Under the pieces are notes generated by a model. It ran no database searches. It worked only from the letters and a program-made list of their open reading frames with translations, and had not been told where the DNA came from. The position numbers and the translations under genes are program-made. Source: an uncultured Cellulophaga sp. (GTDB taxonomy: Bacteria > Bacteroidota > Bacteroidia > Flavobacteriales > Flavobacteriaceae). From it: a stretch of 47,441 nt of DNA. Position 1 is the stretch's first letter; every line of letters starts with the position of its first letter. Below, one piece after another: positions 1-47,441 of this stretch. The stretch lies in NCBI GenBank assembly GCA_947491225.1, contig CANLIE010000026.1, positions 1-47,441 of the forward strand, in the 5' to 3' direction.

Positions 1-78
1 GAAAATCAGAACTTTAATTTACTAAATTTTCTGCTTTTTTCTATGAAAAATATTCACTTTTTACGTCGAACTCACGTC
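1..78. repeat. Right-hand end of a REP/MITE-like repeat (partial)
   Basis: The stretch ends in ACGTCGAACTCACGT and is preceded by a CTATGAAAAAT-type motif. This resembles the right end of the 180-200 bp repeats found later in the window, which finish with GTCGAACTCAGGTT after ATGAAAAACCACTCG. The window edge cuts the rest off, so this is a tentative assignment. Confidence 0.35.
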
Positions 79-85
79 AAATAGT

Positions 86-187
86 GTACATTTGATTACG
101 AAGCCCAGAAAGAATATGAGGACAAAACTGGTAACACTAATGACGAATGTTTGCTTTTTAAGGAAAAGAACAATCATTGAAAAATAA
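86..187 (+). pseudogene. IS982-family transposase remnant
   Basis: One frame reads VHLITKPRKNM, then LRKRTIIEK, then a stop. This matches the conserved C-terminal block of IS982 transposases (LITK-x-KKNMK ... LLRKRAxIET-x-NDQLKNI). Only about 33 codons are recognisable. There is no start codon, and the part that should continue as NDQLKNI...HSRHRS is scrambled after the stop. It is a dead fragment; the rest of the element is either left of the window or lost. Recognition is from remembered family motifs, so moderate confidence. Confidence 0.55.
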
Positions 188-473
188 TTTCGCAGATGCA
201 AATCAACTCTATTTATCTTTCTAGTAATATAAAATTCACTTTAGAGTAATAAGGCGTAGATCTTTTTATACTTGTTATTTAATCATATGAACTACTATTA
301 CTAAAGTTAATATCATAAGAAATACCTTTGGTTTTTTTACCTAATTTTGAAGTTAATCGATGTTCTATGATACTTTATTCTCTTGTAGATGTCTCCTATT
401 TTATAATAATGGAAATAGGTGTTGCATCTTGCAAATAAAATTTCTGTTTTGGTTTCTTGAGCATTACATTAAA

Positions 474-675
474 AACTTGAGTTCGGTCTAAGAATTTGAT
501 AAAAAAAGCTCTCATATTGAGTGATTTTTCATAGTGAAACTAATAAAAATTGCATTGATCTTTCGGCAAGCTCAAGGTGACAAAGCTTTTGGTTTAAAAT
601 TTACTTGTCTTCGATACAATTTTCTATCGAAAATCAATCAGACTGACATAAATTTTCTTACATCAAACTCAGGTT
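474..675. repeat. MITE-like repeat family 1, copy A
   Basis: A ~200 bp non-coding element with imperfect terminal inverted repeats: the left end AACTTGAGTTCGG is mirrored by AAACTCAGGTT at the right end. It is nearly the same sequence, in the same orientation, as the copy at 46853-47055, with shared internal blocks such as AGCTCAAG, GACAAAGCTTTTGGTTT and TCTATCGAAAATCA. A divergent copy sits at 41964-42146. It carries no ORF. The flanking 188-473 and 676-735 hold nothing I can recognise. Confidence 0.8.
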
Positions 676-735
676 AAAAAGGATAATGCAATTACAATAA
701 TTGATATTACTCTTTTAATTATTTTATATTTATTA

Positions 736-2049
736 TTAAACGGTTGCTAAACTGTAATTTAGTATTTCAAGAGCTTCATCTAACTCTTTTCTAGATATGG
801 TCAATGCTGGTGAGAGTTGCAATACATTTCCTGCAGACACCTTAAAACTAAGTCCTCTTTTTAAACATTCATACATTACTTTTTCTGCTTCCTTAGTGGC
901 TTTTTCCTTTGTTAATCTGTTTTTGACTAATTCTATTCCCCAAAGCATTCCTAGTCCTCTGATATTGCCTATAATTTCAAATTTTTCTTCTAACTTTTCT
1001 AATACTTTTTTAATATAAATCTCATTTCTTACTACTTCATCTAAAAGGCCTTCAATAATTTGGATTGTTGTTAATGCCGCAATAGAACCCAAAGGACTTT
1101 TTTCATGTGTGTAATGACCTAATGAAATATCTCCAAATATGTTATATTCATCCCTAGTTACAATTGCTGCTTGAGGAAATATTCCACCGCCCAAGCCTTT
1201 GCCTAAGCACAAAATATCTGGTTCTATATCATAATATTCAAAAGCAAACATCTTTCCCGTTCTTCCTAATGCAATTGGAATTTCATCTAAAATTAGTAGT
1301 ATGCCATACTTATTACACAGATTTCTTACTTTCTTCCAAAAATTTAAGGAAGGTATCTGAACATCTGTATTTCTAATGGTTTCTGCAATAAATGCACCTA
1401 TATCTGGTTCTTTGGAAAAAACATAGTCTATATAAAGCAGGCATTTTTCTTCGTCCCCTTCATATATGCCTCTGTATGTGACAGGTGGTGGTATACGCTC
1501 TATACCTGGCATTAAAGGGCCCATATTTTGTTTAAAAACAGACTCACCACCAACACTTATTGCATCTAATGATGCTCCGTGAAAAGAATCCCAAAAAGAA
1601 ACCACTTTATGTTTTCCTGTAATTGCTCTTGCCAGTTTTAACGCAATTCCTACTGCAGAACTGCCGTTTGGAGTAAGTAATGTTCTGTTTAAATTAGATG
1701 GGGTTAATGAGGCTAACTTTTCTGCTAATTCAATAGCAGGCACGTTTGTAAACCTTCTGGTAGAAAAAGAAAGCGTTTTTAGTTGCTTGGTTATTTTATC
1801 AACTAAAGTTTTATTTGTAAACCCTATTTGATGTACATTATTGCCATGAAAATCCAAATACTTTTTATTTGATAAATTTTCAATATATGCACCACTGCAA
1901 CTACCTAAAACATCTAAACAAGGTGTAGACATAGACTGGTGCAAAAAGTAACGAGCATCTTTTTCTAGTAATGACTTTGTGGTTTCATCTGTTATGCTCT
2001 TTAACCAATTTAACCTTGCCAAGGTTTGGTTTATATCTCCTTCTGTCAT
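736..2049 (-). CDS. pbfA: PbfA-like PLP-dependent (R)-1-hydroxy-2-aminoethylphosphonate ammonia-lyase
   Basis: A class-III aminotransferase-fold PLP enzyme of 437 aa. I start it at the ATG giving MTEGDINQT, which matches the family N-terminus; upstream codons lie in the preceding gene. Family-typical blocks in order: FLHQSMSTPCLDVLG, DFHGNNVHQIG, WDSFHGASLDAISVGGES, the pyridine-binding Asp in DEIPIALGRTG, the Schiff-base Lys in GKGLGGGIFP, and GHYTHEKSP. The combination of DEIP (not DEVQ) with the HQS-STPCL and DFHGNNVHQ blocks fits PbfA, known to convert (R)-1-hydroxy-2-aminoethylphosphonate to phosphonoacetaldehyde plus ammonia, better than ordinary aminotransferases. The protein is cytoplasmic (no signal peptide) and is last in the minus-strand SusC-SusD-phosphatase set, 47 bp after the phosphatase stop. 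A related alternative is ethanolamine-phosphate phospho-lyase activity. No phnW, phnX or phnY is visible in the window. Confidence 0.75.
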   Translation of the reverse strand: MTEGDINQTLARLNWLKSITDETTKSLLEKDARYFLHQSMSTPCLDVLGSCSGAYIENLSNKKYLDFHGNNVHQIGFTNKTLVDKITKQLKTLSFSTRRFTNVPAIELAEKLASLTPSNLNRTLLTPNGSSAVGIALKLARAITGKHKVVSFWDSFHGASLDAISVGGESVFKQNMGPLMPGIERIPPPVTYRGIYEGDEEKCLLYIDYVFSKEPDIGAFIAETIRNTDVQIPSLNFWKKVRNLCNKYGILLILDEIPIALGRTGKMFAFEYYDIEPDILCLGKGLGGGIFPQAAIVTRDEYNIFGDISLGHYTHEKSPLGSIAALTTIQIIEGLLDEVVRNEIYIKKVLEKLEEKFEIIGNIRGLGMLWGIELVKNRLTKEKATKEAEKVMYECLKRGLSFKVSAGNVLQLSPALTISRKELDEALEILNYSLATV

Positions 2050-2096
2050 TTTATTTTCTTCCAAGCCCTTTATACTTTTTTGATTTTTATGTTCAA

Positions 2097-3740
2097 TTAT
2101 TCTTTTGCTAATAGTGATGTGGAAAGGATTTGTTTGGGCTTTGTTTCTGTTTGGTAGTATACATCTAACCAATTACCTCCGCCACCATTATACCATATTA
2201 CTTCAATTGTATGTTTACCAACAGGTAATCTTTTTACACCAACTTTTTCTTTAACGCCATGATTGCCATTGTTGTCTACCACAAGGCTTCCATTAATCCA
2301 AAGCATACTACCATCATCTGACCTAGTATAGAATTTATATGTTTCCTCTTCTTTAACAATGATGTTTGTAGTAAACCGTACTGCGGTATTTTCTCTTATT
2401 TTTTCCTTAACTTCATCAGATGTAATTTCAAAAATTTCTCCTTCTATATCTGGACTAAGATTTTTTAAATCTGGAACATTTATTAAATTATCTAAAAAGA
2501 ATATTTCATATGCTACAGGTTTAGGGCTATCCTCCTTTTTTATTCTAAAAAAAGCTGTTTCAACTGTGCTCATCATTTTAGAGCCTTCAAAAAAAGCCGC
2601 CTTAAATACTGTATTTTCTTCAATCTTAATTGGGCTTATATATGCTTTTGAATCTTTGGTAGGCATAGAACCATCTGTTGTATACTTTACTTTTAAAGCT
2701 TTTTTTTGCTTTTTTACAGTAATATGGATGCTGTCGTTAAATAGCCCTCCTGCACGTTTATCAAATTTAGCCTCTGGTAAAATAATTGGTGCTGGTATTT
2801 TTTCTATAATAGGGTAAATATTTAAAACTTTTTGCCCTACAAAAGCTTCCCTTACTGGCTTTCCTATGCATGCAATAGGCATTTTAAGGCCTAATGCATA
2901 TGCTGCAGTCGCTGCATTGTCATATTGATATACAGGATGTTTTAATTTATAGTTCTTTTTTATATGTTTCCCCCAGATGATAAAAGGAATTTCTACTTCT
3001 TTAAGAGATTCTCCTCCATGACCTTTTCCAACACCACCATGATCTGAACTAACTATTATCAATACCTCTTCTTCCATTCCTGCATCTTTTACAGCTGCAA
3101 TGACTTCCCCTAATAATTCATCTCCTTTTTCCACGGATTTATAATATTCTGAAGATCCGTGTCCATATTTATGCCCTGCATGATCTATGTGATCAAAATG
3201 GATAAAGGTGAATGTCGGTTTTTTACTCACTATATATTCACTAGCCAATTTAGCCGTGTCTTCTTCAGTTTTTGGATTGGCATCATAGTCCACCGCAGAT
3301 TTATCAAAAAGTCTTCCAAATCCTCCCCAATGATAAATTGCACCAATCTCTGCATTTTCAATATTGTTGTTAACCATATTAAAAATTGAAGGGAATAAGA
3401 AAGAATCTTCCTCTACGACTGCTGGCAACTCAAAATCATCCTTTTCCCAAGAATTAGATGTTATGCCATGTTGTTCAGGTCCTGCCCCCATTATCATTGA
3501 TGCCCAATTGGTACTAGAACTAGTAGGTAATACAGCACGTGCATTAAGTGAAAAAGAACCCTCATTCATAAGTCTATCAAAATTAGGTGTGTTGGCTTTT
3601 TTTAACCCATCGGGGCTTAACCCATCAAACCCAATAACAATAACATATTTACTTTTTCCAATGTTGCTATCTTTTTTATGATTGCAAGACCATAGAGAAA
3701 AAATCCCTATGGTCATTATAAGTATTCTTTTATGATTCAT
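2097..3740 (-). CDS. Secreted alkaline-phosphatase-superfamily lipoprotein with chitobiase-C-like and PA14 domains
   Basis: A 547 aa predicted lipoprotein: hydrophobic leader with lipobox SLWSC (Cys19). Residues ~30-310 form an alkaline-phosphatase/NPP-type catalytic domain. Candidate metal ligands are Asp39 (GFDG), Asp186 and His190 (DHAGH), Asp233-His234 (SSDHGG) and His241. By spacing, Ser75 in LPTSSSTNW is the likely nucleophile, where many NPPs have Thr. Residues ~325-395 resemble the chitobiase C-terminal Ig-like domain (YTTDGSMPT), and ~405-545 a PA14 domain (YKFYTRSDDGSMLWING ... VIWYNGGGGNW), suggesting a carbohydrate or surface-binding module. Likely a phosphodiesterase or phosphohydrolase at the cell surface or in the periplasm. 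It follows susD by 6 bp and precedes the PbfA-like gene, so its substrate probably contains a phosphate or phosphonate ester. Cytosolic phosphonoacetate hydrolase (PhnA) is in the same superfamily, but this protein is exported. Confidence 0.8.
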   Translation of the reverse strand: MNHKRILIMTIGIFSLWSCNHKKDSNIGKSKYVIVIGFDGLSPDGLKKANTPNFDRLMNEGSFSLNARAVLPTSSSTNWASMIMGAGPEQHGITSNSWEKDDFELPAVVEEDSFLFPSIFNMVNNNIENAEIGAIYHWGGFGRLFDKSAVDYDANPKTEEDTAKLASEYIVSKKPTFTFIHFDHIDHAGHKYGHGSSEYYKSVEKGDELLGEVIAAVKDAGMEEEVLIIVSSDHGGVGKGHGGESLKEVEIPFIIWGKHIKKNYKLKHPVYQYDNAATAAYALGLKMPIACIGKPVREAFVGQKVLNIYPIIEKIPAPIILPEAKFDKRAGGLFNDSIHITVKKQKKALKVKYTTDGSMPTKDSKAYISPIKIEENTVFKAAFFEGSKMMSTVETAFFRIKKEDSPKPVAYEIFFLDNLINVPDLKNLSPDIEGEIFEITSDEVKEKIRENTAVRFTTNIIVKEEETYKFYTRSDDGSMLWINGSLVVDNNGNHGVKEKVGVKRLPVGKHTIEVIWYNGGGGNWLDVYYQTETKPKQILSTSLLAKE

Positions 3741-3746
3741 TATAAA

Positions 3747-5252
3747 TTATTTAATAATCCACATTTCTGCATTTATATCATCTGAGCCTCCATATTGGCT
3801 ACTTAAAGCAGATGTAACATTTTCTTTATTGTTCTGAAATTCACTTTGTGGATATTTCCAACGTAATGGAATTCTATTTCCATTTTTATTTGAGGGACCT
3901 ATATGAAAAGCAGGTATGCCCGTTCTCCTATAATTAAAATAAGATTCTCGTCCAGAATTATTGAAGAATGCAATATATTTTTGAGTTAAAATTTGGGACA
4001 ATCCATCTGTATTATTGCCTTTATAGATAACATTTGCTTCTGTTAAAAAAGTATTTTTATCTGCCTCTGATACCCCATAAAAATCCATAGATGCTTTTAT
4101 ACCGTTAGTATAATGATTTTCTGCATTACCAGATACCCAACCTCTATTTATTGCCTCTGCAATAGTAAATTCTTGTTCTGCATAACCAATTTGTATATAT
4201 GGCTCTCCTTCATAGGAACTATAATATCTAGCCTCATTTGGGTAAGAAAACTTTCCTTCATCAGATGCTACTTGCATAGGTCCTTGTTCATCACCTGTAT
4301 TGGCTCCAATGTATGCATCTAGGTTTTTAGGGTCATTTTCATTAAAGTAAAATGGGGCAGGGTCAGCCACTATATATATTCTAGGATCGTTATTGCTTTT
4401 AAGCAAATCCAAATATGTTGCCCCCATAATGTTTCTGTTTCTGTTAAACCCATAATTTCCTGGGTTTAATTCATAATTATTGCCATTTTCATCAGAAAAA
4501 TAACGAGTCATATTATCTTCTATGCTTTCTAACAAAGGATATTTTGCGGGATTAGAAATAATAGTATTAAATCTAGAAGCTATGTTTAAATCGTTGTTTC
4601 TTTTGCTTAAAGAAATTAGTGTTCTTAAGTGAAAAGCATTAATGATTTTTTGCCATTTATCTAAATCACCTTTAAAGAAAAAATCTCCTGCTATATTAGC
4701 CGTTCCAACTTCAGCTCTAGCCACTGTAATTTGGTCATTGGCAGCTTCTAATAGATTTAAAATTTCTTTGTAAATTTGTTCCTGTTCATCATATATTGGT
4801 GCTGTTATTGGTGTGTCTGTTGTAGCTTGCATTGCTTGCGACATTGGAACATTACCCACCCTTTTAGACATATAGTCATAAAAATATGCTTTAAAGAACT
4901 TTCCTAAGGCTTCGTACTTATTCTTGCTATCTAAGTTTTGGGCTTCCTTTTCCATTGCCAACACGTTAGATAATGTATTATACCTATATGGGGCTTCTCC
5001 CCAATTGTAATCTTGGTTTCCATAATAATCAAAAGATATTACCCAAAATTGGTTGTCTCGTTGAGATTCTTCCCAAGCACCTTCATCTCCAATGTTATTT
5101 AAAACTGTAAGTATTTCTGATAAAAGCATAGAAGGAGGTACATTTACTGCCTTGTTGGGGTCATCTGCTAAATCCTCAAATTTTGTACAAGAAAAGGCTA
5201 GTACTGATATTAGTATTAGTATTAGGTTTCTTCTAATATATTGTGTTTTCAT
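3747..5252 (-). CDS. SusD/RagB-type outer-membrane nutrient-binding lipoprotein
   Basis: A 501 aa lipoprotein (lipobox LAFSC, then a TKFEDLADDPNKA start typical of the SusD-like_2 branch). It contains FFKAYFYDYMSKRVGNVPMSQA, the helix and strand characteristic of SusD N-terminal regions, and ends in the usual C-terminal SusD signature (RIPLRWKYPQSEFQNNKEN). SusD proteins cap the SusC porin on the outer face of the outer membrane and bind the incoming ligand. The start is 10 bp after the susC stop, so the two are surely co-transcribed. The ligand cannot be read from the sequence; the downstream phosphatase and PLP lyase argue for a phosphorus-containing compound rather than a plain glycan, since no glycoside hydrolase is present. 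Confidence 0.92.
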   Translation of the reverse strand: MKTQYIRRNLILILISVLAFSCTKFEDLADDPNKAVNVPPSMLLSEILTVLNNIGDEGAWEESQRDNQFWVISFDYYGNQDYNWGEAPYRYNTLSNVLAMEKEAQNLDSKNKYEALGKFFKAYFYDYMSKRVGNVPMSQAMQATTDTPITAPIYDEQEQIYKEILNLLEAANDQITVARAEVGTANIAGDFFFKGDLDKWQKIINAFHLRTLISLSKRNNDLNIASRFNTIISNPAKYPLLESIEDNMTRYFSDENGNNYELNPGNYGFNRNRNIMGATYLDLLKSNNDPRIYIVADPAPFYFNENDPKNLDAYIGANTGDEQGPMQVASDEGKFSYPNEARYYSSYEGEPYIQIGYAEQEFTIAEAINRGWVSGNAENHYTNGIKASMDFYGVSEADKNTFLTEANVIYKGNNTDGLSQILTQKYIAFFNNSGRESYFNYRRTGIPAFHIGPSNKNGNRIPLRWKYPQSEFQNNKENVTSALSSQYGGSDDINAEMWIIK

Positions 5253-5262
5253 TTTTTTATTT

Positions 5263-8200
5263 TTAGAATTTAAAGTTTAGGTTTAATCCGTAACTTTTTA
5301 CTGTTGGTGTTTGTAATGGTGATCCTTCTTCATCTATGAATTGATCTAAGTCTATGTTTTTGTGCTTAGAAAAATATAGAAGATCCCTACCAATTAAAGA
5401 GATGGATGCGCTATTAAGAAATGTATTTTCCAGTGCTTTTTTAGGAAAGTTATATGTTAGGTTAACTTCTCTAAGTTTAAAAAATGTTTTGTCTATTATG
5501 TTTGCTGCAGTTCTTCCGTGATAAGACTTAGCATAATCCTGAAAGTACATTTTGGCAGTGTTTTCTGTAAAAGTCCTTGTGTCTGAAATTACATTTCCTT
5601 CCCCATCTGTTGTAAGTTCTCCTCCTGTTATTACAACTCCATTGGTAACATAAGATTTAATTCCTTTTACATCGTTTGCCCTTTCTGGAGTATCACTAAG
5701 GTGATGCCTACCACTTTGCCACATTTTACGGTTTACATAATTCTCTATTTTACCGCCATATCGTCCATCTAATGAAAAATCTAATGAAAAGTTTTTATAT
5801 GATATGCTGTTGGCTATACCTGCTGCCCAATCTGGAGTTTTGTTTCCTATTTTGGTAACATAAGAGTTTAACAAGGGCTTACCATCTCCTCCTACAATTA
5901 ATCTACCATCATTGGTTCTCATAAAATCTGTGATGTAGTAGTCGTCTACCCTGTCTCCAATTTTAATTCTACCGTTGTTTTCTATACCATCATAGACCTC
6001 TTCTAAATACTCTTTGTATGTAGCCCAGTTTAATCTTATGTCCCAATTAAAATAGGTGGTTCTTATTGGTTTTATATTCAAGGCTATTTCCCATCCTTTT
6101 GTCTTTGTGGTAATTCCATTTTCTTTTTTTCCGTCATAACCAGATGTAGGAGAATATTTTAAATTAAATATTTGTGGGCCATTTTTGTTTTCAAAGTATG
6201 TAAGATCTAATCCCAATCTATTATTCAACAACATTGTTTCCAAACCAAATTCTGTAGATGAGTTAAATGCGGGCTCTAAATCTTGATTTGATAAAATTGA
6301 ATTTACATATGCTGAGTTGTATGTTGTACCATCTATAGTAAATGGATCTCTAAGTTTGTATGTATCTTGATTAGTATAAATATCATCATATCCTTTACTG
6401 TTATCTGATTTTAAAGAAGTTCCTACTTTAGCATAAGACCCTCTTATTTTTAAGAAATCTATACTTGGAATATCTAGGACTTCACTTAAAACGGCACTTA
6501 AAGACACTGAAGGATAAAAATAGGTGTTGTTCTTTTGTGGTAATCTAGAATCTTTGTCAAACCTACCTGTTGCGCCTAAAAACAAGAAAGATTTATATGA
6601 TAAATCTATTGATCCGTAGTAACCATAAGTTTCAAAATGACTTCTATAGCTTGTAGGCTGTACAGGTGTTTGTGTATTACTTAGGTTATATAGACCTGGT
6701 ACAATTAAATAGTTTGTTCTTGCAGAAGAATTTCTGTATTTTTCTATATTAAAATTGGTTCCAAGTGTAGACCTAATACCTATGTTACCAAAGGTATTAT
6801 TATAGTTAAGCATTATGTCTGTATAGCTTTTTAAGTTATAATCATACCTTTCATGATAATCTCCTTGCGCTTTTTCCCTACCATAAGTAGTCATAGAATA
6901 AGGAAACTTCTCATCTCTAAAAAGGTTACCTATTGCCGCATTTGTTCTTATGGATGCATCTAAATTATTTGTAAACTTGTGATTTAACGTCACTTGCCCC
7001 ATAAAATCATTTTTATAGTATCCTTTTAACCACTCTTGCGCCATAAAATGTGGATTATTATATCTTGTATATTCAAAATTCTTTTGCTGGATACCTTCTT
7101 TGCCTTCTTGCCAATAATTTTTTAAATCTCTAATATCATAATCTGCACCACCCCAAATAAGGATATTATAGATATAACTATTTGGGCCATAATTTACATT
7201 AGGATTATTTGGTGATGTTTGAAAGTTAAAATTAGCGCTTGCATCAACAGATGTCTTTTCACTAAAATTATATTTACTACTTAGGTTAAAGTTGTAAATA
7301 TTTAATTTTGTGTTAGGGTTAATTCCTTTTTGATATGTATGAGAAACCGAGAAGCGAATATTGCCTTTATCAAAGTTTGACCCTATGTTTAAGTTGTTTG
7401 TAGCCAGCAAACCTGTTTCCATAAAATTATTAAGGTTGTTAGGGCCTCTGGATAACCATGGTGTTGGTATTAAATCTCCGTTTGCATCTAAAGGGCTATC
7501 ATATTGAGTTATTAATTGACCTTCAAATTTTGGCCCCCATTGGTCATAATCGGCATCATTAATTCCGCCTCCTTTTCCATCCTTAAAAGCATAGTTGCCA
7601 TAAGATCCTGGACCGTATGAGTTTTGTGTTTTGGGAACGGCATTATACCCTCCCTGAACCATACTATTATGATTGTACTCTATGGAAAAGCCCCTGCTAT
7701 TTTTTGTTCCTCTTTTTGTTGTTATTTGTATTGCTCCGTTACCTCCAACTGAACCATAAAGAGCTGCTGCATTAGCACCTTTTAATACGTTAATACTCTC
7801 TATGTCATCTGGACTTATGTTCCACGTATCTGTTCCTAAGGGAACACCATCTATGACTATTAATGGCTTTTTACCTCTTAACGATATGTTTGGACTACTA
7901 AAAAATTCTGGAGAAGAAGCTATAACTAGACCAGAAACTTTTCCTGACAAAGAATTCATAACATTGGGGTCTCTTGCCTTTGTTATATCTCCTTTTACTT
8001 CTTGTACTGAATATCCAAGTCTTTTCTTCTCTTTCTTTATTCCTAAAGCTGTAACAACAACCTCATTTAACTTTTCAGAATCTGGTAAAAGCTGAATTTC
8101 TATGAACTGAAAACTATTTGTACTTACTTCCTTAGTTAAGTATCCTATATAAGATACCAAAAGAATATTATTTTCTTTTTGGAGCGTAATTTCAAAATTA

Positions 8201-8367
8201 CCATCAAAATCTGTAGCCACACCTGTGCTAGTTCCTTTAATAATAACAGATGCACCCCCTAAAGGAACATTGTTCTCATCTAAAACCTTACCTTTAAGTA
8301 GTGCTTGTGAATGAGCTACCATAATTGCCAAAAAAGCAAAAATTAATGTTAGTTGATTTTTTTTCAT
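5263..8367 (-). CDS. SusC/RagA-type TonB-dependent outer-membrane transporter
   Basis: A 1034 aa protein, a normal SusC length. Signal peptide ending near AHSQ (~residue 20); carboxypeptidase-regulatory-like domain ~24-105 (LLKGKVLDENNVPLGGASV ... DFDGNFEI); TonB-box region around LNEVVVTALGIKKEKK; plug domain ~115-220 (PLIVIDGVPLG, SINVLKGANAAALYGS, GAIQITTKRG); then a 22-strand-type barrel ending in YGLNLNFKF with terminal Phe. It imports ligands held by the SusD partner using TonB energy. First gene of the four-gene minus-strand set. No sigma/anti-sigma pair, hybrid two-component sensor or glycoside hydrolase adjoins it, unlike most polysaccharide-utilisation loci. Confidence 0.95.
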   Translation of the reverse strand: MKKNQLTLIFAFLAIMVAHSQALLKGKVLDENNVPLGGASVIIKGTSTGVATDFDGNFEITLQKENNILLVSYIGYLTKEVSTNSFQFIEIQLLPDSEKLNEVVVTALGIKKEKKRLGYSVQEVKGDITKARDPNVMNSLSGKVSGLVIASSPEFFSSPNISLRGKKPLIVIDGVPLGTDTWNISPDDIESINVLKGANAAALYGSVGGNGAIQITTKRGTKNSRGFSIEYNHNSMVQGGYNAVPKTQNSYGPGSYGNYAFKDGKGGGINDADYDQWGPKFEGQLITQYDSPLDANGDLIPTPWLSRGPNNLNNFMETGLLATNNLNIGSNFDKGNIRFSVSHTYQKGINPNTKLNIYNFNLSSKYNFSEKTSVDASANFNFQTSPNNPNVNYGPNSYIYNILIWGGADYDIRDLKNYWQEGKEGIQQKNFEYTRYNNPHFMAQEWLKGYYKNDFMGQVTLNHKFTNNLDASIRTNAAIGNLFRDEKFPYSMTTYGREKAQGDYHERYDYNLKSYTDIMLNYNNTFGNIGIRSTLGTNFNIEKYRNSSARTNYLIVPGLYNLSNTQTPVQPTSYRSHFETYGYYGSIDLSYKSFLFLGATGRFDKDSRLPQKNNTYFYPSVSLSAVLSEVLDIPSIDFLKIRGSYAKVGTSLKSDNSKGYDDIYTNQDTYKLRDPFTIDGTTYNSAYVNSILSNQDLEPAFNSSTEFGLETMLLNNRLGLDLTYFENKNGPQIFNLKYSPTSGYDGKKENGITTKTKGWEIALNIKPIRTTYFNWDIRLNWATYKEYLEEVYDGIENNGRIKIGDRVDDYYITDFMRTNDGRLIVGGDGKPLLNSYVTKIGNKTPDWAAGIANSISYKNFSLDFSLDGRYGGKIENYVNRKMWQSGRHHLSDTPERANDVKGIKSYVTNGVVITGGELTTDGEGNVISDTRTFTENTAKMYFQDYAKSYHGRTAANIIDKTFFKLREVNLTYNFPKKALENTFLNSASISLIGRDLLYFSKHKNIDLDQFIDEEGSPLQTPTVKSYGLNLNFKF

Positions 8368-8836
8368 TTTTTTAATATTTGTAAACTTTTATTAATTCTT
8401 CATAGCAAATATCTTATTCTATTGTTAGGGTTTTTACCTGTGAATATTAAATAATTGCAAGCCTATTGTTAAAAATATTAACAAATAGTAAATTTAAAAT
8501 AGTTTACAAATAGTAAAATTTAAAATGACTGAAAAGGTGTCTAAACATTGAATCGTATTCCTACTAAATAGGAGAATATCTAATTGTAAAAGTACCTCTA
8601 TTAACATACAATTTAGATTATAATTAGTTACGCCTTTAAAGATATTAATGTATTATAGATGTCACTGAACATCATATTCATTTATAAAAAAGATTGTTAT
8701 TGAACTCTATAAACTGGTAAAAGAATGTTTTCAACTAGATATAATCATTAGAGTCTTTACATTTATTATAGAAGTTTAGTCCTTTTAAAATTTAAAATAC
8801 CACCTGCTTCTATGCTTTTAATGGATTAAGTTTGTA
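8368..8836. promoter_or_regulatory. Upstream region of the susC operon with a 25-bp-spaced direct repeat
   Basis: A 470 bp gene-free, very AT-rich stretch. At 8481-8500 and 8506-8526 the same ~20 bp sequence (ACAAATAGTAAA followed by TTTAAAAT) occurs twice in direct orientation, 25 bp start to start, roughly 115-160 bp upstream of the susC start codon. It could be a tandem operator for the operon. A degenerate -7 element (GATATTTG, minus strand) lies near 8405. I see no gene or RNA here. Confidence 0.4.
8827..8834 (+). promoter_or_regulatory. Bacteroidota -7 promoter element (TAAGTTTG)
   Basis: Exact fit to TAnnTTTG. It lies 2 bp before a first ATG and 29 bp before the second ATG of the small lipoprotein gene, which favours the second ATG as the true start. 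No clear -33 TTG is seen at the usual distance. Confidence 0.5.
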
Positions 8837-8863
8837 ATGGAATTTTTGAAAAATCATAGACGA

Positions 8864-9463
8864 ATGAAATTAACACCTTTAATTATATTAGTATTATTTC
8901 TTATCTTAATTTCTTGCTTTTCAAAGAAAGAAAATAAGCAAAACAATACTGTCCAGAATGAAAATTATAAAAAAGACTTCCTTATAAAAGAAGACTCTAC
9001 TTTTTTAAAAATTATAAAAGAATTAGAAGAAATTCAATTTTTCCTTAGCGGAAGAGATAGTATCTTTATAACAAACAACCCAATGGACTTAACTGAACTA
9101 AACACTTTAAAACAAGTATTTTATAGTCCTTTTGATAGTGTTGAAATAGGGTTAAAAAAATATAAAAATATAGATTTGATAAGGAAATTTCATGTAAGAA
9201 GAAAGGGTGATAAAAAAGAAAATGTGCCATCAGCAAATATTATTCAGCTGAATTTTAAAAATTTTCAAAATGCCCAAAATTGGTTTGACAGTTATGACAA
9301 AAGCATATACAGAAGAATAATAGAGAATAAACCAAAAACTACTTTATGGTTAGATGAAAATAAAATTTATTTTATACAGACATACCGAACGCCAAATAGA
9401 GATCCTTTAAATATTATAAAATCAACTATAATTAAAAAACTAGAAAATTATAAAGATATTTAA
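8864..9463 (+). CDS. Hypothetical lipoprotein
   Basis: 199 aa from the second in-frame ATG. An earlier ATG at 8837 would add nine residues ahead of a clean signal peptide (MKLTPLIILV...LISC) and sits on the promoter's likely start point. The lipobox LISC and the following SKKENK linker predict an acylated periplasmic or outer-membrane protein. The mature part is Lys/Asn rich, with mixed alpha/beta character and no motif I recognise; it ends in a LENYKDI helix. It stands alone between the SusC operon's upstream region and a tRNA gene on the other strand, and no function can be assigned. Confidence 0.75.
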   Translation: MKLTPLIILVLFLILISCFSKKENKQNNTVQNENYKKDFLIKEDSTFLKIIKELEEIQFFLSGRDSIFITNNPMDLTELNTLKQVFYSPFDSVEIGLKKYKNIDLIRKFHVRRKGDKKENVPSANIIQLNFKNFQNAQNWFDSYDKSIYRRIIENKPKTTLWLDENKIYFIQTYRTPNRDPLNIIKSTIIKKLENYKDI

Positions 9464-9524
9464 GTCTAAAAAATAAAACTTTTAATATCCAAAGTTACTA
9501 AGTAACAAACCTAGTATAAATATA

Positions 9525-9552
9525 AAAAGCCCTACATCTCTGTAAGGCTTTT
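9525..9552 (-). terminator. Rho-independent terminator of the tRNA gene
   Basis: Inverted repeat AAAAGCCCTACA / TGTAAGGCTTTT with a TCTC loop and one G-T wobble, followed on the minus strand by a short T run. It sits just downstream of the tRNA and may also stop the lipoprotein transcript from the other side. Confidence 0.75.
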
Positions 9553-9561
9553 GTTTGTCTG

Positions 9562-9635
9562 TGGTCCCACATGGGCTCGAACCATGGACCCCCTGATTAT
9601 GAGTCAGGTGCTCTAACCAGCTGAGCTATAGGACC
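9562..9635 (-). tRNA. tRNA with CAT anticodon (elongator Met or Ile2)
   Basis: Folds as a 74-nt cloverleaf on the minus strand. The acceptor GGTCCTA pairs with TGGGACC, the D-arm is AGCTCAGCTGGTTAGAGC, the anticodon stem CCTGA/TCAGG encloses loop CTCATAA (anticodon CAT), and the T-loop is GGTTCGAGCC. Discriminator A; CCA is not encoded. The D-arm and lack of initiator features exclude initiator tRNA-fMet. Whether it is elongator Met or lysidine-modified Ile2 cannot be settled by eye. Confidence 0.95.
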
Positions 9636-9712
9636 TGCATTTTGCGGATGCAATATTACTATTTATTTTATTACAATGCAAGCCAAGAAGGCAGTTAATT
9701 TACATTCTTTTT

Positions 9713-10126
9713 TTAATCTTCTGCTGTTGGTATTTCTTGGCACAACTCAAATAACACTCCATTTGTGGTCTTAGGATGTAAAAATGCAACCAGTTTATTA
9801 TCTGCCCCTTTTTTAGGCTTCTCATTTAAAACAATAAATCCTTCTTCTTTTAGCCTTGCAATCTCTGCAACTATATCATCTACAGCAAAAGCAATATGGT
9901 GTACGCCCTCTCCTTTTTTTTCTAAAAACTTAGCAATAGGGCTATCTACACTTGTGGCTTCTAATAACTCTATTTTATTGGGTCCTGTTTTAAAAAAAGA
10001 AGTTTTAACTCCTTCAGATTTTACCTCTTCTTCTTTATAGCTTTGTCTTCCCAAAAGTTTTTCAAACAAGATGTTAGAGGCTTTTAAATCCTTCACTGCT
10101 ATACCTATGTGTTCTATTTTTTTCAT
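9713..10126 (-). CDS. mce: Methylmalonyl-CoA epimerase
   Basis: A VOC-superfamily protein of 137 aa that interconverts (2R)- and (2S)-methylmalonyl-CoA in the propionyl-CoA/succinyl-CoA route. Metal ligands of the family are visible: His in IEHIGIAV, His in VHHIAFAV and Glu in LFELCQE, along with KIELLEA and the linker LNEKPKKGADNKLVAFLHP. I start at MKKIEHIG, the usual N-terminus; another ATG two codons upstream (10132) is possible, while further upstream Met codons overlap the promoter element. Cytoplasmic, single gene, divergent from rbfA. Full length for the family. Confidence 0.93.
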   Translation of the reverse strand: MKKIEHIGIAVKDLKASNILFEKLLGRQSYKEEEVKSEGVKTSFFKTGPNKIELLEATSVDSPIAKFLEKKGEGVHHIAFAVDDIVAEIARLKEEGFIVLNEKPKKGADNKLVAFLHPKTTNGVLFELCQEIPTAED

Positions 10127-10144
10127 ACTCATTTTATCTAACAT

Positions 10145-10152
10145 CAAAATTA
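10145..10152 (-). promoter_or_regulatory. -7 promoter element for mce (TAATTTTG)
   Basis: Exact TAnnTTTG match on the minus strand, 12-18 bp upstream of the two plausible mce start codons. It forms half of a divergent promoter region with the rbfA element on the other strand. Confidence 0.55.
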
Positions 10153-10220
10153 CAACAATAAATCTTTTTACTTTACATAGTAAGTACTAGCCTTTTATAG
10201 GACTCTAATAATATAAATTG

Positions 10221-10228
10221 TATTTTTG
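10221..10228 (+). promoter_or_regulatory. -7 promoter element for rbfA (TATTTTTG)
   Basis: Exact TAnnTTTG match ending only 4 bp before the rbfA ATG. Transcription would start at or next to the start codon, so the message may be leaderless. Confidence 0.5.
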
Positions 10229-10232
10229 CCTT

Positions 10233-10625
10233 ATGGAAACTCAAAGACAGAAAAAAATAGGGGGCGTTATACAAAAAGATATTGCTGATATCTTACAACG
10301 TGCAGTGATTGATGGTGGTCTGCGCAGTACGCTAATATCTGTTTCTAAGGTGGTCGTAACAACAGACTTATCCATTGCCAAGGTGTACATTAGTATTTTT
10401 CCGCACACAAAGGCCAAAGAACTATTAGATGGTATAAAATCTAATCAGCCATTAATAAAACATGATCTTGCTCAACGCACCAAAAATCAATTGAGACGTG
10501 TGCCAGAATTATTATTTTTTATTGATGATTCTTTGGAATATATAGATGGTATTGAAAAATCACTTAAAGGAGACGAAAATCCAATACAAAATCCTGATTT
10601 ATTGGAACGAAGAAAAAAATCTTAA
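10233..10625 (+). CDS. rbfA: Ribosome-binding factor A
   Basis: 130 aa, standard RbfA size. It assists 30S maturation at the 5' helix of 16S rRNA. Start chosen at METQRQKKIGGVIQKDIADIL, the typical N-terminal helix; the KH-like core follows (LISVSKVVVTTDLSIAKVYISIFP) and the signature RVPELLFFIDDSLEYIDGIEKSL near the end. The next gene begins 2 bp after its stop, so it is translationally linked to the permease gene, a recurring pairing in Bacteroidota as I recall. Confidence 0.95.
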   Translation: METQRQKKIGGVIQKDIADILQRAVIDGGLRSTLISVSKVVVTTDLSIAKVYISIFPHTKAKELLDGIKSNQPLIKHDLAQRTKNQLRRVPELLFFIDDSLEYIDGIEKSLKGDENPIQNPDLLERRKKS

Positions 10626-10627
10626 AA

Positions 10628-11836
10628 TTGAATTTTCCACTGTACATCGCTAAGCGATACATACGTTCCAAAAGCAGCCAAAGTGCTGTAAACATTATTA
10701 ATTTTATTACTTTTTTAGTTATCGTAATTGGATCAGCAGCACTTTTTATTGTATTGTCTGGATTTGCAGGATTAAAAACTTACAGCCTTAATTTTAGTGA
10801 AAGCTTTGATCCTGATTTAAAGGCTTCTCCCACAACAGGAAAGTTCATTTCAATTTCACAAGATCAAGAAAAAAAATTAACCGCAGTAGATGGTGTGTTG
10901 GCTTTTTCAAAAGAACTAGAAGAAAAAGTCTATTTTTTACACAAACAAAAAAGTCATATTGGTTATATTAAAGGCGTAGACAATAGCTATAACAATGTTA
11001 CAAATGTTGATAGTACTCTATACTTTGGAGAATGGGGTGTAGATAATTTAAGAGGTGTTATAGGCATTGGTATTGCCAATTTATTAAGTCTGAGTGTCAA
11101 TAATTATAGAAGCCCCCTGCAAGTATTGGTTCCAAAGTCTAAAAAAACAGCTTTTATGAACCAAGGTGCTATAAATGCAACACCTTATAACCAACATAAT
11201 ATTGTATTAAGCGGAATTTATAATGTCTCTGATGATTTAAATAAGAAGTATCTATTTACAGGCCTTACCGTTGTTCAAAAGTTACTAGAAAAGGACAGTT
11301 CACAAATATCTGGTATCAATTTTAAGATTGATGAAACCAAAAACCTAGAAACTATAAAAAACAATATTACTTCTATTTTAAAAGATTCGGTTGTTCTAAA
11401 AGATAGACAAGAACAAAACAGTACGTTACACCGGATGCTAAATACAGAAAACTTAGCAACATACCTTATTTTTACCCTTGTTCTTATAATTGCATTATTT
11501 AATGTGGTTGGAGCCATTATTATGATGATTTTAGACAAACAACAAAATTCTAAAACATTATACCATTTAGGAACCACTATTAAAGAATTACGTAGAATTT
11601 ATTTTGTTCAAGGAACCTTAGTTACAAGTATTGGAGGGTTGTTTGGTGTTCTTATTGGGTCTATCCTAATATGGTCTCAACTAGTTTTTGGTTGGTTAAA
11701 AATAAACGCTTTCTTAGCTTATCCTGTAGAATATAAACTAATAAATGTTGTAATTGTATTGGCAACCATTATTGTATTAGGAGTAATAGCCGCAAAAATT
11801 GCAAGTAGTAGAATTAGTAAAAAGTTGATTACTTAA
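10628..11836 (+). CDS. LolC/LolE-type ABC transporter permease (FtsX-like domain)
   Basis: 402 aa. Membrane segments near residues 25-48, 277-303, 323-348 and 370-392 surround a large periplasmic domain, the classic LolC/E topology. The N-terminus NFPLYIAKRYIRSKSSQSAVNII is characteristic of the family in this phylum, which fixes the start at a TTG codon; no suitable ATG is present. These permeases work with a LolD-like ATPase to release lipoproteins from the inner membrane or, in related systems, for macrolide or cell-division export. No ATPase is adjacent. Probably co-transcribed with rbfA. Confidence 0.85.
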   Translation: MNFPLYIAKRYIRSKSSQSAVNIINFITFLVIVIGSAALFIVLSGFAGLKTYSLNFSESFDPDLKASPTTGKFISISQDQEKKLTAVDGVLAFSKELEEKVYFLHKQKSHIGYIKGVDNSYNNVTNVDSTLYFGEWGVDNLRGVIGIGIANLLSLSVNNYRSPLQVLVPKSKKTAFMNQGAINATPYNQHNIVLSGIYNVSDDLNKKYLFTGLTVVQKLLEKDSSQISGINFKIDETKNLETIKNNITSILKDSVVLKDRQEQNSTLHRMLNTENLATYLIFTLVLIIALFNVVGAIIMMILDKQQNSKTLYHLGTTIKELRRIYFVQGTLVTSIGGLFGVLIGSILIWSQLVFGWLKINAFLAYPVEYKLINVVIVLATIIVLGVIAAKIASSRISKKLIT

Positions 11837-11902
11837 TAAAATAGTTTCTATTTAGACCCAAAACCACAAATCTTTTATATTTATTACTTAAGATTTATCT
11901 CT

Positions 11903-12895
11903 TTAGGAAAACTGATAATCACCAAATTTATCTAGCACCTCATCAAAAGCAGCAAAAACATCTACTGCAGCATCACTTGTTACCATTTTCATACGGTGTT
12001 CCTTAAAATTAGGAATACCTTTAAAATAGTTAGTGTAGTGCCTTCGTGTTTCAAAAACACCTAGTTTTTCGCCTTTCCAATCAATAGACATTTGCAAGTG
12101 CCTGCGAGCAGCTTCAACGCGTTCTTGCATTGTTGGTGGTGCTTTGTGTACTCCTGTTTTAAAAAAGTGTTTTACTTCATTAAAAAACCAAGGGTTGCCT
12201 ATGCTTGCTCTACCAATCATTGCACCATCTAAACCATATTCATCTCGCATTTTAAGGGCAGCTTCAGGTGTATCTACATCTCCATTTCCAAAAACAGGAA
12301 TATACATTCGTGGGTTATTTTTTACTTTCGCTATCGGTTTCCAATCTGCATTACCTTTATACATTTGCACACGTGTTCTACCGTGTATGGAAATTGCCTT
12401 GCAGCCCACATCTTGTAATCGTTCTGCAACCTCAACAATCTTAATAGAATCTGTATCCCAACCCAAACGGGTTTTAACAGTAATTGGTAATTTGGTGTGT
12501 TCTACCATTGCTTTGGTTAAAGAAACCATTAAATCAATATTCTTTAATATGCCAGCGCCAGCACCTTTACAAACTACTTTTTTAACAGGACAACCAAAAT
12601 TTATATCAATAATATCTGGACCAGACTTTTCAACAATCTCTACGGATTGTAACATAGAATCTAGATTGGCGCCAAAAATCTGTATTCCTACGGGACGTTC
12701 TTTTTCATAAATATCTAATTTCATTACGCTTTTTGCAGCATCACGAATTAAACCTTCAGATGAAATAAACTCTGTATATACCACATCTGCGCCTTGTTCT
12801 TTGCACAGTGTACGAAAAGGAGGATCGCTTACATCTTCCATTGGCGCAAGTAATAGTGGGAAATCTGGTAATTGTATGTCTCCAATTTTTGGCAT
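11903..12895 (-). CDS. dusB: tRNA-dihydrouridine synthase (DusB type)
   Basis: 330 aa flavoenzyme reducing specific uridines in the D-loop of tRNAs. TIM-barrel start LLLAPMEDVSDPPFR (FMN binding), catalytic Cys102 in DINFGCPVKKV, substrate-site VKTRLGWD, SIHGRTRVQMYKG, and IPVFGNGDVDTPEAA / DGAMIGRASIGNPW binding the flavin phosphate. Complete at both ends and convergent with the permease gene; a weak inverted repeat (AAATCTT/AAGATTT, 11868-11896) lies between their stops. Confidence 0.95.
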   Translation of the reverse strand: MPKIGDIQLPDFPLLLAPMEDVSDPPFRTLCKEQGADVVYTEFISSEGLIRDAAKSVMKLDIYEKERPVGIQIFGANLDSMLQSVEIVEKSGPDIIDINFGCPVKKVVCKGAGAGILKNIDLMVSLTKAMVEHTKLPITVKTRLGWDTDSIKIVEVAERLQDVGCKAISIHGRTRVQMYKGNADWKPIAKVKNNPRMYIPVFGNGDVDTPEAALKMRDEYGLDGAMIGRASIGNPWFFNEVKHFFKTGVHKAPPTMQERVEAARRHLQMSIDWKGEKLGVFETRRHYTNYFKGIPNFKEHRMKMVTSDAAVDVFAAFDEVLDKFGDYQFS

Positions 12896-12899
12896 TCGG

Positions 12900-12907
12900 C
12901 AAATTTA
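12900..12907 (-). promoter_or_regulatory. -7 promoter element for dusB (TAAATTTG)
   Basis: Exact TAnnTTTG match on the minus strand ending 4 bp before the dusB ATG, again suggesting a leaderless or near-leaderless transcript. Confidence 0.5.
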
Positions 12908-12992
12908 CAACTTATCCTTTTACTTAAAAAACAGAAAACATTCTATCTTATACGTAAAGCGTGTAACTATGGGAGCATCTTTTTATTTTACC

Positions 12993-13024
12993 AAAAAACG
13001 GGAAATCCAATGAAGGAAATCCCG
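12993..13024 (-). terminator. Terminator downstream of the OmpA-like gene
   Basis: On the minus strand GCGGGATTTCC, TTCATT and GGATTTCCCG form a hairpin with an internal loop, followed by six T. It lies about 40 bp past the stop of the OmpA-like lipoprotein gene. Confidence 0.7.
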
Positions 13025-13060
13025 CTTTACTAATTTATAGTTATTGGTAAGTGTATTTTC

Positions 13061-13888
13061 TTATTTGTTTGCCATTAAAGCAAAGAACTTATCTATGTTT
13101 GGTAAAATCACAATACGTGTTCTTCTATTTTTGGCTCTATTTTCTTTAGTATCATTAGGTGCTAAAGGCATATAGCTACTTCTACCAGATGCAATCAATT
13201 TTTCTGGTGCAACATTATATTTAGACTGTAACTTACGAACAATTGAAGTTGCTCTAAGTACACTTAAATCCCAATTATCTGTTACTTTAGGAGTATTAAT
13301 AGATCTAGCATCTGTATGACCTTCTACCATAACTTCTATACTAGGCTCAGAGTTAATAACATCTGCTAACTTTTGTAAAATAGCATCTGCTTTATTACTT
13401 ACGTTATAACTAGCTGTGTTAAATAGTAATTTATCAGAAATAGAAATCATTACAACAGTATCATCAATATCTATTGCTATGTCTTCATCTTCATTTAAGC
13501 TATTATTACCTATTGATTTTTGTAAGTTATATGAAAGTGCCAAATTCATAGAATCTTTTAGGGTTTTTGCTCCCATTAACTGCTCTGGACTTACGTTTTG
13601 CAATGTTTCACGCATTTTTTCTTTTACATTATTAGAAATAACAGCTCCTTCTGTAGTAATAAGTTTTGCATCATTCTCTTCAGTTAAAGCAGTAATTTTA
13701 GAATTATACTCTGAAACTCTTGCTTCAATTTTAGCAAATTTTGCTTCTAACTCTTCTTTTTCAACAGCAGTCTTAGTTAATTGACTTTTAGTAATTCCAT
13801 GCTCTTGTTGTAATTGTACGTACTTTTTTTTAGAAACACAAGACGCCAATAAAACAACTGAAGCTAATGCTAATGATATTTTTTTCAT
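13061..13888 (-). CDS. OmpA-family lipoprotein (peptidoglycan-associated)
   Basis: 275 aa. Lipobox LLASC (Cys16) after a short leader; residues ~25-75 are a heptad-rich coiled coil (LQQEHGITKSQLTKTAVEKEELEAK); residues ~150-265 form an OmpA-like peptidoglycan-binding domain with VEGHTDA, NWDLSVLRA and NRAKNRRTRI, containing the Asp and Arg that bind diaminopimelate. It tethers the outer membrane to the cell wall. Monocistronic, with its own terminator. Complete. Confidence 0.93.
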   Translation of the reverse strand: MKKISLALASVVLLASCVSKKKYVQLQQEHGITKSQLTKTAVEKEELEAKFAKIEARVSEYNSKITALTEENDAKLITTEGAVISNNVKEKMRETLQNVSPEQLMGAKTLKDSMNLALSYNLQKSIGNNSLNEDEDIAIDIDDTVVMISISDKLLFNTASYNVSNKADAILQKLADVINSEPSIEVMVEGHTDARSINTPKVTDNWDLSVLRATSIVRKLQSKYNVAPEKLIASGRSSYMPLAPNDTKENRAKNRRTRIVILPNIDKFFALMANK

Positions 13889-14161
13889 AATTTATATATT
13901 TTTTTCTTTACATAGATACGCATAAATTAAAGAAATAGATTTTTTTAGTTTAACTATAATATGTTATTATCTGATAATCTGTATTTTATAAAGTGTTTTT
14001 TTTAATATTAATAATTTTCCATATCTCTTTATTAGATGAATCAAAAAAATGGTTGCACGCCTCACAATATCTTAATTTCTATATAGGGATTATCATTTTC
14101 TTTAAATTTTCTAGTTGCTTATAAATAATAGACCCTAATAAATAACCTGTAAAATATAAAC

Positions 14162-14169
14162 TATATTTG
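14162..14169 (+). promoter_or_regulatory. -7 promoter element for lepA (TATATTTG)
   Basis: Exact TAnnTTTG match 21 bp before the lepA ATG. The 300 bp between it and the OmpA-like gene is AT-rich and otherwise shows nothing I can identify. Confidence 0.55.
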
Positions 14170-14190
14170 CAGCTAGTTTTACGAAGAGAA

Positions 14191-15987
14191 ATGAAGAATA
14201 TTCGAAATTTTTGCATAATTGCACACATAGATCACGGAAAAAGTACACTTGCTGATAGATTATTGGACTTTACTGGATCCGTAACAGATCGGGAAAAACA
14301 AGATCAACTTTTAGATAGTATGGACTTGGAACGAGAACGTGGTATTACCATAAAATCTCACGCCATACAAATGGATTACGAATTTGAAGGGGAAAAATAC
14401 ATTCTAAATTTAATAGATACTCCTGGGCACGTAGATTTTAGTTATGAGGTGTCTAGATCTATTGCTGCTTGTGAAGGTGCTTTACTTATTGTAGATGCTG
14501 CACAAAGTATACAAGCGCAAACAATATCTAATTTATATTTAGCTTTAGAAAACGACTTAGAAATAATACCAATATTAAATAAAGTAGATTTACCTAGTGC
14601 AAACCCTGAAGAAGTTACAGATGATATTGTAGAACTTTTAGGATGTAAACCAGAAGATGTAATACATGCTAGTGGTAAAACAGGTTTTGGCGTGGATAAT
14701 ATTTTAGCAGCAGTTATAGATCGTATTCCTGCACCTAAAGGAAATGTTAATGAACCACTACAGGCCTTGGTATTTGATTCTGTTTATAATCCGTTCCGTG
14801 GCGTAGAAACTTACTTTAGAGTTATTAATGGTGAAATTAAAAAAGGACAAAAAATAAAGTTTGTAGCTACTGGTAAAAGTTATTTTGCAGATGAAGTTGG
14901 TACGTTAAAGCTGTCTCAGGTTATAAAACAAAGTGTAAAAGCTGGTGATGTAGGTTACTTAATTACAGGTATTAAAGATGCTCGTGAGGTAAAAGTAGGT
15001 GATACCATTACAGACTCTGTAAACCCAACAGTAAATCCTATTGCTGGTTTTGAGGATGTAAAGCCAATGGTATTTGCTGGTATTTACCCTGTAGATACAG
15101 ATGAGTTTGAAGAATTACGTTCTTCTATGGAAAAATTGCAGTTAAACGACGCTTCTTTGGTTTTTGCACCAGAAAGTAGTGCTGCTCTTGGTTTTGGTTT
15201 TAGATGTGGTTTCTTAGGAATGCTACATATGGAGATTATACAAGAACGTTTAGAGCGCGAGTTTAATATGACTGTTATTACAACAGTTCCTAATGTTAGT
15301 TACCATGCTTTTACACGCAAGGATCCAAATACTCCGCTCATTGTAAATAACCCTACAGATTTACCAGATCCGTCTAGTATAGACCGCGTAGAGGAACCTT
15401 ATATTAAAGCAACCATTATTACAAAGTCTGACTTTGTAGGTAATGTAATGTCATTATGTATAGAGAAGCGTGGACAAATTACAAATCAGAATTACTTAAC
15501 ACCTGAGCGTGTAGAATTATCTTTTGATATGCCACTTGCTGAAATTGTTTTTGATTTTTATGATCGATTGAAAACGGTTTCTAAGGGCTATGCTTCTTTT
15601 GATTATACACCTATTGGTATGCGTGTTTCTAAATTAGTACGTGTAGATATTTTACTAAACGCACAACCTGTTGATGCTTTATCTGCTTTAATACATGCAG
15701 ACAATGCCGTACATATTGGTAAAAAAATGTGCGAAAAACTAAAAGAACTTATACCAAGGCAACAATTTGATATTCCTATACAAGCAGCCATTGGTGCCAA
15801 GATAATATCTAGGGAAACAACAAAGGCCTTACGTAAAGATGTAACAGCAAAATGTTATGGTGGTGATATCTCTAGAAAACGTAAACTTTTAGAGAAACAA
15901 AAAAAGGGTAAAAAACGTATGCGCCAAGTAGGTAATGTAGAAGTACCACAAGAGGCGTTTATGGCTGTTTTAAAATTGAATGATTAA
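14191..15987 (+). CDS. lepA: Elongation factor 4 (LepA)
   Basis: 598 aa, exactly the usual LepA length when started at [19 protein letters not shown]. GTPase motifs in order: AHIDHGKST (G1), RGITIKS (G2), DTPGHVD (G3), NKVD (G4) and an SGKTG-type G5; then EF-G-like domains and the LepA-specific C-terminal domain ([18 protein letters not shown]). It is a ribosome-dependent GTPase that back-translocates or remodels stalled ribosomes and aids 30S assembly. Single gene with promoter and terminator. Confidence 0.97.
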
Positions 15988-16020
15988 CTTAGTTATTCAG
16001 TAAATCATATTTTAGATATA

Positions 16021-16052
16021 AAAAAACCTTTATTTAAAAATGAAGGTTTTTT
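16021..16052. terminator. Bidirectional terminator between lepA and the LytTR gene
   Basis: Ten-base perfect stem AAAAAACCTT/AAGGTTTTTT with a 12-nt loop. It lies between the convergent stops of lepA and the response regulator and has A/T tracts suitable in both directions. Confidence 0.85.
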
Positions 16053-16055
16053 GCT

Positions 16056-16820
16056 TTATTTCTCTAACCACTTTCTAAAGTCTGATGTTGTTGAGGAACT
16101 AGTTATTAGTTTTTCTTTACTTGTTTTCATCTTAACTAATAACCTATTCTTAAAATGATTTTCTAAATTTTCTATAAAATCTATATTAATGATTTCACTT
16201 CTGTTAATCCTATAGAATTTTTTTGGGTTTAATTGTTCGTTTAACACACCTATACTTTGCGAAATGGTATGCCTTTTTCCATTAGCATCAATAACAACAC
16301 AAAAATCTCCAGAAGCATTAATAATACTAATATCTGTAACATTAAGTAATTGTATTCCTTTTGGTTTTTTAATTACAAAGCGTTTTTTGTAATTTTCTGA
16401 TTCTTCTTTTAAAGCAGATTTTAAAATATCTATTACTGAATGATTTATTACACTATAGTTACCTTGATTAAATAGTACTTGGTATTTTTCTAGCGCCCTA
16501 TTGAAGTCTTTTTGTGAGTATGGTTTTAGTATATATGCTATTCCGTTAGTATTAAAAGCTTTAAACAAATATTCATCATAAGCGGAACAGAAAATTATTG
16601 GGCAATCTATGTCTATTTCATCAAACAAATCAAATGATACTCCATCTAGCAACTGTATGTCTGATAAAATAAAGTCGTATGTATTTTGATTTAGAAGTTT
16701 TTTGCCGTCTGCATTGGAACGCGCCCAATCATAGCTAATTTCTTCATCAAAAAAGCTTTGTAAACTAGTAACTAATTTTTGATGTGCTGGTATCTCATCT
16801 TCTAAAATTAAAATATTCAT
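16056..16820 (-). CDS. LytTR-family response regulator
   Basis: 254 aa. The receiver domain (~1-125) has acidic residues Glu7-Asp8, phosphoacceptor Asp54 (ILSDIQL), and the conserved Lys in YILKPYSQ. The LytTR DNA-binding domain (~150-254) is recognisable by FYRINRSEIINIDFIENLENHFKNRLLVKM. It would be phosphorylated by the LytS-like kinase encoded 10 bp upstream and bind DNA to control transcription, plausibly of the adjacent receptor gene. Complete. Confidence 0.93.
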   Translation of the reverse strand: MNILILEDEIPAHQKLVTSLQSFFDEEISYDWARSNADGKKLLNQNTYDFILSDIQLLDGVSFDLFDEIDIDCPIIFCSAYDEYLFKAFNTNGIAYILKPYSQKDFNRALEKYQVLFNQGNYSVINHSVIDILKSALKEESENYKKRFVIKKPKGIQLLNVTDISIINASGDFCVVIDANGKRHTISQSIGVLNEQLNPKKFYRINRSEIINIDFIENLENHFKNRLLVKMKTSKEKLITSSSTTSDFRKWLEK

Positions 16821-16830
16821 AAACTAAAGA

Positions 16831-17838
16831 TTAGCTACTTAATTTAATAATTGGAATAAAAACTTCAAATCTTTCACCCATATCTATTATTTTAACTTTA
16901 TCATCTGATAAAAGACTATAACGTGTTTTTAAGTTATCTAAACCTGTACCAAAAGACTCATCACTACTTTTGATTTTTGATTTTGTGTTGGTAACAATCA
17001 ACCAACCATCATTAATACATATGGTTGTCATTATTTGTTTATTATTTTGAGACTTATTATGTTTTACTACATTTTCAACCAAAATTTGAATTGCACCTGT
17101 TGGTACAAATTTATCTGAAAGTGATATGTTTTTTATAATTTCAAACTCATAATCATTCTCAAAACGTGTTTTTATTAAAAAAATATAATTTTCTGCAAAA
17201 TTTATTTCTTCTTTAAGCTCCATTACTTCCGCATCCTTTGTTTTTATCAAATACCTGTAAACCAAAGACAATCTGTTGATGTATTCTTTTGCCTTATTTG
17301 GCTTATCATCTATTAAAGCATCTAATGTATTTAAATTATTGAATAAAAAATGTGGATTTAATTGTGAGCGCAAGAACTTTAACTCATTCTCTTTCTGCTC
17401 TTTTTGAATATTAGATATTTTTATTTGACTCTCATAAAATTTCTTTGCTAATATCAATCCAAATACAAACCCTGTATCATATGTAGAGTCAAAAATACCA
17501 TTAAGGATTAGATCATACCATTTAGGGAATTTATTCCAATCATTACTCCCAGACCAAAACTCTAGAGTATAATCTAAGCTGCCAAAAAAAGACAGTATAA
17601 TCAGTCCAAAAAAGGTCAATGAAAAGTAATCAGTCCTTTTTATTAGGAAATTTGGTATTACCCAATACATAAATAGTAGAATAATACAAAATGAAGTGAT
17701 AATAGCAGATGGGATATCTACTAAATATTCTATAAGTTCATTTCCTACTTTATAATAAGAAATACAATTAAGGAGTATAAAGATAAAATAAACAATTACT
17801 AATACACTATAATCTGTTTTATTAAGACGTGTATTCAT
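16831..17838 (-). CDS. LytS-type sensor histidine kinase
   Basis: 335 aa. Four membrane segments (about 13-30, 40-60, 71-88, 118-132) without a large periplasmic sensor, a coiled linker, then the His_kinase domain with His163 in LRSQLNPHFLFNNLN, the N-box VENVVKHN and a glycine-containing FGTGLDNLKTRY ATP lid. Autophosphorylates and passes phosphate to the LytTR regulator just downstream. It begins 12 bp after the stop of the receptor gene, so all three are one transcription unit. Confidence 0.92.
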   Translation of the reverse strand: MNTRLNKTDYSVLVIVYFIFILLNCISYYKVGNELIEYLVDIPSAIITSFCIILLFMYWVIPNFLIKRTDYFSLTFFGLIILSFFGSLDYTLEFWSGSNDWNKFPKWYDLILNGIFDSTYDTGFVFGLILAKKFYESQIKISNIQKEQKENELKFLRSQLNPHFLFNNLNTLDALIDDKPNKAKEYINRLSLVYRYLIKTKDAEVMELKEEINFAENYIFLIKTRFENDYEFEIIKNISLSDKFVPTGAIQILVENVVKHNKSQNNKQIMTTICINDGWLIVTNTKSKIKSSDESFGTGLDNLKTRYSLLSDDKVKIIDMGERFEVFIPIIKLSS

Positions 17839-17850
17839 TTTATAAATATA

Positions 17851-20217
17851 TTAATTATCGTTTTTTATCCTATCCTGTTCTTCTTTGGATGAATTAGTTC
17901 TATTTTTATTTTTACTAAACTTAGAGCCAAAGCTATAATTTAATTCTAAAAACACATTATGCCTTGCCCAATCACTAACAACTGTAGCATTTACATTATC
18001 ATAATTTATGGTACCATTAAACTTTCTATTAAGTATTTCTTCATAAGCTAAATTTACCTTTAATCTATCATTAAAAAAATTCTTTCCAAACGCAATATCA
18101 ATACCGGCCAGCCATTTATATTCTATAATACCTTCTAGCCCTCCATTAGAATAAAACCCTGAAATTTCAGAATTAATCTCCCAAGGTAATTCATATTCTG
18201 CACTTGTAAACCAAGTAAAACTCCATTTATTTAAATTTAATTCTGGTGTTAACCCATCATCAAAATATGTATTATGATTTACAATTACTCCCGTATATCC
18301 ATCTAAATCGCCTATGAAATTTATAGGAGCAAATAGGCTAAAGCTCCAGTTTTTATTTTTAGAAACATTTATATTAGAACGAGAGGTTTCTGCTGAGGTA
18401 TCATTCTGTGTAATAATTTCAAATAAAGCATCAGACGTTTCTTTATATTCAACACTAAAAAAAGGTTGTTCATCAAAAGTTAAATTAAATCTATAACTAT
18501 TAGTAAATGCGGGTTTTAAATTAGGATTACCTTCTTCAAAAGTATAGGGGTCATAATAGTACACAAATGAGTTTAACGAGTTGTATGATGGTCGTTGTAA
18601 ACGGTAACTATATGCAATATTTGCTCCAAGGTTCTCTGTTATTTCTCTTCCAATACTTGCACTAGGAAAAAGTTTTGATATTTTTCTTTCTCTTGTTTCA
18701 TTAGTTGCTGTTGCTGTTCCTTTGGTATTGCTTTCTTCCCAGCGTAAACCTGCAGAAAAATTCCATTTGTTCAGATTCAGATTCATTTTTGAATAAAGCG
18801 CAATAATAGTTTCATCAACTAAAAACCGATTGCTTTGATTTGTATTGGGTTGAAAAACACCATTTGCATCCTGTGTAAAAGATTGCAAATCACTATTGGA
18901 ATCTACTTGAGCATATTTTGAACCTAAACTCCAAGTAAAATTATCCGTTACTTGTTTTTTATAATCTCCTCTGTAGGTGTTTATTTTATACGTTGCTTCT
19001 TGAAAATACCGTTGATTGTCATACGCAACACTTGATTCTCCTACTCTAAAAAGATTATTCTCATTATTATACTCATAATTTACATAATTATAATCTAGAG
19101 TAATTTTATTCTTTTCATCTTCAAATTCATAATATGGGTTTATAGTATAAGTAGTTCTATTTCTTTTAAAACTATTATCTGTTAATAAGATTTCAGTAGT
19201 TGAGGCATCTGTAATTGTGGTATTATTATTAGTTATCCTATCTGAGTTGCTATCAATAATTCTAGAACTAATACCAAAACTATGGTTATCATTTAAGTAA
19301 TAATTTAAACTCCCACTAGCATTTAAAGTAGTAGGGTCAAACGGTGATATTGAGGTTTGGCTATAGGTTTTATCTAATACCTTACGAGAAAGGGCTAAAT
19401 CGTCACGAGAAGTAAACTTTGAATATCCTGCACTTGCTTGCCAATTAAGTTTGTTTTTATAGCTGGCTATAGAAGCATTTGTTTGGTATTCATAATCATT
19501 TTCATAACCCATCATTGCACTTATATTTCCATGTGTACCAAATTTTACGTTTTTCTTTAGAATAATGTTTAAAATTGGCCCAGATCCTTCTGCATCATAT
19601 TCTGCTCCTGGCTGTTGTATAAGTTCTACCTTAGCAATATTGTATGCAGGAAAATCTTTTAGTAAGGTAGATGTGTCCATGTAGTTGGTTGTTTTTCCAT
19701 TAATTAGAATTCTAATGTTTCCTTGACCAGCATAACTTATTTTTCCATTGGTCATTATAATACCTGGCACTTTTTTAACCACATCTTGTAAATTGTTATT
19801 GATCATCTCAGAATTTTCAAGATTCACAATTAACTTTTCTGCTGTTTGCTTTATGGTGGGTCTATTACTTTTTACAACAACTTCATTTAAAGCTTGTGTC
19901 TCTTCTTCCAATACAAAATTTAATGTTTTGTTTGCATTGAAAAGTTGAAACAGTTCTGTTTTTTTTGTTTTAAAACCTAGTACAGAAACTTCTATTGAGT
20001 AAGTCCCATTTTCAATATTTTTAAATTGATAATTTCCATTATCATTACTAATTACTCCAGCAACTGCTGTTTTATTATCTTCATTATATAAAATGATGTT
20101 TGCATATGGTAATGCCACCTTTGTAACATCTGTTATTTTTCCTTTGATTTCATTTTGTGCATGAACTACTGAAAATCCAATACTAAATATTAAAAGAAAA
20201 CATTTTTTTAATTTCAT
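17851..20217 (-). CDS. Outer-membrane beta-barrel receptor of the TonB-dependent type
   Basis: 788 aa. Signal peptide ending VVHAQ (~21), carboxypeptidase-regulatory-like domain ~23-105, EVVVKSNRPTIKQTAEK linker, plug domain ~120-225 (VPGIIMTNGKISYAGQGNIRILINGK, KVELIQQPGAEYDAEGSGPILNI), then the beta-barrel of the OMP_b-brl_3 family. The barrel closes with VFLELNYSFGSKF and is followed by a ~20-residue charged tail, common in this group. Ligand unknown; no SusD partner. Clustering with a LytS/LytTR pair suggests a peptide or metal receptor under its own two-component control, or a receptor that signals to it. Confidence 0.9.
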   Translation of the reverse strand: MKLKKCFLLIFSIGFSVVHAQNEIKGKITDVTKVALPYANIILYNEDNKTAVAGVISNDNGNYQFKNIENGTYSIEVSVLGFKTKKTELFQLFNANKTLNFVLEEETQALNEVVVKSNRPTIKQTAEKLIVNLENSEMINNNLQDVVKKVPGIIMTNGKISYAGQGNIRILINGKTTNYMDTSTLLKDFPAYNIAKVELIQQPGAEYDAEGSGPILNIILKKNVKFGTHGNISAMMGYENDYEYQTNASIASYKNKLNWQASAGYSKFTSRDDLALSRKVLDKTYSQTSISPFDPTTLNASGSLNYYLNDNHSFGISSRIIDSNSDRITNNNTTITDASTTEILLTDNSFKRNRTTYTINPYYEFEDEKNKITLDYNYVNYEYNNENNLFRVGESSVAYDNQRYFQEATYKINTYRGDYKKQVTDNFTWSLGSKYAQVDSNSDLQSFTQDANGVFQPNTNQSNRFLVDETIIALYSKMNLNLNKWNFSAGLRWEESNTKGTATATNETRERKISKLFPSASIGREITENLGANIAYSYRLQRPSYNSLNSFVYYYDPYTFEEGNPNLKPAFTNSYRFNLTFDEQPFFSVEYKETSDALFEIITQNDTSAETSRSNINVSKNKNWSFSLFAPINFIGDLDGYTGVIVNHNTYFDDGLTPELNLNKWSFTWFTSAEYELPWEINSEISGFYSNGGLEGIIEYKWLAGIDIAFGKNFFNDRLKVNLAYEEILNRKFNGTINYDNVNATVVSDWARHNVFLELNYSFGSKFSKNKNRTNSSKEEQDRIKNDN

Positions 20218-20511
20218 AACTGATTTATTTTTTGATTGTAGTATAAAGATATAAGGGAACTCCTGTTCTTAAAAATAGATTTACTTGTAGTGGGGCTAAA
20301 AAAGGTTGAATGAGGCTTTTTTGACTTTTATAGAAAAGGCTTCTCATAAAAGAGGGTTTTACACTGTCATTATTTTACATTGAATTTTTTGGGTAATTTC
20401 AATTTCAATACATAGGATAAAAATCTCAAAATAAGACTCAAAAATAAATTCTAAAACTATGTAATTATTAAAGACAGACTACCCTATATAAAATAAATTA
20501 TTCTTTTAGAG

Positions 20512-22365
20512 TTATGCCTTATTCATAACTTCAGCAGACTTATCCAAATCAAACATTTTACCTAAATACACAAGCTCAAAACCTTCTGTAATGCCTGTAA
20601 AACTCTTACTAAAAGAAGAAATTATTTGCAAATCACCATCAGGAAATTTTAAAAACACGGGTATTATATTTTCATCTGCTTTTGTAATCTCAATCAGCCC
20701 CTCATAATGGTTTTGATCTTTTATCTTTATTTCATGTATTGCAGGGTATTTTCTAGCTGCTTCCATAAGTTTTATAAAATCATCCGTATGCGAGAAAAGA
20801 CCTTCTTTTGGGTTATTTTCTGGGTCATTCATTTCATCGGCGTTTACTAATCTAAATGCCCCATTTTCTCCAAACTGCTTTTTAAATTTATTTATGGCAA
20901 ATTTATTTATATCTGAATTTGCTGTTAATGCCATTAAATACCCCATATCATTCAATTCAATATTATCTGTTAATGAGTCTGAATAAATATTTGCATTAAT
21001 AGCTTCTATCCCTAATTTTTCTGTTTTTTCTATATTAGTTTGGTTGTTGTCTATTAAAACCACATGTCTGTTGTGTTGTTTTAAATAATTAGCAATTAAT
21101 CTAGATATTTTAGAGGCGCCTATAATTAATATTCCTTCAGATTGTTTTAGAAAAACACCTACCATTTTAGCAAATATTCTGGCCGTAGTGGCATTTAACA
21201 ATACAGTTCCTAGAACAATCATAAAAACCAAAGGAGTTATATATTCTGCCCCTACGACTCCTTTAGATAATAATTTAGAGCCAAATAATGATGCTATACC
21301 AGCAGCAACAATACCTCTTGGCCCAACCCAACTAATGAACAGTTTTTCTTTTAAATGTAAACTGGATCCCTTTGTGCTTAAAAATACCCCTAAAGGTCTT
21401 ATAATAAATACAATAATAGCAAACAAAGTAAGTGTGTTCCAATTATATATTAATTCTAGATCAGAGACATTGATATTTGCTGCTAAGAGAATAAATAAAA
21501 TTGAAATTAAAAGTACACTTAATGATTCTTTAAAATAAAGTAATTCTTTTATGTTTGGCAAATCTGTATTTCCCATAACCATCCCCATAACAACTACAGC
21601 CAAAAGACCAGATTCATGAGCCAAAGCATCAGACATTACAAACACCAACAAAACCACAGATAAAGAAACTACATTAAGCAAATAGTGCGGAATAAAATTA
21701 CGTTTTACTGCCGCAGTTAGCGCATGCGCAAAAGTAAATCCAAAAGTGGTTCCAAAAAGAAGAATCTTACAAAATTCCATTAGTGCAGTAAGGGTAAAAT
21801 CACCCCCTCCACCAACACTAATAAACTCATATACCAATACAGCTACCAAAGCCCCTATGGGATCAATTAAAATACCTTCCCACTTAAGAACAGTAGAAAT
21901 GTCTTTCTTTAAAGGGATATTTCTTAAAATTGGTGTAATTACAGTTGGTCCAGTAACTATTATTAATCCTGAAAACAAAAAAGAAACTTGCCAACTTAAT
22001 TCAAAAATATAATGTGCAGCCATTCCTGCACCTAAAAACGTAACTAAAGAACCAATGGTTATTAACTTAGATATTACAGGTCCAACATTCTTTATTTCTG
22101 ATCGCTTTAAAGTCAATCCGCCTTCAAATAAAATAATGCTTATGGCCAGTGATACAAAATAATATAAGCTTTCTCCTGGAAAAAGTCCCTTTTCTCCATT
22201 CCAAATAGGTTCTATGAGCTTACTACCGTCTTCAGTAAATAATGTTGCTATAGGTCCTACCAATAAACCAATTAAAATTAAAGGTAAAATAGCAGGTAAC
22301 TTTAATTTCCAAGCAACCCATTGTGCTATTATTCCTAGTATAATAATTCCTGCAAGCTCAATCAT
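20512..22365 (-). CDS. NhaP-type Na+(K+)/H+ antiporter with TrkA-N domain
   Basis: 617 aa. Residues ~1-395 hold about a dozen membrane helices of the CPA1 exchanger fold, with FEGGLTLKRSEI, GPTVITPILRN, the ion-binding ILIDPIGALVAVLVYE and WVGPRGIVAAGIASLFG. Residues ~400-520 are a TrkA-N/RCK Rossmann domain (EGILIIGASKISRLIANYLKQHNRHVVLIDNN), followed by a C-terminal regulatory part. Inner-membrane cation/proton exchange regulated by nucleotide binding. Divergent from the universal stress protein gene; 294 bp separates it from the receptor gene, in which I see nothing notable. Confidence 0.92.
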   Translation of the reverse strand: MIELAGIIILGIIAQWVAWKLKLPAILPLILIGLLVGPIATLFTEDGSKLIEPIWNGEKGLFPGESLYYFVSLAISIILFEGGLTLKRSEIKNVGPVISKLITIGSLVTFLGAGMAAHYIFELSWQVSFLFSGLIIVTGPTVITPILRNIPLKKDISTVLKWEGILIDPIGALVAVLVYEFISVGGGGDFTLTALMEFCKILLFGTTFGFTFAHALTAAVKRNFIPHYLLNVVSLSVVLLVFVMSDALAHESGLLAVVVMGMVMGNTDLPNIKELLYFKESLSVLLISILFILLAANINVSDLELIYNWNTLTLFAIIVFIIRPLGVFLSTKGSSLHLKEKLFISWVGPRGIVAAGIASLFGSKLLSKGVVGAEYITPLVFMIVLGTVLLNATTARIFAKMVGVFLKQSEGILIIGASKISRLIANYLKQHNRHVVLIDNNQTNIEKTEKLGIEAINANIYSDSLTDNIELNDMGYLMALTANSDINKFAINKFKKQFGENGAFRLVNADEMNDPENNPKEGLFSHTDDFIKLMEAARKYPAIHEIKIKDQNHYEGLIEITKADENIIPVFLKFPDGDLQIISSFSKSFTGITEGFELVYLGKMFDLDKSAEVMNKA

Positions 22366-22457
22366 ACATATATTTTCTCGAAATTTAATATTTTAATTTT
22401 AAAAAGCAATTTTCATTACTAAATACTTTTCTTGTATTATTGTGTTAAAATTAATTT

Positions 22458-23321
22458 ATGGTATTAAAAAATCGTCCTTTTAAAACGATTCTTTTTGGTT
22501 TTGCATTTTCACCTAAGTTGAAAATAAATATTCTTGAGACCACAAGAATAGCGCATTTTTTTAACGCCAAATTAATTCTACTTCATGTAGGCTCTAAAAC
22601 CTTTGAAAAGGAGTCCAAAATAAATGAAATATTGAGTAAAATTGAACATCAAGATTTAGAAATTGATGTTCAATGGAAAGTAGGAAAACCAATAGGCGTA
22701 ATCGTTGAAACCTGTGAAAATTTTAACATAGATTTATTAATTATTGGTGCCTTACAAAAAGAAAATATGTATCAATTTTACGTGGGTTCCATTGCTAGAA
22801 AATTAACTCGTATGGTTTGCTGTTCTATTTTATTACTCATAAAGCCATCCGTTGGGCGTGTGCCTTGCAAAAGTGTTGTAGTTAATGGCTTAGATGCTCC
22901 TGATACCCCTTTAACCATAAATGCTGCTTTCTATATTGCCAATGCTCTTGGCGCACCACAAATTACAATTGTTGAAGAAATACAACAAAAAGACATACAT
23001 GTAACCGTACAAGATGATAAGTCGTTAAAAAAAGTAAACATTGTTAAAGAACGATTAAAAAATCGTGAAGAACATAGGGTTAGGCAGATTATAAAAGATA
23101 TACCAGATAGTTTCAAAAAAGGGGTAACCATAAAAAACCAAAGTATTTTTGGAAAAAGAGGATATTCAATAGGGCATTATGCAGAAGTTGTAAGGGCAGA
23201 TTTACTGGTAATGAATGCCCCATCTAAATCTAGCCTTTTAGACCGTATATTTCCGCATGACATAGAATACATTTTATCTGATTTACCAACTGATTTATTT
23301 ATAATAAGACAATCAATTTAA
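22458..23321 (+). CDS. Tandem-domain universal stress protein
   Basis: 287 aa with two UspA folds. The first (~1-130) has FKTILFGFAFSPKLKIN, an ILLHVGS strand and the GSIARKLTRMVCCSILLLIKPS end, resembling the G-2x-G-9x-G(S/T) nucleotide loop. The second (~140-287) has SVVVNGLDAPDTPLTINAA and LLVMNAPSKSSLLDRIFPHDIEYILSDLPTDLFIIR. Cytoplasmic, probably a stress or nucleotide sensor. Its stop overlaps the next ATG by one base (TAATG), so it is translationally coupled to the SulP transporter and probably regulates it. Confidence 0.88.
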   Translation: MVLKNRPFKTILFGFAFSPKLKINILETTRIAHFFNAKLILLHVGSKTFEKESKINEILSKIEHQDLEIDVQWKVGKPIGVIVETCENFNIDLLIIGALQKENMYQFYVGSIARKLTRMVCCSILLLIKPSVGRVPCKSVVVNGLDAPDTPLTINAAFYIANALGAPQITIVEEIQQKDIHVTVQDDKSLKKVNIVKERLKNREEHRVRQIIKDIPDSFKKGVTIKNQSIFGKRGYSIGHYAEVVRADLLVMNAPSKSSLLDRIFPHDIEYILSDLPTDLFIIRQSI

Positions 23322-25525
23322 TGCCTAAAACCAGTAAAACAAAAGCATTTGTAGAAGCATTACCAAAGAACATCTTTTCAGGTTTTGTAGTATCACTTAT
23401 AGCATTACCATTAGGCTTAGGCTTAGCATTAGCTAGTGAAGCTCCTCCAATTTCTGGTGTTATAGCCGCTATTGTTGGGGGTCTAATTGTTTCTATTTTA
23501 GGAGGGTCCAATGTAACCATATCTGGTCCTGGAAACGGAATGGTAATTGTTCTTTTAAGTGCAATAACCACTTTAGGTGATGGTAATATGTATCAAGGAT
23601 ACTTGTTTACTTTAGCAGCCATAGTTGTCTCTGGTGTAGTAATGATTTTATTAGGATTTTTGAAAATGGGAAGATTAGCAGATTTTTTTCCTGCATCTGC
23701 CATAGAAGGAATGTTGGCTGCCATAGGTATTGGCATACTCTCTAAGCAATTCCATATTATGCTTGGTAATAACAGTATAAATGGTAGCATTGTATCTCTT
23801 CTAAAACAATTTCCTGCAGGCATACAAAATTTATGGATTACAACAGATACAAGTGTATTGGTTGCTGCGGCAATTGGTATTATTAGCCTGTTAATAATGG
23901 TGTTTTATGCAAAAATAAGAAATACTTATTTTCAACTTATTCCAGCTCCTATGTGGATTATTGTTTTAGTTGTTGGTCTTAGTTATTTATTTACAGGGTT
24001 AGACATTACATATCCTTTATCTTCAGATTTTTTAGTGAAAATTCCTGAAGATGTTACTTCTAATTTGGCTTTTCCTGATTTCTCAAAAATGTATCAATCT
24101 AAATTTATAATAGCTGTTTTTTCAATAACACTAATAGCTAGTATAGAATCTTTACTTAGTATAAAGGCTGTTGATAAATTAGATCCTTTGAACAGACGAT
24201 CAAATGTGAATAAAGACTTAAAAGCCCTTGGTGTAGCAACTGTTGCCAGTGGTATGTTGGGTGGTATTAATGTAGTAACTGTAATTGCAAGGAGTTCTGT
24301 AAATGTTAACAATGGTGCTTCTAATAGATCTGCTAATTTTTTTCAAGCTTTCTTTTTAGCAGCTTTTGTATTGCTTTTTCAAGAACAATTACGCAAAATT
24401 CCATTAGCTGCCTTAGCTGCAATACTTGTATATACAGGTTATAAACTAGCAACTCCTAAAACCTTGCAAAAAGTAGCGAGAATAGGAAAAGAGCAAATTA
24501 TTATATTTTTGACAACACTAATTACCACGCTTTTTACCAACTTAATTACAGGTATAAGTGTTGGTATTGTCATTACTTTTGCCATTCATATTATTATTAA
24601 CAAAAGTTTTTCCCTTTTCTTTAGTCATTTGGGCAAGCCTAACATTCTTATGTTTAAAGAACCAGATGATGGTAATTTTTATGTTAGTGTAAAATACTTT
24701 TGTAGTTTTTTAAACTTTTACAAGCTTAAAAATAAATTGGATGCTATACCAGAAGACAATGATGTGGTTTTGGATTTTTCTATGTGCAACTTTGTAGACC
24801 ATACTGTTATGGAAGGTCTAGAAGGCTATATAGATACTTTTGAAAAAAAAGGAGGAAGTATAGAATTAATAGGATTAGACAAACATAATGCCGATTCTGA
24901 ACACCCTTTTGCCATTCGAAAAATGTTACCATTCGCAAAGCTTACACCCGTAGAAGGAAACCTTACCAAAAGGCAACTCCTACTAAAAAACACAGCTGCG
25001 GATTTTAAATGGGAATATATCCCTGAGAAAAATAAGAAAACAGCGTTTTTATCAGATTTTATATTCTTTAGAAGCAGGGAAATTCGTTATTTCTACAATC
25101 AATTAAAAGCAATAGACAGGAAAGATGAACTTATGGATATTGAGTTTACAGAAGGTGCTTTTATTGCAAGAGAAGTAATAAAAACAACATTAATGCATAT
25201 TCCGTTAAATAGAAAAGTCCCTATTTTTACTTTAGATAAAGAGGGGCTCATTAAATACATTTATAGTTTGGCAGGTTTTAGGGATATCATCATTAAAAAT
25301 CATCCAGATTTTAATAAAAGGTTTTATTTAAGTGGAGAAAAATCCAAGGCTATTCAAGAATTATTCACAGATGAACTTATTCTCTTTCTGGAAAGTAATC
25401 CGTATTATCATATAGAATGTAACGGTTCTGCTTTATTAATTATTAAAAAAGAACGGTTACTTAGTGTTCAAGAAGTAAAAGCAATGCTATATTTTGGCAA
25501 ACAACTACGTCAAATTTTACAATAA
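23321..25525 (+). CDS. SulP-family anion transporter with STAS domain and extra C-terminal region
   Basis: 734 aa. The first ~430 residues hold the SLC26/SulP membrane domain (VVSLIALPLGLGLALASEAPPISGVIAA, GPGNGMVIVLL, ESLLSIKAVDKLDP). Residues ~445-545 are a STAS-like domain (VVLDFSMCNFVDHTVMEGLEGY). The last ~170 residues (from about ADFKWEYIPE) form an extra soluble region I do not recognise. SulP proteins carry sulfate, bicarbonate or other anions. The coupled stress protein and the neighbouring Na+/H+ antiporter recall Na+-dependent bicarbonate uptake (BicA), but the substrate is not readable from sequence. Confidence 0.9.
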   Translation: MPKTSKTKAFVEALPKNIFSGFVVSLIALPLGLGLALASEAPPISGVIAAIVGGLIVSILGGSNVTISGPGNGMVIVLLSAITTLGDGNMYQGYLFTLAAIVVSGVVMILLGFLKMGRLADFFPASAIEGMLAAIGIGILSKQFHIMLGNNSINGSIVSLLKQFPAGIQNLWITTDTSVLVAAAIGIISLLIMVFYAKIRNTYFQLIPAPMWIIVLVVGLSYLFTGLDITYPLSSDFLVKIPEDVTSNLAFPDFSKMYQSKFIIAVFSITLIASIESLLSIKAVDKLDPLNRRSNVNKDLKALGVATVASGMLGGINVVTVIARSSVNVNNGASNRSANFFQAFFLAAFVLLFQEQLRKIPLAALAAILVYTGYKLATPKTLQKVARIGKEQIIIFLTTLITTLFTNLITGISVGIVITFAIHIIINKSFSLFFSHLGKPNILMFKEPDDGNFYVSVKYFCSFLNFYKLKNKLDAIPEDNDVVLDFSMCNFVDHTVMEGLEGYIDTFEKKGGSIELIGLDKHNADSEHPFAIRKMLPFAKLTPVEGNLTKRQLLLKNTAADFKWEYIPEKNKKTAFLSDFIFFRSREIRYFYNQLKAIDRKDELMDIEFTEGAFIAREVIKTTLMHIPLNRKVPIFTLDKEGLIKYIYSLAGFRDIIIKNHPDFNKRFYLSGEKSKAIQELFTDELILFLESNPYYHIECNGSALLIIKKERLLSVQEVKAMLYFGKQLRQILQ

Positions 25526-25566
25526 AGTTAACATTGTATATCATTATGGAAACACTTTTCTTTTCC

Positions 25567-25574
25567 TAATTTTG
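25567..25574 (+). promoter_or_regulatory. -7 promoter element (TAATTTTG)
   Basis: Exact TAnnTTTG match 5 bp upstream of the ATG of the metallo-hydrolase gene, the third element in the window placed almost against a start codon. Confidence 0.5.
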
Positions 25575-25579
25575 TGTTT

Positions 25580-26440
25580 ATGAAGATTTACCCAATAGAA
25601 ACAGGCAATTTTAAGTTAGATGGCGGAGCTATGTTTGGTGTAGTTCCAAAATCCCTTTGGTCCAAAACCAACCCTGCAGATGCTAATAATATGATAGATA
25701 TGGCGGCTCGCAGTCTTTTAATTGAAGACGGTAATAGGCTTATATTAATAGACACGGGAATGGGCAACAAACAATCAGATAAGTTTTTTGGCTATTATTA
25801 CCAATGGGGAAATCATACACTGGACAAGTCCTTACAAAAATTAGGATTCTATAAAGACGATATTACAGATGTGTTTTTAACACACTTGCATTTTGACCAT
25901 TGTGGCGGATGTATTCAATGGAACAAGAATAGAACAGGGTATGAAACAGCTTTCAAAAATGCTGTGTACTGGACTAATGAAAAACACTGGGAATGGGCTA
26001 TAAAACCTAATGCAAGGGAAAAAGCCTCTTTTTTAAAAGAGAATTTATTACCTATGCAAGAAAGCGGGCAATTGCAATTCTTAAATCCAAATACAACTTC
26101 TTTTGTTGAAAAATCTGAGCTTGGTTTTGGTATTTTATATGCAGATGGGCATACAGAAAAACAAATGATTCCCCACATACAATACAAAGGAAAGACTTTG
26201 GTTTTTATGGCAGACTTACTACCAACAGTAGGGCATTTGCCACTACCTTACGTAATGGGTTTTGATACTAGACCTTTACTTACCTTATCTGAAAAAGAAT
26301 CCTTTTTAAATAAAGCAGCGGACAATAATTATCACCTCATCTTAGAACATGATGCATATAATGAAATCTGTACCGTAAAACATACAGAAAAAGGTGTACG
26401 TGCAAATGAAATATTTACTTTTAATTCCCTTTTTGGGTAA
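25580..26440 (+). CDS. Metallo-beta-lactamase-fold hydrolase
   Basis: 286 aa from MKIYPIETG; an in-frame GTG two codons earlier falls on the promoter element. The zinc-binding HLHFDHCGG motif, LIDTGMGN, YADGHTEKQMIPH and the Asp in VFMADLLP, with a final EHDAY, place it in the lactonase-like branch of the family (quorum-quenching lactonases and related esterases), though the natural substrate is open. No signal peptide, so cytoplasmic. It stands alone between the SulP gene and the protease gene. Confidence 0.88.
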   Translation: MKIYPIETGNFKLDGGAMFGVVPKSLWSKTNPADANNMIDMAARSLLIEDGNRLILIDTGMGNKQSDKFFGYYYQWGNHTLDKSLQKLGFYKDDITDVFLTHLHFDHCGGCIQWNKNRTGYETAFKNAVYWTNEKHWEWAIKPNAREKASFLKENLLPMQESGQLQFLNPNTTSFVEKSELGFGILYADGHTEKQMIPHIQYKGKTLVFMADLLPTVGHLPLPYVMGFDTRPLLTLSEKESFLNKAADNNYHLILEHDAYNEICTVKHTEKGVRANEIFTFNSLFG

Positions 26441-26538
26441 CTTAATCCAACTATTATTACTAATGTAATACAATTTTTATATATTGGGATTTTTGTAAAT
26501 TAAACACTTTCTAAAAACATAAATTAAATTAATTATAT

Positions 26539-28179
26539 ATGAATATCAGAATTACAAAATCTGTTTTAGGATTATCTGCTATAGCAATCCTTATGGCTGG
26601 ATGTGGGTCTGCACCTGTTTTGGTAACGACTCCTGTAGAAAATATAGATGCTTTACCATTAAAAGTATCTGCCCTTACAGATAAAGAAAAGAAAACGTGG
26701 GGACATACTGATCTTGTATCAGACACCATTCCGGGTATGAGCGTAGACAAAGCCTACAAAGAAATTATCCGCAATAAAAAAGGAAATACTGTAATTGTAG
26801 CAGTAATGGACTCAGGAATAGATTTAAAGCACGAAGATCTTAAAAATGTTTTGTGGACTAATAAAAAAGAAATTCCAGGAAATAAAAAAGATGATGACAA
26901 GAACGGATTTGTAGATGATGTTCACGGGTATAATTTTCTAGGAGAGTCTTATAACGAGCAATTGGAATCTGCTAGAATTATAAGATTAAAGCTTGGCGAC
27001 GCAACAATGCAAGCAAAAGCAAAAGCTGAAGTTGACAAAGATTATTCAAAGGCTCTAGCCAACAAACAGGAATATGAGCAAATTTTACAATCTGTAAAAA
27101 ATGCAGATGCTGCACTAAAAAAAGAATTGGGTAAAGAGACTTACACAAAAAAAGATGTTGCTTCTATTACGCCTAAAGATGAAACCATGCAACGTAACGT
27201 AGGCATTATAATGCAAATGCTTTCTTTTAAAGATAATATTCCTGACGTGCTTAAAGAATTAAAAGCTGGAATTACACATTTTGCAGATCAGGTAAATTAC
27301 AACCTTAATGTAGGTTTTAATGGTAGAACAGTTGTTGGAGACAATCCTTATGATATAACAGATACAAATTACGGCAACGGAAATCCAATGAACAGGGTAG
27401 AAGATGAAAGTCACGGTACACACGTAGCTGGTATTATTGCGGCGCAACGTAACAATGGTAAAGGCGTTAATGGTGTTGCCAATAATGTAAAGATAATGAG
27501 CATAAGAGCTGTACCTAACGGAGATGAGTATGATAAGGATATTGCCTTGGGGATACGTTATGCAGTGGATAATGGAGCAAAAATAATTAATGCTAGTTTT
27601 GGAAAAAGTTTTTCTCCAAAAGCAGAATGGGTGTATGATGCTCTTAAATATGCTGCAAAAAATGATGTTCTTTTTATACATGCAGCTGGTAATGATGGTG
27701 CAGATTTAGATGATTATACAGCAAACCCTAATTATCCTAATGATCAAGTTAATAATGGAGCTGAATTTTCTAATAATGTAATTACTGTAGGCGCATTATC
27801 TAATAAGTATGGGTCTACAATGCTTGCAAGTTTTTCCAATTATGGTAAAATAAACGTAGATATATTTGCTCCTGGGAACGATATTTATTCTACAATGCCA
27901 GAGAATAAATATGAATTTATGGGAGGAACATCTATGGCTGCTCCTGCCGTTGCTGGTGTAGCAGCATTGATTCGTTCATACTACCCAAAACTTACTGCCG
28001 CACAAGTAAAAACCATACTAATGCAATCTGGTACATTAACAAAAACCAAAGTAATTATTGGTGGTGATGCTTCTAAAAGTAGTACATTAGCTAATATCTC
28101 CACATCAGGGAGAATAGTTAATGCATATAATGCTCTTATATTGGCAGAAAGTGTTTCTAAAAGACAAATAAAACTATAA
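26539..28179 (+). CDS. Subtilase (S8) family serine protease, lipoprotein
   Basis: 546 aa. Lipobox LMAGC (Cys22). Catalytic triad Asp91 (VAVMDSGID), His292 (ESHGTHVAGI) and Ser465 (GGTSMAAP), with the oxyanion Asn in HAAGNDG. Between Asp and His there is an unusually long ~200-residue spacing, including a helical Lys/Glu/Ala-rich insert about 140-285. No large C-terminal sorting domain, so it is anchored by lipid, in the periplasm or at the surface. Four bases separate it from the M1 peptidase gene: together they make an exported endo- plus amino-peptidase pair. Confidence 0.93.
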   Translation: MNIRITKSVLGLSAIAILMAGCGSAPVLVTTPVENIDALPLKVSALTDKEKKTWGHTDLVSDTIPGMSVDKAYKEIIRNKKGNTVIVAVMDSGIDLKHEDLKNVLWTNKKEIPGNKKDDDKNGFVDDVHGYNFLGESYNEQLESARIIRLKLGDATMQAKAKAEVDKDYSKALANKQEYEQILQSVKNADAALKKELGKETYTKKDVASITPKDETMQRNVGIIMQMLSFKDNIPDVLKELKAGITHFADQVNYNLNVGFNGRTVVGDNPYDITDTNYGNGNPMNRVEDESHGTHVAGIIAAQRNNGKGVNGVANNVKIMSIRAVPNGDEYDKDIALGIRYAVDNGAKIINASFGKSFSPKAEWVYDALKYAAKNDVLFIHAAGNDGADLDDYTANPNYPNDQVNNGAEFSNNVITVGALSNKYGSTMLASFSNYGKINVDIFAPGNDIYSTMPENKYEFMGGTSMAAPAVAGVAALIRSYYPKLTAAQVKTILMQSGTLTKTKVIIGGDASKSSTLANISTSGRIVNAYNALILAESVSKRQIKL

Positions 28180-28183
28180 TAAA

Positions 28184-30046
28184 ATGAAAAAACTAATAAC
28201 AATAGGTTTAGCAGTAATATTTACATTACTATTTTCTCCTCTTTCAGCACAAAACTCTACATATTGGCAACAACACGTAGATTATAAAATGGAAGTAGAT
28301 ATGAACGTTGAAAATTATAAGTACAACGGCACACAAAAATTAACGTACACAAATAATTCTCCTGATGAATTAACACGTGTATATTACCATCTATACTTTA
28401 ATGCTTTTCAGCCAGGAAGTGAAATGGATGCCCGTTTGCATAGTATTGCTGACCCAGACGGAAGAATGACAGATAAAGATAAAAACAGCAGGATAGCAAA
28501 ATTAACCGCTGATGAAATAGGCTATCTAAAGGTCTCGTCTCTAAAACAAGATGGTAAAGACGTAAAATACAGTGTAGAAGGTACTATATTGGTGGTAGAT
28601 TTGGCTTCACCTATTGCTCCTGGGTCAAAAACTATTTTTGATATGGTTTTTACAGGGCAAGTACCCGTACAAGTACGTAGGTCTGGTCGTAATAGTAAAG
28701 ATGGAATATCACTCTCTATGACCCAGTGGTACCCAAAACTTGCGGAATACGATTTTGAAGGCTGGCATGCAGACCCATATATTGCAAGAGAATTTCACGG
28801 CGTTTGGGGAGATTTTGATGTAAAACTTACCATAGACAAGAACTATGTTGTAGGTGGTACAGGTTATTTACAAAACCCTAACGAGATTGGTCACGGGTAT
28901 GAAAAGCCAGGGACTAAAGTTAAAAAGCACCGCGGAAAAACGCTAACATGGCATTTTAAAGCTCCAATGGTTCATGATTTTATGTGGGCAGCAGATCCAG
29001 ATTACATTCATGACACATTACAAGTAGAAAATGGACCAATGTTACACTTTTTATATCAAGGTAATGACCCTGAAACTAAAGCCAACTGGGAGAAGTTACA
29101 GCCTAAAGCTGCTGAAATGATGCAATTTTTTAGTGAGAACATTGGTAAATATCCTTATGAGCAATATTCTATCATACAAGGTGGAGATGGTGGTATGGAA
29201 TATGCTATGAGTACATTAATTGCTGGTGGTAAAAACTTTGGTGGTTTGGCAGGTACAACATCACATGAAATGGCACATTCTTGGTTTCAACATGTTTTGG
29301 CTACCAATGAATCAAAACATGAGTGGATGGATGAAGGATTTACTTCATTTATCTCTGCTTTATGTATGAATAAGGTTATGGATCAGAAAAAAGAAAACCC
29401 TTTTGAAAGTTCTTATAAAGCATATAATTATCTAGTAAAGTCTAATAAAGAGCAACCGCAGACTACCCACGCAGATCGTTACCATTCTAATATGCCATAT
29501 AGTATTGCTGCTTATAGCAAAGGGGCCATATTTTTATCACAATTAGGTTATGTAATTGGCCAAGAAAACTTAATGAAAACTATTCATAAATATTATGATG
29601 ATTTTAAATTTAAGCACCCAACACCTAACGATATTAAAAGAACCGCAGAGAAGGTTTCAGGTATGGAGTTAGACTGGTATTTAATAGATTGGACACAAAC
29701 TACAAATACTATAGACTACAGTATAAAAGAAGTAACTTCTAATGAAAGTAAAACCAAAGTTTCTTTAGAAAGAATAGGGTTAATGCCTATGCCCTTAGAT
29801 ATTTTAGTAGTATATAAAGATGGTACTCAAGAAACATTTTATGCACCATTACGTATGATGCGTGGTGAAAAAGCTAATCCTTATCCTAATCTAAAAAGAA
29901 CAGTTTTAGAAGATTGGCCATGGACAAATGCTACATATGATTTTGATATTGAAAAGCCCCTAAATAATATTAAAGCAATTGTTTTGGATCCTTCTGGACT
30001 AATGGCTGATATAGATAAAGAAAATAACGTTTACCAAGCTAAATAA
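28184..30046 (+). CDS. M1-family zinc metallopeptidase, exported
   Basis: 620 aa. Signal peptide ending LSAQN (~23). N-terminal beta-sandwich (~30-250), then the catalytic domain with GGMEYAMST (family equivalent of GxMEN) and HEMAHSWFQHVLATNESKHEW with the downstream zinc ligand Glu in MDEGF. M1 enzymes remove N-terminal residues from peptides. Works plausibly on fragments released by the co-transcribed subtilase. A strong terminator follows. Complete. Confidence 0.93.
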   Translation: MKKLITIGLAVIFTLLFSPLSAQNSTYWQQHVDYKMEVDMNVENYKYNGTQKLTYTNNSPDELTRVYYHLYFNAFQPGSEMDARLHSIADPDGRMTDKDKNSRIAKLTADEIGYLKVSSLKQDGKDVKYSVEGTILVVDLASPIAPGSKTIFDMVFTGQVPVQVRRSGRNSKDGISLSMTQWYPKLAEYDFEGWHADPYIAREFHGVWGDFDVKLTIDKNYVVGGTGYLQNPNEIGHGYEKPGTKVKKHRGKTLTWHFKAPMVHDFMWAADPDYIHDTLQVENGPMLHFLYQGNDPETKANWEKLQPKAAEMMQFFSENIGKYPYEQYSIIQGGDGGMEYAMSTLIAGGKNFGGLAGTTSHEMAHSWFQHVLATNESKHEWMDEGFTSFISALCMNKVMDQKKENPFESSYKAYNYLVKSNKEQPQTTHADRYHSNMPYSIAAYSKGAIFLSQLGYVIGQENLMKTIHKYYDDFKFKHPTPNDIKRTAEKVSGMELDWYLIDWTQTTNTIDYSIKEVTSNESKTKVSLERIGLMPMPLDILVVYKDGTQETFYAPLRMMRGEKANPYPNLKRTVLEDWPWTNATYDFDIEKPLNNIKAIVLDPSGLMADIDKENNVYQAK

Positions 30047-30064
30047 ATAATAATTAAAATGCTT

Positions 30065-30098
30065 AAAACCGTTTAAGACATTGTACTTAAACGGTTTT
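30065..30098 (+). terminator. Rho-independent terminator after the M1 peptidase gene
   Basis: A 13-base perfect stem AAAACCGTTTAAG/CTTAAACGGTTTT with an 8-nt loop, followed by further T residues. It is 18 bp past the stop codon. Confidence 0.9.
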
Positions 30099-30191
30099 TT
30101 GTTTTGATTTTTTTCATCTAAAAATCAAAATAGTATCTTTATATTCATTAGTTCACTGTTAAAGAGAATATTCAAATAGTTTAACTCGCTC

Positions 30192-30365
30192 TATGCAGTA
30201 GAATTTTCTAATGACTCTAGAGGATACCATAAATACAGTTGTTTTCTTACTTTTAACATAGTAGCTTACCCTGAGTTTATCTAAGGGCTGTGGTAAAATT
30301 AAAAAATGAAGCATAGCATCTATATGTGCAGCAGTTACAAGATGTAATAGATTTTCTACTGCATA
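30192..30365. repeat. MITE-like repeat family 2, copy 1
   Basis: A 174 bp element with terminal inverted repeats TATGCAGTAGAA / TTCTACTGCATA. A related copy lies at 47151-47320, sharing blocks such as TACAGTTGTTTTCTTAC, a TTTA(A/G)CATAG block and TACAAGATGTAATAG. No plausible gene. It fills most of the 412 bp between the peptidase terminator and rnpA. Confidence 0.75.
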
Positions 30366-30459
30366 AAATGGGTGTAACAAAGAAAAGCCTTGCAAAATAT
30401 GTTGTTAAACATAAAAACAAATTCTCGCTAGTTATTAATATATTGCAGTAATATAAAAT

Positions 30460-30846
30460 ATGAGCCACTTTAATTTTCCTAAAAAAGAAAAGCTAAAAAG
30501 TAGAAAATTAATAGAACAGCTTTTTAAAGAAGGTAAGGGAATCTCTAGTTTTCCTATAAAGCTAATTTATTTACCTTGTTCAATAGAAAGTACACCATTA
30601 AAAGTAGGTGTAACTGTGGCAAAACGTAATTTTAAGAGTGCTGTTGATAGAAATAGAATTAAACGGTTGTTAAGAGAAGGCTATCGCCGTAATAAACACC
30701 TTGTTTTTAACAACATAGAAGGAGATTTTGCGTTACTGTTTATATACATTGGTAAGCAAATGCCAGAACATATTATTATTGAAAAGGCAATTATTGAGGT
30801 CCTTACCAAATTTCAAAAGAAACTAAGCAATGAAAAAAATTCTTAA
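30460..30846 (+). CDS. rnpA: Ribonuclease P protein component
   Basis: 128 aa basic protein. The RNR signature is plain: VAKRNFKSAVDRNRIKRLLRE, with the N-terminal FPKKEKLKSRKLIEQLF. It is the protein cofactor of RNase P, which removes 5' leaders from tRNA precursors. rpmH is not next to it, unlike in many bacteria. The 3' end overlaps the following gene by 17 bp. Confidence 0.96.
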   Translation: MSHFNFPKKEKLKSRKLIEQLFKEGKGISSFPIKLIYLPCSIESTPLKVGVTVAKRNFKSAVDRNRIKRLLREGYRRNKHLVFNNIEGDFALLFIYIGKQMPEHIIIEKAIIEVLTKFQKKLSNEKNS

Positions 30847-32458
30847 AAAGAAAATCATTATTCCTGTTTTATCAACTTTTATTTTGGTTGGTGTCAGTAG
30901 TTTTAAAAGTGATTTTTTTGAAATAGCCAAGCAAATAGAAATTTTTACAACACTCTTTAAAGAGTTAAATATGAATTATGTGGATGAAACCAATCCGGCT
31001 GAATTAATGGATAATGCTATTAAAAATATGCTAAATGGTTTAGACCCATATACTAAATTTTTAAATGAACAAGACGTAGAAACCTTTAAAATAAACAATG
31101 CTGGTAAATACTCTGGTATAGGAGCCCTTGTACATACCTATAAGGAGAAAATGTTAGTTATAGAACCTTATAAAGATTCCCCAGCAGATAAGGCAGGCTT
31201 AAAAGCAGGTGATCAAATCATTAAAATTGATAATATAAAAATAGCAGATTTTAAAGATGACGCAACAGAACTTTTAAAAGGATCTAAAAAAACTTCTGTT
31301 ACAGTTGTTTATAAAAGACAAAACAAAATAAAGACTACAATAATTAATAGAGAAGAAATAAATGTAGATGCAGTTCCCTTTTATAAAATGGTAGATACAA
31401 AAACAGGATATATTGTATTGAGTAAATTTAACCAAAAAGCATCTGAGCAGACCAAAAAAGCATTATTGAATCTTAAAAACCAAGGAGCTGAAAAAATAAT
31501 ACTGGATTTAAGGGATAATCCAGGAGGTTTATTATCTGAAGCTATTAACGTAACCAATCTCTTTGTACCAAAAGGAGAAGTTATTGTTACTACCAAATCA
31601 AAAGTTCAAAAGTTCAACAACGTTTACAAAACAAAAAATACTCCAGTTGACACAGAAATACCGTTAGTAGTATTAGTAAATGGAGGTAGCGCTTCTGCAA
31701 GTGAAATTGTTTCTGGTAGTTTACAAGATTTAGACAGAGCAGTAATTATGGGTGCACGTAGTTTTGGAAAAGGATTGGTACAACGCCCGCTAAAATTAAC
31801 TTATGGCACACAACTTAAAGTAACTATTTCTAGATATTATACACCTTCTGGTAGATGTATACAATCCTTAGATTACAGGAATAGAGATACAGAAGGAAAT
31901 GCCGTTAAAAACAAAAAATTTATAGATTTTAAAACAAAAAATGGTAGAAAGGTTCAAGATGGCGGCGGCGTATTGCCTGAAGTACAAATTAGCACCACAA
32001 ATACTAATGCACTGACCAAGGCATTGTTGAATAATAATGTAATTTTTGATTTTGCTACCAATTATTACTATAATAACACATTAGAAAACACTTCCAGTTT
32101 TACCTTTAAAGATGAAGATTTTAATGCATTTAAGGCATACGTAAACACTGTAGGCTTTTCTTTTGAAACTGAAGCCGAAAAAGCTTTAACAACCGCAATA
32201 CACAGTACAGATGCCTCTATTTTTGGTAAAGAAATTGAAGAGAAGTATAGAAGTTTATTAGCAGAAATAAATAAAAGTAAAATTAATGCATTAGATAGCT
32301 ATAAAGAAGAAATAGTAAAGAACATAGAAGATGAAATTATTAAACGCTATTTCTATCGTGAAGGTCTATATGAGTATTATTTAACCAATGATGATGCTAT
32401 TCTAACGGCAACTGAGCTATTGCGTAATGCTACTAAATACAATGATCTCTTAAGATGA
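30830..32458 (+). CDS. S41 C-terminal processing peptidase with PDZ domain
   Basis: 542 aa. N-terminal hydrophobic segment (~8-25) as signal or anchor, PDZ domain ~95-170 (GIGALVHTYKEKMLVIEPYKDSPADKAGLKAGD), then the S41 core. The catalytic Ser289 (GSASASEI) and Lys314 (FGKG) are 25 residues apart, as in Tsp/CtpA. The C-terminal ~150 residues are helical. Periplasmic protease acting on C-termini of envelope proteins. Translationally coupled to rnpA by overlap, an arrangement I recall from other Bacteroidota. Confidence 0.93.
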   Translation: MKKILKKKIIIPVLSTFILVGVSSFKSDFFEIAKQIEIFTTLFKELNMNYVDETNPAELMDNAIKNMLNGLDPYTKFLNEQDVETFKINNAGKYSGIGALVHTYKEKMLVIEPYKDSPADKAGLKAGDQIIKIDNIKIADFKDDATELLKGSKKTSVTVVYKRQNKIKTTIINREEINVDAVPFYKMVDTKTGYIVLSKFNQKASEQTKKALLNLKNQGAEKIILDLRDNPGGLLSEAINVTNLFVPKGEVIVTTKSKVQKFNNVYKTKNTPVDTEIPLVVLVNGGSASASEIVSGSLQDLDRAVIMGARSFGKGLVQRPLKLTYGTQLKVTISRYYTPSGRCIQSLDYRNRDTEGNAVKNKKFIDFKTKNGRKVQDGGGVLPEVQISTTNTNALTKALLNNNVIFDFATNYYYNNTLENTSSFTFKDEDFNAFKAYVNTVGFSFETEAEKALTTAIHSTDASIFGKEIEEKYRSLLAEINKSKINALDSYKEEIVKNIEDEIIKRYFYREGLYEYYLTNDDAILTATELLRNATKYNDLLR

Positions 32459-32579
32459 GCATACTTACTTTACAGTATGGAGCACAGTTGCCAAAAAATG
32501 CAAACTTTCAATATTATATAATAAATTTCATAAATGTGCTTATACGCTATTTAAAACTAACCCATACTGAAAAAAGGCA

Positions 32580-32972
32580 GGGCAAACTCATACTTTTTAA
32601 TCAAGTTTAAAAATGCTTGAAATCAATATAAATATTTGATTTTTAACGAATTAATTGTTTTTTTGATACTAGTTTTAGTATATTACATCACAAGCATAAA
32701 GACAAATACATAAACCTTAGAGAAGATGATTCAATTACATTGGGGGATTGAAAATAAATTGCATTGGTGTTTAGATGTAGCTTTCTCAGAAGATGCATCA
32801 CGAAAAAGAAATGAAAATACCACTCAAAACTTTTCTATACTAAACAAAATAGAGCCAAATTTTCTCAAACAAAATAAACAAGCCAAACAAGGTGTAAAAG
32901 GAAAAAGACTTAAAGCTGCCTATTGCACAAATATCTAATCAAAATTTGGGCGTTAAAGTGTGAGTTTGACCC
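32580..32972. mobile_element. ISAs1-derived deletion element with terminal inverted repeats
   Basis: About 390 bp bounded by GGGCAAACTCATAC on the left and, on the opposite strand at the right, GGGTCAAACTCACAC: inverted repeats differing by an indel and one substitution. Inside is only the C-terminal piece of an ISAs1 transposase. This looks like a non-autonomous internally deleted derivative. I found no convincing target-site duplication. The 120 bp between the S41 gene and the left end hold nothing recognisable. Confidence 0.65.
32726..32938 (+). pseudogene. ISAs1-family transposase, C-terminal fragment
   Basis: 70 codons reading HWGIENKLHWCLDVAF, SEDASRKRNENTTQNF and KQGVKGKRLKAA, which match the conserved C-terminal third of ISAs1 (H-repeat-associated) transposases around the final catalytic Glu (the E of GIENKLHW). 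The N-terminal ~300 residues with the two Asp are missing, an in-frame stop lies just upstream, and the normal ending after LKAAW is replaced by YCTNI. Not functional. Confidence 0.8.
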
Positions 32973-33014
32973 GTTAGTGTTTAATTTACTTTTTCAAGTA
33001 AAACTGGAATATAA

Positions 33015-33022
33015 TATCTTTG
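33015..33022 (+). promoter_or_regulatory. -7 promoter element (TATCTTTG)
   Basis: Exact TAnnTTTG match 31 bp upstream of the WG-repeat gene's first ATG. Confidence 0.5.
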
Positions 33023-33053
33023 TAACAATCTTCTTAATTTTATATAAAGATAT

Positions 33054-34550
33054 ATGCATAAAATGTACTTCGTAATTTTCTTTTTTTTACTATCATTTTT
33101 TTCGTTTTCTCAAGAAGAGGACATAATAATGACAGAAGAAGTTAAAGAAGTTAAAATTACAGGAATAGATAAGTTTTCTCAAAATGGCAAGTATGGATTA
33201 AAAGATTATGACACGAATACTGTTTTACTACCAGCCATATATGGTACTATATATAAAAGAGCTCAAGATGTATATGAGCTATGGGGGAGTTACAAATACG
33301 GTCTTTATAATTCTAAATTAAAAAAAATAATACTGCCTGTAGAGTATAACTCTGTTAGTTTATATGCAACAAATGGAGATTATATAAAGGAAAGTGACAA
33401 GAATTATATTATAATAATTGAAAAAGATGGTAAGAAAGGGTTATTAGATAATAACCTAAATCCAATTTTAGCTATTGATTATGAGCATATTGAAGTTAGT
33501 AAAGGTTATGTTTTTTTGAGAAAAGATGGTAAAGAAGGAGTCTATTTTTTTAATGAAAAAGAAATTCCACTGAAGTACGATGAGGTTTTCCCTTTTTACC
33601 CTAGCAATTGCTTTTCAGCTACCTTAAATAATGTAAAGCATTTCTATAATGAAAGTGGAGAATTATTGGTAGACAATTGTAAAATAATTGAAGAATATAG
33701 TTATCGTTGGAGCAGTGTAATATCGAGTAATATTCTCATAACTACTACTAATGGAAAATCGGGTGTTTACAATGCTACTGATAAAAGGTTTATAGTTCCA
33801 ATAAACTACGAACATATTAAGGATGAATATGAGCAGTACTTTATAGTAAGCAAAAAATCTAAGTATGGGATGGTTAATAGAAACAACAAAATAATAATAC
33901 CATTTGTATATGATGAATTATCGTTTTTAAAGCCTAATAATATAAAAGACCCTTTAATAGGATTAAAGAATGGTAAGTATGGTTTAGTGACAATAGAGAA
34001 GCTATTGACAGATTTTTTATATGATGATATAAGGCCTTTAAATAGTTATTACAAAGCCAAGAGGGGTAATAAGTATATTATATTAGATAAAGAAGGAAAA
34101 TCTATTTCTAATGAATTATTTGATAATGTTGGCTCGTTTTATGACAACAAGGCTGTAGTTTTTGATGACGGAAAGTACGGTTATATAAATAATGTAGGCA
34201 AAATTGTGGTTCCAATTATGAAACCATTAATGGCAAGAGGATATGATAACCTAGATGATTTATTTAAAAATTTTGTTTTGGCATTAAAATCAAAAAATGA
34301 TGATGAACTAATGAAATTTGCCAAGGATATTGTTTTTGATGAATATACTAGTGAATTTTTCAATAGAATTTCATATAGGTATAGAGGTTTTCCTTTTAAG
34401 ATGAGTAATAATGACGTTGCTATTAATAAAGCTTCAGAGAAATACTATAGAAGTTTAAAAGAAATTAGAGATATACTGATTTCATCTAACGAGTTGGAGA
34501 GTTTGGTTTACAAAGGTCTTCAAAAAAAAAAGTTATGGTTTTTGGGATAA
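33054..34550 (+). CDS. Exported WG-repeat protein, frameshifted near its 3' end
   Basis: 498 aa as read. Signal peptide to about SFFSFSQ (~20). WG_beta_rep units run through residues ~45-395: NGKYGLKD, SYKYGLYN, DGKKGLLD, DGKEGVYF, NGKSGVYN, KSKYGMVN, NGKYGLVT, DGKYGYIN. A helical part follows. The frame ends seven codons after CAA plus a run of ten A (34522-34531). Removing one A restores a further ~50 codons (KKSYGFWDKEYNLVGTESRG ... YWKSFTMPR) to a stop at 34675-34677, and that extension starts with another YGFWD repeat. So the gene is a frameshift mutant, a phase-variable gene or a base-call error. Function unknown; WG repeats are thought to mediate binding at the envelope. Confidence 0.8.
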   Translation: MHKMYFVIFFFLLSFFSFSQEEDIIMTEEVKEVKITGIDKFSQNGKYGLKDYDTNTVLLPAIYGTIYKRAQDVYELWGSYKYGLYNSKLKKIILPVEYNSVSLYATNGDYIKESDKNYIIIIEKDGKKGLLDNNLNPILAIDYEHIEVSKGYVFLRKDGKEGVYFFNEKEIPLKYDEVFPFYPSNCFSATLNNVKHFYNESGELLVDNCKIIEEYSYRWSSVISSNILITTTNGKSGVYNATDKRFIVPINYEHIKDEYEQYFIVSKKSKYGMVNRNNKIIIPFVYDELSFLKPNNIKDPLIGLKNGKYGLVTIEKLLTDFLYDDIRPLNSYYKAKRGNKYIILDKEGKSISNELFDNVGSFYDNKAVVFDDGKYGYINNVGKIVVPIMKPLMARGYDNLDDLFKNFVLALKSKNDDELMKFAKDIVFDEYTSEFFNRISYRYRGFPFKMSNNDVAINKASEKYYRSLKEIRDILISSNELESLVYKGLQKKKLWFLG

Positions 34551-34686
34551 AGAATATAATTTAGTAGGTACAGAATCACGAGGAGTTTTTAAAACTGTAA
34601 AACGGGAGTTAAATATTAAATTAGGAGAACTAATATTGGCTTATGGTTACTGGAAATCATTTACAATGCCACGATAATTTTTTAAA

Positions 34687-35151
34687 TTAATCATCACTAA
34701 TAAATGTTTTACCTGTTCTTCAATTTATCCATATATGATGTTTTATAGAATCATAAAACTTCTTAAAATGCACAAAGAGGTCTTTTTCACTATCATATAA
34801 TCTTCATATAATTTGTGGTTGCAATTACCACAATACCACAATAAGCTATTAAAGACCCGTGGGTTCTATGCTTTCTTTCTATAACCATTCTTATAGATAC
34901 AAAGGAATGAAGCATTTTTCTTTTTATTCCATTTTCTTGGATAAGGATTTAGATATTTTCTTATAGGTTAATAGAAAAGTTCTTCGGTTTCATTATAGTA
35001 ATAATCTTTTCTAGCAGTTGAAACAGTAGCAATCATAATTATAGAATTACCAACACTTTATATATAGATTTTAATACCAGCAAGAGATTTTAATAAACCT
35101 CTATTTTCCTTAATCCAAATTCATAAAGTTAAAAGTTGATTTAATAGTAAT
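34687..35151 (-). pseudogene. Decayed 3-hydroxyanthranilate 3,4-dioxygenase
   Basis: No open frame survives, but across frames the minus strand reads [71 protein letters not shown] and FKKFYDS. These are collinear with bacterial 3-hydroxyanthranilate dioxygenase (FNLxKWIEENRxLLKPPVGNK ... [25 protein letters not shown] ... VIERKR ... WYCExCxxxLYEEY ... RFYSSxEHRTCxNCGT). Damage includes at least three stops, frameshifts, loss of the metal-binding His (KDYHYNE became KDYYYNE) and loss of the final Cys pair. The original start is mutated to ATT. The intact enzyme cleaves 3-hydroxyanthranilate in the kynurenine route. The gap around it holds no other gene. Confidence 0.85.
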
Positions 35152-35219
35152 TCTTTTCTTGTTAATGTATTAAATACAATAATAAATATGTTTAAATCTA
35201 AGAAAAAAAGTTTAAAATC

Positions 35220-35693
35220 TTATTTATAGAACATTTGGGTAAAATAATAATCACCTCTATTATCCATCATGACACTTATACCTGTATGTGTATAATTTGT
35301 TTCTAAGTTTTTTCTATGCCCTGGGCTATTCATCCATGAATTAAAAGCTTCTGTTGCTTTTTCATATTCCTTGGCAACATTTTCAGCAATTAAAAAAGCA
35401 TTAGTTTCAGCAGATAATTTAATGGCTCTTTCTGAAAAGTTATCATGGCTAATTTCCCCTTTATCTATCATATAACTATTATGCTGAGTTGCATATTTAT
35501 ATGCAGAACTAGATAATTGTAATTTGTTTAAACCCTTACATACTCTGTGTTCATTTACTAAAACCATTAATTCAGATTCCATTTCCAAAATAACAATTTT
35601 TTCAAATAGTTCTTCATTATCACTAGTAGAGGAACTACAAGAGGTTAGTAAAAAAATAAAAAATAAAATTGAGAAAAATTTAATTCGCAACAT
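35220..35693 (-). CDS. CAP-domain (SCP/PR-1) lipoprotein
   Basis: 157 aa from MLRIKFFSILF; upstream in-frame codons run into the promoter region. Lipobox LLTSC (Cys19). The CAP fold residues are present: LVNEHRVCKGLNKLQLS, YATQHNSYM, ISHDNFSERA, AENVA, and AFNSWMNSPGHRKNLETNYTHTGI, including the paired His and Glu of the cavity. Short secreted CAP proteins of bacteria have no settled function; proposed roles include binding or hydrolysis at the envelope. Stands alone. Confidence 0.9.
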   Translation of the reverse strand: MLRIKFFSILFFIFLLTSCSSSTSDNEELFEKIVILEMESELMVLVNEHRVCKGLNKLQLSSSAYKYATQHNSYMIDKGEISHDNFSERAIKLSAETNAFLIAENVAKEYEKATEAFNSWMNSPGHRKNLETNYTHTGISVMMDNRGDYYFTQMFYK

Positions 35694-35726
35694 GATATAA
35701 TTACTTTTTTGATTATAATTTTTCCG

Positions 35727-35734
35727 CAAAAGTA
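35727..35734 (-). promoter_or_regulatory. -7 promoter element for the CAP lipoprotein (TACTTTTG)
   Basis: Exact TAnnTTTG match on the minus strand, 33 bp upstream of the ATG chosen for the CAP-domain gene, which supports that start. Confidence 0.5.
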
Positions 35735-36084
35735 GAACCCTAAAATCCAGTGTTTATGTTAAATACTATATAATGAAAAATTTCATCGATAAGATGTAAA
35801 ATTACAGTAGAGTATTTTTTTTTTTACATATATTCAATCTTTTTAAATCGGAAAAAACTGTTGTTTATCCATATTCTAATTTCTTTTGTTGTATTAAAGA
35901 GTAATATACTATAACCGGTTTAAGTTAAAAGTATACCCCTGAGTTAGATTATTATTTGGAAAAACCATCAATTCAATTTTTAATATTAAAATTGAGATCA
36001 GGTTTATAGTTATCACATATAAGTATGTTCGGTTACATAATTTTGTATAATATTACTTTTTATTAAGCTGTTTTTACCCATAGA

Positions 36085-36216
36085 TTATCTATGAGAATTG
36101 ACAGGGTTAAATAGTTCAATTTTAGAACTATAGAGGTAAAATTTTTCTTCAGCAGAATCTTTAGAACAACTAGAAGCCAATACAAATAAAAGCAGAAACA
36201 AAGTTTTAATTTTTTC
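36085..36216 (-). pseudogene. Possible decayed lipoprotein fragment
   Basis: One minus-strand frame reads EKIKTLFLLLFVLASSCSK, DSAEEKFYLYSSKIELFNP, then VNSHR and a stop. The first part is a textbook lipoprotein leader (lipobox ASSC), but the ATG is missing (a stop codon precedes the Glu) and the frame stops after ~43 codons. Nothing downstream is recognisable. The surrounding 35.74-36.40 kb otherwise holds only AT-rich DNA with a near-palindrome at 35974-35994. Confidence 0.4.
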
Positions 36217-36398
36217 TTAATACGCTTTAATTTTAAAAAAAATAATTTTAACAAAAATTTATAACAGCATAATAAATGTAAAACAATAATGTTATACTAT
36301 GTAAATCATTAATAACCATTTTATTATAAAAAGTCACTGTTTTCAGTGGGTTTTTATATATGACATTCATAGTACCTTTACCTTAAAAATTTGTTTTT

Positions 36399-39300
36399 AT
36401 GAAATCTAAATGCCTTTTGAGTTTCTTGCTAATTATATCAATCTTTAGTTGTAAAAAAAAGATAACTGTTGTAGATGCTGAATCAGTTGCCAAGTATGTA
36501 GAGTATGTATCTGAGTATACAAACGGTATAATATCTACTAACACCCCAGTACATATAGTTTTAGCACAACCAGTAGAACTATGGAAAAGTGGAAAGGAAT
36601 TAAACTCAAATATTCTAGAGATAACTCCTCATGTAAAGGGAACTTTAAAAGCTATAAATGATAAAACTATTGTTTTTACGCCTAAAGAATCATTAAAACA
36701 AGATACTGAGTATACATTTCAATTAAGCCTAAAAGAGATTTATAAAGATGTGCCAGAAGATTTAGAAGAGTTCGCTTTTTTGGTAAAGACAATTAAACAA
36801 GAGTTTAGTGTAACGCTAAGTCCAATGCAGGCATACTCTAAGGAATATCAATATATAGATATGCAGGTTAGAACTGCAGATGATTTATCTCTAGAAAAAG
36901 CAAAAAAACTAGTAAAAGGTTTATATAAAGGAAAAGAATTACCAATTAAATATAACAATCAGCCAAAAAGAGGAACACAGTTTCAATTTAAGTTAGATAG
37001 TATTAAAAGGTATAAAGAAGATGAAAAACTTGTTATAGAATACAGTGGTAAATCTTTTGATATAGATACTGAAGGTAAAATAGATGTTGTTATTCCTGGA
37101 AAGAACAATTTTTTAATTTTAGATGTAAAGGTAGAGCAAACGGAAAGTCCTATTGTTAAAATAAATTTTTCTGATCCACTTAAAAGAAATCAAAACTTTA
37201 AGGGGTTGGTACTTCTAGAAAATGATGCTAATCCAAAATTTTCAGTAAATGGAAACACTTTAAATGTTTACCCTTCAGCTAGCCATACAGGTTCTATTTT
37301 ATTAGAGATTTTTGATGGTATACAAAGTGTAGATGGTGTAAAGCTTAAAAATAAGTTTGAAGAACATATTGCTTTTGAACAAATAAAACCGCAGGTTAGA
37401 GTATTGTCTAACGCAAATATATTGCCTACTTCTACTAATTTAAAAGTAAATTTTGAAGCTGTAAACTTAAAAGCAGTAGACGTTAAAGTTTTTCGGATTT
37501 ATGAAAGTAATGTACTTCAATTTTTACAGGTAAGTAATTTAAACGGAACTAGCGAGTTACGTAGAGTTGCAAGACCAATAGCAGGTAAAAAATTAGAATT
37601 ACAAGACAAACTAACAGTTAATAATGGAAAATGGCAAGCCCATGCCTTAGATTTAACTAATTTAATTACTCCAGAAAAAGGAGCTATTTATAGAGTTGAA
37701 TTCTCATTTAAACCACAATACAGTTTGTATACTTGTAATGATACTAATTTTGATTCTGAAGAAGAAGAGCAAGAAGAATCCTTTGATGAAGAAACAGAAA
37801 GTAGCTATTGGGATTATTCTGAAAACTATTATAATAATGATTATGACTGGAACGAGATAGAGAATCCTTGTCATACATCATACTACAGAAATAAAAAAGC
37901 TAGTGTTAATATACTAGCCACAGATATAGGTGTAACAATTAAAAAAGGGGTTAACAATAGTTATTTTGTTGCTACTGCAGATCTTGTTACAACAAAACCA
38001 ATTGTAGGTGCAAAGGTTACTTTTTATAATTACCAGCAACAAGCATTAGGTACAGTTACAACAAGCGAAGAAGGTGTTTCTTTCTTTGATGCTAAAAACC
38101 CTGCATTTTTTGCAGTTGCAGAGCACAAAGAACAAAAAACATATGTAAAACTTAATGATGGTAACACACTATCTGTAAGTAAATTTAAGGTATCTGGAGT
38201 TAAATTACAAAAGGGAATTAAAGGATACATTTTTGCAGAACGTGGTGTTTGGCGTCCAGGAGATAAAATATTTTTATCTTTCGTTTTAAATGATAACGCT
38301 AATAAATTACCAGCAAATCACCCTGTAAAACTAGAATTATTAGATCCATATAATAAAATTGTACATAGAGAGGTAAAGACCAATAGTTTAAATAATTTTT
38401 ACAATTTTCCTTTGCAAACAGATAGTGATGCACCTACTGGAGACTGGTTAGTTAAAGTATCTGTTGGTGGTGCAAAATTTACTAAGACTATTAAAATTGA
38501 AACTATTAAACCCAACCGTTTAAAAATTAGGAACGATTTTGGAGCAGATATTCTTGTTGGAGGTAATCCAATAAAAGGTACAATGGAGGTTAAGTGGTTG
38601 CATGGTGCAATTGCAAAAAACTTAAAAACAGATATAGCAGCAAAATTTAGTACAAAGACTACTACATTTAAAAACTATCCAGGTTTTGTTTTTGATGATC
38701 CTAGTAGAGCATTTTCTGCTGAAGAGCAAATGGTTTACGATGGTACAATAGATGCAGAAGGTAAAGCCAGTTTTTATATTAATCCGCAATTAGAAGGTAA
38801 TCCTCCAGGAATGCTACAAGCAGCTTTTGTAACTAAGGTTTACGAAAACGGAGGCGATTTTAGTACAGATGTTTTTACAAAGCAATATTCTCCTTATAAC
38901 ACCTATATAGGCCTTAATGCCCCTAAAGGTGATAAATCTAAAGGGATGCTGCTAACAGACGTAAAACATAATTTTGAAGTAGTTTCTGTTGATGAAAACG
39001 GAAAACCTAAAGCAGCTAAAAACTTAAAAGTTACTATATACAAAATAGAATGGAGATGGTGGTGGGACACTTCTGAAGATAACCTATCGCACTACGGAAA
39101 TAGTGGTTATAGAAATAAGATTTACGAAAAAACAATTAGTACAAACTCTAGAGGAAAAGGTAATTTTGAGTTTGAACTTAAATATCCAGACTGGGGAAGA
39201 TATTTGGTTAGAGTTGAAGATGAAAATGGCGGACATGCAACTGGTAAAGCAGTTTATATAGATTGGCCAGGTTGGGCAGGAAAGTCTAAAAAGAACGATC

Positions 39301-41903
39301 CTTCTGCGGCAACAATGTTATTGTTCTCATCAGATAAAGAAAAATATAACGTAGGCGAAACTGCAACATTTACATTTCCAAGTTCAGAAAACGGAAGAGC
39401 TTTAGTTACAGTAGAAAATGGTAGTGAGGTATTAGAATCTCTTTGGGTAGAAACCAAAAAAGGAGAAACTAAGTTTACAATGCCAATGATTAAAGAATAT
39501 ACACCAAATGTGTTTATACACATTTCTTTATTACAACCGCATGCATCTACACAAAACGATTTGCCTATTAGAATGTATGGTGTTATTCCAATTTCTGTAG
39601 AAAATAAAGAAACAAAATTACAGCCTAAAATTACAATGCCAGATGTATTGCGCCCAGAAGAAACAGTAACTGTCAATGTAGGAGAAAAAAATGGCAAAGC
39701 AATGACCTATACTATAGCTATTGTAGATGAAGGTTTATTAGATTTAACAAGATTTAAAACTCCAAATCCATGGGGAACATTCTATGCAAATGAGGCATTA
39801 GGGGTAAAAACTTGGGATATTTATGATGATGTAATTGGTGCCTTTGGAGGTAGAATTAATCAAGTATTTGCTATTGGTGGTGATGATGAATTGGCTGGTG
39901 CCAAAAATAAAAAAGCTAATAGATTTGAGCCTATGGTAATGCATTTAGGACCTTTTAAATTAGAAAAAGGAAAAACCCAAGCACACAAAATTAAAATACC
40001 TAAATATGTAGGTTCTGTTAGAACTATGGTTGTAGCTGCAGATGCAGAAAAAGAAGCGTATGGTAGCGAAGAAAAAACAACACCGGTACGTAAACCATTA
40101 ATGATTTTAGCTTCTTTGCCACGCAAAATAACACCAGGTGAGTCCGTAGTACTTCCAGTAACAGTTTTTGCAATGGAGAAAAAAGTTAAGAATGTAAAAA
40201 TTAAAATAAAAGACAATGAGGCATTTACAATAGAAGCTGGTAACACAAAGTCACTTACATTTAATCAGCCAGATGAGAAAATGGCATATTTTGTTCTAAA
40301 AGTATCAGACTTTAAAGGTATTGGTAAAGTTATTGTAGAAGCTTCAGGCGGAGGAGAAAAAGCATCTTTTGAAATTCCAATAGATGTTGTAAACCCTAAT
40401 CCGGTAACGGCAGATGCATCAAACTATATAGTAGAGCCAAAAAGCACAAAAACAATAGATTTACAAACATTTGGTGTTGCAGGCACAAATACTGCTACAA
40501 TAGAGATTTCTACATTACCAGCAATGAATTTTAGTGGCAGAATGCAGTACTTAATCCGTTACCCACACGGCTGTGTAGAGCAGACTACATCTGGTGCTTT
40601 TCCTCAGTTATTTTTAGCTGATATTTTTGATATGCCTAAAGCTAAAAAAGAAGAAGTACAGAAGAATGTAGAGGTAGCTATAAATCGTTTAGCAGGTTTT
40701 CAAACCTATAACGGCGGATTGGCATACTGGCAAGGACAAAGTAATCCTAACGATTGGGGAACAAGTTATGCTGGTCACTTTATGCTAGAAGCAGAGAAAA
40801 AAGGTTATGTGTTACCAATTGGTTTTAAATCTAAATGGATTACATATCAGAAAAACGTAGCAAAACAATTTAGAAATAGCGGAAGATATACAGAGTTAAC
40901 ACAAGCATACCGTTTGTACACACTTGCATTAGCAGGTAGTGCTGATGTTGCATCTATGAACAGGCTACAAGAGTCTAAAGATTTGTCTAACCAATCTAAG
41001 TTAAGATTAGCTGCTGCATATGCACTTATTGGTCAAAAATCTGTAGCCACTAGCTTACTAAATAGTGCTGTGTTAGAATTTACAAATGACAGACACAATT
41101 ATTCTACCTACGGCTCATCAGAAAGGAACAGAGCAATGGCTTTAGAGACTATGGTACTTATGCAAAATAAAGTTAAGTCTCAAGAATTAGCATTAACAGT
41201 TGCAGAAAGGTTAAATAGTAAGGAGTATATGAGTACACAGAGTACAGCATATAGTTTATTGGCAATGGCAAAGTTCGCAAACCTTGTTGGTGGTAAGGGT
41301 ATTAAAGCTACTGTAAAAGTTAATGGTAAGAGCGAAACTATCACAACAAGCAAGACACTTGCAAATAGAGCATTAAATATTAAAAGAGGAAGCAATACTA
41401 TAACACTTAAAAATAACGAAGGCAACACGCTTTATGTTACTATAGTAAACAGTGGTAAGTTACCTGTTGGTGAAGAGAGAGAAGTACAAAACAACCTTAA
41501 TTTAACAGTAGTTTATAAGTCTAGAAATGGGAGCATTATAGATGTTTCAAAAATTGAGCAAGGGACAGATTTTGTTGCCGAGGTTACTCTTAAAAATACA
41601 ACGGATAGTAAGGTAAAAGATGTAGCTTTAACAGAGATTTTTCCTAGTGGATGGGAAATTGTAAACACACGTTTTACAGACTTTGGAAACTTTGCAGAAA
41701 ACAATGTTACACATACAGATTTAAGAGATGACAGAGCTAATTTCTACTTTGATTTAAAGGGGAATGAAACAAAAAGCTTTAGAATATTATTAAATGCATC
41801 TTATTTAGGAACATATTATTTATCTGGAGTACAGGCAGAGGCAATGTATGATCATGACTATTTAGTCCGTAATAAAGGACGTTGGGTAGAGGTTGTGAAA
41901 TAA
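36399..41903 (+). CDS. Alpha-2-macroglobulin family lipoprotein (bacterial, with thioester motif)
   Basis: 1834 aa. Lipobox IFSC (Cys18). A string of macroglobulin-like beta domains, with a very acidic, Tyr/Asn-rich loop around residues 450-490. The MG and bait region is followed by the A2M signature MVVAADAEKEAYGSEEK, and the thioester motif YPHGCVEQTT with Cys1392 and Gln1395. C-terminal alpha-alpha toroid (AGFQTYNGGLAYWQG) and receptor-binding-like domain. These periplasmic proteins are thought to trap attacking proteases when cell wall is breached, backing up penicillin-binding protein 1C for repair. The pbpC partner is present but 2.6 kb away. Complete. Confidence 0.95.
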   Translation: MKSKCLLSFLLIISIFSCKKKITVVDAESVAKYVEYVSEYTNGIISTNTPVHIVLAQPVELWKSGKELNSNILEITPHVKGTLKAINDKTIVFTPKESLKQDTEYTFQLSLKEIYKDVPEDLEEFAFLVKTIKQEFSVTLSPMQAYSKEYQYIDMQVRTADDLSLEKAKKLVKGLYKGKELPIKYNNQPKRGTQFQFKLDSIKRYKEDEKLVIEYSGKSFDIDTEGKIDVVIPGKNNFLILDVKVEQTESPIVKINFSDPLKRNQNFKGLVLLENDANPKFSVNGNTLNVYPSASHTGSILLEIFDGIQSVDGVKLKNKFEEHIAFEQIKPQVRVLSNANILPTSTNLKVNFEAVNLKAVDVKVFRIYESNVLQFLQVSNLNGTSELRRVARPIAGKKLELQDKLTVNNGKWQAHALDLTNLITPEKGAIYRVEFSFKPQYSLYTCNDTNFDSEEEEQEESFDEETESSYWDYSENYYNNDYDWNEIENPCHTSYYRNKKASVNILATDIGVTIKKGVNNSYFVATADLVTTKPIVGAKVTFYNYQQQALGTVTTSEEGVSFFDAKNPAFFAVAEHKEQKTYVKLNDGNTLSVSKFKVSGVKLQKGIKGYIFAERGVWRPGDKIFLSFVLNDNANKLPANHPVKLELLDPYNKIVHREVKTNSLNNFYNFPLQTDSDAPTGDWLVKVSVGGAKFTKTIKIETIKPNRLKIRNDFGADILVGGNPIKGTMEVKWLHGAIAKNLKTDIAAKFSTKTTTFKNYPGFVFDDPSRAFSAEEQMVYDGTIDAEGKASFYINPQLEGNPPGMLQAAFVTKVYENGGDFSTDVFTKQYSPYNTYIGLNAPKGDKSKGMLLTDVKHNFEVVSVDENGKPKAAKNLKVTIYKIEWRWWWDTSEDNLSHYGNSGYRNKIYEKTISTNSRGKGNFEFELKYPDWGRYLVRVEDENGGHATGKAVYIDWPGWAGKSKKNDPSAATMLLFSSDKEKYNVGETATFTFPSSENGRALVTVENGSEVLESLWVETKKGETKFTMPMIKEYTPNVFIHISLLQPHASTQNDLPIRMYGVIPISVENKETKLQPKITMPDVLRPEETVTVNVGEKNGKAMTYTIAIVDEGLLDLTRFKTPNPWGTFYANEALGVKTWDIYDDVIGAFGGRINQVFAIGGDDELAGAKNKKANRFEPMVMHLGPFKLEKGKTQAHKIKIPKYVGSVRTMVVAADAEKEAYGSEEKTTPVRKPLMILASLPRKITPGESVVLPVTVFAMEKKVKNVKIKIKDNEAFTIEAGNTKSLTFNQPDEKMAYFVLKVSDFKGIGKVIVEASGGGEKASFEIPIDVVNPNPVTADASNYIVEPKSTKTIDLQTFGVAGTNTATIEISTLPAMNFSGRMQYLIRYPHGCVEQTTSGAFPQLFLADIFDMPKAKKEEVQKNVEVAINRLAGFQTYNGGLAYWQGQSNPNDWGTSYAGHFMLEAEKKGYVLPIGFKSKWITYQKNVAKQFRNSGRYTELTQAYRLYTLALAGSADVASMNRLQESKDLSNQSKLRLAAAYALIGQKSVATSLLNSAVLEFTNDRHNYSTYGSSERNRAMALETMVLMQNKVKSQELALTVAERLNSKEYMSTQSTAYSLLAMAKFANLVGGKGIKATVKVNGKSETITTSKTLANRALNIKRGSNTITLKNNEGNTLYVTIVNSGKLPVGEEREVQNNLNLTVVYKSRNGSIIDVSKIEQGTDFVAEVTLKNTTDSKVKDVALTEIFPSGWEIVNTRFTDFGNFAENNVTHTDLRDDRANFYFDLKGNETKSFRILLNASYLGTYYLSGVQAEAMYDHDYLVRNKGRWVEVVK

Positions 41904-41963
41904 ATGAAATTTTTACGCAACCATTTAGCCTTTTTAGTTTCTATATTAATAGATAATAATATT

Positions 41964-42146
41964 AACCTGAGTTGGACTTAAGAAAATCACGTCAATTCGA
42001 GTAATCTGACGAAGGAAGGTTGTATCGAGAATAGTGATTTTCTATATAAAAAAACTATTCTCGATACAGTTTTTCTCCATTTCATTATGAAAAACCACTC
42101 GAATTGAAGCTTTTTATAACATTTTAGTTTAGGTCGAACTCAGGTT
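41964..42146. repeat. MITE-like repeat family 1, divergent copy B, with nested hairpins
   Basis: 183 bp with terminal inverted repeats AACCTGAGTTGGACTTA / TAGGTCGAACTCAGGTT. Inside, TGTATCGAGAATAGT and ACTATTCTCGATACA form a perfect 15-bp stem, flanked by TCAATTCGAGT / ACTCGAATTGA arms. This is the kind of long imperfect palindrome seen repeatedly in flavobacterial genomes. It occupies most of the gap between the macroglobulin gene and the following lipoprotein gene. Confidence 0.8.
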
Positions 42147-42160
42147 ATAAAATAAAAACT

Positions 42161-42553
42161 ATGAAGATAAAATTAATATGTACTAGCTTATTAGGCTTAC
42201 TGTTTTTAAGTTGTTTCAAAGGAGATGACAACAATTATTGTGCAGACAATTACACTGGAGTATTGTCGGCTAATGAAAATTTTTTAGTAGGGAGTTGGTC
42301 TTTGACTGCTGTTGAGTCTGATTTAGCAGTAGATATAACGGACGATAATGAAGATAACCCATTAAAGGATATTTTTGTTCAAAGTACAGATTGTCAAAAT
42401 GATGCGCAATACATATTTGGAACAGATAGATCTTATGATATTAAACAAGGTTACATAGCGGTAGATTGTTCTCAAAAACTAACAACAAGCGGTACGTGGA
42501 AATTAACAGGAGAAAATTTAAGTATTACAAGTGCGTGTAATGTTTTAATTTAA
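42161..42553 (+). CDS. Small lipocalin-like lipoprotein, probably frameshifted
   Basis: 130 aa as read. Lipobox LFLSC (Cys18). LVGSWSLTAVE and SGTWKLTGENLSI are the beta-barrel strands of the lipocalin-like domain common in Bacteroidota. The frame stops early. With one more T in the TTTT at 42543-42546 it would read on as NVFNLNLDINDAKTQFM to a stop at 42667-42669, adding ~38 plausible residues. So the 3' end is truncated by a single-base change. Function unknown. A strong terminator lies beyond the longer frame, consistent with the longer version being ancestral. Confidence 0.7.
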   Translation: MKIKLICTSLLGLLFLSCFKGDDNNYCADNYTGVLSANENFLVGSWSLTAVESDLAVDITDDNEDNPLKDIFVQSTDCQNDAQYIFGTDRSYDIKQGYIAVDCSQKLTTSGTWKLTGENLSITSACNVLI

Positions 42554-42688
42554 ATCTAGATATTAATGATGCTAAAACACAATTTATGATTTCTAATATT
42601 AGAGATATATTAGACGTAAATAACAGAAAAGTACGAACAAAAGTCTCATATACCTATACAAAAAACTAAATTTTAATGTAAAAGTATT

Positions 42689-42715
42689 AACCACCCAAGT
42701 TGCTTGGGTGGTTTT
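42689..42715. terminator. Bidirectional terminator
   Basis: An 11-bp perfect stem AACCACCCAAG/CTTGGGTGGTT with a TTG loop, then T-rich sequence. Lies between the convergent lipocalin-like and cvpA genes, reaching to within 2 bp of the cvpA stop. Confidence 0.9.
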
Positions 42716-42716
42716 A

Positions 42717-43241
42717 TTATAATATGTCCTTTGAAGAATTAGATTCTGTAATACCTTCTTTATCTTTCATTACTAAACTAAAAACAAATTCTCCAATTTC
42801 CTTAATCGGTTTATAAAGTACAGATTCATTAATGGTTTCTTCTTTTACAATATGTAGGCTATTATTTGCTTTATCTAAAAAAAGCAATAATGCACCAATA
42901 ATTATAGCCACTTTTAAAGCTCCAAAAACAGCACCCGCCAATCTATTGAGTGTGCCAAGCATTACTGCTTTGGCAACTTTAGTCAATAATTTACCTACTA
43001 GATTAATAATAAGAACAACAATAATAAAGGTTAAAATAAAAGCGGCTATGTTAACAGTACTTTCATTCCATTGCCATTGTTCAGTAATATAATTACCTAG
43101 GATGTGTGAGAAATGAATAGCAGCGTATATACCCATAATTAGAGCTACTAATGATGCTAATTCTAACAAAAGACCATTTTTAATTCCTTTGTATATACCT
43201 AAGCCAAGGAAGACTCCTAAAATAATATCCAAAAAATTCAT
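42717..43241 (-). CDS. CvpA-family membrane protein
   Basis: 174 aa from MNFLDIILGVFLGLGIYKGIKNG. About four membrane helices (residues ~5-25, 28-45, 60-88, 98-125), with the GLLLELASLVALIMGIYAA and LNRLAGAVFGALK blocks of the CvpA family, then a polar C-terminus. The founding member was linked to colicin V production; homologues affect envelope stress and purine-related phenotypes. Inner membrane. Own promoter element and terminator. Confidence 0.88.
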   Translation of the reverse strand: MNFLDIILGVFLGLGIYKGIKNGLLLELASLVALIMGIYAAIHFSHILGNYITEQWQWNESTVNIAAFILTFIIVVLIINLVGKLLTKVAKAVMLGTLNRLAGAVFGALKVAIIIGALLLFLDKANNSLHIVKEETINESVLYKPIKEIGEFVFSLVMKDKEGITESNSSKDIL

Positions 43242-43256
43242 TCTCAAGTGTTTTTG

Positions 43257-43264
43257 CAAATATA
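43257..43264 (-). promoter_or_regulatory. -7 promoter element for the CvpA gene (TATATTTG)
   Basis: Exact TAnnTTTG match on the minus strand, 15 bp upstream of the chosen ATG. Confidence 0.55.
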
Positions 43265-43334
43265 AGGCAATGATTTGTACCTTTACAGTCTAAGATAGAG
43301 CTATAGTAATACTCATTAAATTAGTAAAATAATA

Positions 43335-43691
43335 ATGGCAAGGGATATTGAATTAAAGGAAAGATGGGATGTCTTGGTAGAAAAATTATCCAATCAATTT
43401 GCAGATGGTGATGTATTGGAATTAGATGCTATCATTTATTTGGTTGGCGTTCAAGAGTTAGGAAAATTCCATAAAAAATATAAGAAAGATGAAAAATTAA
43501 ACCTAATGCATATTGCCATTTGTAGACTATTGGAACCTTATGGGTATTATGAGTTTGAAATGTATGATGATGATGGTTGGCCACATTACAAAATAAAGGA
43601 AGAATTACCAACACTAAAGGCAGGTGAACAAAGTGTTTTAATGAAAGAAGCTTTGGTAAACTATTTTGTGGAGAAGAATTACGTAGAATAA
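43335..43691 (+). CDS. Conserved hypothetical protein
   Basis: 118 aa, acidic, no signal peptide or membrane segment. It opens with a helical part (IELKERWDVLVEKLSNQF), then LDAIIYLVGVQELG, LMHIAICRLLEPYGYYEFE and DDDGWPHYKIKEELP. The compact, motif-rich sequence looks like a real folded cytoplasmic protein. I believe similar proteins occur across Flavobacteriaceae, but I know no function. Divergent from cvpA. Confidence 0.75.
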   Translation: MARDIELKERWDVLVEKLSNQFADGDVLELDAIIYLVGVQELGKFHKKYKKDEKLNLMHIAICRLLEPYGYYEFEMYDDDGWPHYKIKEELPTLKAGEQSVLMKEALVNYFVEKNYVE

Positions 43692-43710
43692 TGGATAAAA
43701 TTCCATAAAA

Positions 43711-44181
43711 ATGCCTAAAACAAGAAATAGTATTCAATAAAAACTAAAAGAATTTAATGTTAAGTTGCTACAGATTTCTACCCCAGAAGGCAGTTACGCC
43801 TCCATTAGCATAAAAGAGAACATAGTATACATAGTTTCATTTACTAATTTTAAACAAAAAATACGTATATCAAACGCTTAGGAGAAGAAGTTAGAACTGA
43901 AGAAGGATACAAGGCAATGGAGTTATATGTTTTAAATGTTTTAGCAGAAGCGGAATATAAAGTAGGATTTTAAAAATAATTGAGTAAACCGCATAGATGC
44001 TTATTTTCAATTAGGAAAAGAATGGGATGATTCCCCATTGGTTGTAAATGGAGCATCAGACTTATTTGTAAAAATTTTAGGAGAAAAAGGAATACATTCA
44101 AGAGCTATATTTGGAGTTGAAAAATTACCACGTAATTTTAGTGTTGGTTTAACAGCGACATTTACGATTACAAAAGAATAA
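43711..44181 (+). pseudogene. RidA/YjgF-family gene, broken
   Basis: Read across frames: MPKTRNSIQ, stop, KLKEFNVKLLQISTPEGSYA; then RLGEEVRTEEGYKAMELYVLNVLAEA; then RIDAYFQLGKEWDDSPLVVNG, ASDLFVKILGEKGIHSRAIF and GVEKLPRNFSVGLTATFTI. This is collinear with the ~150-residue RidA-like subfamily (GASDLF-x-x-xLGEKGxHxRxIFGVxxLPRNFSVGL). At least two stops and two frameshifts disrupt it; part of the middle is lost. Intact relatives are small trimeric enamine/imine deaminase-like proteins. Confidence 0.85.
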
Positions 44182-44191
44182 ATAGAATAAA

Positions 44192-44500
44192 ATGAATAAT
44201 AGCAAACCATACTACGCAGTAATTTTTACATCAACCCGAACAGATGGTGATAATGGTTATGGTGTTATGGCCAATCTAATGGAAGAGTTAGCAAGACAAC
44301 AAAAAGGGTTTTTGGGTGTGGAAAGTGCTAGAGAAGACATTGGTATTACCGTGAGTTATTGGGAAAGTATGGAGTCTATTGCTAATTGGAAAAAGGTAGC
44401 AGACCATAAAATAGCACAAGAAAAAGGACGTACGGATTGGTATAAATGGTATAAAGTAAGAATATGTAAAGTAGAGCGAGAATATGAGTTTAATAAGTAA
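44192..44500 (+). CDS. Antibiotic biosynthesis monooxygenase (ABM) domain protein
   Basis: 102 aa. A single ferredoxin-like ABM fold: YYAVIFTSTRTDGDNGYG, MANLMEELARQQKGFLGVESARE, ITVSYWESMESIANWKKVADHKIAQEKG, and a YKVRICKVEREY end. Small ABM proteins bind haem or quinone-like substrates, or act as simple cofactor-less oxygenases; the role here is unknown. It follows the RidA-like pseudogene by 10 bp, possibly once an operon, and overlaps pbpC by 17 bp. Confidence 0.85.
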   Translation: MNNSKPYYAVIFTSTRTDGDNGYGVMANLMEELARQQKGFLGVESAREDIGITVSYWESMESIANWKKVADHKIAQEKGRTDWYKWYKVRICKVEREYEFNK

Positions 44501-46853
44501 ACTTCAATTTACAAGTATATGGGGTTTCATAAAAAAACATCCAAAAAAAACCATTGTTCTAACAGTGCTACTCATTGCCTATTATTTTTGTTTGCCCAAA
44601 AAACTTTTTAATGTACCAACAGCTACTGTTGTAGAAAGTAGTAACGGAACACTTTTGGGAGCAAAAATTGCTAGTGATGGCCAGTGGCGGTTTCCAGAAG
44701 TAGATAGTATTCCTAAGAAGTTTAAACACTGTTTGTTGCAATTTGAAGATGCTTATTTTTATAATCATTTTGGTTTCAATCCAATTTCCATCATAAAGGC
44801 TTTACAGCAAAACATAAGATCAGGAAAAACAATACGTGGTGGTAGTACAATTACACAACAAGTAATTCGTTTGGCAAGAGAAGGTAAAAAAAGATCTTAT
44901 GCGGAAAAAGCAATAGAACTTATTTGGGCTACACGTTTAGAGTTCAGATATTCTAAAGAAGAGATTCTTAAAATGTATGCTAGTAACGCGCCTTATGGAG
45001 GTAATGTTGTAGGATTAGAAGTGGCTTCATGGCGTTATTTTGGTTTAAAGGCACATCAATTATCTTGGGCAGAATCTGCAACCTTAGCAGTATTGCCCAA
45101 TGCCCCTAGCTTAATTTATCCAGGTAAGAACCAGCAACGATTACTAAAAAAGAGGAACAGATTATTAAAGAAGCTTTTAGAAGAAAATATAATAGACAAA
45201 ACTACATACAACTTAGCGCTTTTAGAAGAATTACCTAAAAAACCATACGCCTTACCAGAAACTGCACAACATTTTGTATCACATATTGCACAAAAATATG
45301 AGGGAGAAAGAATAATAAGTAGCATACAGGCACCATTGCAAACCAATATAAATATGGTGGTTCAAAAACATTATTTGCACTTAAAACAGAATCAGGTATT
45401 TAATGCTGCTGTTTTGGTTTTAGATGTACATACACGTAAAGTTTTAGCTTATGTTGGAAATACAAAAACGGATAAAGAACACCAAAAAGATGTAGATATG
45501 GTGCAGGCAAATCGTAGTACTGGGAGTACAATAAAACCACTGTTGTACACGGCTATGTTAGATGCTGGCGAACTTATGCCAGATATGTTGGTGGCAGATA
45601 TACCTACCCAAATAGCAGGTTACTCACCACAGAATTTTAATGAAGATTTTAGTGGCGCAGTACAAGCAAAAAAGGCATTGGCTAGATCGTTAAATATTCC
45701 AGCAGTTAGATTGTTACAATCATATGGATTGCAAAAATTTAGAGATCAATTAAAATTCTTCAACCTAAAAGGAATAAATAAACCAGCAGATCATTATGGA
45801 CTAACTCTAATTTTAGGCGGAGCAGAAAGTAGCCTGTGGGATTTATGTAAAACCTATGCTTCTATGGCATCTACAGTAAATCATTTTAATTCAAGCTCCA
45901 GTGAATATTTCACCAAAGAATTTGCTGAGCCAATTTTTCAGAAAGATGAGGTAGTAGATTTTGGAGAAAAAACATCACAGAAAAACATCTTTGATGCCGC
46001 CAGTATGTACTTAACTTTTGAGGCTATGAAAGAAGTAAACAGACCAGAAGGACAAGAATCTTGGGAGTTTTATGATTCGTCTAAGCAAATTGCGTGGAAA
46101 ACAGGAACCAGTTTTGGTAATAAGGATGCTTGGGCAATTGGAGTTACAAAAGATCAAGTAGTTGGTGTTTGGGTTGGTAATGCAGATGGTGAGGGTAGAC
46201 CCAATGTAACAGGTGTTTCTAGTGCAGCTCCTATTCTATTTGACGTTTTTAATGCATTACCAAAAACAAAATGGTTTTTAAAACCTTTAGATGAATTTAC
46301 AGATATAAATGTTTGTGTTAACAGTGGATATTTGGCAGGGCCTATTTGTCCAACAAAAAAAATAAGTATTCCTGCAAAGAAAAACTATGTAAAAGCTTGT
46401 CCGTACCATAAATTAATTCATTTAGATGCTAAGCAACAGTTTCAGGTAAATACCTCTTGTGAGCCGCTAGAAAGTATCGTAAGCAAGCCTTGGTTTGTAT
46501 TGCCACCACAACAAGAGTTCTATTATAAAAAAACTAATGTTATGTATAAAACCTTACCAAGTTTTAGAAATGACTGTAAAACAGAGAATGCTAAGGTAAT
46601 GGAGTTTATTTACCCTAAAAGTGGAGCAAAAATAACATTGCCTAAAAATTTTGAAGGGAATACTAATGAGGTGGTTTTTAAGTTAGCGCATACTAAAACA
46701 AAAACTAAAGTTTTTTGGTATATAGATGATGAGTTTGTAAACCAAACTTCAGATTTTCACGAAATTGCCGTGAAACCAAAACCAGGAGTACACAAAATTA
46801 CTGTAGTAGATGAGTTGGGAAATGATGCGTTTATTTGGATAACAATATTATAA
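44484..46853 (+). CDS. pbpC: Penicillin-binding protein 1C (bifunctional)
   Basis: 789 aa. One N-terminal membrane anchor (~20-37); glycosyltransferase GT51 domain with catalytic Glu88 (FEDAYFYNHFGFNP) and RGGSTITQQVIRLAR; transpeptidase domain with Ser348-x-x-Lys351 (STGSTIKP) and KTGTSFGNKDAW; C-terminal BiPBP_C domain with Cys-containing linkers and MEFIYPKSGAKITLPKN. Polymerises and cross-links peptidoglycan in the periplasm. Start overlaps the ABM gene, so translation may be coupled. Functional partner of the alpha-2-macroglobulin protein encoded upstream. Confidence 0.95.
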   Translation: MSLISKLQFTSIWGFIKKHPKKTIVLTVLLIAYYFCLPKKLFNVPTATVVESSNGTLLGAKIASDGQWRFPEVDSIPKKFKHCLLQFEDAYFYNHFGFNPISIIKALQQNIRSGKTIRGGSTITQQVIRLAREGKKRSYAEKAIELIWATRLEFRYSKEEILKMYASNAPYGGNVVGLEVASWRYFGLKAHQLSWAESATLAVLPNAPSLIYPGKNQQRLLKKRNRLLKKLLEENIIDKTTYNLALLEELPKKPYALPETAQHFVSHIAQKYEGERIISSIQAPLQTNINMVVQKHYLHLKQNQVFNAAVLVLDVHTRKVLAYVGNTKTDKEHQKDVDMVQANRSTGSTIKPLLYTAMLDAGELMPDMLVADIPTQIAGYSPQNFNEDFSGAVQAKKALARSLNIPAVRLLQSYGLQKFRDQLKFFNLKGINKPADHYGLTLILGGAESSLWDLCKTYASMASTVNHFNSSSSEYFTKEFAEPIFQKDEVVDFGEKTSQKNIFDAASMYLTFEAMKEVNRPEGQESWEFYDSSKQIAWKTGTSFGNKDAWAIGVTKDQVVGVWVGNADGEGRPNVTGVSSAAPILFDVFNALPKTKWFLKPLDEFTDINVCVNSGYLAGPICPTKKISIPAKKNYVKACPYHKLIHLDAKQQFQVNTSCEPLESIVSKPWFVLPPQQEFYYKKTNVMYKTLPSFRNDCKTENAKVMEFIYPKSGAKITLPKNFEGNTNEVVFKLAHTKTKTKVFWYIDDEFVNQTSDFHEIAVKPKPGVHKITVVDELGNDAFIWITIL

Positions 46854-47055
46854 ACCCAAGTTCGGTCTAAGAATTTGATTAAAAAAAGCTTTCATATTGA
46901 GTAATTTTTCATAGTGAAAGAAATAAAAATTGTATCTACCTTTCAGCAAGCTCAAGATGACAAAGCTTTTGGTTTAAAATTCACTTACCTTCTATACAAT
47001 TTTCTATCGAAAATCACTCAGACTAACATAAATTTTCTTACATAGAACTCAGGTT
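46853..47055. repeat. MITE-like repeat family 1, copy C
   Basis: About 200 bp, beginning at the last base of the pbpC stop codon, in the same orientation as copy A and very similar to it throughout. Ends AACCCAAGTTCGG / GAACTCAGGTT. No ORF. Confidence 0.8.
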
Positions 47056-47150
47056 ATAATTAAGAGTAATTAGAATTAGAAGACCATTATAGAAAATTAT
47101 ATTTATAAAATTGCTGTGCAAAATATTTCATTTTCAAGCTTAAATCCGCT

Positions 47151-47320
47151 TATACAATAGAATTTAGTAATAAAGCTAGAAAATGCTATAAGTACAGTTG
47201 TTTTCTTACGTTTAGCATAGCAGTTTACTCAGAGTTTAAAGGGCATAGTTAAATTAAAAACCCAAGCAAAGCTTCTATATTTATAGCATCTACAAGATGT
47301 AATAGATTTTCTACTGCATA
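47151..47320. repeat. MITE-like repeat family 2, copy 2
   Basis: About 170 bp homologous to the element upstream of rnpA. The left end TATACAATAGAATTT is diverged; the right end TTCTACTGCATA is intact. It follows copy C of family 1 by ~95 bp. No gene is seen in 46854-47441. Confidence 0.7.
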
Positions 47321-47441
47321 AAATATGTCTAACACCAAGCAATTCAACGAGTTTTATTTACATACTACAAAGAAAAATGTACTTTTGGTTAAAAAGATAC
47401 AATTAAGAATTTAGATATGGCTTTACAAACAGAAACTAAAA

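Follow-up and report, generated by a model that had tools for sequence, protein, structure and literature searches.

A SusC/SusD locus joined to an NPP-fold lipoprotein and the lyase PbfA suggests a route to phosphonate head groups in Flavobacteriaceae

How bacteria free aminophosphonates from the lipids and glycans to which they are attached is, to our knowledge, poorly known. In the accessible parts of two accounts, phosphonate catabolism begins with small, free aminophosphonates (PMC8154272, PMC10590968): PbfA of Vibrio splendidus converts R-HAEP to phosphonoacetaldehyde (PMC8154272), and PbfD1, an oxidase of N-methyl-AEP and AEP, has been assigned to family TIGR03364 (PMC10590968). In Flavobacterium, Pi-induced SusCD loci, termed PusCD, are reported to share their genomic setting with PMEs, PDEs, enzymes that degrade phosphonates, and transporters (PMC8115612, as far as that account was accessible). 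Here we describe a locus from an uncultured Cellulophaga sp. in which a SusCD pair, a secreted phosphodiesterase-like lipoprotein and a lyase of the PbfA type stand in a single run. Together with its relatives, this genome suggests a dedicated route for feeding on molecules with carbon-phosphorus head groups.

The window and its four genes

The window, meaning the whole 47,441-nucleotide stretch that was analysed, makes up the whole of contig C26 in a draft genome of 3.59 Mb. Its relevant features are as follows.

5263-8367, minus strand: SusC/RagA TonB-linked outer-membrane transporter, 1034 aa (TIGR04056, 536.1 bits, cut-off 368.25; TIGR04057 signature)
3747-5252, minus strand: SusD-like lipoprotein, 501 aa (SusD-like_2, PF12771, 237.2 bits)
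2097-3740, minus strand: secreted lipoprotein, NPP/ENPP-fold and phosphodiesterase-like, 547 aa (Phosphodiest, PF01663, 125.3 bits; AlphaFold2 model; PDB matches)
736-2049, minus strand: PLP enzyme, PbfA by sequence, 437 aa (NF049939, 699.5 bits; alignment; tree)
About 237-468, minus strand: decayed remnant of a purple-acid-phosphatase (PAP)-like gene, with internal stops (blastn and tblastn)
8503-8517, minus strand: palindromic operator-like site TTTACTATTTGTAAA, exact (pattern search upstream of SusC)
8478-8492, minus strand: second copy of the site, one mismatch (pattern search upstream of SusC)
8371-8385, plus strand: third copy, one mismatch, immediately upstream of the SusC start codon (pattern search)

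The open reading frame of the PLP enzyme spans 736-2172 and its start was set to the ATG at 2049 by alignment of 15 homologues; with this start the gaps between the four genes are 10, 6 and 47 bp, the same tight minus-strand arrangement that an earlier note on this DNA had described. The SusC, SusD and PLP-enzyme signatures named there were each matched by the corresponding Pfam or NCBIfam model and, as it had also observed, these models find no glycoside hydrolase among the four genes. The SusCD pair adjoins a phosphoesterase, not carbohydrate enzymes, as in loci of the PusCD type. Farther out at four related loci, one of which has no PbfA, GH1 and glycosyltransferase genes were seen. Promoter and terminator scans gave nothing above shuffled sequences.

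The third gene had been labelled an alkaline-phosphatase-superfamily lipoprotein; that it encodes a secreted enzyme stands, and its nearest relatives prove to be NPP/ENPP phosphodiesterases, not phosphomonoesterases. An AlphaFold2 model built from 26 rows (mean pLDDT 88.5) has NPP3, ENPP5, Xac NPP and ENPP4 as its best PDB structure matches; ENPP6 and ENPP7 also appear within the first 33, and sulfatases come after the NPPs; Foldseek gave E-values of about 1e-15 and TM scores by target of 0.3-0.6 for the NPP matches, assigning the model to the NPP/ENPP fold. In a previous model, built from 14 rows, the active site was of low confidence. Across the 26 rows D39, D186, H190, D233, H234 and H241 are invariant and S75 is nearly so, the last metal His being unaligned; these seven residues are candidates for the NPP metal ligands and the nucleophile. 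The fold, and apparently most of the metal-site motifs, are shared with the phosphodiesterases Xac NPP, ENPP6 and ENPP7; unlike these, the window enzyme is a lipoprotein, has Ser at the catalytic position where Xac NPP has Thr, and carries C-terminal Fn3-associated/CHB_HEX_C_1 and PA14 domains (Pfam).

Aminophosphonate head groups are joined to lipids and glycans through a P-O-C bond whose chemistry resembles that of one side of a phosphodiester. The NPP fold cuts phosphodiesters, to which a phosphonate monoester is similar, and by this analogy release of the head group would call for a diesterase fold. Members of an NPP clade are neighbours of PbfA in three phyla, Bacteroidota, Verrucomicrobiota and Ignavibacteriota.

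PbfA and its neighbours across genomes

Against the PbfA equivalog model NF049939 the PLP enzyme scores far above the cut-off of 525 bits, and against an older model of PbfA proteins, PRK06082, it scores 679.5 bits (cut-off 467); the next family reaches 284.8 bits, far under that family's own cut-off. The enzyme was placed in a tree of 84 rows, which included seven class-III outgroup rows and neither V. splendidus PbfA nor ethanolamine-phosphate phospho-lyase (EtnPPL). It falls within a 19-row Flavobacteriaceae clade (support 100/100), Mangrovimonas and Muricauda being its nearest named kin, and this clade is nested among 31 rows (97/85), all Bacteroidota except L084, a record without a phylum name. 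Sister to the 31 are four Vibrionaceae rows (35 together, 99/97), comprising the PbfA proxies from Vibrio, Enterovibrio and Photobacterium, with 55-57% identity between the window protein and the Vibrionaceae proteins; in Vibrio comitans PbfA sits between PhnW and PhnX, both above cut-off. The outgroup rows lie outside the PbfA group on very long branches. Score and tree together reject an ordinary class-III transaminase, and so the grouping with PbfA that the earlier note had anticipated is borne out: by its sequence the window enzyme is PbfA, a predicted R-HAEP ammonia-lyase.

The family is represented by 199 genomes, 13 of which have a PbfA above cut-off. We surveyed 13 regions from 12 of these 13 genomes together with the best 80 loci from a capped scan of named genomes. 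The window is excluded from the resulting counts, seven of the 93 loci were dropped for having no PbfA reading frame over threshold, genome G129 is counted twice, the named and unnamed sets may overlap, and the SusC of one locus and the upstream side of another are clipped by edges. SusC, SusD and NPP all lie within 9 kb of PbfA at 18 of 23 Flavobacteriaceae loci, at none of 12 loci from other Bacteroidota (SusCD in two, NPP in three; these models found no SusCD pair in the other ten) and at none of 51 loci sorted as non-Bacteroidota, L084 included (NPP in four). The order SusC-SusD-NPP-PbfA is carried by Maribacter litoralis, M. caenipelagi, Muricauda sp. CP2A, Allomuricauda amphidinii, Confluentibacter sediminis, Mangrovimonas sp. 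TPBH4, Leeuwenhoekiella blandensis and Euzebyella saccharophila. A gene order unique to this strain, which would have spoken against the earlier note, is rejected by its recurrence in many genera. Chance adjacency of SusC and PbfA is unlikely under assumed densities of 8-22 SusC per Mb: in a rough Poisson model, finding a SusC at 18 of the 23 loci has a p of 3e-11 to 4e-5. The Cellulophaga genome shows no fewer than 30 SusC-type matches over its 3.59 Mb, where 31 of 50 candidates scored; all 13 genomes reached this limit, so that their SusC density is bounded only from below.

In its complete form, at five loci, the run reads DUF5690-PbfD-like-PhnX-like-(divergent HTH-cupin)-SusC-SusD-NPP-MBL-like-PbfA-PAP-like-ALP-like, with variants elsewhere; at one further locus SusC-SusD-NPP-PbfA-ALP-DUF5690-PbfD-like-PhnX-like forms a single run. 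Three Dyadobacter loci and four from Verrucomicrobiota or Ignavibacteriota have NPP and PbfA without SusCD, which is thus not essential to the NPP-PbfA pair. At two loci PbfA has no member of the partner families nearby.

Fourteen PhnX-like HAD proteins in the 199 genomes score 97.8-119.5 bits (next best 51.9), none of them reaching the phosphonatase cut-off, and both of those scanned pass that of the PhnX-like family TIGR03351. Such a protein, at 97.8 bits or more, is present in 9 of the 13 PbfA genomes versus 5 of the 186 others (Fisher p 1.2e-9), and its gene is 0.1-8.9 kb from PbfA in eight of the nine, the ninth being the Cellulophaga genome. Its Lys49, invariant in 12 of 12 rows, aligns with Lys53 of Bacillus cereus PhnX, presumably the Schiff-base lysine, and the gene is adjoined by that of a TIGR03364 (PbfD-like) oxidase. 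A search of 18 genomes for PhnA found it above cut-off in three, on the PbfA contig in each case (about 0.1, 13 and 43 kb away). All three belong to the four PbfA genomes that have no strong PhnX-like match; the fourth, which has a SusC-like gene and PbfA, has neither PhnW nor PhnA above cut-off and shows no route by these models. The nearest PhnA is that of G129, with the order SusC-SusD-(two reading frames, one reversed)-NPP-PbfA-PhnA-PhnY-PhnW; here PhnA, PhnY and the TIGR03301 PhnW/AepZ match are above cut-off, the TIGR02326 PhnW match is below, and a GlpT/UhpC-type transporter, under every cut-off, follows PhnW. At two loci of the form SusC-SusD-(reading frame)-PbfA-DUF5690, PhnX and PhnW are also present, and the four Phn proteins are all above cut-off. 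Among the Ignavibacteriota and Verrucomicrobiota loci, NPP and PbfA occur with PhnW and PhnX at one, with PhnW and PhnA at two (one of them also with PhnY) and with PhnW at a fourth.

Partner operons and operator-like sites in the Cellulophaga genome

In relatives PbfA lies within aminophosphonate gene clusters; in the Cellulophaga genome the partner genes are on another contig, C5. An operon at C5:11510-14617 encodes a DUF5690 protein, a PbfD-like FAD protein (TIGR03364, 410.4 bits, cut-off 285.1) and a PhnX-like protein that passes TIGR03351 (221.7 bits, cut-off 218.9) and fails the PhnX model TIGR01422 (111 versus 220 bits). The companion genes for which the earlier note had called are found, as PhnX-like and PbfD-like genes here and as PhnW, PhnX, PhnA and PhnY in relatives. 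PhnW and PhnA have no match above cut-off in this genome (best 31.6 and 31.3 bits), so that the oxidase and the PhnX-like enzyme constitute the only route these models show; a partly accessible source holds that PbfD may take the place of PhnW (PMC10574752). PEP mutase is below its cut-off (65.7 versus 319.55 bits), and there is thus no sign of phosphonate synthesis.

A second operon, SusC2-SusD2-PAP-ALP, lies at C5:101435-108871. SusC2 and the window copy agree at 96.6% over 567 bp that take in the promoter and the first ~100 residues, pointing to recent duplication or gene conversion, and the remainder is 23-51% identical to the window SusC per 100 columns. The PAP-like gene follows PbfA in relatives, and downstream of PbfA in the window its decayed remnant matches the intact C5 copy (blastn 86% over 235 columns; tblastn E 1e-24). 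From the duplicate and the remnant, it seems that an ancestral operon was duplicated and then divided between the two loci.

DUF5690 is a Pfam family of unknown function, and the literature searched, which covered few subscription papers, has no paper that names it. The protein from this genome has about ten hydrophobic segments. In a set of 296 genomes taken from the phylum, 29 have a DUF5690 match above cut-off, and by loose thresholds (one match being weak) 20 of the 29 loci, those of this genome and of genome G001 among them, have a PbfD-like, PhnX-like, PhnX, PhnW or PbfA match within 1.5 kb; nine have none.

Operator-like sites precede both SusC genes. The window has three copies of TTTACTATTTGTAAA with at most one mismatch against 0.12 expected, and none of 100 shuffles had three, a probability that is flattering because the pattern was picked from upstream stretches including the window. 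The triplet upstream of SusC2 is inside the 567-bp duplicate and hence not independent of the window sites. In relatives, sites with at most two mismatches occur in 10 of 18 stretches upstream of SusC and 10 of 14 upstream of DUF5690, frequently at about -150 and -18 of SusC and at -60 to -73 of DUF5690; 12 of these 32 stretches have no site at that threshold. Across the Cellulophaga genome there are 19 sites with at most one mismatch versus 5 for the reversed pattern, and the site before its DUF5690 operon (two mismatches, at -72) is not significant alone. Co-regulation of the operons through the palindrome is suggested by these patterns. The HTH-cupin regulator has no clear orthologue in this genome, where the best match is distant (36% identity) and the best HMM score is 164 bits versus 311-337 for the copies beside relatives' loci.

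Proposed mechanism and comparison with known systems

We consider it probable that the locus is the import-and-release half of a phosphonate-utilisation regulon, split in this genome over at least three operons. SusCD would capture an external molecule bearing 1-hydroxy-2-aminoethylphosphonate and/or related aminophosphonate head groups and bring it across the outer membrane, and the NPP-fold lipoprotein would cut the P-O ester bond by which the head group is attached; SusCD uptake of phosphonate-bearing lipids or glycans, with release by a secreted enzyme, is what the earlier note had envisaged, in a reading that the present results support in part. The freed aminophosphonate would cross the inner membrane, probably via the DUF5690 protein, and be converted to phosphonoacetaldehyde by PbfA (from R-HAEP) and the putative PbfD-like oxidase (from N-methyl-AEP and AEP), from which the PhnX-like HAD enzyme would yield acetaldehyde and phosphate. 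A more ambitious version, to which we give slightly less than even credence, is that Flavobacteriaceae possess a PUL-like system for phosphonate esters that takes up whole phosphonolipids or phosphonoglycans via SusCD, the NPP clade being an aminophosphonate-ester diesterase and DUF5690 a new inner-membrane aminophosphonate transporter.

The strongest competitor, which we judge unlikely, is a general organic-phosphorus locus of the PusCD kind, in which SusCD and NPP import and cleave phosphodiesters of the ordinary kind, from lipid head groups or nucleic acids, and PbfA, although co-regulated, is a phosphonate gene apart from them. Six PusCD types with PMEs, PDEs and phosphonate-degrading enzymes were detected under Pi depletion in Flavobacterium, according to the accessible account (PMC8115612); the NPP-fold relatives are diesterases of varied substrates, and further secreted proteins, PAP-like, ALP-like and MBL-like, occur in relatives. 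However, NPP and PbfA recur without SusCD beside phosphonate genes, PhnX-like and PbfD-like in Dyadobacter, PhnW and mostly PhnX or PhnA in Verrucomicrobiota and Ignavibacteriota, which ties the NPP to phosphonates. It is less likely still, and improbable in our view, that SusCD imports free HAEP or AEP itself and that the NPP has another purpose: PbfA and the characterised oxidases do use small free aminophosphonates, as far as the sources go (PMC8154272, PMC10590968), but this would leave the conserved secreted hydrolase next to the lyase without a role. Small charged molecules, moreover, usually cross via porins. The earlier note's alternative substrate, phosphoethanolamine, with the PLP enzyme as EtnPPL, is very improbable, for although EtnPPL is also a class-III PLP lyase and its structure 6tor matches the window enzyme (140.8 bits), 6tor comes 40th in the PDB list after many aminotransferases and racemases, and the PbfA score, the position with PbfA in a tree without an EtnPPL row, and linkage to carbon-phosphorus genes all oppose it.

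The import-and-release reading supplies a candidate for each missing step, SusCD for capture, the NPP clade for release, DUF5690 for transport and the palindrome for regulation, and these can be tested in carriers such as Maribacter litoralis, Leeuwenhoekiella blandensis MED217 and Euzebyella saccharophila. With Flavobacterium PusCD the locus shares a SusCD pair joined to phosphoesterases, a precedent by which the general idea is not new; the accessible part of that account names neither PbfA, NPP nor DUF5690 and describes neither an operator palindrome nor a split over contigs (PMC8115612). As in the phnWX-pbfA and phnWAY-pbfA clusters, in the accessible description, PbfA keeps company with genes for disposal of PAA; unlike them, the window PbfA stands with SusCD and NPP, and this genome has no PhnW above cut-off, for which the TIGR03364 oxidase and PhnX-like enzyme may substitute (PMC8154272). 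With the PbfD oxidases, from what is accessible of their description, it has in common a TIGR03364 FAD protein above cut-off, adjoining a PhnX-like gene, and differs in that the oxidase here is putative and PbfA is joined to SusCD (PMC10590968).

Surroundings of the window locus

A lipoprotein-like ORF lies divergently on the plus strand at 8837-9463 of the window, its intergenic region also holding the operator-like sites, and searches of Pfam and NCBIfam returned no match for it in either. A repeat of approximately 64-68 bp is dispersed close to each end of the window contig and on a second contig of the same genome (C5), where the copy shares 88-91% identity with both window copies.

Copies of the dispersed repeat
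window 470-532, copy 1
window 46845-46912, copy 2
G000:C5 ~98617-98683, copy 3

Variation among related loci

A conserved secreted protein of approximately 420 aa is encoded between NPP and PbfA in relatives (loci L031, L033, L034, L036, L037, L129 and others) and is absent from the window; the one copy scanned was without a Pfam family and gave a weak match to ComEC (metallo-beta-lactamase-like). The operator palindrome also occurs beside a DUF5690-PbfD-like-PhnX-like cluster in two loci of one genus (L186 and L187), in which a 958-aa ORF adjoins the cluster and matches to SusC, SusD and PbfA are all absent within the 20 kb examined.

PbfA-model matches and their neighbours

In the tree, matches to the PbfA model include a second deep branch, separate from the main clade and perhaps different in function, and alignment revealed an insertion in three of its proteins.

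Members of the second branch
L039:14454-15803
L043:9519-10868
L042:9113-10438
L073:2371-3759
L111
L117

PhnA adjoins PbfA in one Flavobacteriaceae genome (G129) and two Verrucomicrobiota genomes, and a model search of the loci placed PhnY over the cut-off in L182 and L080 also.

Loci with PbfA beside PhnA
L182 (G129) 1283-6496, PbfA-PhnA-PhnY, Flavobacteriaceae
L080 4045-8229, PbfA with PhnA and PhnY, Verrucomicrobiota
L089 9956-12727, PbfA-PhnA, Verrucomicrobiota

PMC12366243 reports that the pbfA-phnY-phnA combination is confined to Proteobacteria.
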